This document shows, in pieces, positions 1-59,970 of a stretch of 59,970 bases of DNA. The notes beneath the pieces are model-generated. The model made no database searches. It worked only from the letters and a program-made list of their open reading frames with translations, and was not told where the DNA came from. A program made the position numbers and the translations under genes. Every line of letters starts with the position of its first letter. Within the stretch, counting starts at the first letter, position 1. Source of the stretch: a virus; IMG/VR virus record IMGVR_UViG_3300030101_003657, positions 1 through 59,970 of that record; one strand, given 5' to 3'.

Positions 1-195
1 GATCTTGTTAGTATTAGTATAGTTACCATACTTGATGAAACAATTCATTGAGAGTAAACGATCTGTGTTTTGAGCAAACACTTGATCATGATCGTATGTA
101 TATGATTCACCTTTTTTATTTGTGAATGATATGATGAGGTTTTTGCCAAGTAATGAATTAGAAAGAATGAATCGAGATTTAGTTATATTAGTCAT
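1..195 (-). CDS. Hypothetical protein, truncated at the left edge of the window
   Basis: An open frame starts with ATG at 195 and runs off the left edge with no stop in 65 codons. The product begins MTNITKSRFILSN and is polar, with no motif I recognise. It lies 42 nt downstream of copy A of the conserved 32-nt element, which supports it as a real gene. If the window is joined end to end, the next codons (59970 downwards) are TAG TAG, so the protein would be 65 residues and complete. Function unknown. Confidence 0.6.
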   Translation of the reverse strand, partial: MTNITKSRFILSNSLLGKNLIISFTNKKGESYTYDHDQVFAQNTDRLLSMNCFIKYGNYTNTNKI

Positions 196-237
196 AATTG
201 TTATATTTATTTATTAGTTATTTAATTTAGTTATTAG

Positions 238-269
238 TATTATCTATTGACAGTCGTGTTTAGTTTGTA
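238..269 (-). promoter_or_regulatory. Conserved 32-nt promoter-like element, copy A
   Basis: On the plus strand it reads TATTATCTA, 7 variable bases, TCGTG, TTTAGTTTGTA. Four ungapped copies (238, 459, 756, 59614) each lie between minus-strand genes, 5 to 42 nt ahead of a start codon. Read on the minus strand it offers TACAAACTAAA and a -10-like TAGATAATA. The best interpretation is an early phage promoter; an operator or other protein site is possible. Confidence 0.7.
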
Positions 270-272
270 AAA

Positions 273-434
273 TTATATTTTAGTGACTGTGTAAATTGAG
301 TTGTGTATGTCAATGTGAATGTCTTCTAGAAAGTCAAGAAAGTCTTGAGTTAGTTGAGGTGAGTCATTGTATTGATAAGTTGGTTGGTCGTCGCCAGGTT
401 GATAGATTTCGAATTGATAATTAAAGTTTGACAT
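273..434 (-). CDS. Small hypothetical protein (53 aa)
   Basis: ATG at 434 to TAA at 273-275. The product begins MSNFNYQFEIYQPGDDQ and is acidic and polar, with a C-terminal half rich in Asp, Ile and His. I recognise no family. The gene lies 24 nt downstream of element copy B and its end is just upstream of copy A, the same gene-element-gene pattern as its neighbours. The position suggests an early, host-facing gene, but that is inference only. Confidence 0.6.
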   Translation of the reverse strand: MSNFNYQFEIYQPGDDQPTYQYNDSPQLTQDFLDFLEDIHIDIHNSIYTVTKI

Positions 435-458
435 AGGATTTATTTTATTAGTTTATAT

Positions 459-490
459 TATTATCTAGGTTTGGTTGTGTTTAGTTTGTA
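459..490 (-). promoter_or_regulatory. Conserved 32-nt promoter-like element, copy B
   Basis: TATTATCTA, 7 variable bases, TTGTG, TTTAGTTTGTA on the plus strand. It fills the gap between the stop of the 76-aa gene (493) and the start at 434, leaving 24 nt before the ATG. Same core as copies A, C and D without gaps. Confidence 0.7.
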
Positions 491-492
491 TA

Positions 493-723
493 TTAGTATT
501 GTTGATTAATGAAAGTTATTAATTGATTGTATAAATTATTAGTTAGTAATTGATGGTCGTCAATTAAATAGTTTTTAGTTTTGTTATTAATATATTGTTT
601 AGTTAGGTCTAGAGTTATATTTAAATTTTTAATAAATATTGTATAAGTTAGATTATTATAAGATTTATTATTTGAGTTAAATTTTTTAAGAGTTATATTA
701 GTTATATTGAAATTATTTGGCAT
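493..723 (-). CDS. Asn-rich small hypothetical protein (76 aa)
   Basis: ATG at 723, 76 codons, no recognisable family. The composition is extreme: Asn, Thr, Leu, Ile and Tyr dominate, with almost no Gly, Ala or Glu, matching the very AT-rich DNA here. No membrane segment or cysteine pattern is seen. It is the first minus gene after the divergent intergenic region and sits 32 nt behind element copy C. Probably expressed because of that element; function unknown. Confidence 0.5.
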   Translation of the reverse strand: MPNNFNITNITLKKFNSNNKSYNNLTYTIFIKNLNITLDLTKQYINNKTKNYLIDDHQLLTNNLYNQLITFINQQY

Positions 724-755
724 TGTTATTAATTTTAGTTTGTTAATTATATATA

Positions 756-787
756 TATTATCTAGCGATAGTCGTATTTAAATTGTA
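756..787 (-). promoter_or_regulatory. Conserved 32-nt promoter-like element, copy C
   Basis: TATTATCTA, 7 variable bases, TCGTA, TTTAAATTGTA on the plus strand. It is the most diverged copy (AA replaces GT in the second block). It lies 32 nt ahead of the minus-strand ATG at 723 and forms the minus-facing half of the divergent intergenic region. Confidence 0.65.
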
Positions 788-1131
788 TAAATAATAGTTA
801 TTTAAGTTTATGTTGCTGACATGATCTCATAAACAAAATATAATCGTGGGGATTTTGAAACAAATGAAACAAAATTATGAAAACTTAGGGGAACCCATAA
901 TTTAGATTTGCGTTTTATATAAAAAACAAAATAAAAATGTGGTGGGGGTACCCAAAACTCCTAAAAATCTAATAATTTTTAAAAAATAGTGACACTAGGC
1001 TGCTATATATGGTAGAATAACAGGCAAATGTCACAGTTTTTAGCTTATAATAGTATGTAAATTTACTGTTTTACGTGTAAATACTCTATTATGTACATAA
1101 AACTAAGTTTATAAACTAAAAATATTAAAAA
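788..1131. other. Divergent intergenic region, no gene
   Basis: About 340 nt between the minus-strand early genes and the first plus-strand gene. No reading frame of useful length is present. It holds two similar G-run/C-run sites (GGGGAACCC near 888 and GGGGTACCC near 945), a sequence TAGATTTG at 903-910 that fits the Bacteroidota -7 consensus TAnnTTTG but lacks a visible -33 partner, and the hairpin at 989-1034. It should contain the plus-strand promoter and is a candidate replication origin or regulatory region; neither is shown. Confidence 0.6.
989..1034 (+). promoter_or_regulatory. Stem-loop in the leader of the first plus-strand gene
   Basis: GTGACA at 989-994 pairs perfectly with TGTCAC at 1029-1034. 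Inside, CTGCTA and TGGTAG can form a second 6-bp stem (with G-U pairs) around a TATA loop. It ends about 100 nt before the ATG at 1132 and has no T-run, so it does not look like a terminator. It may be an RNA leader structure or a protein site. Confidence 0.4.
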
Positions 1132-1644
1132 ATGCCAAGTTATAAGAACGCAGAAGACGCAATGGGTGCTTCAAAAATGACAGATGAAGAGAAAATAGAA
1201 AAGCATAAGAACAAAGCTTTAGCTAAAAAGAAAAGAAAAGAGATTAGAAGGAAAAGAAGAGCTCATGGGAACATATTCACTAGCAAAAAGAAGAAAAAAG
1301 CAAGAATGTTAGCCGCTGATAAAAGAAAAGCAGCAGATCAAATGTTAGCAAGAGTAGCCTCTGGTGACTCCGTTACAGGAAGTGATGAATCAGTATCTAT
1401 GAAATACGGTAAAAAGATGGGATCATCTATGAAGACGCCATTTTTAGATTTAGAAAGAAAAACACCGTCAGCTATGGCAGTAAAAGCTGGGATAGGAAAA
1501 TTAATGGGTATTTCTATGAAAGGCAAAAAACACGGCATGTCCATGTATAAAAAAGATGGTGGATCTATGTATGGTGAAAAGCATGGATCATCTATGAAAA
1601 AGCCACATGCTCACCCTATAATGAAACACATGCGTAAGTTTTAA
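1132..1644 (+). CDS. Highly basic Lys/Met/Gly-repeat protein (170 aa)
   Basis: First gene of the plus-strand block. Residues 20-70 are an almost uninterrupted Lys/Arg-rich helix. The C-terminal half repeats short GSSMK, SMKYGKK and GSMYGEKHG motifs. It contains no cysteine and no membrane segment. Such a composition suits binding DNA or another polyanion, for example a packaged virion protein or an RNA binder. The start has an A-rich leader without a Shine-Dalgarno sequence. A convergent frame on the other strand (1338-1544) is a shadow. I do not recognise a named family. Confidence 0.75.
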   Translation: MPSYKNAEDAMGASKMTDEEKIEKHKNKALAKKKRKEIRRKRRAHGNIFTSKKKKKARMLAADKRKAADQMLARVASGDSVTGSDESVSMKYGKKMGSSMKTPFLDLERKTPSAMAVKAGIGKLMGISMKGKKHGMSMYKKDGGSMYGEKHGSSMKKPHAHPIMKHMRKF

Positions 1645-1647
1645 GTT

Positions 1648-1983
1648 ATGCCACTAAAAAAGTATAATAGAAAAGGTGGGTCTAGTATGAACGGTGTAAC
1701 TCCAGGTGGTAAGCAAAGTAGATATTTTAATAAAATAGATAAAACTTTTAGTAATCTCAAGTCTAACGCTACAAAAAATAAAGAAAAGTTTACCCATTTT
1801 GGTATACCTGAAAAACTATATGACGCAAACAATGAACCTATAAACACTAGAGACATAGATGAAGGAGAATTGTCTAAGGTTAAGATTCAATACGGAAAAG
1901 TTCCGTTAAAAAATAGAGAATATGTTTCAACTAGTTCAGAAAGTGCTTATCCTAATGAAAGACTATACTTAAAACCTAAATAA
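1648..1983 (+). CDS. Basic hypothetical protein (111 aa)
   Basis: It starts three bases after the stop of the preceding gene. The N-terminus is Lys/Gly/Ser-rich (MPLKKYNRKGGSSMNG), echoing the GSSM motif of the upstream protein; the rest is polar and mixed-charge, ending in YLKPK. No known domain recognised. Tight spacing with both neighbours indicates one operon of structural or accessory virion genes. Confidence 0.65.
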   Translation: MPLKKYNRKGGSSMNGVTPGGKQSRYFNKIDKTFSNLKSNATKNKEKFTHFGIPEKLYDANNEPINTRDIDEGELSKVKIQYGKVPLKNREYVSTSSESAYPNERLYLKPK

Positions 1984-1992
1984 AAATAAGTT

Positions 1993-3057
1993 ATGGCTAT
2001 AATATACACATATCCAAGAAAAGAAAGACCTACGCTAGAAGATTTAGTGTTAATATCTGATGCTGGAACTAAAAAAACTATGCAAGCCAGCGCTGGAGAT
2101 TTACCTATAGTACATAGTTTTTCTACTGGTGAAACAGGTTTAGAGCCAGGTAAAGTATCTACAGGAGATATCGTTCTATCTGGAACACTAAATGCTAAGT
2201 ATGGAGGAACGGGAGTAGGCAAACCAGGTTCAGCTGGCAATATGGTAGAAAAAGAGTGGAGAGGCCATGATCAAGGAGCTTTACTATACTGGGATGACGA
2301 GTATTATTCTAACTACTCTGCTTTAAGAAGAGTAGTAACAGATATTAGTTTAGTTGGTAATGTACTTGTACTAGCAGATTTTAACGGTGAGTTAACTCCT
2401 GGATGGGGTGCTGTTCCAGGTTTACAAGAGGTTTCAAATCTAGCTGCGGCCAATGAAGCAGAAATAGATCAATTAGAAATTACTGTTGGGAATATGGGAG
2501 GAGAAATAGCACAAGATATAGATCAATTAGAAACTACTACTAACAATTTAGAAACTACTACTAACAATTTAGAAACTACTGTTGACAATTTAGAAACTAC
2601 TGTTGAAGATTTAGCACAATCAAATAAAAACTTAGGTATTACTCCTTTAGACATTTATCAAGGTGGAAAAACTGTAAAATTAGAAAACAAAGTTATAATA
2701 GTTCAAACAGTAAGTGATACTACTTTCAATTGTAATTATATATATTTTGCATGTTTAAACTCTCCAGCGGCTGGTAAAGTTAATTTCGCTATATATAGAG
2801 GTGATCTTGACGATAGCACACCTACTTTTGGAGCTTCATATAGTTTTGATATTACAGACACTGATTATTCTAACTCTGTTGTGAAATGTGCTACTATAGA
2901 ACAAACTGTTGATTCATTTAGAATAATGAGTGGTGATTCTTACTTAATAGCGGTATCATCTGATGCTGACGTAGATTTATTAGGTATAGACAACGGTATA
3001 CAAAACGAAAAAATAGCTGTAACTAATTCAGGCTTTTATGAGCTTGGTGACAAATAA
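1993..3057 (+). CDS. Tail-fibre-like protein with coiled-coil repeat (354 aa)
   Basis: Residues 60-80 carry the GTLxAxYGGTG motif common in phage tail-fibre N-termini. Residues about 150-210 form a coiled coil, including four exact-length heptads LETTTNN/LETTVDN (positions 179-206). The C-terminal 130 residues look like a beta-sandwich tip. This head-stalk-tip order fits a trimeric fibre or receptor-binding protein. Two tail-side LamG proteins lie about 10 kb downstream, so the phage may carry several adhesins. Family assignment is by architecture only. Confidence 0.6.
   Translation: MAIIYTYPRKERPTLEDLVLISDAGTKKTMQASAGDLPIVHSFSTGETGLEPGKVSTGDIVLSGTLNAKYGGTGVGKPGSAGNMVEKEWRGHDQGALLYWDDEYYSNYSALRRVVTDISLVGNVLVLADFNGELTPGWGAVPGLQEVSNLAAANEAEIDQLEITVGNMGGEIAQDIDQLETTTNNLETTTNNLETTVDNLETTVEDLAQSNKNLGITPLDIYQGGKTVKLENKVIIVQTVSDTTFNCNYIYFACLNSPAAGKVNFAIYRGDLDDSTPTFGASYSFDITDTDYSNSVVKCATIEQTVDSFRIMSGDSYLIAVSSDADVDLLGIDNGIQNEKIAVTNSGFYELGDK
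2527..2610 (+). repeat. Four tandem 21-nt repeats (heptad coiled coil)
   Basis: Four in-frame units of 21 nt encode LETTTNN, LETTTNN, LETTVDN and LETTVED. The units are nearly identical in DNA, so recent slippage or unequal exchange is likely. They lengthen the stalk of the fibre-like protein by one heptad each. Confidence 0.9.
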
Positions 3058-3072
3058 ATAAAAAAAGATATT

Positions 3073-3333
3073 ATGATTTCAATAGACGAAAACGAAGATG
3101 TAAGGGATCCTGAAGATCCAAAGGGTCCTGAAGAGGAAAGGGATCCTGAAGATTCAAGGGATCCTGAAGAAGAAAATGCCGCAAGGCCTCCTATTGGTGG
3201 CGATTGGCCTTTTAGTGATCCTAATGGTCAATATGATCCTCAAGTATGGGCTAATTTTATAGGAAAACCTCTCCCAACGTTAACAGGAGAAAGGATTGCA
3301 ATACATTTAACTTATTCTAAAAACCTAAATTAA
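3073..3333 (+). CDS. Small acidic protein with Arg-Asp-Pro-Glu hexapeptide repeats (86 aa)
   Basis: An acidic N-terminus (MISIDENED) is followed by four hexapeptides of type RDPEDP, KGPEEE, RDPEDS, RDPEEE (residues 11-34), then a Pro/Gly/Trp-containing tail with PIGGDWPFSDPNG. No family recognised. The charge pattern is disordered and could act as a linker or DNA mimic; that is speculation. It begins 15 nt after the fibre-like gene. Confidence 0.55.
   Translation: MISIDENEDVRDPEDPKGPEEERDPEDSRDPEEENAARPPIGGDWPFSDPNGQYDPQVWANFIGKPLPTLTGERIAIHLTYSKNLN
3103..3174 (+). repeat. Four tandem 18-nt repeats
   Basis: Four in-frame 18-nt units around GGATCCTGAAGA encode the acidic hexapeptides of the 86-aa protein. 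Units differ at a few bases. Three carry GGATCC and one GGTCCT. Confidence 0.85.
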
Positions 3334-3381
3334 TATTCTACATAACCGTAGAACCTATATATAAACCAAAAACTAAATAAC

Positions 3382-3669
3382 ATGACGTTTTTATATACCA
3401 GCAGTTTTAGAGCTGCTACACGACCTGATCAAAGAATGATCAACCTTTGGAAACACATAGCCGAAAAGAAAAACTGGAGGATTGTTCAGTTACCAAATGG
3501 ATTTTACCAAACAGAATATAACCATCCAGAAGAAAAAGACTGGATTGATGTAACAAGAAGAGAAACCATGGAAGGCGCTGAAGCTGCTATTGATGGTTCT
3601 ATAGAACATTATATAAAAAAATTAGAGTTCTTAAAAGGACCTAAAGTAGTTAAAACATTTAATGATTAA
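3382..3669 (+). CDS. Hypothetical protein (95 aa)
   Basis: Compact protein beginning MTFLYTSSFRAATRPDQ, with alternating Trp-containing strands (KNWRIVQLPNGFYQTEY, KDWIDVTRRE) and a C-terminal helix. This pattern suggests a small alpha/beta domain. I recognise no family. It is flanked by accessory structural genes, starts after 48 nt of A/T-rich leader and ends 3 nt before the next ATG. Confidence 0.6.
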   Translation: MTFLYTSSFRAATRPDQRMINLWKHIAEKKNWRIVQLPNGFYQTEYNHPEEKDWIDVTRRETMEGAEAAIDGSIEHYIKKLEFLKGPKVVKTFND

Positions 3670-3672
3670 AAA

Positions 3673-4818
3673 ATGACATTTATAAGTGAAGCTTTATATA
3701 AAAGCTTAAAAAAAGAACAAGCTAGTTTATTAGATAATATAGCAAAACTACAGGAAACAGAAGTAGAATTAAAAGCTAGAATCAACATAGAAGAAGCTTT
3801 TTTAGCTTCTTTTGATACTGAGCAATCAAAATTACAAGCAACTATAGATAATGCAATATCTCAAATCAACCCTATCGAGCGTAAGTTGGATGAAGCTGCT
3901 AAAAACCAAGAGGAGCTTGAAGAAAAATTAAAAGAAAAAATCGATGATGTTGAAAAAGCTGAAGTAGCGTTAAAAGAAGCACAAGACGAGAAAGAACCTG
4001 ATCAAGTGGAAATTAATAAGATCAGCGCTCAGGTGAATACATTACGTATTCAGAAAAATGATTTAGAAGCTGCATTAGATGCTAATCAAAATCAAATAGA
4101 TACTCTTGAATCTCAACTAAAAACTAACCATGAAATAGCAAGCCAAACTGAAGCTCAGTTAGAAGAAAACGAGTCAAGAAAATCTTCTCTTGAAGAAGAG
4201 GAATTAGCAAATTTTAAAGACCATTTAAGTGCCGTCGAAAAGGAGTTAGTGGATACAAGTTTGGAGTATAAAACTTTTTTAGAAAGAAATCTTCAAACTA
4301 TAAATAACTTTGAGTTACAAGATTCAAAAAGAAACAGTATTATAAAACCAGTTTCTAGTAGAGAATTATTTAATAGACCACTACCCACGGAGGAGGGTGA
4401 CGCTTTAATAAATGAATCTAATGTATTGACCGAGGTTGTTTCTAACGACTTAGGTGTGGAAAATTTATCTGAAACTGAACAAGAACTATTAGATGCTGCT
4501 ATAGAGCAAGGTCAAAACAAAGAGTTTGATAGAAATTATTTATCAGCTCAAGAAGCTTCATCTATGTCAAGGGCTTTTAATTTTTCTTTAATACCTGTTT
4601 CTCTAAAAATAAAAGAGGCCGCAATGAATGGATTATATTCTATAGTTGTTCGAGATCTTAATGACTCTAGCTTATATGCTTTAGATAAAGCTGGATATAC
4701 AGTTACATTAACAAGTTCTAGATTTCCTGAATTTGAAATTAGATGGGATCAAATTACTCAAGAAGGATCAAGTCCAGTAGAGGAAAAAGAAAAAGAAAAA
4801 CTGCAAGAACAAGCTTAA
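3673..4818 (+). CDS. Long coiled-coil structural protein (381 aa)
   Basis: Residues about 10-210 form a long Glu/Lys/Gln-rich coiled coil with Leu/Ile at heptad positions. Residues 210-300 are less repetitive; the last 80 contain a compact part (SLKIKEAAMNGLYSIVVRDL) and then a Glu/Lys tail. Length and composition fit a fibrous virion component or a scaffold or assembly factor. It directly precedes the chaperonin genes, so it could be one of their clients, but nothing in the sequence proves it. Confidence 0.6.
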   Translation: MTFISEALYKSLKKEQASLLDNIAKLQETEVELKARINIEEAFLASFDTEQSKLQATIDNAISQINPIERKLDEAAKNQEELEEKLKEKIDDVEKAEVALKEAQDEKEPDQVEINKISAQVNTLRIQKNDLEAALDANQNQIDTLESQLKTNHEIASQTEAQLEENESRKSSLEEEELANFKDHLSAVEKELVDTSLEYKTFLERNLQTINNFELQDSKRNSIIKPVSSRELFNRPLPTEEGDALINESNVLTEVVSNDLGVENLSETEQELLDAAIEQGQNKEFDRNYLSAQEASSMSRAFNFSLIPVSLKIKEAAMNGLYSIVVRDLNDSSLYALDKAGYTVTLTSSRFPEFEIRWDQITQEGSSPVEEKEKEKLQEQA

Positions 4819-4850
4819 AATCAAAATCAAATCAAATCAAATTAAATTAA
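4819..4850 (+). promoter_or_regulatory. Tandem A/T pentamer leader of groEL
   Basis: The stretch before the groEL ATG is made of AATCA and then AATTA pentamers (AAATCAAATCAAATTAAATTAA). Similar leaders precede 16707 and 35903 (AATTA type) and 22621 and 25655 (TTATA type). There is no GGAGG-like sequence. This fits Shine-Dalgarno-independent initiation as in Bacteroidota. Confidence 0.6.
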
Positions 4851-6401
4851 ATGCAAGAATTAAAGTTAGTTAAAGAACTGGCTTTTGGCGATACTGCTAG
4901 AAGTCAGGTCTTAACTGGCGTTGAAAAGTTAACCAACGCTGTTGGTTCTACGCTGGGCGCTAGTGGAAAGTGTGTTATACTTGAAGATGGCAATGGTCAA
5001 CCAATTATAACAAAAGATGGTGTAACAGTAGCAAATTCAATAACGCTACACAATCCATTAGAAAATATTGGAGCAACACTTATTAAAGAGGCTGCTCAAA
5101 AAACAGTTAAAGACGCAGGTGATGGTACAACAACCGCAACTATATTAGCAAAAGCTATATTAGATAATGCCTACAAAGTTTCAGATCAAACATCGCTAAG
5201 AGATTTAAAACATGGCATTAATCAAGGTGTTGAAAACGTAGTTAGTTACCTTAACAAGAAGAGAAAAAAAGTTAAAGGTAAAAAAATAGATCAAGTAGCT
5301 ACAATATCTGCTAACAATGATAAAGAGTTAGGAAAAATTATAAGCGAAGCTTTTAAACTAGTAGATGAAACAGGTATTGTAATGATGGAAACCAATGAAC
5401 AACCTGAAACTGTAGTTGAGCTAATAGAAGGAGTTCAGTATGATCAAGCATTAAAAAACAATCATTTTATAAACAACAAAGAAAAAGGTACAGCTGAACT
5501 TGAAAATCCAATGGTATTAATAGTAGAATCTAAAATACCTAACATAAGAAAAATACAAGCAGTACTAGAGTATATTATAAAAAAAGGTAAAAGTTTATTA
5601 ATAATTGCTGATGTTGATCAACAAGTGGTTTCTGCGCTGGCTATGAATAAAGTAAAGGGTAATATAAAGGTTAACATCATAGATGCACCAGTGTACGGTA
5701 TAAATAAAAAAGATACACTAAGTGATTTATGTTCTGTTACTGGTGCTACTCTTATTAATGAAGATTTAGGAGATGATATGGATCTTATACAACCTGAACA
5801 TTTAGGTACTTGTATAAAGTCTATAACAAATCAAGAGGAAACCATATTGCAAGTTGATTTGTCTAACAAACCAGAAGTAGATGAAACTATTAAGATGTTA
5901 GAAAATCAAATTAAAGAAACTAAAAACCCAAACATTGTAGTTAGACTCGAAAAAAGATTAGCTAAATTAAAAGCTAAAGTAGCAACTGTTAAAGTAGGTG
6001 CTAACTCAGAAGTAGAGTTAAAAGAAAAGAAGGACAGGGTTGAAGATGCTATTTGTGCTACAAAAGCCGCGATCAAAGAAGGTATAGTACCAGGAGGTGG
6101 CATAGCGCTACTAAACGCCTCAATGAAACTTAAAGCTGAAAATATAGGTGAAGAAGTTTTATATAATGCTATACGTAAACCTTATGAAATAATATTGCGT
6201 AATGCAGGTATAAACTACGATAAAGTTTCAATTAGAGAAGAAGGCATAGGATTAGATGTGGTTACAGGAAATGCGGTTAATATGGTTAAAGCCGGAATTA
6301 TAGATCCTCTGCTAGTTACTAAAAGCGCACTGATGAACGCGGCTTCAGTAGCTACGACAATATTATCAACTGATTGTGTAATTAATAACATACGAGCATG
6401 A
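4851..6401 (+). CDS. groEL: Phage-encoded chaperonin GroEL (516 aa)
   Basis: Recognisable over its full length. The nucleotide-binding motif DAGDGTTTAT lies near residues 83-92, TKDGVTVA near 45-52, the GGG-AL equatorial motif (PGGGIAL) near 407-413, and the closing LDVVTGNAVNMVKAGIIDP block near 465-485. It is shorter than bacterial GroEL (about 545) and lacks the GGM-rich tail, ending CVINNIRA. The product would form the ATP-driven folding ring, presumably for capsid or tail proteins. The groES gene overlaps its end by 4 nt, so the pair is co-translated. Confidence 0.97.
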   Translation: MQELKLVKELAFGDTARSQVLTGVEKLTNAVGSTLGASGKCVILEDGNGQPIITKDGVTVANSITLHNPLENIGATLIKEAAQKTVKDAGDGTTTATILAKAILDNAYKVSDQTSLRDLKHGINQGVENVVSYLNKKRKKVKGKKIDQVATISANNDKELGKIISEAFKLVDETGIVMMETNEQPETVVELIEGVQYDQALKNNHFINNKEKGTAELENPMVLIVESKIPNIRKIQAVLEYIIKKGKSLLIIADVDQQVVSALAMNKVKGNIKVNIIDAPVYGINKKDTLSDLCSVTGATLINEDLGDDMDLIQPEHLGTCIKSITNQEETILQVDLSNKPEVDETIKMLENQIKETKNPNIVVRLEKRLAKLKAKVATVKVGANSEVELKEKKDRVEDAICATKAAIKEGIVPGGGIALLNASMKLKAENIGEEVLYNAIRKPYEIILRNAGINYDKVSIREEGIGLDVVTGNAVNMVKAGIIDPLLVTKSALMNAASVATTILSTDCVINNIRA

Positions 6402-6658
6402 GAGCAATAGGTAAATATATAGTTATTAAACCAATCAAGGAGGTTGACACAAAAACAAAAGGAGGCTTAATACTAGCTGAATCGCAAAGAGAAGACATAA
6501 GATACAGACGTGCTAAAGTTGTAAAACCAGGTACTGATGTTAAAGCTTTAAAAACAGGTGACGAAATATATTACGATAAAGCAGCTGGTTTTAAAATAGA
6601 GATTAAAAAAGAAGAGTATAAAGTTATTAAAGAGTTTGATGTAGTAGTTGTATTATGA
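6398..6658 (+). CDS. groES: Phage-encoded co-chaperonin GroES (86 aa)
   Basis: Cpn10 fold signature: N-terminal strand KYIVIKPI, mobile-loop region TKTKGGLILAES (residues 18-29), then the AKVVKPG and LKTGDEIYYDKAAG strands. It is slightly shorter than bacterial GroES (95-97). The mobile loop keeps the GGLIL pattern needed to dock on GroEL. The start codon overlaps the groEL stop (ATGA type) and its end overlaps the next gene by 4 nt. A second, tandem cpn10-like protein is encoded at 17175. Confidence 0.95.
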   Translation: MRAIGKYIVIKPIKEVDTKTKGGLILAESQREDIRYRRAKVVKPGTDVKALKTGDEIYYDKAAGFKIEIKKEEYKVIKEFDVVVVL

Positions 6659-7086
6659 GATTACACTCTTCTGATTTAAAAGAATTAAATTTATTTAAAC
6701 ATTATAGAATTGTCCGCAAGTGGGCGTGTAAAACCAACGATTTAAACGACGCAGATCTAGAACTTTTAATATACTTAGAGGCTATTGATCTTTTTACTAA
6801 AGATGATTTTAAAAAAGGTACATACTCGTATAGCTGGGATAACAGGCGCTGGAACAGATTATTGAAACAAGGGTGGATTACAGTGTGGAGGAGAAGAAAT
6901 CGCACAACTCAAAAATATCATATATATAAAGTTTCTCAAAAGTGTAAACAGCTAACAAGTAGAATGTATCGTATAATATTAGGTGAGGAAAATATGCCTA
7001 CTAATAAATTTGAAAACAGTGGTAGATACAGCTTCACTGTTATGAAAACAGCTATACAAAACGTTAATAAAGATAAAACAAGATAA
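6655..7086 (+). CDS. Winged-helix-like hypothetical protein (143 aa)
   Basis: Basic protein with a DLELLIYLEAIDLFTKDDF helix segment followed by RRWNRLLKQGWITVWRRRNRTTQKYHIYKVS. This resembles the recognition helix and beta-wing of MarR-like winged helices (residues about 35-100). The gene overlaps groES by 4 nt. It may be a transcription regulator or a DNA-binding virion protein. The call rests on local pattern, not on a family match. Confidence 0.5.
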   Translation: MRLHSSDLKELNLFKHYRIVRKWACKTNDLNDADLELLIYLEAIDLFTKDDFKKGTYSYSWDNRRWNRLLKQGWITVWRRRNRTTQKYHIYKVSQKCKQLTSRMYRIILGEENMPTNKFENSGRYSFTVMKTAIQNVNKDKTR

Positions 7087-7087
7087 C

Positions 7088-8128
7088 ATGGCATTTAAAC
7101 AACCATATAATAACTTTAATAAACAAGGAGCTTCTATAGCACCAGCAGCGGCAGCAGCACCAGCAGCTGTTAAAGGTATAGGTGCGTTACTGGCTAAGCT
7201 AGGAATTGGTAAAGCTGCAGCAGGAGCAGGTAGTAAAGCTGCTTTATCAAAAGGTGGCAGCTTTTTAGCTAAATTTGGAAAAGGCAAAGCTTCAAGTCTT
7301 GTAGGACCTACACAACCTAAACAAGGTTTTATAAAACAAGCAAGTTCAAAAATAAGTAAAGGTTATAATCAAAAAATATCTGATTTAGCTAAAAACTTAG
7401 GAGAAAACAGAGAAGATGTTGACAAGTTTGTTAAAAACAAAGCAATGGACGCAGCTTCTAATGTTGTTTCAAGTATAGGTAGTAAAAATGAGGAAACACT
7501 AGATCGTAACGACAGTGAAAAAATAACTGTAATAAATACACCATCAGTTGAAACTAAAGAACCAAAATTATCTGGTTACGGTAACCCTCAAGGACCATCT
7601 CAAGGGTATAGCAATCCATCAGGTATATCAAAATCTGATGAAGCTCTGAATGTTATAAAACCAAAAAAAGATGATTTTATTTCTAACTTTCATGCGCCTG
7701 TAACTGTCAAAGGTATAACGTTTGATGCTGGCGATGCCGTTAGAGCTGGTAGACTTTTGTACAATACTATTAAAGATAGAAAAACAAGGAGTAGTAGATT
7801 TAAACAAATAAGTGACAAAGATATACAAAAGGCAATTGCAAAAAATGAATATGATAAAGATTTAAAAAACAAACCAATCGTAGATACTACAGGTGATACT
7901 ATTTTTTCTTACTCAAAAAAAGGTAAAACTCCTAAATCAACCTCTAGTAAGCCAACTTCTAAATCAACCTCTAGTAAGCCAACTCCTGTTAATAAAACTA
8001 CTACTAAACCAACCTCAACTAATTCGTATTCTAAATTTTATGATAAAACTAAAAAAAGAAAAAGCATAAAAGAAAATAATAAAAGATATAAAACTAACAC
8101 AAAAAACTTAATAGCTGGTAAAAGCTAA
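7088..8128 (+). CDS. Ala/Lys/Ser-rich basic protein (346 aa)
   Basis: Residues 15-75 are Ala/Gly/Lys-rich and weakly hydrophobic, with repeated KGGSFLAKFGKGKA-like blocks. Residues 150-250 look ordered (FHAPVTVKGITFDAGDAVRAGRLLYNTIKD). The last 80 residues are a low-complexity Ser/Thr/Lys/Pro tail containing two identical 9-residue repeats. This is compatible with a DNA-associated or ejected internal virion protein. No family recognised. Confidence 0.6.
   Translation: MAFKQPYNNFNKQGASIAPAAAAAPAAVKGIGALLAKLGIGKAAAGAGSKAALSKGGSFLAKFGKGKASSLVGPTQPKQGFIKQASSKISKGYNQKISDLAKNLGENREDVDKFVKNKAMDAASNVVSSIGSKNEETLDRNDSEKITVINTPSVETKEPKLSGYGNPQGPSQGYSNPSGISKSDEALNVIKPKKDDFISNFHAPVTVKGITFDAGDAVRAGRLLYNTIKDRKTRSSRFKQISDKDIQKAIAKNEYDKDLKNKPIVDTTGDTIFSYSKKGKTPKSTSSKPTSKSTSSKPTPVNKTTTKPTSTNSYSKFYDKTKKRKSIKENNKRYKTNTKNLIAGKS
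7932..7984 (+). repeat. Two tandem 27-nt repeats in coding sequence
   Basis: A 26-nt block beginning CTAAATCAACCTCTAGTAAG occurs at 7932-7957 and again at 7959-7984, a 27-nt (9-codon) period. It encodes KSTSSKPT-type repeats at the disordered C-terminus of the 346-aa protein. It is not a CRISPR repeat. Confidence 0.85.
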
Positions 8129-8158
8129 AACAACACTAACACTTTAAAAAAAATAAAA

Positions 8159-8329
8159 ATGCCAAGTTACGGAGAAAAACAAAAGTCAGCAGGTAGAGTA
8201 TTAAACACTGCTAAACCCATAGTAAGTACAAGAGTAATGATGAGTAATAACAGTACTATTAGACCAGTATTAGGCGGCATTAGCAACTGTAAATATAAAG
8301 GTAACGCAGTTATTAACGCTCAGAAATAA
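8159..8329 (+). CDS. Small basic hypothetical protein (56 aa)
   Basis: ATG at 8159, stop TAA at 8327-8329. The product starts MPSYGEKQKSAGRV; the MPSY start is shared with the basic protein at 1132. It ends GNAVINAQK and has no known motif. The final A of its stop is the first base of the next ATG (TAATG), a translational-coupling arrangement that supports both genes. Confidence 0.6.
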   Translation: MPSYGEKQKSAGRVLNTAKPIVSTRVMMSNNSTIRPVLGGISNCKYKGNAVINAQK

Positions 8330-8484
8330 TGTTCAGTGACGTAAGGCTCTATGTTTTAAATGCTATATCATTTAGCATTACTATGATGGATTGGCTAGAA
8401 CCTATTTTAAAAATACTATTATTAGTTGTTACAATAGGTTATACAGTTCACAAATGGTTAAATTTAAAAAAAACAAAGAAATGA
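8329..8484 (+). CDS. Small single-TM protein, holin-like candidate (51 aa)
   Basis: ATG at 8329 overlaps the upstream stop by 1 nt; TGA at 8482-8484 overlaps the next ATG (ATGA). Residues 21-42 (DWLEPILKILLLVVTIGYTV) form one hydrophobic segment, followed by a short basic tail HKWLNLKKTKK. Size and charge pattern fit a small holin or lysis accessory protein, and an M15 peptidase lies two genes downstream. No family recognised. Confidence 0.55.
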   Translation: MFSDVRLYVLNAISFSITMMDWLEPILKILLLVVTIGYTVHKWLNLKKTKK

Positions 8485-8765
8485 ATAACGATATACTTGA
8501 TCAACAAATAAGACAAAGTCTTCAAAATATGAAAAACAATAGAGCTATAGAGGCAAGCAAGCCTGATCCAAGCTTAGCTCAAACACCAAACACTGTTCCA
8601 GATCCAAATATGAATCCAGATATAAATATGCTTTCAAATGCTACTACAAATCCATATTCAAATGGAACTGGTTCTGCTAGACCTGTTTTTGAAGAACCAA
8701 CACAAGATGCTTTAAATCAAGTTAGACAAGGTGTTGCTATGAAAAAAGTATTATTTAAAAAATGA
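8481..8765 (+). CDS. Asn/Pro-rich hypothetical protein (94 aa)
   Basis: I place the start at ATG 8481, giving the ATGA overlap with the preceding gene, rather than at the upstream in-frame ATG 8391, which would overlap that gene by 94 nt. The protein is polar, with an NPNMNPDINMLSNATTNPYSN stretch and a short basic end KKVLFKK. It overlaps the M15 peptidase start by 4 nt. No domain recognised; possibly a disordered virion or lysis accessory protein. Confidence 0.6.
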   Translation: MNNDILDQQIRQSLQNMKNNRAIEASKPDPSLAQTPNTVPDPNMNPDINMLSNATTNPYSNGTGSARPVFEEPTQDALNQVRQGVAMKKVLFKK

Positions 8766-9223
8766 AAAATATAAGTGATCATGTTTCTTATAAAGAAGCT
8801 ATTAGATCTATAACAGCTAAAAGATTAGGTATTGATAACACTCCAGATGTAGAACAAATATACAACATGCAAGTATTAGCTGAAAATATATTTGAACCTC
8901 TTAGGAAGTACGTAGGAAAACCTATATGTATAAACAGCATGTTTAGATCGCCAGAACTTAACAAAGCAGTAGGCGGTAGTATGACTTCTCAGCATTGTAA
9001 AGGCCAAGCTATGGATATCGATGATAAATACGGTCATGCTACAAACGCAGAAATGTTTGAGTTTATAAAAAATAACTTAGACTTTGATCAAATGATATGG
9101 GAGTTTGGCGATGATGAAAATCCTGACTGGGTCCATGTAAGCTATATATCTAAAGAAGAAAATAGAAATAAAATATTAAAAGCGTATAAAAATAAAGGTA
9201 GAACTGCTTACAAAGTTATATAA
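8762..9223 (+). CDS. Peptidase M15-family endolysin (153 aa)
   Basis: Zinc D-Ala-D-Ala peptidase type (M15_3). The first metal motif is SQHCKGQAMDID (residues about 79-90, His and Asp ligands) and the second is the DWVHVS His near residue 124. The region SMFRSPELNKAVGG before the first motif is typical of the fold. Expected role: cleavage of peptidoglycan cross-bridges at lysis. No signal peptide, so export needs a holin. Overlaps of 4 nt upstream and 1 nt downstream place it in a lysis cassette with small membrane proteins. Confidence 0.88.
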   Translation: MKNISDHVSYKEAIRSITAKRLGIDNTPDVEQIYNMQVLAENIFEPLRKYVGKPICINSMFRSPELNKAVGGSMTSQHCKGQAMDIDDKYGHATNAEMFEFIKNNLDFDQMIWEFGDDENPDWVHVSYISKEENRNKILKAYKNKGRTAYKVI

Positions 9224-9498
9224 TGAAAATAAACCAAAGTACAGAGCTAAATATAGATATTAAAACTATTGTAGCTATTATAATGTTTACATCTTCTATG
9301 GTAGGAATGTATTATACTTTACAATCAGATATAGATGACGCTAAAAAAATGCCAAAAGCTGTAATAGATAGAATAGAGTATGACTTGAAGCAAGAGTGGC
9401 AGACAGAACATATTGAAGAGTTAGAAGAAAAAGTAGATGAAATATTATACTGGTGTAAAGAGCTAGACAAAGAACTTCACAATAAAAAAAATAAATAA
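9223..9498 (+). CDS. Single-TM coiled-coil protein, spanin-like candidate (91 aa)
   Basis: N-terminal hydrophobic segment at residues 13-32 (IKTIVAIIMFTSSMVGMYYT), then a long charged helical region with Glu/Lys heptads and a basic tail. This N-in/C-out layout resembles inner-membrane spanins or antiholin-type proteins. The gene follows the endolysin with a 1-nt overlap, the usual place for lysis accessory genes. No second lipoprotein partner (o-spanin) was found. Confidence 0.55.
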   Translation: MKINQSTELNIDIKTIVAIIMFTSSMVGMYYTLQSDIDDAKKMPKAVIDRIEYDLKQEWQTEHIEELEEKVDEILYWCKELDKELHNKKNK

Positions 9499-9647
9499 TG
9501 GGTAAAATTAGTCCTGCTTGCAAAGCTGCAGCAAAAAAGAAATTTAAAGTTTGGCCATCAGCTTATGCTAGTGGTTGGGGTGTGAGATGTACTAAAGCGG
9601 GTGGACCAGGTAAAATGGGTTCTAAAAAAAGAAAACGTGGCAAGTAA
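9498..9647 (+). CDS. Small conserved phage protein with KVWPSAYASGW motif (49 aa)
   Basis: ATG at 9498 shares one base with the previous stop. The sequence CKAAAKKKFKVWPSAYASGW followed by a basic tail matches a short motif (KVWPSAYAS) widespread in aquatic phage proteins, of the type I associate with DUF5872. The C-terminus is GSKKRKRGK. Function unknown; the positive charge suggests nucleic-acid contact. Confidence 0.75.
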   Translation: MGKISPACKAAAKKKFKVWPSAYASGWGVRCTKAGGPGKMGSKKRKRGK

Positions 9648-9915
9648 AGTAAAAGGCGGTGGAACATCAAAAGTTTGTCTACCTGCCAGTAAAGTAAGAT
9701 CAATGTCTGCGGCGGATAAAAAGAAAGTAGTATCTGCTAAAAGATCTGCAGCGTCAAAAGGTAAATATAAAAGATCTAGTAGCTCTAATGTGAAAGGCGC
9801 TAGAAAAAAAGGCGCTACACTTAGAGATTGGTTTGAAAAAGAAAACTGGATTAATGTAGCTACAGGTGAACCTTGTGGTGGAGGTGGTTCTAAAAAACGT
9901 AATAGAAAAAAATAA
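9637..9915 (+). CDS. Basic conserved phage protein (about 92 aa)
   Basis: The preferred start is GTG at 9637, overlapping the preceding stop by 11 nt; GTG 9601 would overlap by 47 nt. The first half is Lys/Ser/Ala-rich (SKVCLPASKVRSMSAADKKK). The second has KKGATLRDWFEKENWINVATGEPCGGGG, a motif seen in phage proteins of the same group as the upstream gene. Function unknown; likely expressed with neighbouring small basic proteins. Confidence 0.7.
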   Translation: MASKVKGGGTSKVCLPASKVRSMSAADKKKVVSAKRSAASKGKYKRSSSSNVKGARKKGATLRDWFEKENWINVATGEPCGGGGSKKRNRKK

Positions 9916-9920
9916 AATTA

Positions 9921-10184
9921 ATGAGTAAGTTGACTAAAAAAAATTTATCTTGTAACAAGCCAAGAAGAACTCCAAACCACAAGACTAAGTCTCATATTGT
10001 TAAAGCTTGTGCAGGTGGTAAAGAGAAAATTATTAGATTTGGCCAACAAGGAGTGTCTACAGCTGGTAAAAAACAAGATAAAAAATCTAAAGCTAGAAGA
10101 GCTAGTTTCAAAGCAAGACACGCGAAGAATATTGCCAAAGGCAAAATGTCAGCTGCTTATTGGGCTAATAAAGTAAAATGGTAA
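9921..10184 (+). CDS. Basic conserved phage protein, DUF6321-like (87 aa)
   Basis: Contains KACAGGKEKIIRFGQQGVS and FKARHAKNIAKGKMSAAYWA, blocks I recognise from a small conserved family in aquatic phages (DUF6321-like). It is strongly basic. With the two genes before it and the one after, it forms a cassette of short Lys-rich proteins. The role is unknown; DNA or RNA binding is a plausible guess. Confidence 0.75.
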   Translation: MSKLTKKNLSCNKPRRTPNHKTKSHIVKACAGGKEKIIRFGQQGVSTAGKKQDKKSKARRASFKARHAKNIAKGKMSAAYWANKVKW

Positions 10185-10185
10185 A

Positions 10186-10338
10186 ATGAAATCAAAAGGT
10201 TTAGGTGACACTATAGAAAAATTTACAAGAGCAACAGGTATAAAAAGAGTTGCAGATTTAATACCAGGTGGTTGCGGTTGTGATGAACGCAAGCAGTGGT
10301 TTAATAAAAATTTTCCATACAACATGAATAAAAAATAA
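10186..10338 (+). CDS. Small Cys-containing phage protein (50 aa)
   Basis: ATG at 10186 begins one base after the previous stop; TAA at 10336-10338. The sequence is MKSKGLGDTIEKFTRATGIK followed by GGCGCDERKQWFNKNFPY. The GCGCDxRK motif recurs in phage proteins found beside DUF6321-like genes. Two close cysteines could bind metal as a dimer, but this is unproven. Confidence 0.65.
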   Translation: MKSKGLGDTIEKFTRATGIKRVADLIPGGCGCDERKQWFNKNFPYNMNKK

Positions 10339-10342
10339 AACA

Positions 10343-10906
10343 ATGGGTTATAAAAGTCACGCACAAAGAAAAGCTGTTCACGCTTCTAAAGCTGAGCAAG
10401 GAGCTTCAATGAAAAAGTTTAAAGTACATATGATGTATAAAGACTGTAAGGAGGTTGAGGCCAAGACAATGAAAGAACATGAAAAATTAAAGAAAAAAGG
10501 CTATAGTCATAAAAAGTCAAAAAATTGCAAAACCAAAAAAGATGGCTCTAGTTTTAATCCTAAACTAAAACAAGCGGTTGCTGATGGTAAGGTAAAGGGT
10601 AAGTTTGCAGATGCAGTAATGGGAGCTTCTGTGGATGATGAGAAATTAAAAAGAGAAGTAAGAAAGTCTACTGCAGATGATGGAAGAAGAATTAAGCAAG
10701 TGTTTAAAAAAGGAGATAAATTTGCATCTAAACAAGTTACAAGAAGTGCTAAAGGCGGTAATAAAGATGGTATAAAAGTTAGGTCCGTAAATAAAATGGA
10801 TGGATCCACCGGTGAAAATATATCTCACAAAGTGGTAGCAAAAGCAAAAGGAAACAAAATAGTTAAAAAAGACGGTAAAATTGTTAAAGTTAAAAAGAAA
10901 AAATAA
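10343..10906 (+). CDS. Lys-rich basic protein (187 aa)
   Basis: Begins MGYKSHAQRKAVHASKAEQG, then a short ordered segment (KVHMMYKDCKEVEAKTMKEHEKLKKKGYSH) and a long Lys-rich region to the end (IVKVKKKK). No membrane segment. The composition is similar to the protein at 1132 and to the 9.5-10.2 kb cassette. Probably nucleic-acid associated; family not recognised. Confidence 0.65.
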   Translation: MGYKSHAQRKAVHASKAEQGASMKKFKVHMMYKDCKEVEAKTMKEHEKLKKKGYSHKKSKNCKTKKDGSSFNPKLKQAVADGKVKGKFADAVMGASVDDEKLKREVRKSTADDGRRIKQVFKKGDKFASKQVTRSAKGGNKDGIKVRSVNKMDGSTGENISHKVVAKAKGNKIVKKDGKIVKVKKKK

Positions 10907-10910
10907 TATT

Positions 10911-11069
10911 ATGGAAAGTATAAAAGAATATATTAATCATCCACTTTCCAAATGTATAATATCATTTTTAATAGGTGGAGGTTTACTTTTAGAAGGTCAT
11001 TTATTTTACGGAGGTGTTGGGTTTGGATATGGGTTAAGAGAATTATTTTTAGCATTTAAATCAGATTGA
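10911..11069 (+). CDS. Small glycine-rich membrane protein (52 aa)
   Basis: I choose ATG 10911 (MESIKEYINHPL), 5 nt after the upstream stop; an earlier frame start at 10881 would lie inside the upstream gene. Residues 14-48 are hydrophobic and glycine-rich, enough for one or two short TM segments. The stop is directly followed by the next ATG. It may be a second holin-type or anti-holin protein. Confidence 0.55.
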   Translation: MESIKEYINHPLSKCIISFLIGGGLLLEGHLFYGGVGFGYGLRELFLAFKSD

Positions 11070-11528
11070 ATGGGTTATAAGTTAAAACCTAAGCCACCCT
11101 GGTACAACCCAGATGATATGAACATACCAGTATATCGTAAAGATTTAAAAGATGGTTCTGCAGGTAAATCTAATCACACTGGTATAGTAGTTGATATAGA
11201 TGTTGATGCTAAAATGGAGGAGGCGGTTATAGCTCATGAAACTGTTCACCAACATCAACAGAGAAATGGTGAGCTAGATTATGACAATGAAAACTTTTAC
11301 TGGAAAGGTAAAATATATCCAAGAAAAAACTTAAATGAACATAATAAAAATTTACCTTGGGAAGTAGATGCTTATAAAGAAAGTGATAAGATATTAGCTA
11401 ATAAAGATAAAAACATGGATAAAAAATTTAAATTAGAAGGATATAGAGGTAACAACTCACCGTTTAAAAACTTAAGTGACAAAGGGTTAATTAAAAAAGA
11501 TGAGCGAAAAGAAAAGAAAAAAGCTTAA
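11070..11528 (+). CDS. HExxH-motif metallopeptidase-like protein (152 aa)
   Basis: The helix EAVIAHETVHQHQQR (residues 52-66) contains HETVH, the two-His zinc motif of gluzincin/zincin peptidases; NLPWEVDAYKES near residue 95-106 could give the third ligand. The C-terminal part is basic. No signal peptide. It sits between two membrane-protein genes in the lysis region and overlaps the holin gene by 29 nt. It may help lysis or process a virion protein; activity is inferred from the motif only. Confidence 0.65.
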   Translation: MGYKLKPKPPWYNPDDMNIPVYRKDLKDGSAGKSNHTGIVVDIDVDAKMEEAVIAHETVHQHQQRNGELDYDNENFYWKGKIYPRKNLNEHNKNLPWEVDAYKESDKILANKDKNMDKKFKLEGYRGNNSPFKNLSDKGLIKKDERKEKKKA

Positions 11529-11955
11529 AGATAGCAAAATAGGTGCTTTCTTAAAAAACAAAGCACCTAAAATACTTAAAACCATTGGGGATGTGCTACC
11601 TGATAAAGGTGGTCTTGGTATAGTAAAAAATATTATATCAAGTGATTCTAGTATTGGGCCAGAAGATAAAGAAATGGCTTTAAAAATATTAGAGCAAGAA
11701 ATCGCTGAAATGGATAACATTTCAAGAAGGTGGGAAAGTGATATGAAAAGTGACTCATGGCTTAGTAAAAATACAAGACCTATGACACTTATTTTCCTAA
11801 CGTTGTCAATGACGATATTTATAGTACTAGATTCAACAGTGCTATTAGAAATTAAAACAGGTTGGGTTTCATTATTAGAAGCTTTACTTATAACAGTTTA
11901 TGTAGCATACTTTGGATCTAGAGGTGCTGAAAAGATTACAAAAATAAAAAAATAA
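11500..11955 (+). CDS. Holin of the three-TM gene-transfer-agent type (151 aa)
   Basis: The N-terminal half is a basic cytosolic domain with an amphipathic stretch (residues 1-75). Then comes DSWLSKNTRPMTLIFLTLSM with TM helices near residues 92-112 and 122-140, ending YFGSRGAEKITK. This order and the W-x-x-N-T-R-P motif match the 3-TM holin family of gene transfer agents (PF11351). It should form the membrane lesion that releases the M15 endolysin encoded 2.3 kb upstream. Confidence 0.82.
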   Translation: MSEKKRKKLKDSKIGAFLKNKAPKILKTIGDVLPDKGGLGIVKNIISSDSSIGPEDKEMALKILEQEIAEMDNISRRWESDMKSDSWLSKNTRPMTLIFLTLSMTIFIVLDSTVLLEIKTGWVSLLEALLITVYVAYFGSRGAEKITKIKK

Positions 11956-11960
11956 ACAAA

Positions 11961-12884
11961 ATGAAAGGTGTACAAGGAAATCAGGCCGCTCAAGTACGAA
12001 TGTTTGCACATGACGCAATACCAGTAGCTATAGGTGCAATAAACAAAGAAAACGGCATAACAGTAGACTCTGGTGGTTATGGTTATAAAGTAGGAGATGA
12101 AGAGACTTTAACTGTAGCAAGTGGCACTGCAGCTACTATAAAAGTTACAGGTGTAGGTAAACAAGATATTATAAACGTTCAAGCACAAACTGGTCAACAG
12201 TTTTACTTAAATGGAATACAGCTTTTAACTGATAAATTAGTTTTATTAAGAGGTAAAACTTACACTTTTTACCAAAAAGCATCTTCAAACAGTACTCATA
12301 TTTTAGAGTTTAGTTCAACAGATCCTGATACTTCCCCCACTTCTTATGCTACAGGTGTAGATCCAACTGGAACACCAGGCACAACTGGAGTAATAACATT
12401 TACAGTTGCTTCTGATGCTCCTGATGATTTGTGGTATTACTGCTCTGCTCACCCTAATATGGAAGGACAAATAGAAATAAAAGATAGCGGTGATGATTTT
12501 TTTGACACTTACCCAAATAACAACGCTATAAGAACAGCTGAAATAGTTAGAGCTGCAGGCGCTAAACCTTTTGGTAAAGGATATACTATTGGAGAGCAGG
12601 TTCAAACCAGCTCAGAGTCATTTAATACTGACAGTCCGTCTGCTTTTATATTCAAAGTAGCTAGTATAGATTTATCTAGTACTATGGATAGAGGAGCTTG
12701 TTTATACGTAGCTGAAAAATTAGCAACACTAGAGTTAAAAACAGAGAGCGACGAGTATGTAACTTTTAAAAATATTCCAGCTGGAACTTTTATGCCTGTT
12801 TTAGCTAAAGAAATAAAAACAGCAACTTTAGATAGAGATGGTAATCCAACCATAGGTGACAACGACGTAATAGCACTTTACTAA
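11961..12884 (+). CDS. Virion protein with a cupredoxin-like domain (307 aa)
   Basis: Residues 20-55 hold a small beta unit with GYGYKVGDEETLTV. Residues about 75-175 resemble a cupredoxin: YLNGIQLLTDKLVLLRGKTY, a His in SNSTHILEF, and WYYCSAHPNMEGQIEI with Cys, His and Met in type-1 copper order. The C-terminal 130 residues are a separate beta-rich part (YVTFKNIPAGTFMPVLAKEI). The setting beside LamG adhesins suggests a decoration or tail-tip protein. Copper binding is inferred from ligand spacing (C-x2-H-x2-M, tighter than plastocyanin). Confidence 0.65.
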   Translation: MKGVQGNQAAQVRMFAHDAIPVAIGAINKENGITVDSGGYGYKVGDEETLTVASGTAATIKVTGVGKQDIINVQAQTGQQFYLNGIQLLTDKLVLLRGKTYTFYQKASSNSTHILEFSSTDPDTSPTSYATGVDPTGTPGTTGVITFTVASDAPDDLWYYCSAHPNMEGQIEIKDSGDDFFDTYPNNNAIRTAEIVRAAGAKPFGKGYTIGEQVQTSSESFNTDSPSAFIFKVASIDLSSTMDRGACLYVAEKLATLELKTESDEYVTFKNIPAGTFMPVLAKEIKTATLDRDGNPTIGDNDVIALY

Positions 12885-12885
12885 A

Positions 12886-14010
12886 ATGAGTTATTTAGGC
12901 ATAGGATCACTAATACCAACGCTTAAAACTTCAAGAGAATTAGGAGTTACTTTAAACTATCCTGTTGCTAGTGCTTGTGAACAAGATAATACTGCTGTTA
13001 CTCCTAGTATTAAAGAACCTGCAGGTGGAACATTTAGTGCTCCTAGCGGGTTAACAATAGATCCTAATACTGGTGTGATAACACCTGGCAGTTCTACAGC
13101 AGGTGATTACGTTATTTCATATAATGTAAGTGGAGTAGTTGGTAATTTTGATTTTGAAATAGCAGCTAATAAAGCATCTGGTTTTAATTATGGAAATAGT
13201 AGTTTCCAACAATCTGGCTATGCTACACCAACTTTTGATTCAGGTGTTGAATCTGAGGGTACTTTCACATACAGTAGTTCTACTGGTGGAACTTTATCTA
13301 TAACTCAAAATCAAAGCAGTCCTGATAATGGTAGAATAGATTTATCTAACTCAGATATAGATACGTATAGTATTTCTTACACTAGCCCAGGTCCTTGTTC
13401 TACTACAACAACTATATCTTTAGAAATAGTCGCTGCGTATGCTTCAACTTCCTCGTTTTATTTTGATGGAGTAAATGATTATTTTGACACAACAACTTTT
13501 GCTTATGGTGCTGGAAGCGTTTCTGCAAGTATTTGGATTAAAACAAGTGCTTCTGCTTTTTATAATTTAGAATTTCCTATAATAATAAGAAGTAATTCAG
13601 GTTCGGGAACTGACATTGGAAGAACTTATGGAGCGTCTACAAATAGAGTAATTGCTATCGGTGCTAATTTAGGTTCAACAAAGCTTAATGATGGAAATTG
13701 GCATCACTTAGTTTGGACAAGAGATATCAGCACAGGAGATATGAAAGGTTATGTGGATGGAAATTCAACTCCTGAAGTAACATCAACACACACAGGAACT
13801 TTTGGTAGTATGTTTAGAATTGGAGCTTATACAAACGCAGCTGGAGCAGTAAGTTATCATTATGAAGGTTTAATAGACGAGGTTTCAATTTGGAATACAG
13901 CTTTAAGCACTGATGCAATAACAGAGATTTACAACAGTGGTTCACCAAATGATTTAACAAGTTTAACAAATGCGAGTTCAAGCAACCTTAAGGCTTGGTA
14001 TAAAATGTAA
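12886..14010 (+). CDS. Ig-like plus LamG adhesin (374 aa)
   Basis: The N-terminal half has two Ig-like repeats with phrases such as GLTIDPNTGVITPGSSTAGDY and SIDLSN-type strands, a style common in flavobacterial surface proteins. Residues about 185-350 are a LamG/concanavalin-like jelly roll: FYFDGVNDYFDT start, DGNWHHLVWTRD centre, YVDGN, and EIYNSGSPNDLTS end. Expected to bind glycans as a tail or head adhesin. Start is 2 nt after the upstream stop; the next gene follows after 6 nt. Confidence 0.78.
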   Translation: MSYLGIGSLIPTLKTSRELGVTLNYPVASACEQDNTAVTPSIKEPAGGTFSAPSGLTIDPNTGVITPGSSTAGDYVISYNVSGVVGNFDFEIAANKASGFNYGNSSFQQSGYATPTFDSGVESEGTFTYSSSTGGTLSITQNQSSPDNGRIDLSNSDIDTYSISYTSPGPCSTTTTISLEIVAAYASTSSFYFDGVNDYFDTTTFAYGAGSVSASIWIKTSASAFYNLEFPIIIRSNSGSGTDIGRTYGASTNRVIAIGANLGSTKLNDGNWHHLVWTRDISTGDMKGYVDGNSTPEVTSTHTGTFGSMFRIGAYTNAAGAVSYHYEGLIDEVSIWNTALSTDAITEIYNSGSPNDLTSLTNASSSNLKAWYKM

Positions 14011-14016
14011 TTAAAT

Positions 14017-16419
14017 ATGAGTACAGAATTTTACAATCGTAACTGGAGGATGCCAAATAGCTGGAACGGATCAAATGACAACAATAATAAAGTGTCTAAT
14101 TACAGCATGAGCTTCAACGGTAATGATCAATATATTTCAGTTGGTAATCCAGCTGAATTACAATTTAATGGTTCATTTAGCATATCATGTTGGGTTAAAG
14201 TTGATAATTCTAGCAATAACGCTGTAATATCTAAAGATTCAAATGTTGGTAATGGAGCAGGTTATCATATAGATTTTAGAGATGGAAATGCTGTTCATGC
14301 TTGGGCTTACAATGCAAGTAATAAAGTAATAGCAAATGGTTTAAGTACAAATGTTTGGTATAATATTGTTTTTGTTTTTGAAAGCACAGGAGGTTCTAAT
14401 GGAAATCAAAGTTTATATATAAATGCTGAAAAAACTTCAACAAATACTATTAACAACTTCCAAGCTTCAACCGTTAGAGATTTAAGAATAGGTGGGAGTG
14501 AGGTTCTTTCAAATCATTTTGGTGGTAATATAGACCACGTTGCAATCTTTGACTACGCTCTTTCAGACGGTGGTGTTTCAGTAGGTCAAACGGCTGGCGG
14601 GCAAATATCAGACTTATACGGCAACTCTACTAATGGAGTGGGTAATCCAATGAGTTTAAACCCAAAGCCTAAAGCTTACTACCCAATAGGTGATTATGCA
14701 GCTTTTAACGGTTCTGAGTATTTAGTAAATAATGGAGCTTTGCAAGATTATAATGTATCTTTAAATCCAACAAATTCAATCACAAATCAATCTATAGGTT
14801 TAAATCAAGCTTATTCTTACCCAAATGGTTTTACAATTAGCTTTTGGTTTAAACAAAGAACTGCAACTAGTCAGACCTTTTACGATAATAGAAGTACGGA
14901 TGAATCGCAGAAAGTTTTGGTTTGGGGAAATGCTACTTATGTTGGCTTTAATGTTAATAATAGAGGTGTTTCTTCTAAAACTCCACCAAATGTCTCTATG
15001 AGTGCAAATGCTAACAAATGGACGCATGTAGCATGCGTTTATAATCCAAATGCTACATTTGTTTCTAATCGACAAGCAGCTGATTTTGGTACAATATATG
15101 TTAACGGTGTCTCTAAAGACAGCAGTAGTTGGACTTACGGTTTACCTAGAATGCTAGTGTACGGGGCTAGTACTTCTGGAGCTATAAGCCCAGCTCTTAA
15201 TTTAACAACTCAAAATGCTAGAATAGGTGCTCGTGCTTTAAACCCACTCAGTCAGGAAGTGTTAGGTCAATTATCTAATTTTGCTATATTTGACACTGCA
15301 ATGCCAGGTCTTGGAGCACAGTCAGTTGATTCATTATATAACAATGGGACTCCACCAGATTTAAGCACATATAACAATTTACAAGGTTGGTGGCCACTAA
15401 ATGCCAGTAGTACTTATAGTTCTTCTACAGGTAATTGGACTTTTCCAGATTTTAGCTCTAATTCTAATGACGGAACTTCTACAACTAATATGAATCAGTC
15501 TAATCTAGTTCAATCTGACTTAAATATAACAACTCCTTATTCAAGGTTTGCTTTAAGTTTTGATGGGCAGGATGATTATATTGATTGTACAAATGCTAGT
15601 ACTTTAAATTTTGAAAGAAATGACTCTTTTAGTGCTTCAGTGTGGGTAAATTTTAAAGTAAGCGGAGTTGCACTTCAACTTATAGGAAAACAATTAAACT
15701 CTTCTCCTTACACTGGTTGGGCAATACAACAAATAACTAATTACGCAATTAGAGTTATACTAATAAACAGTGGTAATAATAAACTTATGCTCGAAACACC
15801 CGCTAACAGCGTTTCAACTACAGGTTGGTATCATATTGCATTTACTTATGATGGAAGTTCATCTTTTAGTGGTGTTAAATTATATATTAATTCAAGTCCA
15901 ACTCCTCTAAGTTCCCAAGGTCAATCAAATATTACCGCAACTATGCAAAGTAGTGCTAACTTTTCAATTGGCGCAAGAAATAACAGTGGTATAAAATTCT
16001 CCGGTGAACTTTCAAATCCATCAGTTTGGAGTTCAACTTTAACACCTTCGCAAGTTACAGAACTTTATAATCAAGGAAAGCCAGGAAATTTAAATAATCA
16101 TTCAGCGTATTCAAACTTAGTTAGTTGGTGGCAATTAGGTGAGAATATGAGTTTTGTAGGTGGTGATCCACAAGGAGCTGGAGGCACCGAGTGGATTGTG
16201 TTAGATGAAAAAGGAAGTAACAATGGGACAGGTTCAAACTTAGGACCAGCAGAAAATGCAATAGTAAATGGAGTTGGCACAACAGCAAATGGTTTGAGTG
16301 ATGGCATGGGAGGAGCAGATAATATAATAGGGGATGCTCCATATAGTACAGCTAATGCTGCAAGTTATGGAATGGATGTTGAAGCTAGAGTATCAGGCTC
16401 TGGAAATGTACCTACTTAA
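14017..16419 (+). CDS. Triple-LamG adhesin (800 aa)
   Basis: Three LamG-type jelly rolls follow each other: about residues 28-190 (SFNGNDQYISVGNPAEL), 228-450 (KWTHVACVYNPN) and 508-690 (SFDGQDDYIDCTNAST, GWYHIAFTYDGSS). Each closes with an LYN-G-P-DL motif. The last 100 residues are Gly/Asn/Ala-rich and end at GSGNVPT. With the 374-aa neighbour this makes four LamG domains in 3.5 kb, likely used for polysaccharide binding on the host surface. Exact position in the virion is unknown. Confidence 0.8.
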   Translation: MSTEFYNRNWRMPNSWNGSNDNNNKVSNYSMSFNGNDQYISVGNPAELQFNGSFSISCWVKVDNSSNNAVISKDSNVGNGAGYHIDFRDGNAVHAWAYNASNKVIANGLSTNVWYNIVFVFESTGGSNGNQSLYINAEKTSTNTINNFQASTVRDLRIGGSEVLSNHFGGNIDHVAIFDYALSDGGVSVGQTAGGQISDLYGNSTNGVGNPMSLNPKPKAYYPIGDYAAFNGSEYLVNNGALQDYNVSLNPTNSITNQSIGLNQAYSYPNGFTISFWFKQRTATSQTFYDNRSTDESQKVLVWGNATYVGFNVNNRGVSSKTPPNVSMSANANKWTHVACVYNPNATFVSNRQAADFGTIYVNGVSKDSSSWTYGLPRMLVYGASTSGAISPALNLTTQNARIGARALNPLSQEVLGQLSNFAIFDTAMPGLGAQSVDSLYNNGTPPDLSTYNNLQGWWPLNASSTYSSSTGNWTFPDFSSNSNDGTSTTNMNQSNLVQSDLNITTPYSRFALSFDGQDDYIDCTNASTLNFERNDSFSASVWVNFKVSGVALQLIGKQLNSSPYTGWAIQQITNYAIRVILINSGNNKLMLETPANSVSTTGWYHIAFTYDGSSSFSGVKLYINSSPTPLSSQGQSNITATMQSSANFSIGARNNSGIKFSGELSNPSVWSSTLTPSQVTELYNQGKPGNLNNHSAYSNLVSWWQLGENMSFVGGDPQGAGGTEWIVLDEKGSNNGTGSNLGPAENAIVNGVGTTANGLSDGMGGADNIIGDAPYSTANAASYGMDVEARVSGSGNVPT

Positions 16420-16442
16420 AAATACTAAATAAATAAAAAAAA

Positions 16443-16685
16443 ATGAGACAATACGCAGTAATTAGTTTACAAAACACAAATAAAGTGTTATTTTCACAAG
16501 TAAATCAGTCCTCTGCTCAAACAATGAGAAGAAACTTAGCTAATACAGAAGGTTTACTTTCGTGGATAACAACACCTTCATTTATTACAGATGGTAGTTT
16601 ACCTATCGTAGGTGATATTATGAATCAAGAAGAAGCTTCAGCTTTAATGGCAACACCAGAGTGGTCACCACCAGAGCCTGAGTAA
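16443..16685 (+). CDS. Small hypothetical protein (80 aa)
   Basis: Starts MRQYAVISLQNTNKVLFSQV, a two-strand pattern, then a helical middle (NQSSAQTMRRNLANTEGLLSW) and a Pro/Glu-rich end (EWSPPEPE). No family recognised. It follows the adhesin genes after an A/T-only spacer and could be a small structural partner or chaperone of the adhesin. Confidence 0.6.
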   Translation: MRQYAVISLQNTNKVLFSQVNQSSAQTMRRNLANTEGLLSWITTPSFITDGSLPIVGDIMNQEEASALMATPEWSPPEPE

Positions 16686-16706
16686 ATAATAATTAAATTA
16701 AATTAA

Positions 16707-16955
16707 ATGAAAAATAAAATAAAAAAAGAACAACTAGATAGAATTAAAAAGCAACAAGCTAAATTAAACGAAGTAATACACGAGATAGGTATTTTAGAAA
16801 GTACTAAACATAGTTATCTACACCACGTAGCTGAAATAAATAAAGAAGTAGAAATATTAAAAAAAGAGCTAGAAGAAGAGTACGGTGAAGTTAATATTGA
16901 CTTAACAGACGGAAGCTATAAGCCAATAGATAAAAAAGAAAAACAAAATGTCTAG
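16707..16955 (+). CDS. Small coiled-coil protein (82 aa)
   Basis: Residues 1-60 are a Lys/Glu-rich coiled coil (IKKEQLDRIKKQQAKLNEVI), followed by a short EEYGEVNIDLTDGSYKPI segment. The start lies behind a tandem AATTA leader with no Shine-Dalgarno sequence. Overlaps the next gene by 8 nt. Function unknown. Confidence 0.65.
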   Translation: MKNKIKKEQLDRIKKQQAKLNEVIHEIGILESTKHSYLHHVAEINKEVEILKKELEEEYGEVNIDLTDGSYKPIDKKEKQNV

Positions 16956-17175
16956 CATAATTAGAAAGATTAGCATAGGTTCTGATTATAAAAACGACGC
17001 TATGCATTATTCTATTGGTCAAGAAGTATATGGTGGTCACATTATATGTGATATATTAAATAATGAAAAAAGCGGAGAGTATTCTATTTATATAAAAAAA
17101 AATAACGAAGTACTTCCTTGGAAAAGATTTAATAGTCAAATGGCTATAGCTGTAGAATTTGATCTTAAATACTAA
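16948..17175 (+). CDS. Small hypothetical protein (75 aa)
   Basis: Beta-rich small protein: RKISIGSDYKNDAMHYSIGQ, then GGHIICDILNN and EYSIYIKKNNEVLPWKRF. Overlaps the upstream gene by 8 nt and shares one base with the next ATG, so it is part of the run leading to the terminase. No family recognised; the fold could be a small beta barrel. Confidence 0.65.
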   Translation: MSSIIRKISIGSDYKNDAMHYSIGQEVYGGHIICDILNNEKSGEYSIYIKKNNEVLPWKRFNSQMAIAVEFDLKY

Positions 17176-17768
17176 TGAAAAGTTTATATCAGTTTTTAGT
17201 AAAGCCATATTCTAGTAGATATGATAATACTAGAGATATAGATGGCAAAGAATTAATTATAAATACAAGTATTGAAGATCATAAGTTTGTAAGCAAAAAA
17301 GCAGTTGTTGTATCTACTCCAATTGCTTTTAATACAGAGGTTAAGTGTGGTGATATAGTTTACGTTCATCATAATATTTTTAGAAGATACTATGATATGA
17401 AAGGTAAAGAAAAAAACTCATCTACCTTTTTTAAAAATGAATTATACTTTTGTAGCCTAGATCAAGTATATATGTATAATTTAAAACCACATTTAGATTA
17501 TTGTTTTGTAAAACCAATATTAAATAAATCACATCTAAGCAGTGAAAAAGAGCAAGAACATTTTGGTATACTAAAATACTCTAATAAGTCCTTAGAAGCT
17601 GTAGGATTAAAACCTGGAGAACTTGTGATATTTACACCCAACTCTGAATTTGAGTTTATTATAGAAGGCGAACGTCTTTATTGTATGAAATCTAATGATA
17701 TAGCATTAACTTATGAACACGAAGGAAACGAAAAAGAAAATAATCCAAGCTGGGCAAAAAGCAGTTGA
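17175..17768 (+). CDS. Tandem cpn10 (GroES-like) fold protein (197 aa)
   Basis: Two GroES-like halves can be laid on the phage GroES. Half one, residues 4-100: YQFLVKPYSSRY, GKELI, KKAVVVSTP, VKCGDIVYVHH, SLDQVYMY. Half two, about 107-180: DYCFVKPIL, HFGIL, LKPGELVIFTPNSEFEFIIEGERLYCMKSNDIAL. The expected mobile loop is only moderately conserved. A second co-chaperonin, or a structural protein using the fold, are both possible. It overlaps the TerS candidate by 56 nt. Confidence 0.6.
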   Translation: MKSLYQFLVKPYSSRYDNTRDIDGKELIINTSIEDHKFVSKKAVVVSTPIAFNTEVKCGDIVYVHHNIFRRYYDMKGKEKNSSTFFKNELYFCSLDQVYMYNLKPHLDYCFVKPILNKSHLSSEKEQEHFGILKYSNKSLEAVGLKPGELVIFTPNSEFEFIIEGERLYCMKSNDIALTYEHEGNEKENNPSWAKSS

Positions 17769-17985
17769 CGAGTTAATAAAAGTAGCAAAAGAACCTATTG
17801 TAGATACAGGTGAAGATGTTACAGCAGATAGACTTAAAAATGCAGCTGCAACTAAAAAGTTAGCTATATTTGATGCTTTTGAAATACTAACTAGAATACA
17901 AGAAGAAGAAGATATATTAAACGAAAAACCAAAACAAGATAAAAAAGAAAGAGTATTTAAGTTTGCCGAAGGGAGGAGTAAGTGA
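17713..17985 (+). CDS. Terminase small subunit candidate (90 aa)
   Basis: All-helical, charged protein immediately upstream of the large terminase, with a GTGA overlap (4 nt). The helices IQAGQKAVDELIKVAKEPI and DRLKNAAATKKLAIFDAFEI suit an oligomerising DNA-recognition subunit, and the acidic-basic tail KPKQDKKERVFKFAEGRSK could contact the large subunit. TerS proteins diverge strongly, so position is the main evidence. Confidence 0.55.
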   Translation: MNTKETKKKIIQAGQKAVDELIKVAKEPIVDTGEDVTADRLKNAAATKKLAIFDAFEILTRIQEEEDILNEKPKQDKKERVFKFAEGRSK

Positions 17986-20207
17986 TTTACAAACAAACTT
18001 TATATGAAGAGTTAGAAGATTATATAAATCCTAAGCTACTTAAAAAAGAAAATAGGTATAATAAGTGGAAATATGGTTATAACTCTGATTATGATTTTAT
18101 AGTAATTAGTAAAACAGGTAAGATTGGAAAGGTCATTGAAATACAAAATCTCAGAATTGCTTTACCGGCAATCAATAAACCGTTTAAACGAAGCGAAAGA
18201 AAAGCAGAACAATACTGGGAAAAGCAAGAGTACCCAAAGGCTTTAAGTAAAATTAAAAGTAGATTCGACTGGGATGAATACCCAAATGAATTTAAAGAAA
18301 AATGGTACGATTATATAGATGAAGAATTTAAACGTAGATCAGACGGTTACTGGTTTTTTAATAACGGTATGCCTACTTATATCACTGGTTCTCATTACAT
18401 GTATTTGCAATGGTCAAAAATTGACATCGGAGCTCCCGATTATAGAGAGTCAAATAGACTCTTCTTCATATTTTGGGAAGCATGCAAAGCAGATAATAGA
18501 TGTTATGGAATGTGCTATCTTAAAAATAGACGGAGTGGATTTTCTTTTATGTCCTCAGCTGAGCTCGTTAACCAAGCCACAATATCTAGTGATGCAAGAT
18601 TCGGTATCCTTTCGAAGTCTGGAGCAGATGCTAAGAAAATGTTCACAGATAAAGTTGTACCAATATCCGTTAACTATCCGTTTTTCTTCAAACCAATCCA
18701 AGACGGTATGGACCGTCCAAAGACCGAACTGGCATATAGAGTACCCGCTTCAAAGCTTACTAGGCGTAAACTAGAAACAAACGAACAATTAAAAGAATTA
18801 CAAGGTCTTGACACAACTATAGACTGGAAAAATACGGGGGACAACTCTTACGATGGTGAGAAATTAAAATTATTAGCACACGATGAATCAGGAAAATGGG
18901 AACGACCAGACAATATATTAAACAATTGGAGAGTTACAAAAACTACATTAAGACTAGGAAGACGTATAGTAGGCAAGTGTATGATGGGCTCAACTTCAAA
19001 CGCTTTAGATAAAGGTGGAAACAACTTCAAAAAATTATACTACGATTCAAACGTTACAAAAAGAAATAAAAACGGACAAACAGCTACTGGCCTCTATTCT
19101 TTTTTCATCCCTATGGAGTGGAACTACGAAGGATTCATGGATACTTTTGGATTACCTGTATTCACTACGCCTGAAAATAAAAAAATCGGAAGAGATGGTT
19201 TTGAAATTAAAGTCGGAGTAATAGAGCATTGGGAAAATGAAGTAGAAGGATTAAAGCACGATCAAGATAGTTTAAACGAATACTATAGACAGTTTCCAAG
19301 AACAGAGCAACATGCTTTTAGAGATGAAACTAAAAACAGCTTATTTAATCTCACTAAAATATACGAACAAATAGATTATAATGAAGAAGTAAATAATATT
19401 TCTTCTACTACTAGAGGTAGCTTTATATGGCAGAACGGTGTTAAAGATACTAGCGTTTCATTTATTCCCAATAAAAACGGTAGATTTAAAATATCTTGGG
19501 TTCCTTCTAAAAATTTACAAAATAAAGTAATTGTAAAAAATGGTACTAAATATCCTGGAAATGAACACATTGGAGCTTTTGGTTTAGACAGCTATGATAT
19601 ATCTGGCACTGTCGATGGGAAAGGGTCTAACGGGTCTCTTCACGGTCTAACCAAGTTTTCAATGGAAGATGTTCCACCAAATCATTTTTTTTTAGAATAT
19701 ATATCAAGACCTCAAACAGCTGAAATATTTTTTGAAGATATACTAATGGCTTTAGTTTTTTATGGCATGCCTATACTTGCTGAAAATAATAAACCTAGAT
19801 TTTTGTATTATTTAAAAAGAAGAGGTTATAGAGGTTTTAGCATGAATAGACCAGATAAAATTTGGAACAAGCTATCAATAACGGAAAAAGAAATAGGTGG
19901 AATACCTAACTCAAGTGAAGATATAAAACAAGCCCACGCTGCTGCAATTGAATCTTATATAGAAACTTATGTTGGTCGTTCTGAAAACGGGTTTGGAGAT
20001 ATGTATTTTCAAGAAACGTTAGAAGATTGGGCTCAATTTAATATAAACAATAGAACAAAGCACGATGCTTCTATTAGCTCTGGGCTAGCTATAATGGCTT
20101 GCAATAAAAATATGTATAGGCCAATACCTGAAAAAGTAAAACAAGTTTACAACTTTGGTATAAAAAAATATAACAACAATGGAAGTTTATCTAAAATAAT
20201 AAAATAA
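17982..20207 (+). CDS. terL: Terminase large subunit (741 aa)
   Basis: GTG start at 17982 overlapping the TGA of the preceding gene. The N-terminal ATPase has a Walker A-like LKNRRSGFSFM near residue 180, preceded by the adenine-side YMYLQWSKI region. The C-terminal RNase H-like nuclease starts near residue 525 (GAFGLDSYDISGTVDG) with further acidic residues downstream. The length (741) is long for TerL, as in large marine podovirus-like phages. It should translocate DNA into the prohead through the portal encoded immediately downstream (adjacent codons). Confidence 0.9.
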   Translation: MIYKQTLYEELEDYINPKLLKKENRYNKWKYGYNSDYDFIVISKTGKIGKVIEIQNLRIALPAINKPFKRSERKAEQYWEKQEYPKALSKIKSRFDWDEYPNEFKEKWYDYIDEEFKRRSDGYWFFNNGMPTYITGSHYMYLQWSKIDIGAPDYRESNRLFFIFWEACKADNRCYGMCYLKNRRSGFSFMSSAELVNQATISSDARFGILSKSGADAKKMFTDKVVPISVNYPFFFKPIQDGMDRPKTELAYRVPASKLTRRKLETNEQLKELQGLDTTIDWKNTGDNSYDGEKLKLLAHDESGKWERPDNILNNWRVTKTTLRLGRRIVGKCMMGSTSNALDKGGNNFKKLYYDSNVTKRNKNGQTATGLYSFFIPMEWNYEGFMDTFGLPVFTTPENKKIGRDGFEIKVGVIEHWENEVEGLKHDQDSLNEYYRQFPRTEQHAFRDETKNSLFNLTKIYEQIDYNEEVNNISSTTRGSFIWQNGVKDTSVSFIPNKNGRFKISWVPSKNLQNKVIVKNGTKYPGNEHIGAFGLDSYDISGTVDGKGSNGSLHGLTKFSMEDVPPNHFFLEYISRPQTAEIFFEDILMALVFYGMPILAENNKPRFLYYLKRRGYRGFSMNRPDKIWNKLSITEKEIGGIPNSSEDIKQAHAAAIESYIETYVGRSENGFGDMYFQETLEDWAQFNINNRTKHDASISSGLAIMACNKNMYRPIPEKVKQVYNFGIKKYNNNGSLSKIIK

Positions 20208-22586
20208 ATGCAGATACAAACTTATAATGGTAGTTCGTTTCCTGATCAGGTGGTACCTGAAGAGGTAAAGCAGAGTATAGATTATGGTAGACAAGTAGGT
20301 AGAGCTATAGAAGGAGATTGGTTTAGTGGAACTAGAACAGGTGTTTCTGGTAGATATAATACCAACTATAATAATTTTAGAAACTTAAGATTATATTCTA
20401 GAGGCGAACAATCTGTTCAAAAGTATAAAGATGAGTTAGCCATAAATGGTGACTTATCTTATTTGAATTTAGATTGGAAGCCCGTACCTATTATACCAAA
20501 ATTTGTAGATATTGTTGTTAATGGTATGGATAGTAAAGTTTTTGAAGTTAAAGCTTTTGCACAAGATCCAGAGTCGTTAAAAAAAAGAACTAAGTACGCA
20601 GAAGCTATAATGCGTGATATACAAGGTAAAGAGCTTATAGATAAAATTAAGCAAGTTACCAACATGGACATGTATTCTACTTCTAATCCAGAAAATCTAC
20701 CTCAAAACAGTGAAGAGCTAGGGGTACATATGCAGCTTACTTACAAGCAGTCTATAGAAATTGCAGAAGAAGAAGCTATAAATAATACACTTGCATTTAA
20801 CAAATACGAACTAACTAAAAGAAGAGTTGCTCAAGATTTAGTTGTTTTAGGTATTGGTGCTGTTAAAACTAATTTTAATTTATCTGAAGGTGTAACTGTA
20901 GAGTATGTTGATCCTGCTAACCTTGTTTATTCTTACACGGAAGATCCTAATTTTCAAGATATATGGTATGTAGGTGAAGTTAAATATATTAGCTTAAGTG
21001 AAATTAAAAAAGAATTTCCCACATTAACAGATTCCGAATTAGATGAAATACAAAAATATCCAGGTAGTAAAAGTTATAACTATCAATTCAATGGTAGAAA
21101 TGACGGTAACAGTATAGCAGTTCTTTATTTTGAGTATAAAACTTATCAAGATCAAGTATTTAAAATTAAAGAAACACCAACTGGATTAGAAAAAGCTTTA
21201 GAAAAACCTGACACTTTTAATCCTCCAAAAAGCGATAACTTTGAAAGAATATCTAGATCTATAGAAGTTGTTTATGAAGGTGCTAAAATACTAGGTCATG
21301 AGATGATGTTAAAGTGGGGTTTAGCTAGAAATATGGTTAGACCAAATTCTAATCTAGTTAAAGTCAATATGAGCTACAACATATGTGCACCTAAAATGTA
21401 TAAAGGACGTATAGAGTCTTTAGTTGGTCGTATGACAGGTTTTGCTGATATGATACAACTAACACACTTAAAACTGCAGCAGGTATTATCTAGATTAGTG
21501 CCAGACGGTGTATTTTTAGATGTAGATGGCTTGGCAGAGGTTGATCTAGGTAATGGTACTAATTATAATCCAGCCGAAGCTTTAAATATGTATTTTCAAA
21601 CTGGTAGTATACTAGGTAGATCAATGACTCAAGAAGGCGGAGCTAACCCTGGTAAAGTCCCAATACAAGAACTACAAACTTCAGCTGGTGGTGCTAAAAT
21701 GCAGTCTCTCATACAGACTTATCAATATTACTTACAGATGATAAGAGACGTTACGGGGTTAAATGAAGCTAGAGATGGTAGTTCTCCTGATCCCAACTCT
21801 CTTGTTGGTTTACAGAAACTAGCAGCTGCAAATTCAAATACAGCAACTAAACACATTGTTCAAGCTAGTTTATATCTATCTGCTAAAATTTGTGAAAATA
21901 TAGCTTTAAGAATATCTGATGCTTTAGAATATCCTTTGACAAGAGAAGCCTTAAGATCTAGTATAAGCTCTTATAATGTAGGCACGTTAGAAGATATGTA
22001 TAATTTAAATTTATTTGAGTTTGGTATATATTTAGAGCTAGTTCCAGATGAAGAAGAAAAAGCTCAATTAGAGCAAAATATTCAAATAGCTTTAAAAACA
22101 CAATCTATAAATTTAGAAGATGCTATAGAGATTAGGCAAATAAACAATTTAAAACTAGCTAATCAAGTATTAAAAATTAAAAGAAAAGAAAAAGCAGAAT
22201 CAGATAGAAAAGCTCAACAAGCCAACATACAAGCTCAGGCCAATGCTAACGCTGAGGCTTCTGAAAGAGCTGCTTTAGCTGAAATGCAGAAACAACAAGC
22301 TTTAGCTCAAACAGAACTTCAAATAGAACAAGGCAAGTCACAATTTGCTATTAAAAAAATGGAGCAAGAAGCAGCAATAAAAAGACAATTAATGGAACTT
22401 CAACATTCTTACAACGTGGAATTAAAACAAATGGAAGTTGATAGAATGGCTGAAAAAGAAAAACTAATAGAAGATAGAAAAGATAAGCGAGTTAGACAAG
22501 AAGGAACTCAGCGAAGTCAATTAATAAATCAAAAACAAAATGATTTATTACCTACAAACTTTAACGACAATAGTATTGTTGAATAA
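20208..22586 (+). CDS. Portal protein (792 aa)
   Basis: Directly follows TerL. The sequence contains the long helical and clip-like pattern of large portal proteins: VDIVVNGMDSKVFEVKA near residue 105, a YEYVDPANLVYSYTEDPNF block near 230, the RDVTGLNEARDG motif near 515, and a long Gln/Ala/Glu coiled coil at residues 640-760. The RDVTGL motif is typical of portal C-cores. It forms the 12-fold DNA channel and is the docking site for the terminase. Order TerL, portal, scaffold, capsid supports the call. Confidence 0.88.
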   Translation: MQIQTYNGSSFPDQVVPEEVKQSIDYGRQVGRAIEGDWFSGTRTGVSGRYNTNYNNFRNLRLYSRGEQSVQKYKDELAINGDLSYLNLDWKPVPIIPKFVDIVVNGMDSKVFEVKAFAQDPESLKKRTKYAEAIMRDIQGKELIDKIKQVTNMDMYSTSNPENLPQNSEELGVHMQLTYKQSIEIAEEEAINNTLAFNKYELTKRRVAQDLVVLGIGAVKTNFNLSEGVTVEYVDPANLVYSYTEDPNFQDIWYVGEVKYISLSEIKKEFPTLTDSELDEIQKYPGSKSYNYQFNGRNDGNSIAVLYFEYKTYQDQVFKIKETPTGLEKALEKPDTFNPPKSDNFERISRSIEVVYEGAKILGHEMMLKWGLARNMVRPNSNLVKVNMSYNICAPKMYKGRIESLVGRMTGFADMIQLTHLKLQQVLSRLVPDGVFLDVDGLAEVDLGNGTNYNPAEALNMYFQTGSILGRSMTQEGGANPGKVPIQELQTSAGGAKMQSLIQTYQYYLQMIRDVTGLNEARDGSSPDPNSLVGLQKLAAANSNTATKHIVQASLYLSAKICENIALRISDALEYPLTREALRSSISSYNVGTLEDMYNLNLFEFGIYLELVPDEEEKAQLEQNIQIALKTQSINLEDAIEIRQINNLKLANQVLKIKRKEKAESDRKAQQANIQAQANANAEASERAALAEMQKQQALAQTELQIEQGKSQFAIKKMEQEAAIKRQLMELQHSYNVELKQMEVDRMAEKEKLIEDRKDKRVRQEGTQRSQLINQKQNDLLPTNFNDNSIVE

Positions 22587-22620
22587 GTTACCAAACAATT
22601 ATTAATTATTATATTATATT

Positions 22621-23754
22621 ATGTCAGAAGAAATAAAAGAAACAGCAGGGGGTGAATTAACTCAAGGTGATTTTAAAATTAAAAAAAAGCCTAAGAAATT
22701 AATTACTAAAGATGATTCAATAAAAGTAGATTTATCTCAAAAAAAAGAAAATGTAGAAGAGCCTATTACTAAAGTTAATTTAAAAACAGAAGATAAAGAA
22801 GTTGAAAATAAAGTTGAAGATAAAGTTGAAGATTTAAACCCTATATCAGAAATTGAGCCCAAGGAAGTTGAAACTGAAAAAGAAATAAAAAAAGAACTTG
22901 AATTAAAAAAAGATAAAGTAAAAAGAATAGTAGAACTTCCAGAAGACTTAAACAAGCTAGTGAAGTTTATGGAGGAGACTGGTGGTAGTGTTCAGGATTA
23001 CGCTAGGTTAAATAGGGATTATTCTAATGTTGATGAAAAAACATTACTAAGGGAATATTACAAAAGCACTAAACCACATTTAAATACAGATGAGGTTGAC
23101 TTCATAATGGAAGATAAGTTCGATTATGATGAAGAAATTGATGAAGAGCGAGACATCAAAAAAAAGAAACTCGCTATGAAAGAAGAAATTGCTAAAGCCA
23201 AAAACTTTTTAGAGGATGTTAAAAATAAATATTACGAAGAGATCAAGTTGAAATCTAACGTAACTGAGGATCAAAAAAAAGCTATGGACTTTTTCAATAG
23301 ATACAACGAAGAGCAAGAAATAAAAAATAAACAGCATGAAAATTTTGTTAACAATACAAAAGAGTATTTTTCTAAGGATTTCAAAGGTTTTGAGTTTAAC
23401 TTAGGAGAAAAAAGCTTCAAGTATGGCGTTAACAATATAGATGAGGTGATTAAAGAACAGTCAAGTTTACAAAATTTTGTTGGAAAGTTTCTAAACAAAG
23501 ATGGCGATGTTACTGATCAAGAAGAATATCACAAAGCTTTATATGCTGCTAGAAATGCTGATACAATAGCTAAACATTTTTATGAACAAGGCAAAGCCGA
23601 CGGTATAAAAAATATTGTTGATAAATCAAAAAATATCGACACAGCTAATAGACCACAAAATAATGAAGATATTTTTATTAATGGTTTTAAAGTAAAAGCA
23701 ATTTCAGGTATTGATAGTTCTAAGTTGAAAATTAAAACAAAAAAAATAAACTAA
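22621..23754 (+). CDS. Scaffolding protein candidate (377 aa)
   Basis: Very Glu/Lys-rich and helical, with low-complexity repeats KVEDKVED in the first 100 residues, a coiled-coil middle and a basic C-terminal end (DSSKLKIKTKKIN). This charge layout, between portal and capsid genes, is typical of phage scaffolds, which are lost from the mature head. No conserved domain seen. The A/T leader has no Shine-Dalgarno sequence. Confidence 0.7.
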   Translation: MSEEIKETAGGELTQGDFKIKKKPKKLITKDDSIKVDLSQKKENVEEPITKVNLKTEDKEVENKVEDKVEDLNPISEIEPKEVETEKEIKKELELKKDKVKRIVELPEDLNKLVKFMEETGGSVQDYARLNRDYSNVDEKTLLREYYKSTKPHLNTDEVDFIMEDKFDYDEEIDEERDIKKKKLAMKEEIAKAKNFLEDVKNKYYEEIKLKSNVTEDQKKAMDFFNRYNEEQEIKNKQHENFVNNTKEYFSKDFKGFEFNLGEKSFKYGVNNIDEVIKEQSSLQNFVGKFLNKDGDVTDQEEYHKALYAARNADTIAKHFYEQGKADGIKNIVDKSKNIDTANRPQNNEDIFINGFKVKAISGIDSSKLKIKTKKIN

Positions 23755-23767
23755 AAACTAAATAAAA

Positions 23768-25228
23768 ATGAGTTTATCTGGAGGGGCTTTCCCAGCGTCA
23801 ATAGTGCCAGCGCAAAAGAAAATGGCATTACCCACAAACTTTCTAGAGTTTAATACTGGGTCAGGTAGAGATTTTTCTCAACAATATTTACCTGAGCTGT
23901 ATGAAGCGGAAGTAGAAAGATACGGAAACAGAACACTATCTGGTTTCTTGAGAATGGTAGGAGCTGAAATGCCAATGACATCAGATCAAGTTATCTGGTC
24001 AGAGCAAAACAGGTTACACGTCGCTTACAAAGGCTTAGCTGCTGCTATTACAGTTGATGCTACAAACGTAGGTCAATTTACTATCAAACCTAAGTTAACA
24101 GGAACAGGAACAACTAAGCATGCTATCAGAGCTAATCAAACTATATTAATTTCTGATCAAGCTACTGGTTTAGTTACGGCTAAATTATTAGTTACATCTG
24201 TAAATGACACTGACGCTGTTTGTTCTTTATATGGTTCAAACACACTACCTGCAGCTCTTACAGGAACAGAAGCTATTAACATATTTGTTTATGGTGCTGA
24301 GTTTAAAAAAGGAACTGAAGGAATGATAGGTTCAATTGAGCCAAGTTTTAGTCAGTTTTCAAACAGACCTGTAATTATTAAAGATAGATATGAAATAAAC
24401 GGCTCTGACACTGCTCAAATTGGTTGGGTTGAAGTTGCAACTGAAGACGGAACATCTGGATACTTATGGTATCTAAAAGCTGAATCTGAAACTAGATTAC
24501 GTTTTGAAGATTATCTTGAAATGATGATGGTTGAAGGTGAAAATGCTAAGGACTCTTCTGGCGGCGATACTTACTTAAGTAGTATACAAGGTTACGAAGG
24601 TAGTCAAGGTATGTTTGCTGCTATAGAAGAAAGAGGTAATATTTACTCTGGATTTGCTGGTGCTGCTGCTCCTGGACAAGGGGCATTAGGAGATTTTGAT
24701 GAAATCCTTAAAAACTTAGACAAGCAAGGTGCTATTGAAGAAAACATGTTATTCTTATCAAGATCTACCGCTCTTGACTTTGACGATATGATTGCTGCTA
24801 TGGCAGGTGGAGGTTTTTCTTCTACTGCTTCCGCTTCTTATGGTTTATTCGATAACGAAGCTGAAATGGCACTTAACTTTGGTTTCTCTGGTTTTAGAAG
24901 AGGTTCTTATGACTTCTACAAAACTGATTGGAAATATTTAAACGATGCTTCTACTAGAGGATTAGACAAAGCAATTGATGGTGTTTTAGTTCCTGCTGGA
25001 ACTTCAACAGTATATGATCAAATGTTAGGATCTAATATTAGAAGACCTTTCTTACATGTAAGATATAGAGCTTCTGAAACTGAAGATAGAAGATTCAAAA
25101 ACTGGATCACTGGTTCAGTAGGTGGAGCTTACACTTCTTCTTTAGATGCTATGGAAGTACATTTCTTATCTGAAAGATGTTTAGTAACTCAAGCTGCTAA
25201 TAACTTCGTGTTATTTAAAGGAGCTTAA
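23768..25228 (+). CDS. Major capsid protein (486 aa)
   Basis: Located after portal and scaffold. It begins with an N-terminal arm (MSLSGGAFPASIVPAQKKMALPT), then a core rich in beta strands with RFEDYLEMMMVEGENAKDSSG and YSGFAGAAAPGQGALGDFDEIL. The C-terminal part DRRFKNWITGSVGGAYTSSLDAMEVHFLSERCL is typical of HK97-fold capsids of large podovirus-like phages. Codons are less AT-skewed than in neighbours, as expected for a highly expressed gene. A strong terminator follows one gene later. Confidence 0.85.
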   Translation: MSLSGGAFPASIVPAQKKMALPTNFLEFNTGSGRDFSQQYLPELYEAEVERYGNRTLSGFLRMVGAEMPMTSDQVIWSEQNRLHVAYKGLAAAITVDATNVGQFTIKPKLTGTGTTKHAIRANQTILISDQATGLVTAKLLVTSVNDTDAVCSLYGSNTLPAALTGTEAINIFVYGAEFKKGTEGMIGSIEPSFSQFSNRPVIIKDRYEINGSDTAQIGWVEVATEDGTSGYLWYLKAESETRLRFEDYLEMMMVEGENAKDSSGGDTYLSSIQGYEGSQGMFAAIEERGNIYSGFAGAAAPGQGALGDFDEILKNLDKQGAIEENMLFLSRSTALDFDDMIAAMAGGGFSSTASASYGLFDNEAEMALNFGFSGFRRGSYDFYKTDWKYLNDASTRGLDKAIDGVLVPAGTSTVYDQMLGSNIRRPFLHVRYRASETEDRRFKNWITGSVGGAYTSSLDAMEVHFLSERCLVTQAANNFVLFKGA

Positions 25229-25257
25229 TTTTTGTTTAACATTTAAAAATTTAAGAA

Positions 25258-25590
25258 ATGGCTTATATAAAATTTGCAAGAAATCAAAGTAACGAAGCAA
25301 ACAACATGCTTGTTAATGTAGATAATATTGTTGCTATTAATGCTACTGTTGTTACTAATAACTCTTCTACTCTAACAATGAAAAGTGGAATTGTTGTACA
25401 TCAAGATGCAGATAATCCTGAGGTTATATCTTACGCTCTTTCAGTGAGCGTTGGTGATGGCATGACTAAAGGAAGCATTGTTCAAAGCGTAATTGATGCA
25501 ATAGAAAAATCCGGTGCCGATGGAGGTGCAGCTGTTAAAGTTGCAGGTCTTACCGTTACTGGTGTTACTATAGCTGGAGATACACTTTAA
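25258..25590 (+). CDS. Small head protein downstream of the capsid gene (110 aa)
   Basis: Beta-rich protein: FARNQSNEANNMLVNVDNIVAINATVV, then MKSGIVVHQDADNPEVISYALSVSVGDG and a Gly/Val/Thr-rich end. It sits between the capsid gene and its terminator, the usual location of decoration or cement proteins. No family recognised, so this role is inferred from context. Confidence 0.65.
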   Translation: MAYIKFARNQSNEANNMLVNVDNIVAINATVVTNNSSTLTMKSGIVVHQDADNPEVISYALSVSVGDGMTKGSIVQSVIDAIEKSGADGGAAVKVAGLTVTGVTIAGDTL

Positions 25591-25604
25591 TAACAATCAA
25601 CATA

Positions 25605-25631
25605 AGATCCCGCTTAGGCGGGGTCTTTTTT
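25605..25631 (+). terminator. Rho-independent terminator after the capsid operon
   Basis: AGATCCCGC pairs with GCGGGGTCT (one G-U pair) around the loop TTAG, followed by a run of six T. It lies 15 nt after the stop of the 110-aa gene. It should separate high-level capsid expression from downstream connector genes. Confidence 0.93.
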
Positions 25632-25654
25632 AAATTATTATATTATATTATATT

Positions 25655-26437
25655 ATGGAAAAAACAAAAAAAGCTACCGCTCCCAAGCAAGAGGTTAAAA
25701 AAAATACTTGGGAATACAAAGACAGAAATTATTATTTGTTAAATAATAAAAACCCACTAACTTACACTTTACCTAGTAAGCATAATTCTAAATATCCTTT
25801 AGTTTGGTTTGATCCAGAAAAAGGCTATGAAAGAGAGTTAAGATACGCAACTAATCAAAAATCTATTTTTGTAGATGAACAAAAAGGTCAAGTAACTTTA
25901 AAACATATTGTTTTTGAAAATGGACATTTATACGTTCCAAAAGAAAAAAGAAATTTGCAAGAGTTTTTACAAAAACATCCACACAATCAATTAATATTTG
26001 CAGAGCACGACGCTGTTGAAATAGCCACGGATGAGGTTGAGGATTTACAATTAGAAGTTTTAGCTATGAACGCCGCATTAGAAATGGATGTTGATTTTAT
26101 GGAAGCTATAATGAGAGTTGAATTAGGATCATCTGTAAGCGCAATGAGTACTAAAGAATTAAAAAGAGACACCTTACTTTTTGCTAGAAGAAATCCAGCT
26201 TTATTTATAGAATTAGCAAATGACGAAAATGTACAACTAAGAAACTTTGCTATTATTGCAACTGAAAATAATATTATAAAACTTTCTAGTGATAACAGAG
26301 CTTTTACTTGGGCTAGTAATGGTCGTAAACTTATGAATATTCCTTTTGATGAAAACCCATACTCAGCCATGGCTGCTTGGTTTAAAACAGACGAAGGGCT
26401 TGAAGTTTATAAATCTATAGAGAAAAAACTAAAATAA
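25655..26437 (+). CDS. Hypothetical virion-assembly protein (260 aa)
   Basis: N-terminal 120 residues contain WEYKDRNYYLLNNKNPLTYTLPS and a Tyr/Phe-rich beta region ending VYVPKEKRNLQEFLQKHPHNQ. The rest is helical (DVDFMEAIMRVELGSSVSAMSTKELKRD). No known domain. It is placed between the head and connector genes, after a terminator and a TATTA-repeat leader, so it probably belongs to head completion. Function not assigned. Confidence 0.65.
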   Translation: MEKTKKATAPKQEVKKNTWEYKDRNYYLLNNKNPLTYTLPSKHNSKYPLVWFDPEKGYERELRYATNQKSIFVDEQKGQVTLKHIVFENGHLYVPKEKRNLQEFLQKHPHNQLIFAEHDAVEIATDEVEDLQLEVLAMNAALEMDVDFMEAIMRVELGSSVSAMSTKELKRDTLLFARRNPALFIELANDENVQLRNFAIIATENNIIKLSSDNRAFTWASNGRKLMNIPFDENPYSAMAAWFKTDEGLEVYKSIEKKLK

Positions 26438-26449
26438 CATGTAACAGTA

Positions 26450-26479
26450 ATATAGGGTTCGTTTACTCGAGCCCTATAT
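26450..26479 (+). terminator. Strong stem-loop before the connector genes (possible terminator)
   Basis: ATATAGGGTTCG pairs with CGAGCCCTATAT (one G-U pair) around a 6-nt loop. It lies 12 nt after the 260-aa gene and 20 nt before the next ATG, and is followed by TTAAAATAAA rather than a T-run. It may be an attenuator or an RNA-processing or stability hairpin. Confidence 0.6.
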
Positions 26480-26499
26480 ATTAAAATAAACAAAACAAA

Positions 26500-27216
26500 A
26501 TGGCTATAAACGTAAACAAAGTATATAAGTCTGTACTTGTAGTACTACAACAAGAAAAAAGAGGTGTATTAACACCTACTGAGTTTAATAAAATTGCAAC
26601 TCAGTCCCAGCAGGAGATATTCACAGATTACTTTGATGAGTTGAACCAGCTGTTAAGACAACCTCAAACTAGCTTAGCTTATGCCGATAGATACGCTATG
26701 TTAGATGAAAAAATATCATTATTTAAAAGAACAGATACTGAATCAACCAATCAGGATTCTAACTTATCTATAAGTAATGTTCAAGAACTTGGTTCTGTTG
26801 TTTATTTTGAAACACCAACAAGTGAAGGAAGAGAAGTTCAAAGAATACAAAAATATGAAGTTTACACTACTAATCAATCTCCTCTTACGGCGCCTACAAA
26901 ATTCTACCCTGTGTATACTTATGAAAATAATGTTATACAACTGTACCCAACATCTATTGGTCAAGGCAATAACAATATTCAGGTTAATTACTTGAAATAT
27001 CCTGATGACATAAAGTGGGGTTTTACTATTGATACAGAACTTGGTAATTACATTTATAATCCTTTAGATTCTGTAGATCCAGAAATACATGAATCAGATC
27101 AACCATTATTGATAGATAAAATACTAGGTTATGCTGGTGTTATGACTAGAGACCAACTAGCGTTACAAATGTCAGCTAGTAAAGAACAACAAATAGACAT
27201 TGAAGGACAAAAATAA
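26500..27216 (+). CDS. Connector/neck protein A, first copy (238 aa)
   Basis: Begins MAINVNKVYKSVLVVLQQEK, followed by RGVLTPTEFNKIATQSQQEIF, and is clearly paralogous to the protein at 27847 (same start and same LTPxEFNKxATQxQxxIF block, then LRQPQ). Later come a beta-rich middle with EVQRIQKYEVYT and YPVYTYENNVIQLYPT, and a C-terminal helix. Related proteins occur in head-tail junction regions of uncultured aquatic phages. Likely a connector or neck protein; its exact position in the virion is not known. Confidence 0.7.
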   Translation: MAINVNKVYKSVLVVLQQEKRGVLTPTEFNKIATQSQQEIFTDYFDELNQLLRQPQTSLAYADRYAMLDEKISLFKRTDTESTNQDSNLSISNVQELGSVVYFETPTSEGREVQRIQKYEVYTTNQSPLTAPTKFYPVYTYENNVIQLYPTSIGQGNNNIQVNYLKYPDDIKWGFTIDTELGNYIYNPLDSVDPEIHESDQPLLIDKILGYAGVMTRDQLALQMSASKEQQIDIEGQK

Positions 27217-27222
27217 TAAATA

Positions 27223-27837
27223 ATGGCAACAACAACTTTATCAAACGCTTTTATATCACTTAATGATATTATAAATAACTTCTTAATATCTTATACTGGA
27301 CCTGGTAAATTAATACCAGATGCTATAAGAACAGAAGTAATATTTCACGCTCGTAGATGTTTACAAGAGTTTGCTTATGAAACTTTAAAAAGTCAATTTT
27401 CACAAACAACGGTAGTGCCTACACAAACTCCACCACCACCAAACGGTTATATTTTAGACTTACCACAAGATTTTGTAGCTATTATATCTGCACAAAATCT
27501 AGATATTAGTAACTTACCAAATCCATTAATAGAGGTTTCTACGTCTCCTCCAGGAAATGGTGAATATTATATAGACTATGCTAATAAAAAAATTGCCTAT
27601 GCTAATCCGGGTAATACTCTTGGTATAGAACTAACATACTTGTCTAATGCTCTTACAACAGATGAAAGTGCTGCTATACCTAAACTAGCAGAAGAAGCTT
27701 TATACTCTTGTATGGTTTATTCTATTTTAGCTAACAGAGAAAAAACAAGACCAGACGTATTGCAAAGATTACTTATAGAAAAAACTGATAAATTAGAAAA
27801 AGCAAAATCAAGACTAGTATTTACCAACTTCGATTAA
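27223..27837 (+). CDS. Connector/neck protein B, first copy (204 aa)
   Basis: Contains YTGPGKLIPDAIRTEVIFHARRCLQEFAYETLKS, a helical motif shared with the 382-aa protein at 28673, a DLPQDFVAII strand and a C-terminal helix with PKLAEEALYSCMVYSILANR. This pattern (GKLIP... FHA-R-LQEF...) recurs in neck proteins of aquatic phages. It is the shorter partner in a duplicated A-B gene pair. Confidence 0.7.
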   Translation: MATTTLSNAFISLNDIINNFLISYTGPGKLIPDAIRTEVIFHARRCLQEFAYETLKSQFSQTTVVPTQTPPPPNGYILDLPQDFVAIISAQNLDISNLPNPLIEVSTSPPGNGEYYIDYANKKIAYANPGNTLGIELTYLSNALTTDESAAIPKLAEEALYSCMVYSILANREKTRPDVLQRLLIEKTDKLEKAKSRLVFTNFD

Positions 27838-27846
27838 AATTAAAAT

Positions 27847-28650
27847 ATGGCTATTAATGTAAACACGGTATATACAACTGTATTGAGTATTCTTAATAAA
27901 GAACAACGTGGTTATTTAACACCATATGAGTTTAATAAAGCTGCTACACAAGTTCAACTAGACATATTTGAAAAATACTTTACTGATCTAGATACTCAAT
28001 TAAGAATACCTCAGAACAATTTTAACTACGTAAATACTGAAACTAATTTAGATGATGAGATATCTATATTTAAATGTTTTGGATCTTGTGATTATGTAAC
28101 TCAGGATGGTTATTTTTCTTTACCAGAAGAAGACGATTTATCAGGTTTTGATATAGTATTTGACGATCAACCAGAAAGTGACGAGTATGCTTTTTATAGA
28201 CTAGGAACAGTTGTATATGACCCCGTGGACTCAAGTGGTAATAGTACAAGAGATTATAAAGAAGCACAAAGACTTCAAAGAAACGACTTTTACAATATAG
28301 ATAGATCAGATTTAACGGCTCCTAGTGAAAACTTTCCAGTTTATCTATATGAAAACAATCAAATAAGAGTAAAACCAACGACAATAAGTACTGAAGTTTA
28401 TGCTAGCTTTATAAGGAAACCAAAAGATGTTAGATGGGGTTATACTGTTAATTCCAATAATGGTGCTTTCGTTTATGACTCTACACCTTTTGATTCATCT
28501 AATTTGCCTACAACAGAGGGATCAACAAATTTTGAAATAAGTAGTAATAATCAAACAGAAGTAATATTAGAAATACTTAAATATGCTGGTGTAGTTATAA
28601 GAGATCCTCAAATAGTACAAGCAGCGGCTCAAGAATTAGCTCAAAAATAA
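27847..28650 (+). CDS. Connector/neck protein A, second copy (267 aa)
   Basis: Paralogue of the protein at 26500: MAINVNTVYTTVLSILNKEQ, RGYLTPYEFNKAATQVQLDIF. It has a longer central acidic insertion (DYVTQDGYFSLPEEDDLSGFD) and the same QRLQRNDFYNI, FPVYLYENNQIRVKPT and C-terminal KYAGVVIRDPQ segments. Copies have diverged widely, so this is an old duplication with possibly distinct positions at the head-tail junction. Confidence 0.7.
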   Translation: MAINVNTVYTTVLSILNKEQRGYLTPYEFNKAATQVQLDIFEKYFTDLDTQLRIPQNNFNYVNTETNLDDEISIFKCFGSCDYVTQDGYFSLPEEDDLSGFDIVFDDQPESDEYAFYRLGTVVYDPVDSSGNSTRDYKEAQRLQRNDFYNIDRSDLTAPSENFPVYLYENNQIRVKPTTISTEVYASFIRKPKDVRWGYTVNSNNGAFVYDSTPFDSSNLPTTEGSTNFEISSNNQTEVILEILKYAGVVIRDPQIVQAAAQELAQK

Positions 28651-28672
28651 GTATAATATTAAAAGATAAAAT

Positions 28673-29821
28673 ATGGCATTAATAAACGAAACAAACGCAC
28701 AATATTATTCTGGACAACAAACTTTTGAAAGCATATCTAGCGTTGTTAATCCAACTTTATCTTGCACTTTTAATACTCAATTAGTTAGTGCTTTTGATAG
28801 CAGTGGAAACCAAATAGGTAGTTTATCTAATTATACCGTTTACTTAGACGGTGTTGGTGTTAGCGAGAGCAGCTCTTTTATAAGAGAAGGAAATACAATT
28901 GAATTAATTGGAACTTATACAGCTTCTAGTGTTTACGTTCAGCTAAAGAATTTTGCTATAGAAGACAATTATGGAGGATATTCTTATACAAAGCTAGACA
29001 ATATTGTTGGTAATTTTATGATAGCATACGTTGGAGACGGTAAATTAATACCATCAGCTAAAAGAACTGACGTAATATTTCATGCTAAAAGAGGTTTGCA
29101 AGAGTTTTCTTACGATACTTTAAAATCAATAAAATCTCAAGAGTTAACAATACCACCTAGTTTATCAATACCTATACCTCAAGACTATGTAAATTATGTT
29201 AGATTATCTTACATAGATGATAACGGTGTAAAAAGAATAATATATCCAGTAAATAATTTAACTACCTCACCTACGGAGTTACCAATACAGGACGCAGATG
29301 GCATACCTACTCAAAACTCGTTTGGAGAAAACAATGAAGCCGAACAGTCAATAACAGAAGAAAGATGGAACAAAGAAACACAAAACAACATAACAGGTGA
29401 AATTGACGACAACGAAACTAATGTTTACGATTGGTCATGGTGGAAATTAAACTTTGGTCAAAGATATGGTTTAGAACCTCAAGTTTCACAGAAAAATGGA
29501 TGGTTTCAAATAAACGAAAGGACAGGTTGTTTTACATTTTCTAGTGGTTTAGTTAATCAGTTGATAGTGTTAGAATATATATCGGATGGATTAGCTTATG
29601 ATATGGATTCTAAGGTACCTAAGATGGCAGAGGAAGCGTTGTATGCACATATTAATTATTCTATACTATCAACACGTGTTAACATACCAGAGTATATAGT
29701 TCAAAGATATAAAAAAGAAAGATCGGCAAAACTTAGAAATGCTAAAATAAGATTATCTAATATTAAAATAAGTGAAATAGCTCAGGTTTTTAGAGGTAAA
29801 TCAAAATGGCTTAAATTTTAA
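28673..29821 (+). CDS. Connector/neck protein B, second copy (382 aa)
   Basis: The N-terminal 100 residues are an additional beta domain (FNTQLVSAFDSSGNQIGSLS). Then come SYTKLDNIVGNFMIAYVGDG, KLIPSAKRTDVIFHAKRGLQEFSYDTLKS and QDYVNYVRLSYID. The C-terminus repeats PKMAEEALYAHINYSILSTR as in the 204-aa copy. This version is the one that resembles conserved aquatic-phage neck proteins most; the first copy is reduced. Confidence 0.72.
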   Translation: MALINETNAQYYSGQQTFESISSVVNPTLSCTFNTQLVSAFDSSGNQIGSLSNYTVYLDGVGVSESSSFIREGNTIELIGTYTASSVYVQLKNFAIEDNYGGYSYTKLDNIVGNFMIAYVGDGKLIPSAKRTDVIFHAKRGLQEFSYDTLKSIKSQELTIPPSLSIPIPQDYVNYVRLSYIDDNGVKRIIYPVNNLTTSPTELPIQDADGIPTQNSFGENNEAEQSITEERWNKETQNNITGEIDDNETNVYDWSWWKLNFGQRYGLEPQVSQKNGWFQINERTGCFTFSSGLVNQLIVLEYISDGLAYDMDSKVPKMAEEALYAHINYSILSTRVNIPEYIVQRYKKERSAKLRNAKIRLSNIKISEIAQVFRGKSKWLKF

Positions 29822-29823
29822 AT

Positions 29824-32800
29824 ATGGCAGAAGTTAAAAATACTTTTATAAAATCTAGAATGAACAAGGACCTAGATGATAGGTTGTTATCTAAAGATGA
29901 GTATAGAGAAGCTTATAATGTTAATGTAAGCAAGTCTGAAGGTGAAGACGTTGGTTCCCTAGAAAATGTACTAGGTAATGTATCACTATCTAACTTTGGT
30001 ATTAGTTCCACAGAAAGAGTACAAGTAACTGGTTTTTACTCAGATGACACTAATAGAAGAATTTATCTCACGGCGACAAACTATACAGACACCTCTTCCG
30101 ACAGTTTATCAAACCCAGCACCATACAACTCTCTTCATTACATTTTAATGGCAGATCTAAATAGTGTTCCTACTTATAATATTTTAGTTCAAGGAAGGTT
30201 TTTGAATTTTTCAAAAACTCATCCAGTGGTTGGTATAGATCTTATAGAAGATCTATTATTCTTTACAGATAACAGAAATCAACCTAGAAAAATAAATGTA
30301 AAAAGAGCTATTGAAGACTCTTCTTACTACGATAACGAAGAGAATATATCTGTAGCTAAATATAATCCATACAAAGCACCATCTTTTTTAAAAAGCGTTG
30401 AATTAACAGTATACGAACCATCACGCGCTGGTGAAGATGCTGAATGGCGTATATATAACTATAGAGAAGATACTCCTAGTTTAGACTGGGATGATGTTGA
30501 CTGTAGGCAAGACTTTGTTACTGAGTTAAGAGTTCCACAAAGTGTTTATAACGAATTAGAAATAGGTATGATTCTTGATAGGACTGTATCTAATTTCGAT
30601 AACAATCAATTCGAATTAAACCCTATTGACACTAATCAACCTAACTCTTTAATAGCATACACTTTTCCACCATACGAGCAAAGTGTGTTAGATTACGAAT
30701 TCTATATTAGAGAAAAATTAACTAGAGTTATAGATAACCAGTTAAAATATTGCATAAGGTTAAATGGTGTTTTATTTGATTGGAGAAATAATCAATTAAG
30801 ATGGTGGAACGGGGAAGTTAATTTAAGATTTTTACAAACAGGTTTAATAGATAGATCTAGTAAACTACTTCCACCATCATTAACAGCTAGGGTAAAGTCT
30901 GTTGATTATAGTACCAGCGAAATGGAATTAATAGACTTAAACGGTGAATGGCCCGAAGTAGGCATGCAATTAGGATGTCCAGGTAAAGATAGCCCTGGAT
31001 TCAATATATCAGCTTGGCCTTACACTGTAGATAGTGTTGAAAGATTAGGATTAATTGGTTACGAAATACCAAAAGATCCGCAATCAAATCAAAAAACCTA
31101 CCATCCTAATAATTTATTAACTCAAAAATCTACCACTTGGATTTCTGGTTGGCGGTTTAGTGGAATAAAAAATAGCTATAGATTATATATAGAGCGTGTT
31201 ACCGCTACTCCAAATGTAGGATTAAATCCTTTAACCGATCTTTTTATGGAGCTAGTTCAAGAAGGATTTACTGTTTGGAAAGAAAGCACTAGTGCCACGG
31301 CTATTAATGGATATATTAATATAGGGACAGTAAAATCTATTACACATCCACCAACTAGTTGTGGTAGTGGTGGTGTATCTTGTGATTGGATAGAAGTTGA
31401 GTTTGAAACCTTCCACAATCAAAGTGGGGTTTTTCCCCAGTCCGCAGGTTTAATTTTTAACAACTCTTCAGCTGGTCCCTATACTCCAATAGCTGGTAAT
31501 AAAGGAACTTTATCTGCTCAGTGTAATGTAACCTTTAATGGACTACCTCCAGAGCCAGGTTCTGATCCTGCAGCTAGTTTTATAACCGCTGGCGATGTTA
31601 TACAATTGTCTAATCCAAATCCTAGTTACGATAGTGGTTTTGTAGGTGACAAAGAGTTTTTAAAAGATAAGTTTGTTAGATTTGCATACAGATTTAAATT
31701 TGAAGATGGTGAAAACTCTTTAATTTCACCATTTACTCAAGTTGCTTTTATACCTAAACAAAATGGATATTTTCAAGATTACCCATCGTCAAGTAATCAA
31801 AATGAAATTATAAAGCAAGAAGACGCTGTTGGCGCTTCCACGATAGTTCCATTTATGGAAAACAAGGTTACGGAAGTAAACATGGAAATTGAAATGCCTT
31901 ACTCAGTTGATGAGCTGCAAGATAGATTGAAAGTAAAGCAAATAGATATTTTATACAAAGAGTCAGATGGTTTAGCCGTTAAGATAGTAGAGTCTATAGA
32001 GGTTGATGATCCTGTTATAACTGGTAATTCAACAAAAATTTTTAAATACTCATACAAGTCAACTAAACCCATAAGAACTTTACCTGAAAGTGAAATAACA
32101 AGAGTTAGTGATAAAGTTCCAATAAGAGCAATGACTCAATCTATAGTTGGTAATAGGGTTGTTTATGGTAATTTTATAGATAAACATTCTTCTCCTCAGG
32201 CGTTGAATTATAAAGTAAGCGTAGGTCCAAAGGCTAGCACAATAAAGAGTGCTGAATATAGCATTATTTCAAACTCGGATCCATTATTTGCCAAACCAGG
32301 TGGTGGGTTTTTTAAAGCTAATTTTTCAACAGTTGCTTATCCTAATCACTCTGTTAAACAAAATAGAACATATCAAGTTGGAATTGTACTATCTGACAAG
32401 TATGGTAGACAATCTGATGTAATATTATCTAAAGATTCTCAAGTATCAAAAAAATGGTCTGGACTTGGAATTTTTGGAGATAATACTTTGTATAGTAATT
32501 ATAATTCTTTTTACAACGCTACTGAAGGTTATTTTGATCAAGATGGATCTTGGGGTTTGGATGAATTAAGATTACTATGGGAACAAGTTATACCTGAAAC
32601 AATAAGTGGAGAAGGATCTAATGGTTATCCAGGTATTTACAAACCTGACACTTATACTGTTATTACAGCTGCAAGCGTTACTAATAGTGCTGATATATTT
32701 TTAAAAGAACAAAACTTTAATTATATATCAGTTGGTGACTTAATAAAAATTGGTAGTACTGGACCTGTATTAGCAGTAGTAGCAATAGACAACGCTGCTA

Positions 32801-33846
32801 AAAAAATAACATTGTCTGAACCTGTAATTCTTTCTTTGGCACCTATTGGATTAACTGTTAATGGTACAGGAAATAAACTTGGTTGGTATAGTTATAAAGT
32901 TGTTGTAAAACAAACAGAGCAAGAATATTATAATCTTTATTTAGCTAATGTTAGTTTAGCCTCTGATGAGTCTGCCCTAGTAAATGCTTTTGGAGGTAGT
33001 AATATTCTTTTACAATCAAACAGTTTTTATTCATCATTAATATCAGATAATATAAATAAACTACCACCCGATCTACAAGAAGTACAACCAGAGCAAGCTC
33101 AATTCGGAACAAGTGATGATGTTTTATATCCTAGAGTAGGTTTTAACCCTGACTTAATAGGAACAAGAGACAAATGGAATAAGGTAAGTTCTCAATTTTT
33201 TGAAGGATCAAGGTTTTGCACTGTTAATGGTATTGGTAAAATAACCGACCTAGGGCTACAATCCGTTAAGTTAAATGGTATAAACTTAGGTAGAGTAAAT
33301 GCCATTTCATCTGCATCTGTTCTTGCAAACAGTAGTGGTAGAGTAGTTTACAATTTTCCAACCACAAATGGAAATGGAACAGGTTGTAAAGTTAAGGTAG
33401 GTGTAACTACAGGTAATACTACACCTAATTATGTGGTTGTAACTAACACAGGTAGAGATTACAAATCAGGTGATACTATAACTGTTCCAGCTCACGGGCC
33501 TAGCACGGGTACAGGTTGGGTTGAAGGTCAATCACAATGGAACCAATTTACTTTTGCAGCATCTCAAACAGGTATTAACTCTCCTGTTGGTGAAGATATT
33601 TCACCTAGAACAGCACCTGGTATATTTAATGCTTCTTCAGACCCTAATGCTTTTGCTGTAACATCAGAAGATGGTAAGTTGTTAGGTCAAGATGCTGATT
33701 CAAGAAATATGGTTTTTAGTGCTTTTGAAATAAAACCATTGAATTCTAGTTTAGATATATTTTGGGAAACTTCTACATGTGGTTTAGTAGCTGATCTTAA
33801 TGCTGCTATAGAAAACATGAGTGGTTTTACATTACCTAATGCTTAA
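29824..33846 (+). CDS. Large tail protein, tail-tube-B-like (1340 aa)
   Basis: Begins FIKSRMNKDLDDRLLSKDEYREAYNVNVS followed by GEDVGSLENVLGN, an N-terminal pattern I associate with tail-tubular/stopper proteins of podovirus-like phages that carry a beta-propeller. A mid-region KDKFVRFAYRFKFEDGENSLISPFT occurs near 610-640, and a unit NTGRDYKSGDTITVPAHG lies near 1210. It should form part of the tail tube or nozzle and is the second-largest virion protein here. Starts 2 nt after the connector gene. Confidence 0.7.
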   Translation: MAEVKNTFIKSRMNKDLDDRLLSKDEYREAYNVNVSKSEGEDVGSLENVLGNVSLSNFGISSTERVQVTGFYSDDTNRRIYLTATNYTDTSSDSLSNPAPYNSLHYILMADLNSVPTYNILVQGRFLNFSKTHPVVGIDLIEDLLFFTDNRNQPRKINVKRAIEDSSYYDNEENISVAKYNPYKAPSFLKSVELTVYEPSRAGEDAEWRIYNYREDTPSLDWDDVDCRQDFVTELRVPQSVYNELEIGMILDRTVSNFDNNQFELNPIDTNQPNSLIAYTFPPYEQSVLDYEFYIREKLTRVIDNQLKYCIRLNGVLFDWRNNQLRWWNGEVNLRFLQTGLIDRSSKLLPPSLTARVKSVDYSTSEMELIDLNGEWPEVGMQLGCPGKDSPGFNISAWPYTVDSVERLGLIGYEIPKDPQSNQKTYHPNNLLTQKSTTWISGWRFSGIKNSYRLYIERVTATPNVGLNPLTDLFMELVQEGFTVWKESTSATAINGYINIGTVKSITHPPTSCGSGGVSCDWIEVEFETFHNQSGVFPQSAGLIFNNSSAGPYTPIAGNKGTLSAQCNVTFNGLPPEPGSDPAASFITAGDVIQLSNPNPSYDSGFVGDKEFLKDKFVRFAYRFKFEDGENSLISPFTQVAFIPKQNGYFQDYPSSSNQNEIIKQEDAVGASTIVPFMENKVTEVNMEIEMPYSVDELQDRLKVKQIDILYKESDGLAVKIVESIEVDDPVITGNSTKIFKYSYKSTKPIRTLPESEITRVSDKVPIRAMTQSIVGNRVVYGNFIDKHSSPQALNYKVSVGPKASTIKSAEYSIISNSDPLFAKPGGGFFKANFSTVAYPNHSVKQNRTYQVGIVLSDKYGRQSDVILSKDSQVSKKWSGLGIFGDNTLYSNYNSFYNATEGYFDQDGSWGLDELRLLWEQVIPETISGEGSNGYPGIYKPDTYTVITAASVTNSADIFLKEQNFNYISVGDLIKIGSTGPVLAVVAIDNAAKKITLSEPVILSLAPIGLTVNGTGNKLGWYSYKVVVKQTEQEYYNLYLANVSLASDESALVNAFGGSNILLQSNSFYSSLISDNINKLPPDLQEVQPEQAQFGTSDDVLYPRVGFNPDLIGTRDKWNKVSSQFFEGSRFCTVNGIGKITDLGLQSVKLNGINLGRVNAISSASVLANSSGRVVYNFPTTNGNGTGCKVKVGVTTGNTTPNYVVVTNTGRDYKSGDTITVPAHGPSTGTGWVEGQSQWNQFTFAASQTGINSPVGEDISPRTAPGIFNASSDPNAFAVTSEDGKLLGQDADSRNMVFSAFEIKPLNSSLDIFWETSTCGLVADLNAAIENMSGFTLPNA

Positions 33847-33868
33847 GTAGTAATTTTAAAAATATAAT

Positions 33869-35887
33869 ATGCCAACTTTAATGAATGTTGATTTTTTCAA
33901 CACTTTTGTTTTAAATAAATTTTCTAGTAGAAATGGGCAAAATGGTACAGCTAACTATTCGGTTCCAAGCATGGGTACTTTAAAGTTTTCCAAGGGGTGT
34001 ACAACTGGTAGCTCTTGGCAAAGACCTATTTTTTCAGGTGGTCAAAATAGAGACCCTTTTGGTAGTACTATAAGTGAGAGATGGTACATAGAAGAGTCTA
34101 GAATAAGAGGTGGTTTTAATAATGTTTCTATAGACCAAGGAGTTAGAGCTTATATTAATGAAGAAAATATATTCCAAGAACAAAGAATAAATACTTTAAT
34201 ATATTCTGGGATTTATAATTCTAGAACAGGCGTTAATAATACTAATGTTTTTTCAGTAGCGGATAGTATAACTAAATCTTTAAATATATCTTACGGTAGT
34301 ATACAAAAAACTTTTTCTGAAGAAACAAACTTAATAGTTTTTCAAGAAAATAAAATACACAGAGCTTTAATAGACAAAGATACTATATATACAACTGAAA
34401 GTGGTACACAAACTCAAGCTGGCAATGCTGTTATAGGTCAGTTTGTTGCTTATAAAGGAGATTATGGAATAAGTAAAAATCCAGAATCTTTTGCAATATA
34501 TAACTATAGAAAGTATTTTACAGACAAAAACCGTAATGCAGTCATGCGATTATCTAATGACGGCTTAACAGAGATAAGTAAATATGGTATGTTAGATTAC
34601 TTTAGAGATAATTTAGCTGAGATAAGTGATGATTTTGAAAACTGGGAAATAGAAACCCAATATGTTAGTGGAGGTAATGTTGGAGATTTAACAGTTGTTT
34701 TAAGTGGAGCTTCAGAGGTTTCTCCTGGCATGAACATTGAAGGTCAACCTGGTTATATAACATATATTGAAACAGTTGCTGGTGGTAAAAAGATTTTTTA
34801 TTCACAACCTTTTATAAGTTTTCTTGGTGTTGGTGCAGGGAGAGTAGGTAGTGTACAATTATCGGTGCCTGGTCATCCTCAATACATTACAGCTCCGGCT
34901 ACTACAACAGCATTAGCAGAGTTAATGGGCGAACCCGAGTTTGGGACTGGATTGACTCTTGATGTAGTTGCTGGAACCCCAGGTAGTCCCGGAGCTATAA
35001 CGTCTGTTAGTGTAGTTAACCCGGGTGTTGGTTACACTACTACCGCACCTGATTCTATAGTAGTCGTAGATTATCAATCTGGAACTCCACCAACTGGATT
35101 TATTGGCACAAGTATCGAGGTTACTTCATTATTACCAAGTGAACCTGTAATAGTAACTTCAAAAGTAAAAGGTAGAATACCAGGTGGATGGGATATACAT
35201 AGTAAAAATTATGTTTTATCTCTTCAAAAAAATCCACTAGAAGTTAGTCAAGATGAAACAACTTACAAAACAATATCATTTGACGAAGATATAAATGGAT
35301 GGGTTAGTTTTTTCAACTACAAACCTGGATTTATGTTTAGTAATTTAAATCAATATTTTAGTACTAACGGAATAAATCTTATGAAGCATTATCACGTTAA
35401 TTCTTCTGATACTTCAAGAGGTGAATTTAATGGTGGGTTATTTACATCAAGCGTTACTTTTGTTTTGAATGCTCAACCAAGTGTAATTAAAAATTTCAAC
35501 ACTGTTTTTTACGAAGGTAGTAATGGTTGGGAAATTGAAAGTTTTGTTTCTAGTAAAACAGGTGTAGACGATGGACAAACTGCAGGGACGAATGTTCAAT
35601 ACAGTGATCAAACTGCTTCTGTGTCAAGTTATAATGAAGGTTCTTATGTTGATCCTAATAGTGGTTATACTTTTAGAGCTGGATTTGATAGAAAAGAAAA
35701 TAGATATGTTTCTAACTTAAAAAATAATTCAACCGTGGCTGAGGGAGAGGTTTTATTCGGTGCTCAAATGAGTGGTATCAAAGGTTATTTTGCTACAGTA
35801 ACGATGAAGACTGATGATACTACAAATGTTGGTGGTTCTAAAGAACTATGGGCCGCTGGATCTAATTACGTAGTATCGTCATATTAA
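33869..35887 (+). CDS. Tail or virion structural protein (672 aa)
   Basis: Beta-rich with several recognisable subdomains: an N-terminal NVDFFNTFVLNKFSSRNG, a middle SGTQTQAGNAVIGQFVAYKGDYGISKNPES, and a GSPGAITSVSVVNPGVGYTTTAPDSIVV unit near 370-400. It contains VSFFNYKPGFMFSNLNQYF and VTFVLNAQPSVIKNFNTVFYEGS, phrases reminiscent of spike or tail-attachment proteins of aquatic phages. Probably a tail-tip or collar component; exact role unassigned. Confidence 0.65.
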   Translation: MPTLMNVDFFNTFVLNKFSSRNGQNGTANYSVPSMGTLKFSKGCTTGSSWQRPIFSGGQNRDPFGSTISERWYIEESRIRGGFNNVSIDQGVRAYINEENIFQEQRINTLIYSGIYNSRTGVNNTNVFSVADSITKSLNISYGSIQKTFSEETNLIVFQENKIHRALIDKDTIYTTESGTQTQAGNAVIGQFVAYKGDYGISKNPESFAIYNYRKYFTDKNRNAVMRLSNDGLTEISKYGMLDYFRDNLAEISDDFENWEIETQYVSGGNVGDLTVVLSGASEVSPGMNIEGQPGYITYIETVAGGKKIFYSQPFISFLGVGAGRVGSVQLSVPGHPQYITAPATTTALAELMGEPEFGTGLTLDVVAGTPGSPGAITSVSVVNPGVGYTTTAPDSIVVVDYQSGTPPTGFIGTSIEVTSLLPSEPVIVTSKVKGRIPGGWDIHSKNYVLSLQKNPLEVSQDETTYKTISFDEDINGWVSFFNYKPGFMFSNLNQYFSTNGINLMKHYHVNSSDTSRGEFNGGLFTSSVTFVLNAQPSVIKNFNTVFYEGSNGWEIESFVSSKTGVDDGQTAGTNVQYSDQTASVSSYNEGSYVDPNSGYTFRAGFDRKENRYVSNLKNNSTVAEGEVLFGAQMSGIKGYFATVTMKTDDTTNVGGSKELWAAGSNYVVSSY

Positions 35888-35902
35888 ATTAAATTAAATT
35901 AA

Positions 35903-36325
35903 ATGGAATTAAATATAAGAAGATTACAGAGTAAAGACTGGAAGACTTTATGTGAATGGTGGAAGGAATGGGACTTTGATTTTGTGCCTTCAAAAGATTT
36001 TTTACCTGATAATGGAACTGGTGGACTGATAGTAGAAACAAAAAACGGTGTAGGCATATGTAGTGTTTTCATGTACACAACAAACTCTAAAGTATGTCAG
36101 GTGAACTGGCCTTTGTCTAATATAAAATTTAGAGAAAAGCAAGTAAAGGATAAAGCTTTTAAATTACTTTTTTTAGGGGTTAAAAACATGTGGAAAAAAC
36201 ATCATGGAAAATATTTAATGTTTTATGGAGAAAATAAAACTATTAAGTTTCAAGAAAGATTAGAAGATGCAGGGTTTATTAAAACAGACGACAACACTTA
36301 TTCAGCGTTAATACAAAAAATTTAA
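35903..36325 (+). CDS. GNAT-like acetyltransferase protein (140 aa)
   Basis: Compact alpha/beta protein starting ELNIRRLQSKDWKTLCEWWKEWDFDFVP, with a strand GGLIVETKNGVGICSVFMYTT and the helix KDKAFKLLFLGVKNMWKKHHGK. It ends LEDAGFIKTDDNTYSALIQKI, the classic GNAT C-terminal strand. The acetyl-CoA pyrophosphate loop is not obvious, so catalysis is uncertain. Similar genes often occur among tail genes of aquatic phages. Leader is tandem ATTAA. Confidence 0.6.
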   Translation: MELNIRRLQSKDWKTLCEWWKEWDFDFVPSKDFLPDNGTGGLIVETKNGVGICSVFMYTTNSKVCQVNWPLSNIKFREKQVKDKAFKLLFLGVKNMWKKHHGKYLMFYGENKTIKFQERLEDAGFIKTDDNTYSALIQKI

Positions 36326-36328
36326 AAT

Positions 36329-36949
36329 ATGAGTAGAAGTAAAAAAGAAGCAGGAGAAGCTGAGGCTGATGGGATATTTGCAGGTTTAAAAACTCTTAGA
36401 CAAGCTGCTAAAGATTCTGTAAATAACAGAGCTGATGAATTAGCAGCTTTAGTAGCTAATAGACAGGATGTTATAAATCCATACGCAAACGTAACTAACA
36501 CTTACGCTGACTTAACTAACCAATTTGCTAACTTAGGTGTTGCCACTCAAGCCGCCGAGTTCCAAGCAGAGCAAGCTGACATAGCTTTAGCCAACACATT
36601 GGACACAATAGCTGCTACAGGTGCTGGCGCAGGTGGAGCTACTGCTTTGGCTCAAGCAGCTTTACAAAGTAAAAGAGGTATATCAGCTAGCCTAGAAAAG
36701 CAAGAGGCTGCAAATCAAAAAGCCGCTGCTAGAGGCGCTGCTAATGTAGATCAACTAAAAGCTCAAGGCGAAAGATCTATGCAAATGGCTAAGGCTCAAG
36801 GTGAAAGATTTGCTTTTCAAATTACTGAAAATAGAGAACAACAAGAAATTGATAGACAATCTAATTTATTAGACCAAGAAAGACAAGCTTTAGAAAACGC
36901 TATGAATGCACAAAATGAAGCTGATATTTACGAATCTCAACAATACTAA
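36329..36949 (+). CDS. Internal virion protein candidate, Ala/Gln/Asn-rich (206 aa)
   Basis: Helical Ala/Gln/Asn/Glu-rich protein with NPYANVTNTYADLTNQFANLG and a Gly/Ala-rich patch GAGAGGATALAQAALQSK, then a Gln-rich coiled coil. This style (short NPY/TN motifs before a Gln/Ala helix) is seen in internal or ejection proteins of podovirus-like phages. It is followed by two further genes that end in the giant virion protein, consistent with an ejection-protein cluster. Confidence 0.65.
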   Translation: MSRSKKEAGEAEADGIFAGLKTLRQAAKDSVNNRADELAALVANRQDVINPYANVTNTYADLTNQFANLGVATQAAEFQAEQADIALANTLDTIAATGAGAGGATALAQAALQSKRGISASLEKQEAANQKAAARGAANVDQLKAQGERSMQMAKAQGERFAFQITENREQQEIDRQSNLLDQERQALENAMNAQNEADIYESQQY

Positions 36950-36950
36950 A

Positions 36951-38384
36951 ATGAGTTACAAAAACCCTGCAAAAGTAATTAAAAACTCACCTACTGGAGG
37001 AGGTTTTTCAAATTCTGTAGCTGTTAGACAGGAAAAAATAAATGAAAGTACAAACAAAAAAAATATATCTTCTCTAATTCAAGGTGGTTTAAATGCTGTT
37101 TTAGCAAAACAAAATGGATTAAACAACCTAAACGAAAAAGTAACAAAGTCTAGTTTAGGAATTTATAACAGAATAGAGTCAGATGGATTTAAAACTGGTT
37201 TTAGTGAGTTTGACAGTAAGATGGAAAATTTACTTTTTAACGCTGTAACTAAGTTTAATAAAATAAAAGGTAGTATAGAAAATGGTACTTCTCAAGACTT
37301 AGAGTTAAGTAAAAGAGGTTTAGGGTCTATAAACAACATGATAGATCAAGCTGGTGATGGTACTAAAAATATTTTAGCTGTTAGTAGAGCTATAAAAGAA
37401 CAAGTTAATACAAATAAGTTAGATGAACAGTTTAGTGTTACTGGAGCGCCTGCACATCAATTAGCTATTATAGAAAAAGCTAGTAACGGTAGTGGAGATA
37501 TAGAAATTTTAGAGGAAAACGATAATATAATATTAATTGACAATAACCCTGGAGACTGGTATATTGAGGATGATTATGGTAATTTAACAAAGGGAACTGG
37601 ACCTGCAAGATTGAACATGTTTGAGTTCAATAGAAGCGTTATGGATAAAAATAATAATTACTTAAAGTACAAAGTAGACCCTACAAAAGTAGAAGAGTCC
37701 GCGTGGAGCGAAATTGTTAAGCAAGATAGTGGTTACAATCCTAACTATGTAACAGATGAAGACGGTAAGTATAGTATGACTGTTGAACAACAAAAAGCTT
37801 TTAAAGATAAAGTAACAGGTTTAGCTAGTTATAAAAAAGATGATAAAGGTTTTTATACTTATCTACCTGGTGACTACAACAACGAATACAATGGTTTTGC
37901 TACATTATTAAGAAAAAGAGGAGAAAGTATATGGGAAGACGAAGGTAACATGCAGGCGATTGTTAAAAGTAAAAATTTAAAATCTCAATGGCCTAAAATA
38001 TTTCCACAACCAGGCACTAAGGAGTTTAACGAGTTTGTAGAAAACCAATACATACCTGCTTTAGAATGGTTAGCTGAAGAAACATTAAGAAAAAATTCTC
38101 AAGATATTAAATTAGATCAACCAGGTGATAATATGTCAAGTAATGAAAATAAAACTACTGGTAGTAAGGAAAATAAAAACAAAAGCCCTTATAAAACTCA
38201 AGAAGAGTTTAACAACGCTTGGAACAATGCTAATCCTGGAGATAAACTAATTGGGCTTGATGGAAAAGAATATACTAAACCTGTGGAACTTGGGGGGTCG
38301 CAAGATCGCACATCCGCTGATGGGCAAACTAGGAGTTTCAATATGATGGAGAAAGAAGCTTTAGGTAAATTGAAAATGAATTAA
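36951..38384 (+). CDS. Internal virion protein candidate (477 aa)
   Basis: Start placed at ATG 36951 (MSYKNPAKVIKNSP), one base after the previous stop; an earlier in-frame start at 36906 would lie inside the upstream gene. Contains a Lys/Asn-rich helical middle and an acidic segment DIEILEENDNIILIDNN with GDWYIEDDYGN, and ends in a Lys/Asn-rich tail before QTRSFNMMEKEALGKLKMN. No domain recognised. Gene order places it with the ejection proteins. Confidence 0.6.
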   Translation: MSYKNPAKVIKNSPTGGGFSNSVAVRQEKINESTNKKNISSLIQGGLNAVLAKQNGLNNLNEKVTKSSLGIYNRIESDGFKTGFSEFDSKMENLLFNAVTKFNKIKGSIENGTSQDLELSKRGLGSINNMIDQAGDGTKNILAVSRAIKEQVNTNKLDEQFSVTGAPAHQLAIIEKASNGSGDIEILEENDNIILIDNNPGDWYIEDDYGNLTKGTGPARLNMFEFNRSVMDKNNNYLKYKVDPTKVEESAWSEIVKQDSGYNPNYVTDEDGKYSMTVEQQKAFKDKVTGLASYKKDDKGFYTYLPGDYNNEYNGFATLLRKRGESIWEDEGNMQAIVKSKNLKSQWPKIFPQPGTKEFNEFVENQYIPALEWLAEETLRKNSQDIKLDQPGDNMSSNENKTTGSKENKNKSPYKTQEEFNNAWNNANPGDKLIGLDGKEYTKPVELGGSQDRTSADGQTRSFNMMEKEALGKLKMN

Positions 38385-38386
38385 TT

Positions 38387-41300
38387 ATGGAAGAATTTAG
38401 ACCACCTGCAGATGCTGTAGAATTAGTAAGTAATGTTTTTATTCCACCATCAGACGCTATAGAGGTTTCTCAACAAGACGACGAAAAAAAGAAGAAAGCT
38501 GTTACAGAGAACACTGCGAATGTAGCAGCGGAAGATCAAAGCAGTACGGATTTATTATCGGGAAATGGTTCGTCGGACTCTCAAAAAAATAAAAAACCTA
38601 TTGTTTCTAGAGAGGATTTTAAATTAGAAGAAGATGAGTTTATTAAGAAAGTTTCTGAAAATCCTTTATTATCTCATTTAAAAATACAAACTACTTTTCA
38701 ACCTGGATATGATCAAATATATGTAAAAGGCTCCACAGGTGAGGAAGAGTTTGATCTAGACAGTAAGTGGAATAACTCTTTAAGTAGTATGGGCCCAGGT
38801 AGTACTCCTGATCCAACGGCTGGTGATAAAGAATATAAAAGGTTTTTAGATTTTATTGAAAAAGAAATAGCTACATCTTCACCAGAAGCAAAAACTTTAG
38901 GTAGAAAAGGATTAGCAGAGTTTCAAAACGAAGATGGATCTTACGAATTAGAGCATATAGATTATTTTCAAAAAAAGAAAATTAAATTCAACGAACAAGA
39001 AGCTGTTAAAGTAGTAGAAGGCATAGAGAACGAAGTAGAAGAAACTCTTGCCAATGCTAACAAAATGTTAGGCTTAGCTGAAGATGAAGCAGGTTTGTTA
39101 CCTACCTTAAATGATGATCAAAAATCTAAATTAAGAAGACAATCTTACAACAATTACAGAGCTCAAGAAAAAGTAATAAAAGACGAAAATGCCAATATTG
39201 CTAATAAAGCCGGAGCTAACATAACTGAAGAATCTTTTAACAAAATATTTAACGCTGTATATGATGACGCTTATGCTAAAGCTAATCAAAGATCTATAAC
39301 AGATTACAACAATTACACATCTAAGTTTGAAAGAAGTGAGGATTTTAAAAACAATTTTAATGATGAAATGCTTTCTATTGGTGACAATAGAGAGTTATCA
39401 GAGTTAAATAAAAAAATTACTAGTTCTCAAGAAGCTATAGATAACTACACCGATAGATTAGAAAATGAAAACACGACACCAAATGAAAGAGCTTCTATAC
39501 AAAGTCAACTAAATAAAGCTATAAAAAATAAAGAAGATAATATAAAAAAGTTTGAGGAAAAAAGTAAAATATTTTCTTTCAGTATAGAGGGTGAGCAAAA
39601 TATAAGTAGACTTACAGATGCTAGTGGTAATTGGATAAACCAAACTGTTGTTGATGAAGAAAGTAGAAAATCATTAAATAAGTTAGTTAAATCTACAGAG
39701 CAATCTGCTTTAATAGAAGCTAATGTAAGTAATCCTTCTAATCCTAAGTTATCTCCAGCTGAAAACTTAAGAAATATGAGTGATGATGCTGTTTATAACT
39801 TACAAAAAGCTATTGAAGTTGGAAACGAAAGAAAAGTATTTATACCTTTCGATGTTTCAGAAGCTGGATCTAGTTCTGTTCTTGAATTTTTACCTGGACA
39901 AAAAGCTATCTGGTCTAAAATGATAAAAATACCTGGTGTTAATATTAAGAATTTAACTAATAAAAGTGGTGCTGAATTAACTTATTCTCAACTAGCTCAA
40001 GCAGGTATAAACTCAGAAGAGTTTGAAGGTATTATAGATCAATTTGGCATTAGCTTAGATAAAGATAGAGATCTTTTTGGTGATGCTGGCTTAATTAGTC
40101 AAAAAGAAATAGATCAATATAAAGCTTGGGAAAAAAAATATAGAGAAGAAAAAGCTGTAGCTACAGGCTTGTGGAACGCTACAAATTTAAATCAAGACTA
40201 CGGTAGTATAACTAAACCTGGAGATAAGTGGTATGATATACCAGGTCATCTCAACAATTTAGCTAGCTCTACTACTGGAACTTTTTCCGAACGATGGTTT
40301 GATGCTAGTCCTTCTGAAGCTAAAAAAGCTAGAGGTTTTGGTAGTGAAAAAGGAAATGAAGCTGATATAACTAAAGAACTTAATATATTAAAAGATCAAT
40401 ATAATAACTCACAAGCTGTAAAAGACGGTGAGTTAAAAAGTATTGAATTTACAAAAGACCAAGAAAAAGCATTATCTAGTACGATGTATCAAGACGTAGC
40501 AAATGGTGTTGGTGAGTTTGTGCCTATGATAATTGAATTAGCTGCTGTTAGTTTAGCTACTGAAGGTGCTGCTACTATACCAATGATCGCTTCTAGATTA
40601 TCTAGGATGGCACCTTTGACAAAACATTTACTTTACGGTGGTATTGAAGAAGTTAAAATGCAAGCGCTATTTGATATGCCACCAACGGGTGGTGCTGCCT
40701 TTTATACTTTAGGCCATGCTACTCGTAACATGTTCAAGTTTTCAGGTCCATTGAGGTTTTTACAAGGAGCATTTGACAAGACAATAAAGTCAGGTGTTAT
40801 TGGTGCTGCTTCTTCAGAATTTGCTCATTTAACAGAAAAAGGTTTTGAACAATTAGCTGGAGATGGGACTTCTTTTTCTAATGAGTTTAATAAATTTTAT
40901 TCTGACCAAGATGAAGTTACTAAGCGTATAATAACTAACGCTGCGGTATTTGGTTTAACTGGAGTTCATAATCTTAAAAAACTAGATTACTCTACTCAAA
41001 GAATGAAATTTAATACGCTTAATGAAATAAGTAACAAGATAGAAGCTATAGAGAAAGATATAAGTGATAGAAAAAGTAATATAGATAAATTAGAAAAGAA
41101 AGGCGGTGTAATTATACCTAAAGAGTTAGAGGTTAAGTTAACACCTGAAGACATTAAAAAATATGCTACAAAGGAAGAGCTACAGAAGCTAGATCAATAC
41201 ACTAGTGATTTTTATAATGTTAACAAAATGTTTCAAGCAGAGGCTTTAGCTAAAGGTTTAGATCATAAAAAAGTCCCACTACAAGAATTTGAAAAAAACT

Positions 41301-44300
41301 TTAACAACGCTTATACTAAGCCAATAAATGAAATGCTAAACAAACTAACTGGTGGCAATTATAATCCACCTGAAGTAAAGTTTACAACTGATAGAGAGTT
41401 TTTTACTGGAAACGAAACGGCTAAGTACGTCTCTGGCGCAGGTAAATCAAAAGGAGGAGTTATATATTTTGATATAAACAAGTATGTTCCTGGTAAAGCT
41501 ATACATGAATTCACTCACTTAGCTTTAGATATTTTTCACAAACAAAACCCAACAGCTAAAGAAAATATGTTAAAAAAGTTTAGCGAAATGTTTAAAGGTG
41601 TTGATTTAGGAGAGGTTACTGGAAACAAAAATATAGAGGGTTTTAAAGGTGAAGAACTGATGGAGGAGGTAGGTGAAGCTTATAAGCCTGAAATAATAGA
41701 AGCTTCAACAAGAGCTGGTAATGCAAAAGCTGGAGAGATGTTAAAGCAAGAGGAGTTTGTTACGTTTATAGCTGAAATGCTTACCAAGCCTGAGTTCTAT
41801 TATCAAAACACTAAAAAGGCTAGTAACATACTTAAAGACATGAAAGATTATGTTACTAACGTACTGCAAGGTAACGGAATGATGGAGGTTAAAGCACCTG
41901 AAACAGCTCAAGAAATGGTTAACTTAATTGTTAACATGGGTGAAAATGTTAGACAAGGTAGACAGTTTACTAATCAATTTGAAAAAGCTTTTTTAAAAGA
42001 TATAAATATAGAGGGTTTATATTTTGAGCAAAAACTATCTGGCAATCCAGAAGGTAAGTCTAGTTTTGTAGAAACAAAAGCTAACGCTAAAGCTTCTAAA
42101 GATTTAGTTGAAAGTATAGTTGAAGAAAATACTAGGTTAGTAGGAGATCTTAAAGAAGCTATAGAGTCTGAAAATTTAACCAAACAAATAGATATAAAGA
42201 ACGATTTAGCTTTAAACAATGAGCCTCTAATCCAAGACTTTGTTAATCAAAAATTCAAACCAGGTTTAGGTGTAACTAGAGATGAATTTAAATCAGGAGT
42301 TTACAGTCATGTTTTTGATAAAGTAAACAAAACTTATAATCCAATAAAAAACCCTGAGTATGGAGCTTATTTAAGACAAGTACTATTTGGAGGTGGTGGT
42401 TTTGGCGGAGGCCGACTTGGTGATATATTAAGAGAAATAGGTCAAAAAGAAGATTTATTTCTCAAAAGTACTGAAGATCCTAACGTGCAAAGAGAACTAA
42501 AAAATATAGAACAAGATGCTCCAGCACCTGTAGAAACTTCTAAAAAAGGAGATATTGTAGTGGCAAAAGAATTAAATAAAAGATTGAATAATGTAGCTGA
42601 GCCATTAGTGTCTGCTATTAAAGAAAAAATACCTACTGATCTAAAATTACAAGAAGAGTTTTTAAAAGATAAAACTTATAAAACTTTAAAAGATTTAGCA
42701 GCTAAAGAAACTCAAGAGATGTTTGGTATAAAACCAAAGCCAGGTAATTTAACTAAGTCAGATGTTAAAAACGCTCAAATGTTTATTAACAGAAATCCTG
42801 ACTTATTTTATTCTTTACTACCTAAACAACATACTACTAAAAGAGTTAACATTGGAACCAAAAACGAACCTAAGTTTGTAACTAGGCCAGATAAAGCAAC
42901 TGGAGTTCAAAACGTGTTGTTAGACGCTTTTTATAATAAAGGAACTAGAAAAGATAACTTAACACCTTGGACTAAAAAACCTTCTTCAGATGTTAAAACA
43001 GCAGAGTTTTTAGAATTATTTGGTATAACAGATAGAAACAATCCAAACCTATACAAGAAAGATAGCAATGTTAGTGCCAGAATAAAAGCTTTAGTTGAAC
43101 AAACAGGTAGAATAATTACTAATCAAACTGTAAGAGAAGTTACAGGAGCCACAAAAGTAGGAGAAGGTAGAGCAGAAACTATGGCTTCTAAAGAATTAGT
43201 TGAGTCTTTATTGGGAGCTTATGATCTTGTTTCTAAAAATAGAATACTTACTAAAGCTGATAAAGCAAGGTTATTAAAAACTTTAACTAAAGAAAACGAA
43301 AAGAAAGAAATAAGAGACTTAGACGGTGCTAGATTATTTGCTGCTATTGAAAGAGGTTTAAAGAGAGAAGACATAAAGAAAGTAAGTGACTTAAACTTAG
43401 ATAAAGACATAGAGTTGTTTGAGCAGTTAACTATAGAGGATATTGCTAGAAGAGAAGAGATCACACCTGCTGAAGTTAGAGAAAGATACATGAGTGAAGA
43501 AATGGCTTCTATAACTGATGGTAAGAAACTAAAAGCTAGTATGCCTGGAACAGTATATAGATCAGCTGAAGAAAGAGGAAAATCTGCTACTTTTAAAAAA
43601 GCTAAACCTTATCACATAGCTTTGATAGAGGAGATGATACCTAGAGGATCTAAGTTTAGTGAAATGCCACAGAAATACCAAAAAATGGTAATGAGCACTA
43701 TGGGTATGGGGGATTCTAGAGGTAAAACAAATGGTAAAAGTTTTACGTTTAAACAATATAATGTTGCGGAGGGGAATTACACTGGTTTATTAGAGGCTGT
43801 ATACGGCATAAAAGAAGCAAATTTAAAAGGTAAAGGAGAACCTATTGAATCATTTGCTGAAAACATCAACATATCATCTCCAGGTGGTGGTAAGAAAAAA
43901 ATTACTGAAGCTGAAATTAAATCTAGTAGTGTAGAAGAATTCCAAAAATTAGCCGGCAAAGCTATATTAGGTAGAGGACAAACAAGTGTTGACAAAGTTT
44001 TAAATGCTAATAAAGAGTCTTTAAAAAGAATATATAATTCTGCTAAAAATGTAGTTAAAAATGCTAAAGATCCTATAAAAGCTTTAGATCATATAATAGA
44101 CTTAATGCTTGCTCAAACTAATAGATCCATAGGTGGGATTAAAGGTTTAGCTGGAATTGAAAGTGCAACTATGGAAGGTATGAGAGGTTCTAATCCAGAG
44201 CTAGCAAAAGAACTTCACAATGAACACTTAACTGAGTTACTTACCATGACTAAGAACTTTGGTAAGATGATGGAAAGGTTTATTAATAAAGAACAATCTT

Positions 44301-47300
44301 CAAGAAGCGTTGATCTTCAGCTAGACAGAATGGTTGAAGATTATAACCAAGGTGTAATAAGTGAACAGCGTAGAGAGCTTAAGGATTTTACTGGTGCTTC
44401 TAAAATGGATTATTTTAACAATAAACTATTCTTAGGTAAAGATGCTTTTAAACAAATACCATTAAGCGAATCTACATTTGCTGAAGCAAAAAACATGGCT
44501 GAGGTTATAAGAAATGAAGCTACAAAATCTATATTAGATAAAATTAAAAACACACCTTATAGTAAATTAACTCTCACTGGCGTTATTGCTAAACAAAAAA
44601 TTGAAAACGCTAAAGAAATAAAAAAAGTAGAAAGCTCAAATAGAAAAGTTGCTGAACAAGCATCTATGGCTAGTAAAGATATGTCTACTTCTAGAATTGT
44701 AAAAGAGTTAAATAAAAGAGATGAAGCTTTAAGATTAGCTCACAAAGCTAATAAAGTAGTTAAGAAAGCTAGGGTTTTTGATTTTGATGACACAGTTGCT
44801 AGAACTAATAGTAAAGTGTTCGCTACTAGAGGTAATGATAGAAAAGTTTTAACAGCTGAAGAGTTTGCAAAACAAGGAGAAGGATTAGTCAATGAAGGTT
44901 GGAAAATGGATTTTTCAGACTTTAATAGAGTTGTTGAAGGTAAAAAAGGACCTTTGTTTGAAGTTATGAAAAAAATGAAAGAAGCAGCTGGTGATAGAGA
45001 CATGTTTATATTAACAGCTAGAGCTCCTGAATCTGCACCTGCTATCAAAAGATTTTTAGATGCTATGGGTATTAAAATACCTTTAGAAAATATAACTGGT
45101 TTAGGTAATTCAACTGGTAAAGCTAAGGCTGATTGGTTAGTTGGCAAAGCAGCAGAAGGTTATAATGACTTTTATTTTGCCGACGATGCTAAACAGAATG
45201 TTAAAGCCGTTCGTGACGCGTTAGAGGTTTTAGATGTTAAATCTAAAGTTCAACAAGTTTATGCTGCTAGAGATTTATCAGGTGAATTTAATAGAATACT
45301 AGAAGAAAAAACGGGTATAGGTAGAGAAAAAGTATTTTCAGATATTAAAGCTGAAATAAGAGGTAACAAAGCTAAGAAAGTAAAATTCTTTATACCACCG
45401 TCAGCTGAAGACTTCTTAGGTTTATTATATAGTACCTTACCTAAAGGTGAGAAAGGAACTAAAGCTTTAGATTTTTATCAGAAAAACTTATTTGATCCAT
45501 ATACTAGAGCTACTGATAACTTATCTACAGATAGAGTTAATTTAATGGCTGATTTTAAAGCGCTTAAAAAAGAATTAGACGTACCTAAAGATCTTAGAAA
45601 ACAAACTGAATCTGGTTTTACTAACGAACAAGCTGTTAGAGTTTATTTGTGGAATAAAACTGGAATAGAAATACCTGGTTTGTCTAAAAGTGATTTTAAA
45701 GAGTTATATGATATCGTGCAGAAAAATCCTAAACTTCAAGCTTTTGCTGAGCAAATATTAAGCATAACTAAAGGTGATGGTTACTCTGTTCCAGGTCAGC
45801 ATTGGCAAGCTGGAACTATAACAACAGATCTTATAGATGTTTTAAATACCACAAAAAGAGCTAAGTATTTAGAACCTTGGAAAGAAAACATTGATATTAT
45901 TTTTAGTAAAGAAAATATGAACAAGCTTGAAGCTGCTTTTGGTCCTAAATATAGAGAGGCTATGGAGAACATACTTACAAGGATGAAATCTGGCAGCAAT
46001 AGAGTAGCTGGTGGAAATAGGCTAAGCAATCAAGTTTTAGATTACGTAAATCAGTCAACAGGTGTTACAATGTTTTTTAACACCAGATCAGCATTATTAC
46101 AAACTATATCATCTGCTAACTTTATTAATTGGAGTTTTAACAATCCACTTAGAGCAGGGCAAGCTTTTGCTAATCAACCTCAATACTGGAAAGACTTTGT
46201 TGAATTAATGAACTCTGACTATTTAAAAGATAGACGTAATGGTTTAAAATTAAATATATCTGAAAGCGAAATAGCAGATGCTGCCAAAACATCTAAGAAT
46301 AAGGCTAAAGCAGCTATTAGTTATATAATAGAAAAAGGTTATATGCCAACTAGGTTTGCTGATAGTTTTGCTATAGCGTCCGGTGGCGCTATGTTTTATA
46401 GAAATAGAATAAAAGATCTTGTTAAAAAAGGAATGACAGAAGCAAAAGCTAAAGAAATAGCAATGAAAGAGTTTAGACAAGCTTCTGAAAAATCTCAACA
46501 GTCTTCTGATCCAAGTAAGATATCTCAACAACAAGCTGGTGATTTAGGTAGAATAATATTACAATATGTTAATACACCTATGCAATACGCTAGAATCCAA
46601 AAAAGAGATATACAAGATATAATTAATAGAAGACCTATGCAAGGTAAAACATTGGCTCAAAGTAATAGAATTAGACTATCAAGAATAGCTTATTATTCTT
46701 TCTTACAGAATTTAATGTTTAACGCTCTACAACAAGGAGCATTTGCTTTAGGATTTGGAGATGACGACAAAGAGTTGACAGAAAAACAAATGGAAAGTAA
46801 GGCTAAATTTAAACAAGATAAGTTATTTAACACCGTTAATGGTATGCTTGACTCTCAATTAAGAGGATTTGGCTTAGGTGGTGTTACTGTACAAGTTCTC
46901 AAAAACCTAGGTATAGACATATATAAAAGATCTAAAAAAGATAGACCTGAATATGTAGACTCTTGGATAACGTTGTTAGAATTTTCACCTTCTATAAAAA
47001 GCAAGTTATCTAGATTTAAATCAGCAGCTTATCCTTTTGACACTAAAAAACGAAGACAAGAGGTGTTTGATAAAGGATTTAGTTTAGATAATCCAGCTTA
47101 TGAATCCATGGCTAAGGTTATTACAGCTACAACTAATGTTCCACTAGATAGAATGTATAGCAAAATAGACAATCTTAAACATGCAATGGCTGATGAAACC
47201 GAAGCTTGGCAATCTGTTGCTAACGTGTTAGGATGGCCAAGTTGGCAGTTAGAGCAAAGAGAATACACTAATAACGTTGAGTTAACACCTATGCAAAAAG

Positions 47301-47665
47301 AAGTACAAAAGCAAACTAAAGAATACGAAAAATATAAAGAAGCTGAAGGATCAACTGATTACGAAGTTATAAAGAGGTTAAACTCTTCTCAACAAATTAA
47401 AATGTTAAAAGATTTAGGTTATGATAGTTATACAATTAAAAAAGCTAAATCAGAAAAAGACAAAATTAATTTAATAATAAAAGTAAATAGTGGAGAAGAA
47501 ATAAAAATAAATAAAGAAGAAAAAGAAGCTGCTAAATACAAAGCTTTAAGCAAGGCGGAGCAAGTAAGAAAACTAGATAGCTTAGGACTAAGTAAAGCTG
47601 CTATAAGAAAGTTAAAGTATGAAGCAGATAGAGTTAAAAAGCTTTTAAAATTAATGAATAAATAA
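38387..47665 (+). CDS. Giant multidomain virion protein with HExxH and HAD domains (3092 aa)
   Basis: N-terminus has PPADAVELV and PPSDAIEVS repeats and a long charged helical region. Residues about 700-820 are hydrophobic (GEFVPMIIELAAVSLATEG). H1040-E-F-T-H1044 is a zinc-peptidase motif (KAIHEFTHLALDI). A HAD-fold domain spans about 2127-2290 with DFDDT at 2132-2136, a FILTAR strand and FADDAKQNV. The C-terminal third is helical (FNTRSALLQTISSANFINW). This architecture matches large polyvalent internal virion proteins that enter the host with the DNA. Stop is followed by two terminator hairpins. Confidence 0.82.
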   Translation: MEEFRPPADAVELVSNVFIPPSDAIEVSQQDDEKKKKAVTENTANVAAEDQSSTDLLSGNGSSDSQKNKKPIVSREDFKLEEDEFIKKVSENPLLSHLKIQTTFQPGYDQIYVKGSTGEEEFDLDSKWNNSLSSMGPGSTPDPTAGDKEYKRFLDFIEKEIATSSPEAKTLGRKGLAEFQNEDGSYELEHIDYFQKKKIKFNEQEAVKVVEGIENEVEETLANANKMLGLAEDEAGLLPTLNDDQKSKLRRQSYNNYRAQEKVIKDENANIANKAGANITEESFNKIFNAVYDDAYAKANQRSITDYNNYTSKFERSEDFKNNFNDEMLSIGDNRELSELNKKITSSQEAIDNYTDRLENENTTPNERASIQSQLNKAIKNKEDNIKKFEEKSKIFSFSIEGEQNISRLTDASGNWINQTVVDEESRKSLNKLVKSTEQSALIEANVSNPSNPKLSPAENLRNMSDDAVYNLQKAIEVGNERKVFIPFDVSEAGSSSVLEFLPGQKAIWSKMIKIPGVNIKNLTNKSGAELTYSQLAQAGINSEEFEGIIDQFGISLDKDRDLFGDAGLISQKEIDQYKAWEKKYREEKAVATGLWNATNLNQDYGSITKPGDKWYDIPGHLNNLASSTTGTFSERWFDASPSEAKKARGFGSEKGNEADITKELNILKDQYNNSQAVKDGELKSIEFTKDQEKALSSTMYQDVANGVGEFVPMIIELAAVSLATEGAATIPMIASRLSRMAPLTKHLLYGGIEEVKMQALFDMPPTGGAAFYTLGHATRNMFKFSGPLRFLQGAFDKTIKSGVIGAASSEFAHLTEKGFEQLAGDGTSFSNEFNKFYSDQDEVTKRIITNAAVFGLTGVHNLKKLDYSTQRMKFNTLNEISNKIEAIEKDISDRKSNIDKLEKKGGVIIPKELEVKLTPEDIKKYATKEELQKLDQYTSDFYNVNKMFQAEALAKGLDHKKVPLQEFEKNFNNAYTKPINEMLNKLTGGNYNPPEVKFTTDREFFTGNETAKYVSGAGKSKGGVIYFDINKYVPGKAIHEFTHLALDIFHKQNPTAKENMLKKFSEMFKGVDLGEVTGNKNIEGFKGEELMEEVGEAYKPEIIEASTRAGNAKAGEMLKQEEFVTFIAEMLTKPEFYYQNTKKASNILKDMKDYVTNVLQGNGMMEVKAPETAQEMVNLIVNMGENVRQGRQFTNQFEKAFLKDINIEGLYFEQKLSGNPEGKSSFVETKANAKASKDLVESIVEENTRLVGDLKEAIESENLTKQIDIKNDLALNNEPLIQDFVNQKFKPGLGVTRDEFKSGVYSHVFDKVNKTYNPIKNPEYGAYLRQVLFGGGGFGGGRLGDILREIGQKEDLFLKSTEDPNVQRELKNIEQDAPAPVETSKKGDIVVAKELNKRLNNVAEPLVSAIKEKIPTDLKLQEEFLKDKTYKTLKDLAAKETQEMFGIKPKPGNLTKSDVKNAQMFINRNPDLFYSLLPKQHTTKRVNIGTKNEPKFVTRPDKATGVQNVLLDAFYNKGTRKDNLTPWTKKPSSDVKTAEFLELFGITDRNNPNLYKKDSNVSARIKALVEQTGRIITNQTVREVTGATKVGEGRAETMASKELVESLLGAYDLVSKNRILTKADKARLLKTLTKENEKKEIRDLDGARLFAAIERGLKREDIKKVSDLNLDKDIELFEQLTIEDIARREEITPAEVRERYMSEEMASITDGKKLKASMPGTVYRSAEERGKSATFKKAKPYHIALIEEMIPRGSKFSEMPQKYQKMVMSTMGMGDSRGKTNGKSFTFKQYNVAEGNYTGLLEAVYGIKEANLKGKGEPIESFAENINISSPGGGKKKITEAEIKSSSVEEFQKLAGKAILGRGQTSVDKVLNANKESLKRIYNSAKNVVKNAKDPIKALDHIIDLMLAQTNRSIGGIKGLAGIESATMEGMRGSNPELAKELHNEHLTELLTMTKNFGKMMERFINKEQSSRSVDLQLDRMVEDYNQGVISEQRRELKDFTGASKMDYFNNKLFLGKDAFKQIPLSESTFAEAKNMAEVIRNEATKSILDKIKNTPYSKLTLTGVIAKQKIENAKEIKKVESSNRKVAEQASMASKDMSTSRIVKELNKRDEALRLAHKANKVVKKARVFDFDDTVARTNSKVFATRGNDRKVLTAEEFAKQGEGLVNEGWKMDFSDFNRVVEGKKGPLFEVMKKMKEAAGDRDMFILTARAPESAPAIKRFLDAMGIKIPLENITGLGNSTGKAKADWLVGKAAEGYNDFYFADDAKQNVKAVRDALEVLDVKSKVQQVYAARDLSGEFNRILEEKTGIGREKVFSDIKAEIRGNKAKKVKFFIPPSAEDFLGLLYSTLPKGEKGTKALDFYQKNLFDPYTRATDNLSTDRVNLMADFKALKKELDVPKDLRKQTESGFTNEQAVRVYLWNKTGIEIPGLSKSDFKELYDIVQKNPKLQAFAEQILSITKGDGYSVPGQHWQAGTITTDLIDVLNTTKRAKYLEPWKENIDIIFSKENMNKLEAAFGPKYREAMENILTRMKSGSNRVAGGNRLSNQVLDYVNQSTGVTMFFNTRSALLQTISSANFINWSFNNPLRAGQAFANQPQYWKDFVELMNSDYLKDRRNGLKLNISESEIADAAKTSKNKAKAAISYIIEKGYMPTRFADSFAIASGGAMFYRNRIKDLVKKGMTEAKAKEIAMKEFRQASEKSQQSSDPSKISQQQAGDLGRIILQYVNTPMQYARIQKRDIQDIINRRPMQGKTLAQSNRIRLSRIAYYSFLQNLMFNALQQGAFALGFGDDDKELTEKQMESKAKFKQDKLFNTVNGMLDSQLRGFGLGGVTVQVLKNLGIDIYKRSKKDRPEYVDSWITLLEFSPSIKSKLSRFKSAAYPFDTKKRRQEVFDKGFSLDNPAYESMAKVITATTNVPLDRMYSKIDNLKHAMADETEAWQSVANVLGWPSWQLEQREYTNNVELTPMQKEVQKQTKEYEKYKEAEGSTDYEVIKRLNSSQQIKMLKDLGYDSYTIKKAKSEKDKINLIIKVNSGEEIKINKEEKEAAKYKALSKAEQVRKLDSLGLSKAAIRKLKYEADRVKKLLKLMNK

Positions 47666-47700
47666 GGAACAAAAAAACTGGGCACCATACCCAAAGTTCC
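47666..47700 (+). terminator. Compound hairpin directly after the giant virion gene
   Basis: GGAAC (47666-47670) pairs with GTTCC (47696-47700), enclosing a TGGG/CCCA stem. It starts at the base after the stop codon and has no T-run. It probably works with the next hairpin in ending the plus-strand transcript. Confidence 0.65.
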
Positions 47701-47709
47701 TGTAACCAA

Positions 47710-47737
47710 AAAAGGGAGGCCGAAAGACCTCCCTTTT
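47710..47737. terminator. Bidirectional rho-independent terminator between convergent genes
   Basis: AAAAGGGAGG pairs perfectly with CCTCCCTTTT around the loop CCGAAAGA. A-runs and T-runs flank both sides, so the hairpin can stop transcription from both strands. It separates the giant virion gene from the minus-strand ribonucleotide reductase. Confidence 0.93.
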
Positions 47738-47742
47738 ATTAT

Positions 47743-47781
47743 TTAGCAGCTACAACAGTAGCTATTACAATATGGACACAT
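47743..47781 (-). CDS. Cys-rich micro-ORF with CPYC motif (12 aa), uncertain
   Basis: ATG at 47781 reads MCPYCNSYCCSC and stops at 47743-47745, in the gap downstream of the ribonucleotide reductase. CPYC is the glutaredoxin active-site motif and glutaredoxins reduce RNR, but 12 residues cannot fold as one. Upstream frame is open to the RNR stop without an ATG. A metal-binding peptide, a gene remnant and chance are all possible. Confidence 0.2.
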   Translation of the reverse strand: MCPYCNSYCCSC

Positions 47782-47846
47782 AATATTTGTTTTAAGTTGA
47801 TTGATATAGTTGATCTCTACAGACCCCTTCTTGTAATGAGCAGCTG

Positions 47847-49709
47847 TTAAGTAATCTCACAAGCACCACCAGCACAAGCAAGCTCACCACTAAGATCAGT
47901 GTTGTCTTCAGTTTCGAGTACATTTTCTAAATTTATATCAGTTAAGTGTTGTAACATATTTATATATGTTCCTTCATCAATGTCTTCAAAAGGCGCTTGA
48001 GTATAAGTACCACCATCATACGGTAATACAGATAAACCATTATAATGTTTTCTATTATTCCACATCCATTCACCTGCATCTTCCCACTCTCCAGACTCTA
48101 AACTAACAGTAGCAGAAACATTATGAGTGTTAGATCCTTTTCTATGACCAGGTGCAACCCATTCTGTAGCTACCTTTTTTATACGTTCAAGCAATTGAAA
48201 AGGTGACTCAGTTCTAAGTATAGATCCCTCAGGTGCTTTCTGTGGTATACTAATCACAGCGGTATCATGAGGTCTAAAAAATTCATCTTCAACTAATAGT
48301 GGATGTTTTTTAACTAAGTATTTATATATACTTTCGTTTTTACCAACTCTGATCCTACGGACATAATAATCGTTATGCCATGCATGTATACCAGATGATG
48401 TTCCTAGCGCCAGAGATGTAGTCCCTGCAGGCTTTACGGTTGTACATCGCGCTGCAGAATTAATTCCAATCAGCTTCGCGACTCTTGCGTTTTCTTTTTT
48501 TACTACTTGAGCGGCTTTCTTCATGTCGTATCCTAACACCGTGCCAGATCCTATACCCGTCATACTCACACCTATTAAAGCGTCTTTCTCTGTTGTTTGT
48601 TGCCATACTTCTCTTAAATAGTGAAAGTCAGTATACCCTGCTTGTAAAGTGCCTATAAAGGCAGCAGCTTTCACTCTATTGTTTAAATCTTCTTGTGATT
48701 CAATATCACTAGCGTTTACTTCACACAGGTTGCAAAACTGATATGGTCGTAAAGCTATCTCACAGCAAGGGTTTGTACCCCACTCTTTATCATTGTTGAA
48801 ATATATTCCAGGCTCTCCTGCTCCAGATAATTCTACACGTTTCCATAAATCCATAAAAAAATCCTTAGTAATTTTATGTCTCATAAGAACAGCAGAGTTG
48901 TTAGCTCTACCTCTTTGTGGATTTGTTTCCCACCAATTTCCAGATTTTGCTGAGATCATTTCGTCGTCGTCTGCGGAAAACAAACTTATTAAAGCTGCTC
49001 GACGTATCCCACCAGCTAAAACAGCATCTGCTATATGGCATACTATATCGTGTACTTCTAATGTGGAGAGCATATCTGTATCTTCCTTTGAATCTAAGAC
49101 TCCTGTTATTTTTACTATACATTCTTTAAGTGGTTGAGGTCCAGGTGCTTTACCACCAGACGTTACTAACATTGCACCTTTAGGGCGTATATCAGAGTAA
49201 TCAAACTCTATACGTGAACTTCTTTTGTCACCTAAATATGATTTCATTAATACTTTAATAGCATCTGCCCAGCCTTCTATTGAATCACCTATTAAAAACC
49301 TTCTTGTTCTTTTATTGTAAGGTTTATTTATCATTGGTAGTTTATTTACGTGGTGTTGTTGAACTGAGTAACCTACACCAGTGCCACCTAATAATAAAAA
49401 CATCACCTCATTAAACGATTCAACATGGTCAATAGGTAAATAAGCACAATTGTAGACACGATTAGGTGATATTTCAATCGGCTTACCACCAAACTGAAGC
49501 GATCGCATAGATGGTAAAATCTTTTTTTCATAGACCAATTTATATGTTGTTTTAATTTCATCTGTAAGCTCAGGATATTTTTTAATATGCATGTTCATGT
49601 TACGTGTAACTAGTTCGCCCCACGTCTCCCTACGGTTTAATTCAGGAATATATTTTGCATATTTCATGTAGACCGTTATATCACTTAGTATCTTGTTTGA
49701 TAGCTCCAT
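47847..49709 (-). CDS. Ribonucleotide reductase, class II (adenosylcobalamin-dependent) (620 aa)
   Basis: Makes dNTPs from ribonucleotides. Visible features: RRETWGELV near residue 27, KKILPSMRSLQFGGKPIE, an allosteric region with GGTGVGYSVQ, the active-site motif GTNPCCEIALRPYQFCNLCEVN near 320 (N-C-E), PAGTTSLALGTSSG near 430, and the C-terminal redox pair C612-AGGA-C617. The single-chain type with no partner subunit matches monomeric class II enzymes. The start is kept at 49709 because SDITVYMKYAKYIPELNRRETW is conserved. It overlaps the next small gene by 29 nt. Confidence 0.9.
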   Translation of the reverse strand: MELSNKILSDITVYMKYAKYIPELNRRETWGELVTRNMNMHIKKYPELTDEIKTTYKLVYEKKILPSMRSLQFGGKPIEISPNRVYNCAYLPIDHVESFNEVMFLLLGGTGVGYSVQQHHVNKLPMINKPYNKRTRRFLIGDSIEGWADAIKVLMKSYLGDKRSSRIEFDYSDIRPKGAMLVTSGGKAPGPQPLKECIVKITGVLDSKEDTDMLSTLEVHDIVCHIADAVLAGGIRRAALISLFSADDDEMISAKSGNWWETNPQRGRANNSAVLMRHKITKDFFMDLWKRVELSGAGEPGIYFNNDKEWGTNPCCEIALRPYQFCNLCEVNASDIESQEDLNNRVKAAAFIGTLQAGYTDFHYLREVWQQTTEKDALIGVSMTGIGSGTVLGYDMKKAAQVVKKENARVAKLIGINSAARCTTVKPAGTTSLALGTSSGIHAWHNDYYVRRIRVGKNESIYKYLVKKHPLLVEDEFFRPHDTAVISIPQKAPEGSILRTESPFQLLERIKKVATEWVAPGHRKGSNTHNVSATVSLESGEWEDAGEWMWNNRKHYNGLSVLPYDGGTYTQAPFEDIDEGTYINMLQHLTDINLENVLETEDNTDLSGELACAGGACEIT

Positions 49710-49920
49710 TTGCTTTTACTTTTTGCTTTTCTTTAACTTCTTCTTCCATTTTTGTTTTTAACTTTTCAATGGCGTCTTCATATCCGGGTAATAACTTAAC
49801 TGTTTCTAAAGTTCCTACGCCTAGTTCTCTTAAGTGAGATGTTTCATTTATTAATTGCTGCAAAACTCTAGTCATTGCATCAATTTTATTTTTCATTTCC
49901 AGCAAAGTATTTTCTTTCAT
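49681..49920 (-). CDS. Small coiled-coil protein before RNR (79 aa)
   Basis: Starts MKENTLLEMKNKIDAMTRVL and ends in a Glu/Lys-rich tail (KEKQKVKANGAIKQDTK). Almost fully helical with Leu/Ile heptads. Overlaps the reductase start by 29 nt and the 57-aa gene upstream by 35 nt, so it belongs to the same operon. No family recognised; a role with the reductase is only a guess. Confidence 0.65.
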   Translation of the reverse strand: MKENTLLEMKNKIDAMTRVLQQLINETSHLRELGVGTLETVKLLPGYEDAIEKLKTKMEEEVKEKQKVKANGAIKQDTK

Positions 49921-50059
49921 ACTCTAATAATTCTTTTAATTTTAAATAACCTTTATTTTCAACGCTCCACTTAATAAACTTTTCTAGTTTACGCTCTGCA
50001 TATTTTCTTCTAGCTAAGTCTTTCTGTTCCCAAGAATTAAGCTTACGGTTTCGTCGCAT
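49886..50059 (-). CDS. Small Lys/Glu-rich helical protein in an overlapping frame (57 aa)
   Basis: ATG at 50059 to TAA at 49886-49888. The product is MRRNRKLNSWEQKDLARRKY, then AERKLEKFIKWSVENKGYL and a Glu/Leu/Lys-rich end. It overlaps the endonuclease I gene by 46 nt and the next gene by 35 nt, closing an otherwise empty 93-nt gap. Short and basic, helical, no family recognised. Confidence 0.6.
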   Translation of the reverse strand: MRRNRKLNSWEQKDLARRKYAERKLEKFIKWSVENKGYLKLKELLEYERKYFAGNEK

Positions 50060-50457
50060 TCTTTTTGATTTTGAGGTTTGTAGATAATAACTTTAGGTAG
50101 TTTTTTTGAGGCATACATCTTAAAAAGTTTCCAACGTATAGGAAAAGATTCGTTTGGCCTTCCTTTACACTCAATAATGAAGCCTGTTCCTGTAAAATCA
50201 GGTGTATAAGTGACTTTACGTATTGCTTTGCCTCCTCTATTTCTATACTCTCCCTTAGAGTTTGTTTGTCTTTCATAACATTTATTTTTAAAGTCAAATG
50301 AAGGGATTAACTCATAGCTAACCCCTTCATATTTAGCTTTTATTTTTGCGGCTTTTAATGCTTTATACATATAAGCTTCAAGACCTGACTTAAATTCTAT
50401 ACCATCAACAATTACTTTTTTAGACCTTACAGGACCTCTTTTTTTACGTCGTAACAT
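50014..50457 (-). CDS. T7 endonuclease I-like Holliday junction resolvase (147 aa)
   Basis: PD-(D/E)XK nuclease with the endonuclease I motif order: Glu in FKSGLEAYMYKALK (residue about 27), PDF in KVTYTPDFTGTGF near 88, and ECKG in FIIECKGRPNESF near 98. It is the size of T7 gp3 (149). Expected to cleave branched DNA before packaging and degrade host DNA. The basic N-terminus MLRRKKRGPVRSKK suits DNA binding. Confidence 0.88.
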   Translation of the reverse strand: MLRRKKRGPVRSKKVIVDGIEFKSGLEAYMYKALKAAKIKAKYEGVSYELIPSFDFKNKCYERQTNSKGEYRNRGGKAIRKVTYTPDFTGTGFIIECKGRPNESFPIRWKLFKMYASKKLPKVIIYKPQNQKECDETVSLILGNRKT

Positions 50458-50752
50458 CCGTCACGTAATAAGGCAACCCAGCGTTTTTATCGTTAAAATC
50501 TAACTGTGCTGTTGATAGTTTAGGTTGTGATTTATTTTCTAATGATTCTTTAGCAGATTGAATATATAATATTGCATCCATTAACTCCTCTTGAACGTCG
50601 TTAAGATATCCTGCTAGATCTTTATGTCCACCAGTTCTTTCATCGTGTAATGTTTTACCGTATTTTTTATAACCCACATCAGAGCGTGTTACAAATTTAT
50701 CAACAACTCTCTCTACAACAGGGTCTCTAAATTTAATTTCTTTAGTCTTCAT
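50444..50752 (-). CDS. MazG-like nucleotide pyrophosphohydrolase (about 102 aa)
   Basis: The helical core YKKYGKTLHDERTGGHKDLAGYLNDVQEELMDAILYIQ carries EExxD-type acidic residues typical of MazG/all-alpha NTP pyrophosphatases. I choose ATG 50752 (MKTKEIKFRD), which overlaps the preceding gene by 11 nt; ATG 50761 is an alternative. It may hydrolyse non-canonical or excess dNTPs. It overlaps endonuclease I by 14 nt. Confidence 0.65.
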   Translation of the reverse strand: MKTKEIKFRDPVVERVVDKFVTRSDVGYKKYGKTLHDERTGGHKDLAGYLNDVQEELMDAILYIQSAKESLENKSQPKLSTAQLDFNDKNAGLPYYVTDVTT

Positions 50753-51584
50753 CTTTAACAAATGTTCCGTTAATCATTTTACCAGTACGTTTTGATATCA
50801 CCTTGTAAGCCTTGTCTATACAGTTCTCAATAGTAGTTCCGCCTAAGTGAGCTAAGTTAGTTAATACAACAACCATATCGCCAATAGCATCTTCAAACTC
50901 AGCTTGGTCATTTTTTAACACTGCTCTACCAAGCTCACCTGCTTCTTCCATTAATTTGCAGTATTGAGTTTTAGTATCGCCTCCTTTGTATAAGCCTCTT
51001 TCTCCTGCCCAGTCTCTTATTAATTGGAACCTGTCATTATCGACCCAAGCTTTACCATTTTGTTTTATTGGTCTTTCAACTAACTGTCTTATATACTTAG
51101 TATATTCATCAGATGTTTTTCTAGCGTGTACAGGTTTTATTATAGCTTCAAAAAAAGCTTTGTTGTATATGTAAGATCTATTTTTATTAAACATAGATGT
51201 TTTTACATTTTTCATTATCCAGTCTATAGACTCATTGTTTATTGTAAATGTACCATGTATTGTTTCCCATGAGTTACCTAACTCATCCATCAATCTACCT
51301 TTTAATTTGTTTACAGGCACTGGAAATGTACTGGTTTGTTCGGTTGCGTTTATATTCATTTTAAATAATTTATTATATGGTTTAAGGTCTACTTTATAGC
51401 CATAAGACTTTTGAAGTTCTAACTCGCGGCTCGATATATAATCGATGTCTGTGCTTTGATCTAGAACTTCATATTCGTCTGGGTTATAACCTTGTTGTTC
51501 GGTAACCCTGCTATTAAGATTACGTGTAACACCTATTTTTTTACCCGGTATATGGTATAAATAATATACACAATTATTATCCAT
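50742..51584 (-). CDS. GIY-YIG-like plus MazG fusion protein (280 aa)
   Basis: I use ATG 51584 (MDNNCVYYLYHIPG), giving an 8-nt overlap with the upstream gene. Residues 5-75 look like a GIY-YIG nuclease: VYYLYHIPGKKIGVTRNLNSR, then a candidate catalytic Glu in ISSRELELQKSYGY. Residues about 190-270 are MazG: KLMEEAGELGRAVLKNDQAE and DAIGDMVVVLTNLAHLGG. The middle resembles neither. This unusual fusion may couple a nucleotide pyrophosphatase to DNA cleavage or binding. Confidence 0.75.
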   Translation of the reverse strand: MDNNCVYYLYHIPGKKIGVTRNLNSRVTEQQGYNPDEYEVLDQSTDIDYISSRELELQKSYGYKVDLKPYNKLFKMNINATEQTSTFPVPVNKLKGRLMDELGNSWETIHGTFTINNESIDWIMKNVKTSMFNKNRSYIYNKAFFEAIIKPVHARKTSDEYTKYIRQLVERPIKQNGKAWVDNDRFQLIRDWAGERGLYKGGDTKTQYCKLMEEAGELGRAVLKNDQAEFEDAIGDMVVVLTNLAHLGGTTIENCIDKAYKVISKRTGKMINGTFVKDED

Positions 51585-52287
51585 AATGATCAGATTTTCT
51601 TTGTGCAAGATTATCAGGACGTTGCGGATATTTACCTAAGTCCCTGTTGTAAAGATGTAAGTTGTGTGCGAAATGAAAATAACTACCAGTTTCATAATCT
51701 GTTTCCTCTGCAACTAGTTTTTGTAATTCTGAAAAACAGTATTGATCATTACAGAAACCAAACCAGAGATCATTAGATCGCATTGTAACGCACATATTTA
51801 ATTTATCATTTACAACTGTAAACTGTATCGCATAGGTACAAGGCGTATCGCTGTCGTATGTGTTTATTTCTTTACCGTCGTATATTGATATTGCAGCTTG
51901 TCTAGTTGTAGGTTGTCGTCTTAACATTGCTATAACTCTATCTAACTGATCTTTTCTTTCCCATTGATAACCATAGTTAGAGTTAACATTACCGTTATCG
52001 TCTGCCATACGTCTCCATATAGCAGGTATTTTACCGTATAGTTCACCTAGCTTTTTAATGTTACGATCACCTGACTCATACCAACGCCACTCTGCTTTAG
52101 CGTAGTTATGTTTCCAATTACGCCAATCAAAAGTTATTATATTATTGTTAGGTTCTGTCATTTCGAAACCTATATTAAATAAAGCTCTTGTACCAGCAAA
52201 GTCTACACCATAGTAAGATATACACTGATACCAGTATTCAAAAGCTTCATTCGCTGTTTTAAATTTATTTGCGAATGTTTTTATCAT
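51577..52287 (-). CDS. Thymidylate-synthase-family enzyme, TS or dCMP hydroxymethylase (236 aa)
   Basis: Start set at ATG 52287 (MIKTFANKF); ATG 52338 would overlap the upstream gene by 74 nt. Family signatures: RRQPTTRQAAISIYD, catalytic Cys in DTPCTYAIQF, the folate/substrate loop MRSNDLWFGFCNDQYCF and AHNLHLYNRD. The position that is Asn in thymidylate synthase (LGxPFN) is Asp here (FGFCND), the change found in T4 dCMP hydroxymethylase. So the substrate could be dCMP rather than dUMP. Confidence 0.8.
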   Translation of the reverse strand: MIKTFANKFKTANEAFEYWYQCISYYGVDFAGTRALFNIGFEMTEPNNNIITFDWRNWKHNYAKAEWRWYESGDRNIKKLGELYGKIPAIWRRMADDNGNVNSNYGYQWERKDQLDRVIAMLRRQPTTRQAAISIYDGKEINTYDSDTPCTYAIQFTVVNDKLNMCVTMRSNDLWFGFCNDQYCFSELQKLVAEETDYETGSYFHFAHNLHLYNRDLGKYPQRPDNLAQRKSDHYG

Positions 52288-52528
52288 AATAAAATCTATA
52301 TAATTCAAATATTTTACTATATAAGTCTTCAGGTCCATATGTTTTAGGACTTATGACTTTCTTGCCTTTAACTTCAACTTGGATAGTCCACGCTTTATTG
52401 TAGTTACCCTTGCCTACAGCTAAGGCAGATATGTATATTCCATGGTTTATACACCAACTGTATGCATCTTTATTAGCTTTATCCCACATAGGTGGTTTGC
52501 ATTCAGTGTACTTAGGTTTTATTCCCAT
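52265..52528 (-). CDS. Small hypothetical protein between primase-helicase and TS (87 aa)
   Basis: Begins MGIKPKYTECKPPMWDKANK, with a two-Trp, His-containing middle (DAYSWCINHGIYISALAVGKGNYNKAWTIQVEVKGK) and a basic helical end. The strand KAWTIQVEVKGKKVISPKTYG suggests a small alpha/beta fold. It overlaps the primase-helicase by 10 nt and the TS gene by 23 nt. No family recognised. Confidence 0.65.
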   Translation of the reverse strand: MGIKPKYTECKPPMWDKANKDAYSWCINHGIYISALAVGKGNYNKAWTIQVEVKGKKVISPKTYGPEDLYSKIFELYRFYYDKNIRK

Positions 52529-54243
52529 GGCATTGCCTCTTCCATTTCAGGCATTACATGTGGTACAAAGCAGCCAGACTTTGGTTCCCATGTAAAAAAG
52601 GCTTCGGCTCCATTTTCGCCGAGGTTTTGAAACTTACACTTAAGTATTTTAACTTTAGTTGTTTTAGTTTCATAATCACGATGTACAAGTAAACCGTGAT
52701 AACTAGCATCATACCACTCACCACCGCCTTTAATGTTGTACATAGTTGGTTCTTCAATTTTACCATCTTGTGTTTTATACATTTTAGTTGGATGAGCTAC
52801 TATAAATACTAATACATCATATTTCTTAGCAAATGTTTCGATCTTAGTTAAGTACTCCATTGTATACTTGTTAACATCCTCTGTATTGCAATCAACGTCT
52901 CTTACTTTATTAAATGGATCTATAACTAAACATTTAATACCTTTACGTTTAACTAGCTCAGCTCCTTTACGTAATACAGATTCTAAAGTATAACGCTCCA
53001 TGTCGATAAAGAAAAAGTTATCATTAACATGGCTTGCTACACTGTTCCATTTATCTCTACCAATGTCTCCTCTTTGAGGCATATCACCCCATACTTTACG
53101 CATTAACTTATGTGCGTGTAAATAAGTAGGAGCATTTTCAGGTGAAGCAAAAGCTGTTTTCCAACCATACTCTTTATTATAACCTACACACATTTGATCT
53201 ACAAAATCTGATTTACCTGAACTAGGTATACCAGTTACAGTTATAAATTGTTTAGTATACGTACTAAATATGTTATCAAAGTTATTAAGGCCAATAGTGT
53301 AACCACGTTTAAAACCATTTTTAACAAAATCTGTGATTTCATCTTCTATATCTCTAAATGTAGTAACGTTTTCTAACGGTACTGGTTTTGCATTTTTAAC
53401 ACGTGACAATAGCTCTTTAGCTGAATACTTTAATAAGTATTCGTTGGCGTCTTTACAATCATCAAATGTAACTAAATAACAAGTTTCAGCACCTAGTCTA
53501 CGTATAAGCTCAGCTTGTAGCGCTTGACCAGGTGGATCATTGTCTACTGCAATGATTATTTTCTTTTTATCTTCAAAATAATCTATACAGTTATCTAAGT
53601 AGTCTAAATTGTTACTGTTTAATGTAGCACCGTTAGGAACTGATATTGCGTTTGGTATACCAGCTTCATGTAAAGCTAACACGTCCATTTCACCTTCAAC
53701 TATAATACATTCATCATGGCCTACAGTATTATCTATATTATAAAATACTTTTTCAGCTCCTTTGTATAACTTAAAGTTTTTACGAGCATCTCTGTATTTA
53801 ATATTAGTAAGCTGTCCACCTACATAATAATTAAACTGAATAGTATTCTCGGTTTTACCGGTCTGTGGCATATATTCTTTACCTACACTAACTTTTAGCT
53901 CATCTAATGTTTCTTTAGATATACCTCTAGTTTTAAACCATTGTAATGCTTTGGGTTTAGGTCTACTGCTAATTTTCTGAAAATTAAGCTCAGGTGGTAT
54001 AACATATTCACGTTCAGCTTTACCTTTACGTTTGTATGTGTGCATTTGAAAAGTGCTATCACAGTTATGGCAAGTACCAAGACCACGTTCCCAATCATAG
54101 CTAGCACACTTTGCTTTTCTATTTTCAGGTTTCCTAGAAGACGAACACAGGGGACAAGTCCCCTGCGATTTACCTACGTCTAAGCCGTGCTGATTAAAGT
54201 TTTCAATTTGAAAACCATTTATTTGTATTTCTTCGACTTGCAT
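52519..54243 (-). CDS. T7-type primase-helicase (574 aa)
   Basis: N-terminal zinc ribbon CPLCSSSRKPENRKAKCASY... GTCHNC (residues 31-62), TOPRIM domain with IIVEGEMDVLALHEAG near 185 and IIIAVDNDPPGQA near 232, and a DnaB-type helicase with Walker A GIPSSGKSDF near 345, Walker B CLVIDPFNKV near 445 and FIVAHPTKM. This is the same domain order as T7 gp4 and Twinkle. It unwinds the fork and primes lagging-strand synthesis, but no DNA polymerase is seen in this window, so it would have to work with the host enzyme. Confidence 0.93.
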   Translation of the reverse strand: MQVEEIQINGFQIENFNQHGLDVGKSQGTCPLCSSSRKPENRKAKCASYDWERGLGTCHNCDSTFQMHTYKRKGKAEREYVIPPELNFQKISSRPKPKALQWFKTRGISKETLDELKVSVGKEYMPQTGKTENTIQFNYYVGGQLTNIKYRDARKNFKLYKGAEKVFYNIDNTVGHDECIIVEGEMDVLALHEAGIPNAISVPNGATLNSNNLDYLDNCIDYFEDKKKIIIAVDNDPPGQALQAELIRRLGAETCYLVTFDDCKDANEYLLKYSAKELLSRVKNAKPVPLENVTTFRDIEDEITDFVKNGFKRGYTIGLNNFDNIFSTYTKQFITVTGIPSSGKSDFVDQMCVGYNKEYGWKTAFASPENAPTYLHAHKLMRKVWGDMPQRGDIGRDKWNSVASHVNDNFFFIDMERYTLESVLRKGAELVKRKGIKCLVIDPFNKVRDVDCNTEDVNKYTMEYLTKIETFAKKYDVLVFIVAHPTKMYKTQDGKIEEPTMYNIKGGGEWYDASYHGLLVHRDYETKTTKVKILKCKFQNLGENGAEAFFTWEPKSGCFVPHVMPEMEEAMPWE

Positions 54244-54253
54244 TTATATTTAA

Positions 54254-54559
54254 TTAAAATGGTAGATCAGCTTCTTCTACCTTTGGTTGTGCTTGTTTTT
54301 GTGGTTGATTATCTGTTACTCTATCTGGAAACATACCGTTAGTCCATACTACTTTAACATTACCTAAGTAAGTCTTTTCGCTTTTAGCTTCTCTTTCTTC
54401 TTTAGTCTGATCAACTATAACTGGACCTTGGTTTCCAAATTGGTCTGGTTCATCATTAATAGTTATGGAAATAGGAAGATACCTACCCTTTTTTCCTTTG
54501 TATATTTTATCCTTTGGTATCGCGTCTAAGTTAATATTAGCTTTTACTATTCCTGCCAT
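54254..54559 (-). CDS. Single-stranded DNA-binding-like protein (101 aa)
   Basis: An OB-type beta body (GIVKANINLDAIPKDKIY, RYLPISITINDEPDQFG, YLGNVKVVWTNG) is followed by a Gln/Pro linker and the acidic hydrophobic end EEADLPF, the same type of tip that bacterial SSB uses to recruit partners. It is shorter than bacterial SSB. Located directly next to the primase-helicase and recombination genes. Confidence 0.72.
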   Translation of the reverse strand: MAGIVKANINLDAIPKDKIYKGKKGRYLPISITINDEPDQFGNQGPVIVDQTKEEREAKSEKTYLGNVKVVWTNGMFPDRVTDNQPQKQAQPKVEEADLPF

Positions 54560-54561
54560 TG

Positions 54562-55293
54562 TTATAATGTTTGGTTTATAAAATATTGCTCAGGGTCAAA
54601 ACCCTCTGTGTTATAAAACAGATCGTAAGCTTCTGAAGCTTTTTCAACTTTGTTCATGCCTGATCTATAAAAGTCATCAGAGCAGTCAAACAAACCTATT
54701 CTACCGTTGTTTTTATCTATTACTATAAATACAAACTCATAGCCAAATAGCTCTCTATATATGTACGCTTGAGAATCATAATTATATTTTTTAGCGTTCC
54801 ATTTAAAGCTATCAAGATCAGAAGTTGTTTTAAGATCTATTATTAGTTTTTCGTTGTGATTAACAACGTCTGCTTTGCCTTTCCACATTTGGCCAAACAA
54901 CTCTGTTATTTGAGGTATTTCATATTCAGAAGCTTCTTCTGATATTAAATCTCTACAAACTTTATTGTTTAACATTGTAGAAATAAGATTGTCAATTAAG
55001 TCAACCTCGTGTTGTAGTAAACACATTTCACCGCCTGACATCTCTTTGTAAACTTTAGTATTTCTAGTACTAGCATCTATTATCTTGTACTTTTTTAGTT
55101 TATCAGGTTCAAGTATTGCAGTGTGAAAATAGCCTCCTACTAAGAAGTGAGCATTTGTCTTACTTGGTTCTTTTAGTTTTAACGGATCTTTAAGTAGTGT
55201 TTTAATATCTGAATTACTTAAATACTGTTTACCAAAGTCACCGTAGTAGTGCTCATCTATTCTAAGTTTATCTATTATTTCATCACGTTTCAT
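54562..55293 (-). CDS. PD-(D/E)XK exonuclease, RecB/Cas4-like (243 aa)
   Basis: The middle contains FGQMWKGKADVVNHNEKLIIDLKTTSDLDSFKWNAKKYNYDSQAYIYRELFG, the D-x(n)-D-x-K core plus the motif IV Gln-x-x-x-Tyr of RecB-type nucleases (phage exonuclease VIII-like family). The order exonuclease then ERF annealing protein, overlapping by 4 nt, forms a phage single-strand annealing recombination pair. Length fits phage exonucleases. Confidence 0.85.
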   Translation of the reverse strand: MKRDEIIDKLRIDEHYYGDFGKQYLSNSDIKTLLKDPLKLKEPSKTNAHFLVGGYFHTAILEPDKLKKYKIIDASTRNTKVYKEMSGGEMCLLQHEVDLIDNLISTMLNNKVCRDLISEEASEYEIPQITELFGQMWKGKADVVNHNEKLIIDLKTTSDLDSFKWNAKKYNYDSQAYIYRELFGYEFVFIVIDKNNGRIGLFDCSDDFYRSGMNKVEKASEAYDLFYNTEGFDPEQYFINQTL

Positions 55294-55817
55294 AACGTAG
55301 TTAATAACTTTTCATGCTTAGGAGTTACATCGTATTTAGCTTTAATAGCATTTATGCTACCACCTTTTGCAATATATTCCTTAGCTTTAGCTAGTGATTC
55401 GTTTGTCAACTTTTGCTTGGCAGTTGATTTACCATGTGTATTTGTTGCATCTGAATCTTGAGTATCATCTATCAAGAACAGATTGCCAAGTGCATATTTT
55501 TTACCATACGAACTTGCAGCGCCGTATTTCTGTGGCATTTGCATACCTTTTTGATCTAGATCAACACCGACTACAGCTTTAGATTCTATACTATCTTTAC
55601 CATCAGATACTTTTGCAGTAACCTGCATTACTGGTGGATCAAAAGATACTAGCTGCTCGTTAACTGTAACCGTTACGTTTAGCTCTTTTAAAAAAGGTTT
55701 TGTTGCTTCGAGAATGTCTTCGGCAGATCGGAAATAATACTTACCGAACGAATTAAATCTACTTTTCTTTGATTTAAATTCAACTTGAATTTTACTTAAC
55801 TTTTCGTTAATTGTCAT
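55290..55817 (-). CDS. ERF-family single-strand annealing protein (175 aa)
   Basis: Recognisable by the ERF core: SAEDILEATKPFLKELNVTV near residue 32, then VSFDPPVMQVTAKVSDGKDSIES and MPQKYGAASSYGKKYALGNLFLIDD, the signature GA-S-YGKKYAL block. The C-terminal tail is a short helical domain (TPKHEKLLTTL). Anneals complementary single strands made by the neighbouring exonuclease. A weak copy of the promoter-like element may lie upstream (55820-55850), but spacing differs. Confidence 0.85.
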   Translation of the reverse strand: MTINEKLSKIQVEFKSKKSRFNSFGKYYFRSAEDILEATKPFLKELNVTVTVNEQLVSFDPPVMQVTAKVSDGKDSIESKAVVGVDLDQKGMQMPQKYGAASSYGKKYALGNLFLIDDTQDSDATNTHGKSTAKQKLTNESLAKAKEYIAKGGSINAIKAKYDVTPKHEKLLTTL

Positions 55818-55860
55818 ACTATTATAATTACACGTTTATTATACAATTTACAATGGTAAC

Positions 55861-56610
55861 TCACAGATAATCAAGCACTTGCGAGTGATCCACGTTTTCT
55901 ATTAATTTTTCTACAGCTTGCTTTTTTAGCTCTGAAACTCTTACATAAGCTGATACACCTTTAATACCTAATGCAGAAGCTATTTCATTAGCGGACCATT
56001 TAGGACCATCTAAACCATAGCTTTTGTTTAGAACAAACATTTCGTTCCACTCAAGATGTTTTAATAACAAACTCATTAAGTAAGCGTTGAGTAGTGTTTC
56101 GTTATAAGGATCTGACTTTTCAGGTATTTGATAAATCATATCTTCATCATCTTGCTTAGCATCGTAAGATAAAAATATAGAATTAAAAAACATCCTAACC
56201 ATTTTTTCATCTTTAGTGCTACGCATTTCATTAAGCTTATGCTCAGGTATACGCATTGTACCTCTATTTATATCAATAGCTCTACGTATTCCGCCTCTTA
56301 TTCTTTTAGCTAAAAATGATTTTAAAGTTTTCTCTACGTCGTCAGATGCAAATAGTTTTTCTCTATCTATTTTATCTACAGCTTTACATAGTTGTAAACT
56401 ACCTTCTTGTATTATATCCATTATAGACATAACACCTGAAGCTTCTTGACTTGTAGCAAACTTTCTACTTATGTTTTCTACTAAAGGTAAGAATATTACT
56501 TTTAACTCTACAGGTTTGTAATCTATAAATCTTTTTGTTTTTATACATTGTATAGCTATTTTAATATCTTCTTTGTATCTTATATAGTTCTTTACGTTAT
56601 ATTTTTTCAT
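55861..56610 (-). CDS. Phage sigma-70-family RNA polymerase sigma factor (249 aa)
   Basis: Region 2 helix SGVMSIMDIIQEGSLQLCKAVDKID (residues 58-82), with the 2.4-like LAKRIRGGIRRAIDINRGTMRIPEHKLNEM near 104-133. C-terminal region 4 helix-turn-helix is WSANEIASALGIKGVSAYVRVSELKKQA near 210-237. Should guide host core polymerase to phage promoters, perhaps structural-gene promoters, or the 32-nt element. Overlaps the HTH gene upstream by 14 nt, pointing to a regulatory pair. Confidence 0.85.
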   Translation of the reverse strand: MKKYNVKNYIRYKEDIKIAIQCIKTKRFIDYKPVELKVIFLPLVENISRKFATSQEASGVMSIMDIIQEGSLQLCKAVDKIDREKLFASDDVEKTLKSFLAKRIRGGIRRAIDINRGTMRIPEHKLNEMRSTKDEKMVRMFFNSIFLSYDAKQDDEDMIYQIPEKSDPYNETLLNAYLMSLLLKHLEWNEMFVLNKSYGLDGPKWSANEIASALGIKGVSAYVRVSELKKQAVEKLIENVDHSQVLDYL

Positions 56611-57220
56611 TTTCTATATTTAGAAGATCTTTTTCTTTTCTTAACTCATCATTCATGCTTCTATGTATTGTTCTACTTGAACAGTCTAATAAGCCCGCTA
56701 TACGGCTTATTGTTATTTTTTTACCATCATGATTTAAATCTAACATGCATTGATAAATAGCTTCTTCATCTATCATACTTTTTCTACCTATTAATTTTCC
56801 TACAATACTAAGTTTTTGTTTTTTACTTAAACCACTATTGTCTTTAAATACTACTTTACGTAGTTTATTTTTAGGTGGTCTATCAAGATCTTGCATATAG
56901 ATATCATTTATTATATTGTTTAGCATTAAATTTGATATACTAAAAGTTACAAAACCATTTGGTTTATGTGTAATTACCATAGCTAATTCATCAAATTTAG
57001 CTTTATCCATACTAGGGTTTAGCCACCATAGTGTTAACAAATGCCATTTTAAAGATCTAATTGTGTTTATTCTAGCATCACTATTAAATAGACTATAATA
57101 CCCGTGAGTACCATCAGCATAATACCAACCCCAATCAAACTCTTTAGTTGGCTGATCTTCTGAATACTTTCTGTACACGATGCGGTTATCATTTAAGTAT
57201 TTCATAGCTCTGTATGACAT
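56597..57220 (-). CDS. HTH-domain protein (207 aa)
   Basis: Mixed N-terminal domain with Trp-rich segments (WGWYYADGTHGYYSLF, SLKWHLLTLWWLNP), then a C-terminal helix-turn-helix ITISRIAGLLDCSSRTIHRSMNDEL near 172-196. Probably DNA-binding. It precedes the sigma factor with a 14-nt overlap, so it may regulate with it. No family recognised for the N-terminus. Confidence 0.7.
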   Translation of the reverse strand: MSYRAMKYLNDNRIVYRKYSEDQPTKEFDWGWYYADGTHGYYSLFNSDARINTIRSLKWHLLTLWWLNPSMDKAKFDELAMVITHKPNGFVTFSISNLMLNNIINDIYMQDLDRPPKNKLRKVVFKDNSGLSKKQKLSIVGKLIGRKSMIDEEAIYQCMLDLNHDGKKITISRIAGLLDCSSRTIHRSMNDELRKEKDLLNIENEKI

Positions 57221-57227
57221 TAGCCTA

Positions 57228-57368
57228 TTACTCTATATCATTAGACCTTGTGTCACACAATGTCTCATAAATCATTTGATCTTCTATATCTAATAGATAT
57301 TTTTGTACAATATCTTGTAAGGTTGCATGTCCATGCAAATCCATATAAGTTCTTTTACTTCCTGCCAT
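57228..57368 (-). CDS. Small acidic hypothetical protein (46 aa)
   Basis: ATG at 57368, TAA at 57228-57230. The product is MAGSKRTYMDLHGHATLQDI followed by an acidic helical end (LLDIEDQMIYETLCDTRSNDIE). It overlaps the 65-aa gene by 14 nt and stops 8 nt before the HTH gene, closing the space between them. No family recognised. Confidence 0.6.
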   Translation of the reverse strand: MAGSKRTYMDLHGHATLQDIVQKYLLDIEDQMIYETLCDTRSNDIE

Positions 57369-57552
57369 TTTTTAATTTTCTTAAATATTCATTATATTTT
57401 AAGTATAACTTTCTTGTATTTATACCTATAGTACCATGCAAAGCTGCATCGTTACATATTTTATTTCTAAGCTCTACAACTCTTTTTTCTACATAGTTGT
57501 AGTGTTTTTTATGCTTTAAATACTTTATTAGTTCTTGTTTGTATCGTCTCAT
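57355..57552 (-). CDS. Small basic hypothetical protein (65 aa)
   Basis: Basic and helical: MRRYKQELIKYLKHKKHYNY, then NDAALHGTIGINTRKLYLKYNEYLRKLKNGRK. The pattern of alternating Lys/Arg and Tyr suggests nucleic-acid contact. It overlaps the 46-aa gene by 14 nt. No family recognised. Confidence 0.6.
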   Translation of the reverse strand: MRRYKQELIKYLKHKKHYNYVEKRVVELRNKICNDAALHGTIGINTRKLYLKYNEYLRKLKNGRK

Positions 57553-57561
57553 GTTTAGTAA

Positions 57562-57651
57562 TTAAGGCAACGTGAACATAACAAATATTATAGTAAAAAA
57601 AACTATTATAGCACATAAAGACATTATCCACCAATCTTTATAATCTTTCAT
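57562..57651 (-). CDS. Tiny single-TM protein (29 aa)
   Basis: ATG at 57651, TAA at 57562-57564. MKDYKDWWIM is followed by one hydrophobic helix SLCAIIVFFTIIFVMFTLP. It overlaps the next-upstream membrane-protein gene by 14 nt. It is short for a gene, but overlap and TM composition fit the chain of small genes around it. Confidence 0.5.
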   Translation of the reverse strand: MKDYKDWWIMSLCAIIVFFTIIFVMFTLP

Positions 57652-57847
57652 TGTATACTTTTTTTCTTTTTTTAACTTTTGGTACGCGGCCTTGATTACC
57701 AATACCATCCATATCTATTACATCTATGTTAATAGTTGGGTAGTTTTCTTGTTTTTCTTTTTTACTATTGTAAAATATATTCCACACAAGAAAAATAATA
57801 TATAGTATGAATATAAAAAATCCTACTATAAACATTGTTAGTGTCAT
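57638..57847 (-). CDS. Small membrane protein with basic tail (69 aa)
   Basis: N-terminal TM helix at residues 2-25 (TLTMFIVGFFIFILYIIFLVWN), then a polar middle (NYPTINIDVIDMDGIGNQG) and a Lys/Arg-rich C-terminus. Start overlaps the upstream gene by 4 nt (ATGA). Inner-membrane placement is likely; function unknown. Confidence 0.65.
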   Translation of the reverse strand: MTLTMFIVGFFIFILYIIFLVWNIFYNSKKEKQENYPTINIDVIDMDGIGNQGRVPKVKKRKKVYNERL

Positions 57848-58083
57848 ATCGCTTTTAATTGTTTTAGTGCTATACTAAATAACAATATAGTGCCTGGCCA
57901 ATGGGCTGAGTAAACAGCTTCATCTGTGTAACCTGCAAGACCTAGCCCTACAGAGTATAATAAGCATATAAATGCTATTATAATATAGTAATATTTGTTA
58001 ATAAATTTCATTTTACTTGGTTTTTGTTCATAAGCTGCAGGCGAGGGTAAGCCTGAGTAATGACAGTATTCTTCTTCTTTCAT
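57844..58083 (-). CDS. Two-TM small membrane protein (79 aa)
   Basis: The N-terminal tail EEEYCHYSGLPSPAAYEQKPS is followed by two hydrophobic segments, near 31-51 and 60-76 (AFICLLYSVGLGLAGY, HWPGTILLFSIAL). Overlaps both neighbours by 4 nt. No family recognised; could modify the host envelope. Confidence 0.65.
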   Translation of the reverse strand: MKEEEYCHYSGLPSPAAYEQKPSKMKFINKYYYIIIAFICLLYSVGLGLAGYTDEAVYSAHWPGTILLFSIALKQLKAI

Positions 58084-58223
58084 TGGTTATTACTTAATAG
58101 TGAAAATAATAAAGATGCAAATAATAGAGCAGCGCCAAACAATATAATGTCTGGCACTTCTATTATATCACCGTTACTAGTTTCACCTAGTTTTATCATA
58201 AAATCTTGTTGGTAGTAGTTCAT
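58080..58223 (-). CDS. Small single-TM protein (47 aa)
   Basis: ATG at 58223, TGA at 58080-58082. MNYYQQDFMIKLGETSNGD, then a hydrophobic helix IILFGAALLFASLLFSLLS. It overlaps its neighbours by 4 nt on both sides (ATGA type). It is the third membrane protein in succession here. Function unknown. Confidence 0.6.
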   Translation of the reverse strand: MNYYQQDFMIKLGETSNGDIIEVPDIILFGAALLFASLLFSLLSNNQ

Positions 58224-58393
58224 GATATTATTCCTTCTTCTAATAAAGCTTTAGCTGTTCTACCAAACCAACCTTGTAGTTTGTATGCGTGACCGCTATC
58301 GTGTAGATATTGCCAAGCTTCTACTACTTCTAATTCGGTACCTTCGACAAAACCTTCTGCCAAGCCTACCATAGTGTATAAATCTTTATTCAT
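58220..58393 (-). CDS. Small conserved-type hypothetical protein (57 aa)
   Basis: I place the start at ATG 58393 (MNKDLYTMVGLAEGFVEG), which overlaps the zinc-ribbon gene by 8 nt. A start further upstream at 58432 would overlap it by 47 nt. The sequence GTELEVVEAWQYLHDSGHAYKLQGWFGRTAKALLEEG is a short helical domain that I have seen described in phage hypothetical proteins, but I cannot give a function. Confidence 0.65.
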   Translation of the reverse strand: MNKDLYTMVGLAEGFVEGTELEVVEAWQYLHDSGHAYKLQGWFGRTAKALLEEGIIS

Positions 58394-58487
58394 TGTTGTA
58401 GTTTTTATCTCTGCAGTCAGGACAAATATCACAGAAGTTGTATTCTTCTTCAGTCATGTTTTGACCGCAAAATTCACATTTATTCAT
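58386..58487 (-). CDS. Zinc-ribbon micro-protein (33 aa)
   Basis: ATG at 58487, TAA at 58386-58388. MNKCEFCGQN and FCDICPDCRD give CxxC and CxxCxxC, five cysteines that could bind a zinc ion. It overlaps the ligase by 8 nt and the next gene by 8 nt. Very short, but the paired-Cys pattern makes it a believable gene. Confidence 0.65.
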   Translation of the reverse strand: MNKCEFCGQNMTEEEYNFCDICPDCRDKNYNNE

Positions 58488-59325
58488 AATTTCTTAAGCA
58501 TTTGTAGTGTGGGTGTCTGTAAGAGCCTGCTTGAGTTCTTTGAAAGTAAGTAAAGGTAGCACGCTGACCTATGTAGTCATTAATGTTATCGAGCATACCT
58601 GCTAGATCCTTGTAGGAATAACCTTTGCCCGGTGGGCAGCCGAACTGTATACCTTCGTCATCCTGCATGATGAACTTACCAAGCGTGCCTTGCCTCTTAC
58701 CTTTACCTATTTCATAACCAACGATAACTGCTTCGTCATCGTTAAAATCTTTAAATTTCATTAGATCCCATGATCTAGTATTTTTATATATACCATTAAT
58801 AGATCTGTATATACTGCCTTCATAACCTGATCTTAGGTTGTAACTGTGTAGTGACATAGCTTCGTCAAGGTCTAGTGCAACTTTAGTGTCAATAATTACT
58901 AAATGAGGACTAGTTCTAACAATACTAGAGTCAGTTAGTCTTGTTATAAAACCCATACGCCAGTCATAAGTAGCGTGTGGAAAACTAGCTACATCGTATA
59001 TATGATATTGTACTAGTTGAGCTGCTTCTTCTCTGTGTTCTTGTGTTGGTTTTGTTTTTCTGACTAATGAAATAATCTTTTCAAAGTCATCTTTTAATCC
59101 GTGGTTGTATAATTCGCCATCTAGTATTAGATTTGGGTATTTATTAAACACTGATGTTAGATTTTTTTTAATGTGATCTACATTTTTAAACTCTTTACCT
59201 GTTCTGCTGTATGCACCATTTTTTGTAAATACACATCTTACGCCATCTAGTTTTGGCTGTATGTATGCAGGGTAATCAGCTTTGTCAGGATTATATTTAT
59301 GCGCTAGCATAGGTTTAATCGTCAT
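58480..59325 (-). CDS. ATP-dependent DNA ligase, T7-like (281 aa)
   Basis: Motif I PKLDGVRC with the adenylated Lys at residue 25, motif III NLILDGELYNHG near 94, motif IV EGSIYRS and motif V RSWDLMKFKDF near 202-212. The C-terminal OB-fold region has DDEAVIVGYEIGKGKRQGTLGK. Seals nicks during replication and recombination. Shorter than T7 ligase (359). Start overlaps the upstream gene by 11 nt. Confidence 0.92.
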   Translation of the reverse strand: MTIKPMLAHKYNPDKADYPAYIQPKLDGVRCVFTKNGAYSRTGKEFKNVDHIKKNLTSVFNKYPNLILDGELYNHGLKDDFEKIISLVRKTKPTQEHREEAAQLVQYHIYDVASFPHATYDWRMGFITRLTDSSIVRTSPHLVIIDTKVALDLDEAMSLHSYNLRSGYEGSIYRSINGIYKNTRSWDLMKFKDFNDDEAVIVGYEIGKGKRQGTLGKFIMQDDEGIQFGCPPGKGYSYKDLAGMLDNINDYIGQRATFTYFQRTQAGSYRHPHYKCLRNYE

Positions 59326-59608
59326 TGTAATCTCCTTTTCTTAGTTTTGTTTTAATTGCGTTAAGCTTGCTAAGTACTATAGCAGCTTTCTCGTATTCTT
59401 CGTTGTTTTCGTATATCATGAGAATAGTTTGCATTCTAGCAAGTTCACCAATAAGCATTTCTTCTTCTGACATGACAAAAGCTTCTTTATTACCTTTGCC
59501 ATAAAGATCAGCTATAGAATTATGAAACTCTTCATCCCATTGCTGTTGTTTTATTTCTAGTTTAGATATTATTATATCAGCTAGTTCATTCATTTGTTTT
59601 TTCGTCAT
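59315..59608 (-). CDS. Helical hypothetical protein before the ligase (97 aa)
   Basis: Starts MTKKQMNELADIIISKLEIK, helical throughout with a Glu/Lys-rich middle and an LNAIKTKLRKGDYNDD end. It begins 5 nt after element copy D, so this gene is the first of the minus-strand operon driven by that element. No family recognised. Confidence 0.65.
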   Translation of the reverse strand: MTKKQMNELADIIISKLEIKQQQWDEEFHNSIADLYGKGNKEAFVMSEEEMLIGELARMQTILMIYENNEEYEKAAIVLSKLNAIKTKLRKGDYNDD

Positions 59609-59613
59609 AATAA

Positions 59614-59645
59614 TATTATCTATTAGTAATCGTATTTAGTTTGTA
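59614..59645 (-). promoter_or_regulatory. Conserved 32-nt promoter-like element, copy D
   Basis: TATTATCTA, 7 variable bases, TCGTA, TTTAGTTTGTA on the plus strand; same spacing as copies A-C at the other window end. It fills the gap between the stop of the 71-aa gene (59647) and the ATG at 59608. On the minus strand the -10-like TAGATAATA is only about 5 nt from the ATG, so transcripts would have a very short leader or none. Confidence 0.72.
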
Positions 59646-59646
59646 A

Positions 59647-59862
59647 TTATACTGATTGTAACTTATCAAGTCTATCTAATTTTTGTTTGTTAGTTAGCTC
59701 GTTCCAGTAGCTAGGCGGTTGCCAATCAGGTATGCTAGCTCTCATTGTAGCGAAAGCTATTCTTTCTTTGTATTTGACCGCTGTGTCTGACAGCTCGTCA
59801 CCTGGTTTAGTTGATAGATCTCCTAACAACATAAACACTTTCATTGCTTCTATATTACTCAT
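59647..59862 (-). CDS. Small hypothetical protein (71 aa) directly behind the structured RNA
   Basis: I choose ATG 59862 (MSNIEAMKVFMLLGDLSTKP); the frame could be extended to a GTG at 59886, but that would lie inside the structured RNA. The middle is Arg/Trp-containing (FATMRASIPDWQPPSYWNEL). No family recognised. Its ATG is one base after the last helix of the candidate RNA, so its translation could be controlled by RNA folding. Confidence 0.65.
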   Translation of the reverse strand: MSNIEAMKVFMLLGDLSTKPGDELSDTAVKYKERIAFATMRASIPDWQPPSYWNELTNKQKLDRLDKLQSV

Positions 59863-59863
59863 A

Positions 59864-59956
59864 CCACGAAAAGCCCGTACCTTCACCTATGGGCTTATGC
59901 CGAAGGGAAAATACGAGCCGATCAAAGGATCACTGGTCGCCTTATATATTTCGTGG
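59864..59956 (-). promoter_or_regulatory. Candidate pseudoknotted RNA leader or riboswitch-like element
   Basis: Read on the minus strand: closing helix CCACGAA (59956-59950) with UUCGUGG (59870-59864); a hairpin at 59939-59914 with GAUC/GAUC and CGACC/GGcUCG stems; then CCUUCG (59906-59901), AAGCCC (59896-59891), UGAAGG (59885-59880), GGGCUU (59876-59871). The first pairs with the third and the second with the fourth, an H-type pseudoknot. The segment is far more GC-rich than its surroundings. No family matched by eye. Confidence 0.6.
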
Positions 59957-59970
59957 AAACTAAACTACTA

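What the first reader, a model, noticed from the sequence alone, without database searches (positions are those of the whole stretch)
38387..47665. 3092-residue virion protein with metallopeptidase and HAD phosphatase-like domains
HEFTH (1040-1044) and a HAD core (DFDDT at 2132-2136, ILTAR, FADDAKQNV) occur in one polypeptide along with long helical parts. If ejected, it would deliver at least two enzyme activities into the host at infection, before phage transcription. An anti-defence role or self-processing by the peptidase are testable ideas.
Basis: partly seen in the sequence, partly recalled or inferred. Interest (0 to 1): 0.7.

Follow-up and report, generated by a model that had tools for sequence, protein, structure and literature searches.

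The report
Giant phage protein with two enzymes
The last gene in the virus-particle gene cluster of this marine phage makes a 3,092-residue protein that really does carry a protease-type domain and a phosphatase-type domain, most likely carried in the particle and released into the host with the DNA, and the same two-domain design recurs in a large family of related marine phages.

Summary
ORF 38387-47665 (+) encodes 3092 aa with HEFTH at 1040 and a HAD core at 2130-2272. Both are real domains. In 62 non-redundant homologues, HExxH (58) or HExxxH (3) recurs at the same place, and profile-profile comparison extends the match over about 130 residues. All four HAD motifs are retained in 61 of 62. 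The HAD domain is under strong purifying selection (dN/dS 0.02-0.09), is closest to polynucleotide-kinase/3'-phosphatase families in two libraries (below the curated cut-off where one exists), and has relatives in at least 545 viral contigs. In eight relatives a P-loop kinase, and in one an ART-like domain, sits inside the HAD domain just after motif I. The gene ends the structural module, after a 206-aa and a 492-aa gene, an order like T7 gp14-15-16. Syntenic giants of cultured flavobacterial phages are annotated "structural protein". Most likely reading: an ejected, polyvalent-type virion protein with zincin, PNKP-like HAD and a conserved C-terminal core. Virion presence, ejection, activity and anti-defence role are inferred. 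New variant of a known kind.

The parts
38387..47665 (+). Giant protein, 3092 aa, last gene of the structural module
   Evidence: homologues in at least 269 (C-terminal query) and 545 (HAD query) viral contigs
40505..40594 (+). Hydrophobic stretch, residues 707-736, the only one above threshold
   Evidence: hydropathy scan; most, not all, relatives have one in the N-terminal half
41354..41866 (+). Zincin-type metallopeptidase region, residues about 990-1160
   Evidence: alignment A3 of the window's class; profile-profile match to other classes, best probability 96.8% over 129 columns
41504..41518 (+). HEFTH, residues 1040-1044
41750..41776 (+). EEFVTFIAE, residues 1122-1130; E1123 and E1130 invariant in the window's class, candidates for the third zinc ligand
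   Evidence: assignment as ligand is inference
42593..43192 (+). Middle module of unknown function, residues 1403-1602, shared by 19 of 62 giants
44708..45286 (+). HAD domain, residues 2108-2300
   Evidence: A2 alignment of 44 members; PHROG 415 in 40/44, best 2.4e-9; NCBIfam TIGR01664 in 22/44, best 1.1e-5
44774..44794 (+). HAD motif I VFDFDDT, residues 2130-2136 (D2132, D2134)
45008..45022 (+). HAD motif II ILTAR, residues 2208-2212 (T2210)
45125..45127 (+). HAD motif III lysine K2247
   Evidence: invariant
45176..45202 (+). HAD motif IV FADDAKQNV, residues 2264-2272 (D2266, D2267)
   Evidence: invariant
45287..47266 (+). Conserved C-terminal core, residues 2301-2960 (QPQYWKD, SQQSS, NTPMQY motifs)
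   Evidence: median 60% identity to 61 relatives; homologous to Gundel_1 gp074 C-terminus, E 1.8e-10 at Z=1000
36329..36949 (+). 206-aa Ala-rich protein, conserved upstream neighbour (T7 gp14-like position)
   Evidence: 56 of 61 loci, median 49% identity; sequence
36906..38384 (+). 492-aa upstream neighbour (T7 gp15-like position), sequence not recognisable in relatives though an ORF of similar size sits there
   Evidence: 0 hits by tblastn; neighbouring ORFs

Best explanation
It is the giant ejection or cargo protein of a podovirus-type flavobacterial phage lineage and works like a phage polyvalent protein. It is made late, packed in the virion with the 206-aa and 492-aa neighbours, held there by its conserved C-terminal core, and leaves with the DNA. 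The zincin domain either cuts the polypeptide itself, to free domains, or cuts a host protein. The HAD domain is a PNKP-like phosphatase that removes phosphates from 3' ends of nucleic acid or from nucleotides in the newly infected cell; in some relatives a nested kinase would add the matching kinase step. Shown: gene, domains at sequence level, conservation, selection, gene order. Inferred: virion location, ejection, catalysis, substrates, purpose.
For: Zincin: HExxH or HExxxH in 61/62 giants although the N-terminal 1300 residues are recognisable in only 6 of 61 by tblastn; classes are linked by profile-profile alignment; HEXXXH is also a variant reported in polyvalent-protein peptidases (PMC5512222). 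HAD: four motifs invariant, motif II-IV spacing exactly 53 in 133 of 133 scored copies, PHROG 415 polynucleotide kinase and TIGR01664 DNA 3'-phosphatase as best matches, dN/dS 0.02-0.09, kinase nested inside the HAD domain in eight relatives. Virion: last gene after portal, structural genes and a small-medium-giant trio; syntenic giants annotated 'structural protein' in phi38:1, elemoA and Gundel_1; C-terminal core homologous to Gundel_1 gp074.
Against: No fold could be predicted. No Pfam domain reaches its cut-off in the window protein; PF18818 MPTase-PolyVal finds none of 20 relatives; TIGR01664 stays below its cut-off and does not find the window's own copy. 'Structural protein' in the cultured relatives is a database label; no proteomic data were seen. 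One lineage has a decayed zincin (L006) and two have a truncated HAD (L037, L110), so neither is indispensable everywhere.
Confidence: 0.55

Rival explanations
1. Plain structural or ejection-channel protein: HAD and zincin are needed for particle maturation or channel formation (for example the zincin as a maturation protease), not for acting on the host.
For: Position in the late module; HAD and core evolve at similar low rates; DdrB of P1 is cleaved before packaging (PMC5512222).
Against: HAD can be lost while the core stays (L037, L110); nested kinase or ART-like domains are hard to explain as structure.
Confidence: 0.22
2. The HAD domain hydrolyses small nucleotides or signalling molecules (anti-signalling or nucleotide scavenging) rather than healing nucleic acid ends.
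For: Weak matches to several HAD subfamilies (TIGR01509, TIGR01681, TIGR01488); the phage carries RNR, thymidylate synthase and MazG-like genes; strong conservation fits a fixed small substrate.
Against: Best and most frequent matches in two libraries are polynucleotide 3'-phosphatase types.
Confidence: 0.3
3. The zincin is only an autoprocessing device that splits the giant into several virion or cytoplasmic proteins.
For: Proposed for polyvalent proteins (PMC5512222); a zincin motif upstream of HAD and core in nearly all members.
Against: N4 virion RNAP is packaged uncleaved despite its zincin (PMC5512222); no conserved cleavage site was identified here.
Confidence: 0.3
4. The motifs are chance matches in a long helical protein.
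For: Each motif has a 2-3.5% chance in shuffles.
Against: Conserved at corresponding places in over 100 divergent homologues.
Confidence: 0.01

Closest known systems
Giant structural proteins of Pervagoviridae, Pachyviridae and Elemovirus phages (phi38:1 gp101, Gundel_1 gp074, elemoA gp21) and of Podoviridae sp. ctfjg026 (MW202828, UOF82488.1)
   Same: Giant gene of the same small-medium-giant trio; HExxH in Gundel_1, elemoA and MW202828; C-terminal core homologous in Gundel_1
   Different: No HAD motif I found in any of the four; a GNAT-like domain in Gundel_1 and DUF3293 in elemoA instead; no significant match to the window protein except Gundel_1; in Gundel_1 the trio lies before TerL
Polyvalent proteins (Iyer et al. 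2017, PMC5512222)
   Same: Several unlike enzyme domains in one huge phage protein near portal/terminase genes; zincin as hub domain; HEXXXH variants; ART-like domain in one relative
   Different: HAD or phosphatase is not mentioned in the main text (supplements not read); not matched by PF18818
T7 gp16 with gp14 and gp15 (from general knowledge); crAss001 cargo proteins (PMC10172136)
   Same: Order and relative sizes of the gene trio; very large cargo
   Different: No transglycosylase or RNA polymerase domain found; no sequence match shown
T4 PseT (PNKP)
   Same: HAD 3'-phosphatase type; some relatives add a P-loop kinase
   Different: In relatives the kinase is nested inside the HAD domain, not in tandem; the window protein has no kinase; direct similarity to PseT is weak (hhalign probability 53% over 33 columns)

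Membership tests
HAD superfamily phosphatase | Motifs I-IV (DxD, T/S, K, DD) in order | tested here: met
HAD superfamily phosphatase | Rossmannoid fold with cap | not testable with these tools
   Structure prediction closed
PNKP-type DNA/RNA 3'-phosphatase | Match above curated cut-off of TIGR01664 | tested here: not met
   22/44 members match, weakly; none in the window
PNKP-type DNA/RNA 3'-phosphatase | Associated polynucleotide kinase domain | tested here: not met
   absent in the window protein; nested AAA_33/zeta-type kinase in eight relatives
Zincin metallopeptidase | HExxH followed by a conserved Glu | tested here: met
   H1040, E1041, H1044, E1123/E1130; fold not tested
Polyvalent protein (Iyer 2017) | Multiple domains of unlike activity in one polypeptide | tested here: met
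   zincin plus HAD by sequence
Polyvalent protein (Iyer 2017) | Phage late-gene context with portal and terminase | tested here: met
Polyvalent protein (Iyer 2017) | Match to Pfam MPTase-PolyVal PF18818 | tested here: not met
   0 of 20 relatives; not
Polyvalent protein (Iyer 2017) | Delivered with the DNA | not testable with these tools
   needs virion proteomics and ejection assay
T7 gp16-type ejection protein | N-terminal lytic transglycosylase | tested here: not met
   no such Pfam or PHROG match in 16 members
N4-type virion RNA polymerase | RNA polymerase domain | tested here: not met
   no such Pfam or PHROG match in 16 members

The most novel reading that the evidence does not exclude
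A virion-delivered nucleic-acid end-healing enzyme: the HAD domain, with a kinase nested in its cap region in some relatives, repairs RNA or DNA ends cut by host defence nucleases at the first moment of infection, and the insertion point after motif I is a slot for exchangeable effector domains (kinase, ART-like).
Probability: 0.2. Interest if true: 0.8.

Novelty: new variant of a known kind. Interest (0 to 1): 0.55.

Why it matters
Large proteins carried in phage particles are known, but a PNKP-like HAD phosphatase as their most conserved enzyme, in hundreds of marine phage contigs, was not found described in the sources read here. It gives a concrete test of whether phages inject nucleic-acid repair or signal-destroying enzymes before any gene expression. 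A kinase nested inside the HAD domain is an unusual domain topology. The decayed copies in nature (L006, L037, L110) offer natural comparisons.

Tried and rejected
Single-protein Pfam, PDB and phage tblastn searches gave nothing usable for the window protein. The CREPT hit of Pfam (E 0.0046, below cut-off) was rejected as a coiled-coil match. The zincin region alone found no relatives, its alignment found 13. A2 and A3 profiles against PDB sequences gave no credible hit. The tblastn hit in Erythrobacter phage R6L (E 1e-3) was not confirmed as a HAD-bearing protein. PADLOC gave one weak hit in one relative, none in the window protein. The Holmfeldt 2013 and Hoetzinger 2021 papers were not read: one request was malformed, the other paper is not held. 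The idea that the N-terminal region is under diversifying selection is not supported: dN/dS is 0.09-0.40.

Full report
Observation. The ORF at 38387-47665 (+) starts with ATG and encodes 3092 residues without interruption. HEFTH is at 1040, VFDFDDT at 2130, ILTAR at 2208, FADDAKQNV at 2264. The window is a linear IMG/VR virus record of 59970 bases.

Phage. The genome carries TerL and portal of the kind found in Flavobacterium, Cellulophaga, Tenacibaculum and Maribacter phages (best TerL match 63.5%, an uncultured podovirus; PHROG portal and terminase families), GroEL and GroES, a ribonucleotide reductase, thymidylate synthase, primase/helicase, Erf-like annealing protein, exonuclease, a sigma-like factor and an ATP-dependent DNA ligase. 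The host is therefore probably a flavobacterium (inference). MAG contigs with relatives include Flavobacteriaceae, but also bins labelled Aliivibrio and Woesearchaeota that are probably misbinned.

Family. In 80 fetched loci the homologue is nearly always one giant ORF; complete ones have 2243-3697 residues. It follows, in most loci within about 20 bases, an ORF of 284-838 residues, is commonly preceded further upstream by an ORF of about 200-350 residues, and is often followed by a convergent 620-residue RNR gene. The sets were retrieved through conserved patterns, so frequencies are biased towards similar members.

Conservation. Against the window, 61 non-redundant relatives show median 62% identity in the HAD domain and 60% in the core (residues 2301-2960), while residues 1-1300 are recognisable in 6 and residues 1301-2090 in 14. 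In close pairs dN/dS is 0.02-0.09 for HAD, 0.04-0.12 for the core, 0.08-0.30 for the zincin and 0.09-0.40 for the N-terminal part. So the HAD domain is under the strongest constraint together with the core.

Zincin. HExxH is present in 58 of 62 giants and HExxxH in three more (L003, L061, L069); L006 has EELFH at the aligned place. In a larger set 119 of 124 have one or the other. Eleven sequence classes around the motif were compared by profile-profile alignment; the window's class aligns to the largest class over 129 columns at 96.8% probability and to the cultured isolates' class at 69%; its direct matches to some other classes are weak. In the window's class H1040, E1041, H1044, E1123 and E1130 are invariant. 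PF18818 does not recognise 20 tested relatives.

HAD. D2132, D2134, T2210, K2247, D2266 and D2267 are invariant in 16 diverse giants and in 44 aligned HAD domains. The distance from motif II to motif IV is 53 in all 133 copies scored. PHROG 415 (polynucleotide kinase) matches 40 of 44 (best 2.4e-9); NCBIfam TIGR01664 (DNA 3'-phosphatase) matches 22 of 44 (best 1.1e-5), and does not find the window copy. The HAD is truncated in L037 and L110.

Insertions in the HAD domain. In L036, L040, L048, L102, L109, L118, L119 and L195 about 200 residues with a Walker A motif lie between motif I and motif II; the two tested, L036 and L048, match AAA_33 and Zeta_toxin above Pfam cut-offs. L118 and L119 were found with the kinase itself as query, the others were not. 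In L013 an insertion at the same place matches ART-PolyVal at E 0.0012, below cut-off. L044, L049 and L077 have a different insertion after motif IV. That the insertion point corresponds to the cap position of HAD enzymes follows from general knowledge of the superfamily and was not checked on a structure.

Virion and ejection. The evidence is the gene order small-medium-giant, which resembles T7 gp14-gp15-gp16 (general knowledge), the syntenic giants annotated as structural proteins in phi38:1, elemoA and Gundel_1 and the homology of the C-terminal core to Gundel_1 gp074 (E 1.8e-10 at a search size of 1000). No proteomic data were seen. crAss001 shows that a podovirus of Bacteroidetes stores several large cargo proteins in capsid and tail (PMC10172136).

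Interpretation. Polyvalent proteins are described as multi-domain proteins injected with DNA, with zincins as the hub domain, possibly for self-processing or for attacking host proteins (PMC5512222). The window protein fits that kind, but HAD or phosphatase is not mentioned in that paper's main text (supplements not read). The strong constraint on the HAD domain suggests one fixed substrate; its nearest named families suggest 3' ends of nucleic acid. Both steps are inference.

Limits. Activity, virion presence and ejection are untested. The anti-defence idea remains a hypothesis.

Noticed in passing
36906-38384: The 492-aa gene just upstream has no recognisable homologue in 61 relatives although an ORF of similar size sits there in nearly all.
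   Followed up: partly
42593-43192 (residues 1403-1602): A 200-residue module of unknown function is shared by 19 of 62 giants and absent from the rest, patchily.
   Followed up: partly
L044 10643-11155, and the same place in L049 and L077: An extra domain is inserted after HAD motif IV and is flanked by near-duplicates of the VxxVLxxxDVKSxxQ segment.
   Followed up: no
38387-38470: Two similar short motifs near the N-terminus (RPPADAVE and IPPSDAIE); phi38:1 gp101 has its own tandem motif (ELDEFGIPVKK, ELDEFGIPLKK) at its N-terminus.
   Followed up: no
4851-6401 and 17175-17768: The phage encodes both GroEL and GroES.
   Followed up: no
55861-56610: Sigma-factor-like protein (PHROG 351, E 1.5e-14) on the minus strand.
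   Followed up: no
50742-51608: MazG-like pyrophosphatase with a region matching a phage DNA-binding protein family.
   Followed up: no
L102, L103, L105, L107, L109: Contigs of these phages sit in MAGs labelled Aliivibrio and Woesearchaeota, probably misbinned.
   Followed up: no
L082 741-12320: The giant of Podoviridae sp. ctfjg026 is annotated 'reticulocyte binding/rhoptry protein', probably a coiled-coil misannotation.
   Followed up: no
L115 4690-9189: Cyanophage PSS2 'head morphogenesis' protein carries a kinase domain related to the one nested in the HAD of L036 (30% identity, E 5e-6).
   Followed up: partly

What the first reader, a model, noticed from the sequence alone, without database searches (positions are those of the whole stretch)
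59864..59956. Possible unknown riboswitch or structured RNA with an H-type pseudoknot
A 93-nt minus-strand segment holds a closing 7-bp helix, a bulged hairpin and an a-b-a'-b' pseudoknot (CCUUCG/UGAAGG and AAGCCC/GGGCUU). An alternative hairpin GGC-AUAA-GCC competes with the second helix, a switch-like feature. The closing helix ends one base before the ATG of a small gene, so folding could hide the start. It is GC-rich in an AT-rich genome. I could not match it to known riboswitches or small ribozymes.
Basis: partly seen in the sequence, partly recalled or inferred. Interest (0 to 1): 0.85.

Follow-up and report, generated by a model that had tools for sequence, protein, structure and literature searches.

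The report
Plug-in RNA modules in phage leaders
A folded RNA sits between two early genes of a marine bacterial virus, and its loops carry interchangeable folded pieces that related viruses swap among gene gaps and even onto a second, different RNA scaffold; this kind of mix-and-match RNA does not appear to be described.

Summary
Window 59864-59956 (minus) is a stable, GC-rich (49.5% against 32.6%) structured RNA directly before an ATG. No random window segment folds as well (0 of 3000).

The scaffold is helix P1 (CCACGAA/UUCGUGG) plus hairpin P2 (GCUCGUAU/GUACGGGC). Fifty-three copies were catalogued in about 35 related viral contigs (flavobacteriophage-like). All 52 testable 3' motifs have a perfect P2 partner, with compensatory changes in P1 and P2.

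Two slots, X (between P1 and P2) and Y (P2's loop), carry hypervariable, nestable modules with conserved loops and changing stems. The same modules recur at different gene junctions. Several also occur in a second, unrelated scaffold, a likely H-type pseudoknot, in a sister clade that lacks the first. One module, B, has 9 of 15 pairs with two-sided changes; a model built without the second-scaffold copy finds it at E=7e-17.

Nothing matches Rfam. Function is inferred: probably cis-acting control of the downstream early gene (the 15 nt before the ATG are 18% unpaired against 65% for other early genes). Riboswitch is not supported. All data are metagenomic; no experiment exists.

The parts
59864..59956 (-). 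Whole element (frame 1), from near the contig end to the ATG of the 71-aa gene
59950..59956 (-). P1, 5' strand CCACGAA
   Evidence: pairs with 59864-59870; two-sided changes CCACGAA/UUCGUGG to CUACGAA/UUCGUAG
59919..59949 (-). Slot X, module G: AUAUAU-AAGG-CGACCAGUGAU-CCUU-UGAUCG (stem 59940-59943 / 59925-59928, loop 59929-59939)
   Evidence: same module in L003 with AAAG/CUUU, in L002, L017, L091 with AAGG/CCUU; loop CGACCAGUCAU on stem CUCGA/UCGAG in L059
59911..59918 (-). P2, 5' strand GCUCGUAU
   Evidence: pairs with 59873-59880; GCUCGUAC/GUACGGGC and GCUCAUAC/GUAUGGGC alleles
59881..59910 (-). Slot Y, module D: UUUCCCUUC-[GGC AUAA GCC]-CAUAGGUGAAG, with CCU (59904-59906)/AGG (59886-59888) and GGC (59899-59901)/GCC (59892-59894)
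   Evidence: also in the second scaffold in L110 and L132, and beside it in L143
59873..59880 (-). P2, 3' strand GUACGGGC
   Evidence: 52/52 testable copies have a perfect upstream partner
59869..59872 (-). UUUU between P2 and P1 on the 3' strand; kept in nearly all copies (UUU at the third site, UAUU in L091 unit 1)
59864..59870 (-). P1, 3' strand UUCGUGG, one nt before the ATG
59647..59862 (-). Downstream 71-aa gene (MSNIEAMKVFMLLGDLSTK...), no Pfam match

Best explanation
SHOWN: the segment is one copy of a family of intergenic, sense-strand structured RNAs in a clade of marine flavobacteriophage-like viruses. A two-helix scaffold (P1 + P2) spans the gap from the stop codon of one early gene to, usually, the ATG of the next. 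Two slots, one between P1 and P2 and one in the loop of P2, accept interchangeable, nestable RNA modules whose loops are conserved and whose stems covary. Modules, and at least once a whole element, have moved between non-homologous gene junctions, and several modules (B, C, D, F, H, J) also sit in or beside a different scaffold in a sister clade. INFERRED (mechanism): the scaffold works in cis on the mRNA. P1 and P2 hold the start region of the downstream small gene in double strand, in hosts whose ribosomes start without Shine-Dalgarno sequences and are tuned by local structure. The gene is then translated only when P1 is opened by a ribosome finishing the upstream gene, or when the hairpin is cut (the UUUU asymmetric loop between two stacked helices looks like a phage RNase III-type processing site). 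The variable modules do not take part in that step. They are tolerated where they do not break P1 and P2, and spread by recombination between related phages. Their conserved loops imply that each also has a fold or binding role of its own, which is unknown.
For: Homologues: 11 relatives of the 71-aa gene all carry CCAC...GCTCGTA...GGGCTTTTCGTGGT-ATG with different inserts. Fifty-three copies were catalogued. Scaffold pairing: 52/52 testable, chance about 4% per site. Covariation: 95.5% of cells paired, 15 two-sided cells against 4.5 +/- 1.8 shuffled and 0-2 when slid. Strand: the U.G wobble in P2 is kept in 21 of 22 distinct frames; it would be an A-C mismatch on the other strand. Modules: B has 9 of 15 pairs with two-sided changes and 20 cells against 7.6; the second-scaffold copy in L159, not used to build the model, is found at E = 7e-17. 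H loop CAAUUUAAAA occurs on GCCUUA/UAAGGY, GGUA/UACC and UGAUA/UAUCA stems; CGACCAGNNAU on AAGG, AAAG and CUCGA stems. Mobility: modules H, B, D and I each occur at several junction types. The L005 and L033 elements are 101/103 identical between unrelated genes. Two scaffolds, same modules; no genome examined has both scaffolds, and the two groups are sister lineages by terminase (79-100% against 71-75%). Occluded start: 18% unpaired at -15..-1 in 37 element genes against 65% in 62 leader-type genes. [quoted passage not shown]
Against: The functional half is untested. In L007, L046, L090 and in the arrays of L059 and L091 the distance from upstream stop to P1 is 26-52 nt, so simple stop-codon coupling cannot act everywhere. 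In several copies the next ATG is 18-43 nt away, so blocking the start is not universal. The host was inferred from distant relatives only. All sequences are metagenomic contigs; no record of the phage collection showed the element by DNA. The copies are related, so shuffle controls overstate significance. The scaffold sequences for one search were joined by me and most were first detected through P2 pairing; the check does not require it.
Confidence: 0.5

Rival explanations
1. Terminator or attenuator at a gene-shuffling junction, like the promoter / stem-loop cassettes (PeSL) of T4-type phages: P2 plus UUUU ends transcripts, and the conserved short sequences serve as recombination joints that swap small genes.
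For: The elements lie exactly where gene content changes: five upstream gene classes meet about eleven downstream classes. In L024, L028, L031 and L050 the stem-loop is followed within 5-24 nt by a repeated promoter-like leader.
Against: The U run is only UUUUC and the terminator scan does not list the element, while true operon-end terminators are found at 47678-47694 (-, seven T) and 47710-47737 (+). L091 has UAUU, which still pairs with its P1 strand CCGCGAAUA. Usually no promoter fits between hairpin and ATG. A plain terminator does not need P1, nor modules with conserved internal loops.
Confidence: 0.2
2. RNA processing or stability signal: a two-helix hairpin with an asymmetric loop cut by host RNase III, as in T7 early mRNA, giving each small gene its own 5' end.
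For: The minimal form (for example L026: CCACG-UUA-P2-UUUU-CGUGG) is two stacked helices with an asymmetric loop whose 3' side UUUU is the most constant part.
Against: Helices are short (5-8 bp each). Likeness to T7 sites is from memory, not tested. It does not explain the modules.
Confidence: 0.25
3. Selfish mobile hairpins: the modules spread for themselves (as DNA or RNA) and land in loops where they do no harm, like double-hairpin elements in organelle genomes.
For: Nesting, tandem arrays (L059 three units, L091 two), movement among junctions and between scaffolds.
Against: Loops are conserved while stems change in step, which copying alone does not predict. All copies are in the sense orientation. 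No transposase-like gene was noticed next to them, though this was not searched systematically.
Confidence: 0.2
4. Riboswitch sensing a small molecule.
For: Structured 5' leader against a start codon.
Against: No constant aptamer: X and Y can be absent or replaced while the downstream gene stays the same. No Rfam match.
Confidence: 0.03
5. Assembly artefact: metagenome assemblies joined different strains at short shared sequences.
For: Several contigs, the window included, end at or near the element.
Against: The same module-junction combinations recur in independent metagenomes (the ATGTAGTGAACTGG module in L003, L098, L099; the X+Y pair in L005 and L033), and stems and sister scaffolds covary.
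Confidence: 0.04

Closest known systems
PeSL cassettes of T4-type phages (Arbiol et al. 2010, PMC2839356; Comeau et al. 2014, PMC4122927; seen only as cited in PMC4503421)
   Same: Intergenic stem-loops at sites of intense small-gene shuffling in a tailed phage; sometimes next to a promoter-like sequence.
   Different: Here the stem-loop is a scaffold with multi-domain, swappable RNA modules, mostly directly before an ATG, with a short U run and usually no promoter in the gap; the phages are unrelated podovirus-like viruses of Bacteroidota.
T7 early mRNA RNase III sites (from memory)
   Same: Two stacked helices with an asymmetric internal loop between early genes of a podovirus.
   Different: Shorter helices, inserted modules, no cleavage evidence.
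Double-hairpin / repetitive hairpin-forming elements of organelle genomes (for example PMC2800124)
   Same: Small hairpins that multiply in intergenic regions.
   Different: Here conserved loops with covarying stems, sense-strand only, and fixed slots in two scaffolds.
Ornate bacterial and phage RNAs (GOLLD, ROOL, OLE; PMC12286853)
   Same: Structured RNAs of little-known function, some in phages.
   Different: No Rfam match; here the architecture itself is modular and variable between close relatives.

Membership tests
Any of 4227 Rfam 15 families | score above the family's gathering threshold | tested here: not met
   window; frame-1 relatives; frame-2 relatives, only a tRNA-Asp nearby
Riboswitch | one conserved aptamer domain across homologues | tested here: not met
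   X and Y replaced or absent with the same downstream gene
Riboswitch | ligand-dependent change of structure | not testable with these tools
   needs in-line probing or SHAPE with ligands
   no two-sided change, pairs broken, conflicts with P2
Intrinsic terminator | GC-rich hairpin followed by at least 5 T in 8 bases (the scan's definition) | tested here: not met
   not listed; tail is UUUUCGUGG
PeSL cassette | stem-loop at gene-content junctions | tested here: met
   junction table
PeSL cassette | composite with an early promoter | tested here: inconclusive
   only 4 copies have the promoter-like leader directly downstream; its promoter activity is not shown
RNase III processing site | cleavage at the internal loop | not testable with these tools
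   needs in vitro cleavage or 5'-end mapping
Protein-coding conservation | open frame kept across homologues | tested here: not met
   insert lengths 0 to about 130 nt, between stop and start codons

The most novel reading that the evidence does not exclude
Flavobacteriophage-like viruses carry a toolkit of small RNA folds (about nine seen here, A-J) that behave as exchangeable parts: each keeps its loops, changes its stems in step, and plugs or nests into defined slots of at least two unrelated RNA scaffolds, spreading across gene junctions and between sister phage clades. That would be natural mix-and-match RNA architecture evolving by domain insertion and swapping at the level of close relatives.
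Probability: 0.65. Interest if true: 0.85.

Novelty: categorically new. Interest (0 to 1): 0.78.

Why it matters
Growth of large RNAs by insertion of helices into loops is usually inferred over deep time (rRNA expansion segments, intron peripheral domains; general knowledge). Here it can be watched among close relatives, with the same parts on two scaffolds, so the rules of RNA domain insertion, swapping and nesting become directly testable. The elements also mark the joints at which small early phage genes are exchanged, and may be a new way to control translation in bacteria that do not use Shine-Dalgarno sequences. Several modules have strictly conserved loops and no Rfam match, so each is a candidate for a new RNA fold or binding site.

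Tried and rejected
Rfam scans of the window and relatives: nothing. Phage database by DNA: no match to the locus, chance hits only for the L091 element. The scaffold in 84,980 bacterial and archaeal genomes: 3 chance hits without P1, in sequence that looks coding. Nearest database phages (MW202828, about 46 of 61 kb fetched, and elemoA, about 34 of 62 kb fetched): no frame or module motif seen (for the larger parts). A second pseudoknot in module B (GGR 9-11 / YCY 36-38) is compatible with the seven sequences of A1 by eye but competes with better supported pairs; left open. T7-like RNA polymerase for the promoter-like repeat: PF00940 found in none of 13 contigs, but the control did not ring, so inconclusive. 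Integron attC-like, CRISPR-decoy and type III antitoxin ideas: considered, no supporting feature; not tested. Papers: no description found; the two PeSL papers are not held.

Full report
OBSERVATION. The minus strand of 59956-59864 reads CCACGAA-AUAUAUAAGGCGACCAGUGAUCCUUUGAUCG-GCUCGUAU-UUUCCCUUCGGCAUAAGCCCAUAGGUGAAG-GUACGGGC-UU-UUCGUGG, then U, then the ATG of a 71-aa gene. GC is 49.5% against 32.6% for the window; no random window segment of the same length is as stable (0 of 3000), and the shuffle z-score is -3.7. The window is a virus contig that ends 14 nt beyond P1, so the gene upstream is not visible.

CONTEXT. The terminase matches an uncultured podovirus (63.5%) and Flavobacterium phages of the elemo group (44%), with Cellulophaga phages and others also hit. 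The element lies in the minus-strand operon with a primase/helicase-like protein, a possible sigma factor and many small genes.

HOMOLOGUES. Eleven viral loci encode the 71-aa protein, and all have the same frame before its ATG, but with radically different inserts. Pattern scans, which do not rely on the gene, raised this to 53 catalogued copies. The frame is P1 (CCACGAA/UUCGUGG), slot X, P2 5' strand, slot Y, P2 3' strand, UUUU, P1 3' strand. Slot X ranges from 1 nt to about 130 nt, slot Y from 7 to about 60.

EVIDENCE FOR THE SCAFFOLD. Starting from the 3' motif alone, 52 of 52 testable sites have a perfect 8-nt partner upstream (4% expected per site). P2 occurs as GCUCGUAC/GUACGGGC, GCUCAUAC/GUAUGGGC, GCUCACAC/GUGUGGGC and GCCCAUAC/GUAUGGGC. 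P1 occurs as CCACGAA/UUCGUGG and CUACGAA/UUCGUAG, among others. Counted over 22 distinct frames, 15 cells have changes on both sides against 4.5 in shuffles and 0-2 when slid. The conserved U.G pair of P2 points to RNA of the sense strand. Caveat: rows are related and the alignment was joined by hand.

THE PSEUDOKNOT. Four homologues carry the same Y module as the window (the window included). The nested fold (P2, CCU/AGG, GGC/GCC) is 100% paired with two two-sided changes, one of them GGC/GCC to GAC/GUC in L036. It would also dissolve P2.

MODULES. The inserts are not random. They fall into recurrent small folds whose loops are constant while stems change in step: module B, a roughly 50-nt three-way junction; H, loop CAAUUUAAAA; G, loop CGACCAGNNAU; J, GUGAG-(R)YGUGU.../UCUUA-CUCAC, with GUAAG/CUUAC in L164 and GUGAA/UUCAC in L054; C, UGAAUAG-GYC-CGAYCAGCA-GRY-AACGAA; D, UUCCCUUC-[hairpin]-CAYAGGUGA; F, the CCGAAACUCGG repeat; also A and E, seen in two or three copies. 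Modules nest: C inside J in L024, another fold inside D in L002. The same module occurs at different gene junctions (H at four, B at three plus arrays). In one case the whole element is 101/103 identical between unrelated gene pairs (L005, L033).

A SECOND SCAFFOLD. A scan for module D alone hit contigs with another frame: an outer stem (CGAGGU/ACCUCG, or GAGAGU/ACUCUC), GUGGU, slot 1, GGCAGG-AUAAAGC, slot 2, ACCAC-R-CCUGCC, which is an H-type pseudoknot by its order of strands. Its slots carry J (L143, L159, L164, L166, L170), a C variant (L132), D (L110, L132), B (L159), F (L149, L179, L180) and the H loop (L166, L180). The B model, built without L159, finds it at E = 7e-17. No contig examined has both scaffolds; frame-1 and frame-2 phages are sister groups by terminase. 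The inner stems of this pseudoknot vary little, so its covariation support is limited to the outer stem and it was not counted formally.

FUNCTION. Nearly every frame-1 copy, array units aside, lies between a stop codon and the next gene; in most the ATG follows P1 by one to three nt. The 15 nt before the ATG are 18% unpaired in 37 such genes, against 65% in 62 genes with the repeated leader. In Flavobacterium johnsoniae, initiation is tuned by local structure and Shine-Dalgarno sequences are lacking (abstract of PMC6847099). From this I infer that the scaffold restrains the downstream gene until P1 is opened or cut. Termination is less likely: the U run is short and the scan finds true terminators elsewhere but not here. 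These steps are inference; no expression data were available.

EVOLUTION. Upstream gene classes (five) and downstream classes (about eleven) combine across the element in many ways, as with PeSL cassettes of T4-type phages, which I know only through citing papers. Several contigs end at the element, so local misassembly must be kept in mind, but the same combinations recur in separate metagenomes and the covariation cannot come from misassembly.

VERDICT. A real, structured, unclassified RNA. 'Categorically new' is my judgement from absence in Rfam and in the papers I could search; most subscription papers were out of reach.

Noticed in passing
window minus strand near 59615, 757, 466 and 239; well over 100 copies in related loci: A repeated, sequence-conserved leader TTACAAACTAAATACGANNACTANNRGATAATATNAATATG sits 3-5 nt before many start codons of the early operon; its core AATACGANNACTATAGG resembles a T7 promoter. 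No T7-like polymerase was found by PF00940, but the control did not ring.
   Followed up: partly
L132:11286-11551 and the matching gap before ORF 4699 in L110: A long structured-looking intergenic stretch ends in a tRNA-like T arm and acceptor (GTGGGTTCGAGTCCCACTCATACTACTA) but is not called as tRNA or tmRNA (ARAGORN, Rfam); it repeats CTTGAAAAATAG and holds F-like pieces.
   Followed up: no
L148 and L162: Minimal frame-2 pseudoknot without inserts: GGAGAGTTGGGTGGTTTTAACGGCAGGATAAAGCAAGAACCACGCCTGCCCACTCTCTC; a good target for structure work.
   Followed up: partly
IMG/VR contig 3300026505_000002 (L001, L011): Both contig ends carry the same gene region with different elements, which suggests a join of two related strains or an unusual end repeat.
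   Followed up: no
window 55861-56610 (-): A 249-aa protein with a sub-threshold match to sigma-70 region 2, a possible phage sigma factor.
   Followed up: no
L049, gene after the third site: A 161-aa downstream gene matches pyrimidine dimer DNA glycosylase (Pyr_excise), so the shuffled cargo includes a possible DNA-repair enzyme.
   Followed up: no
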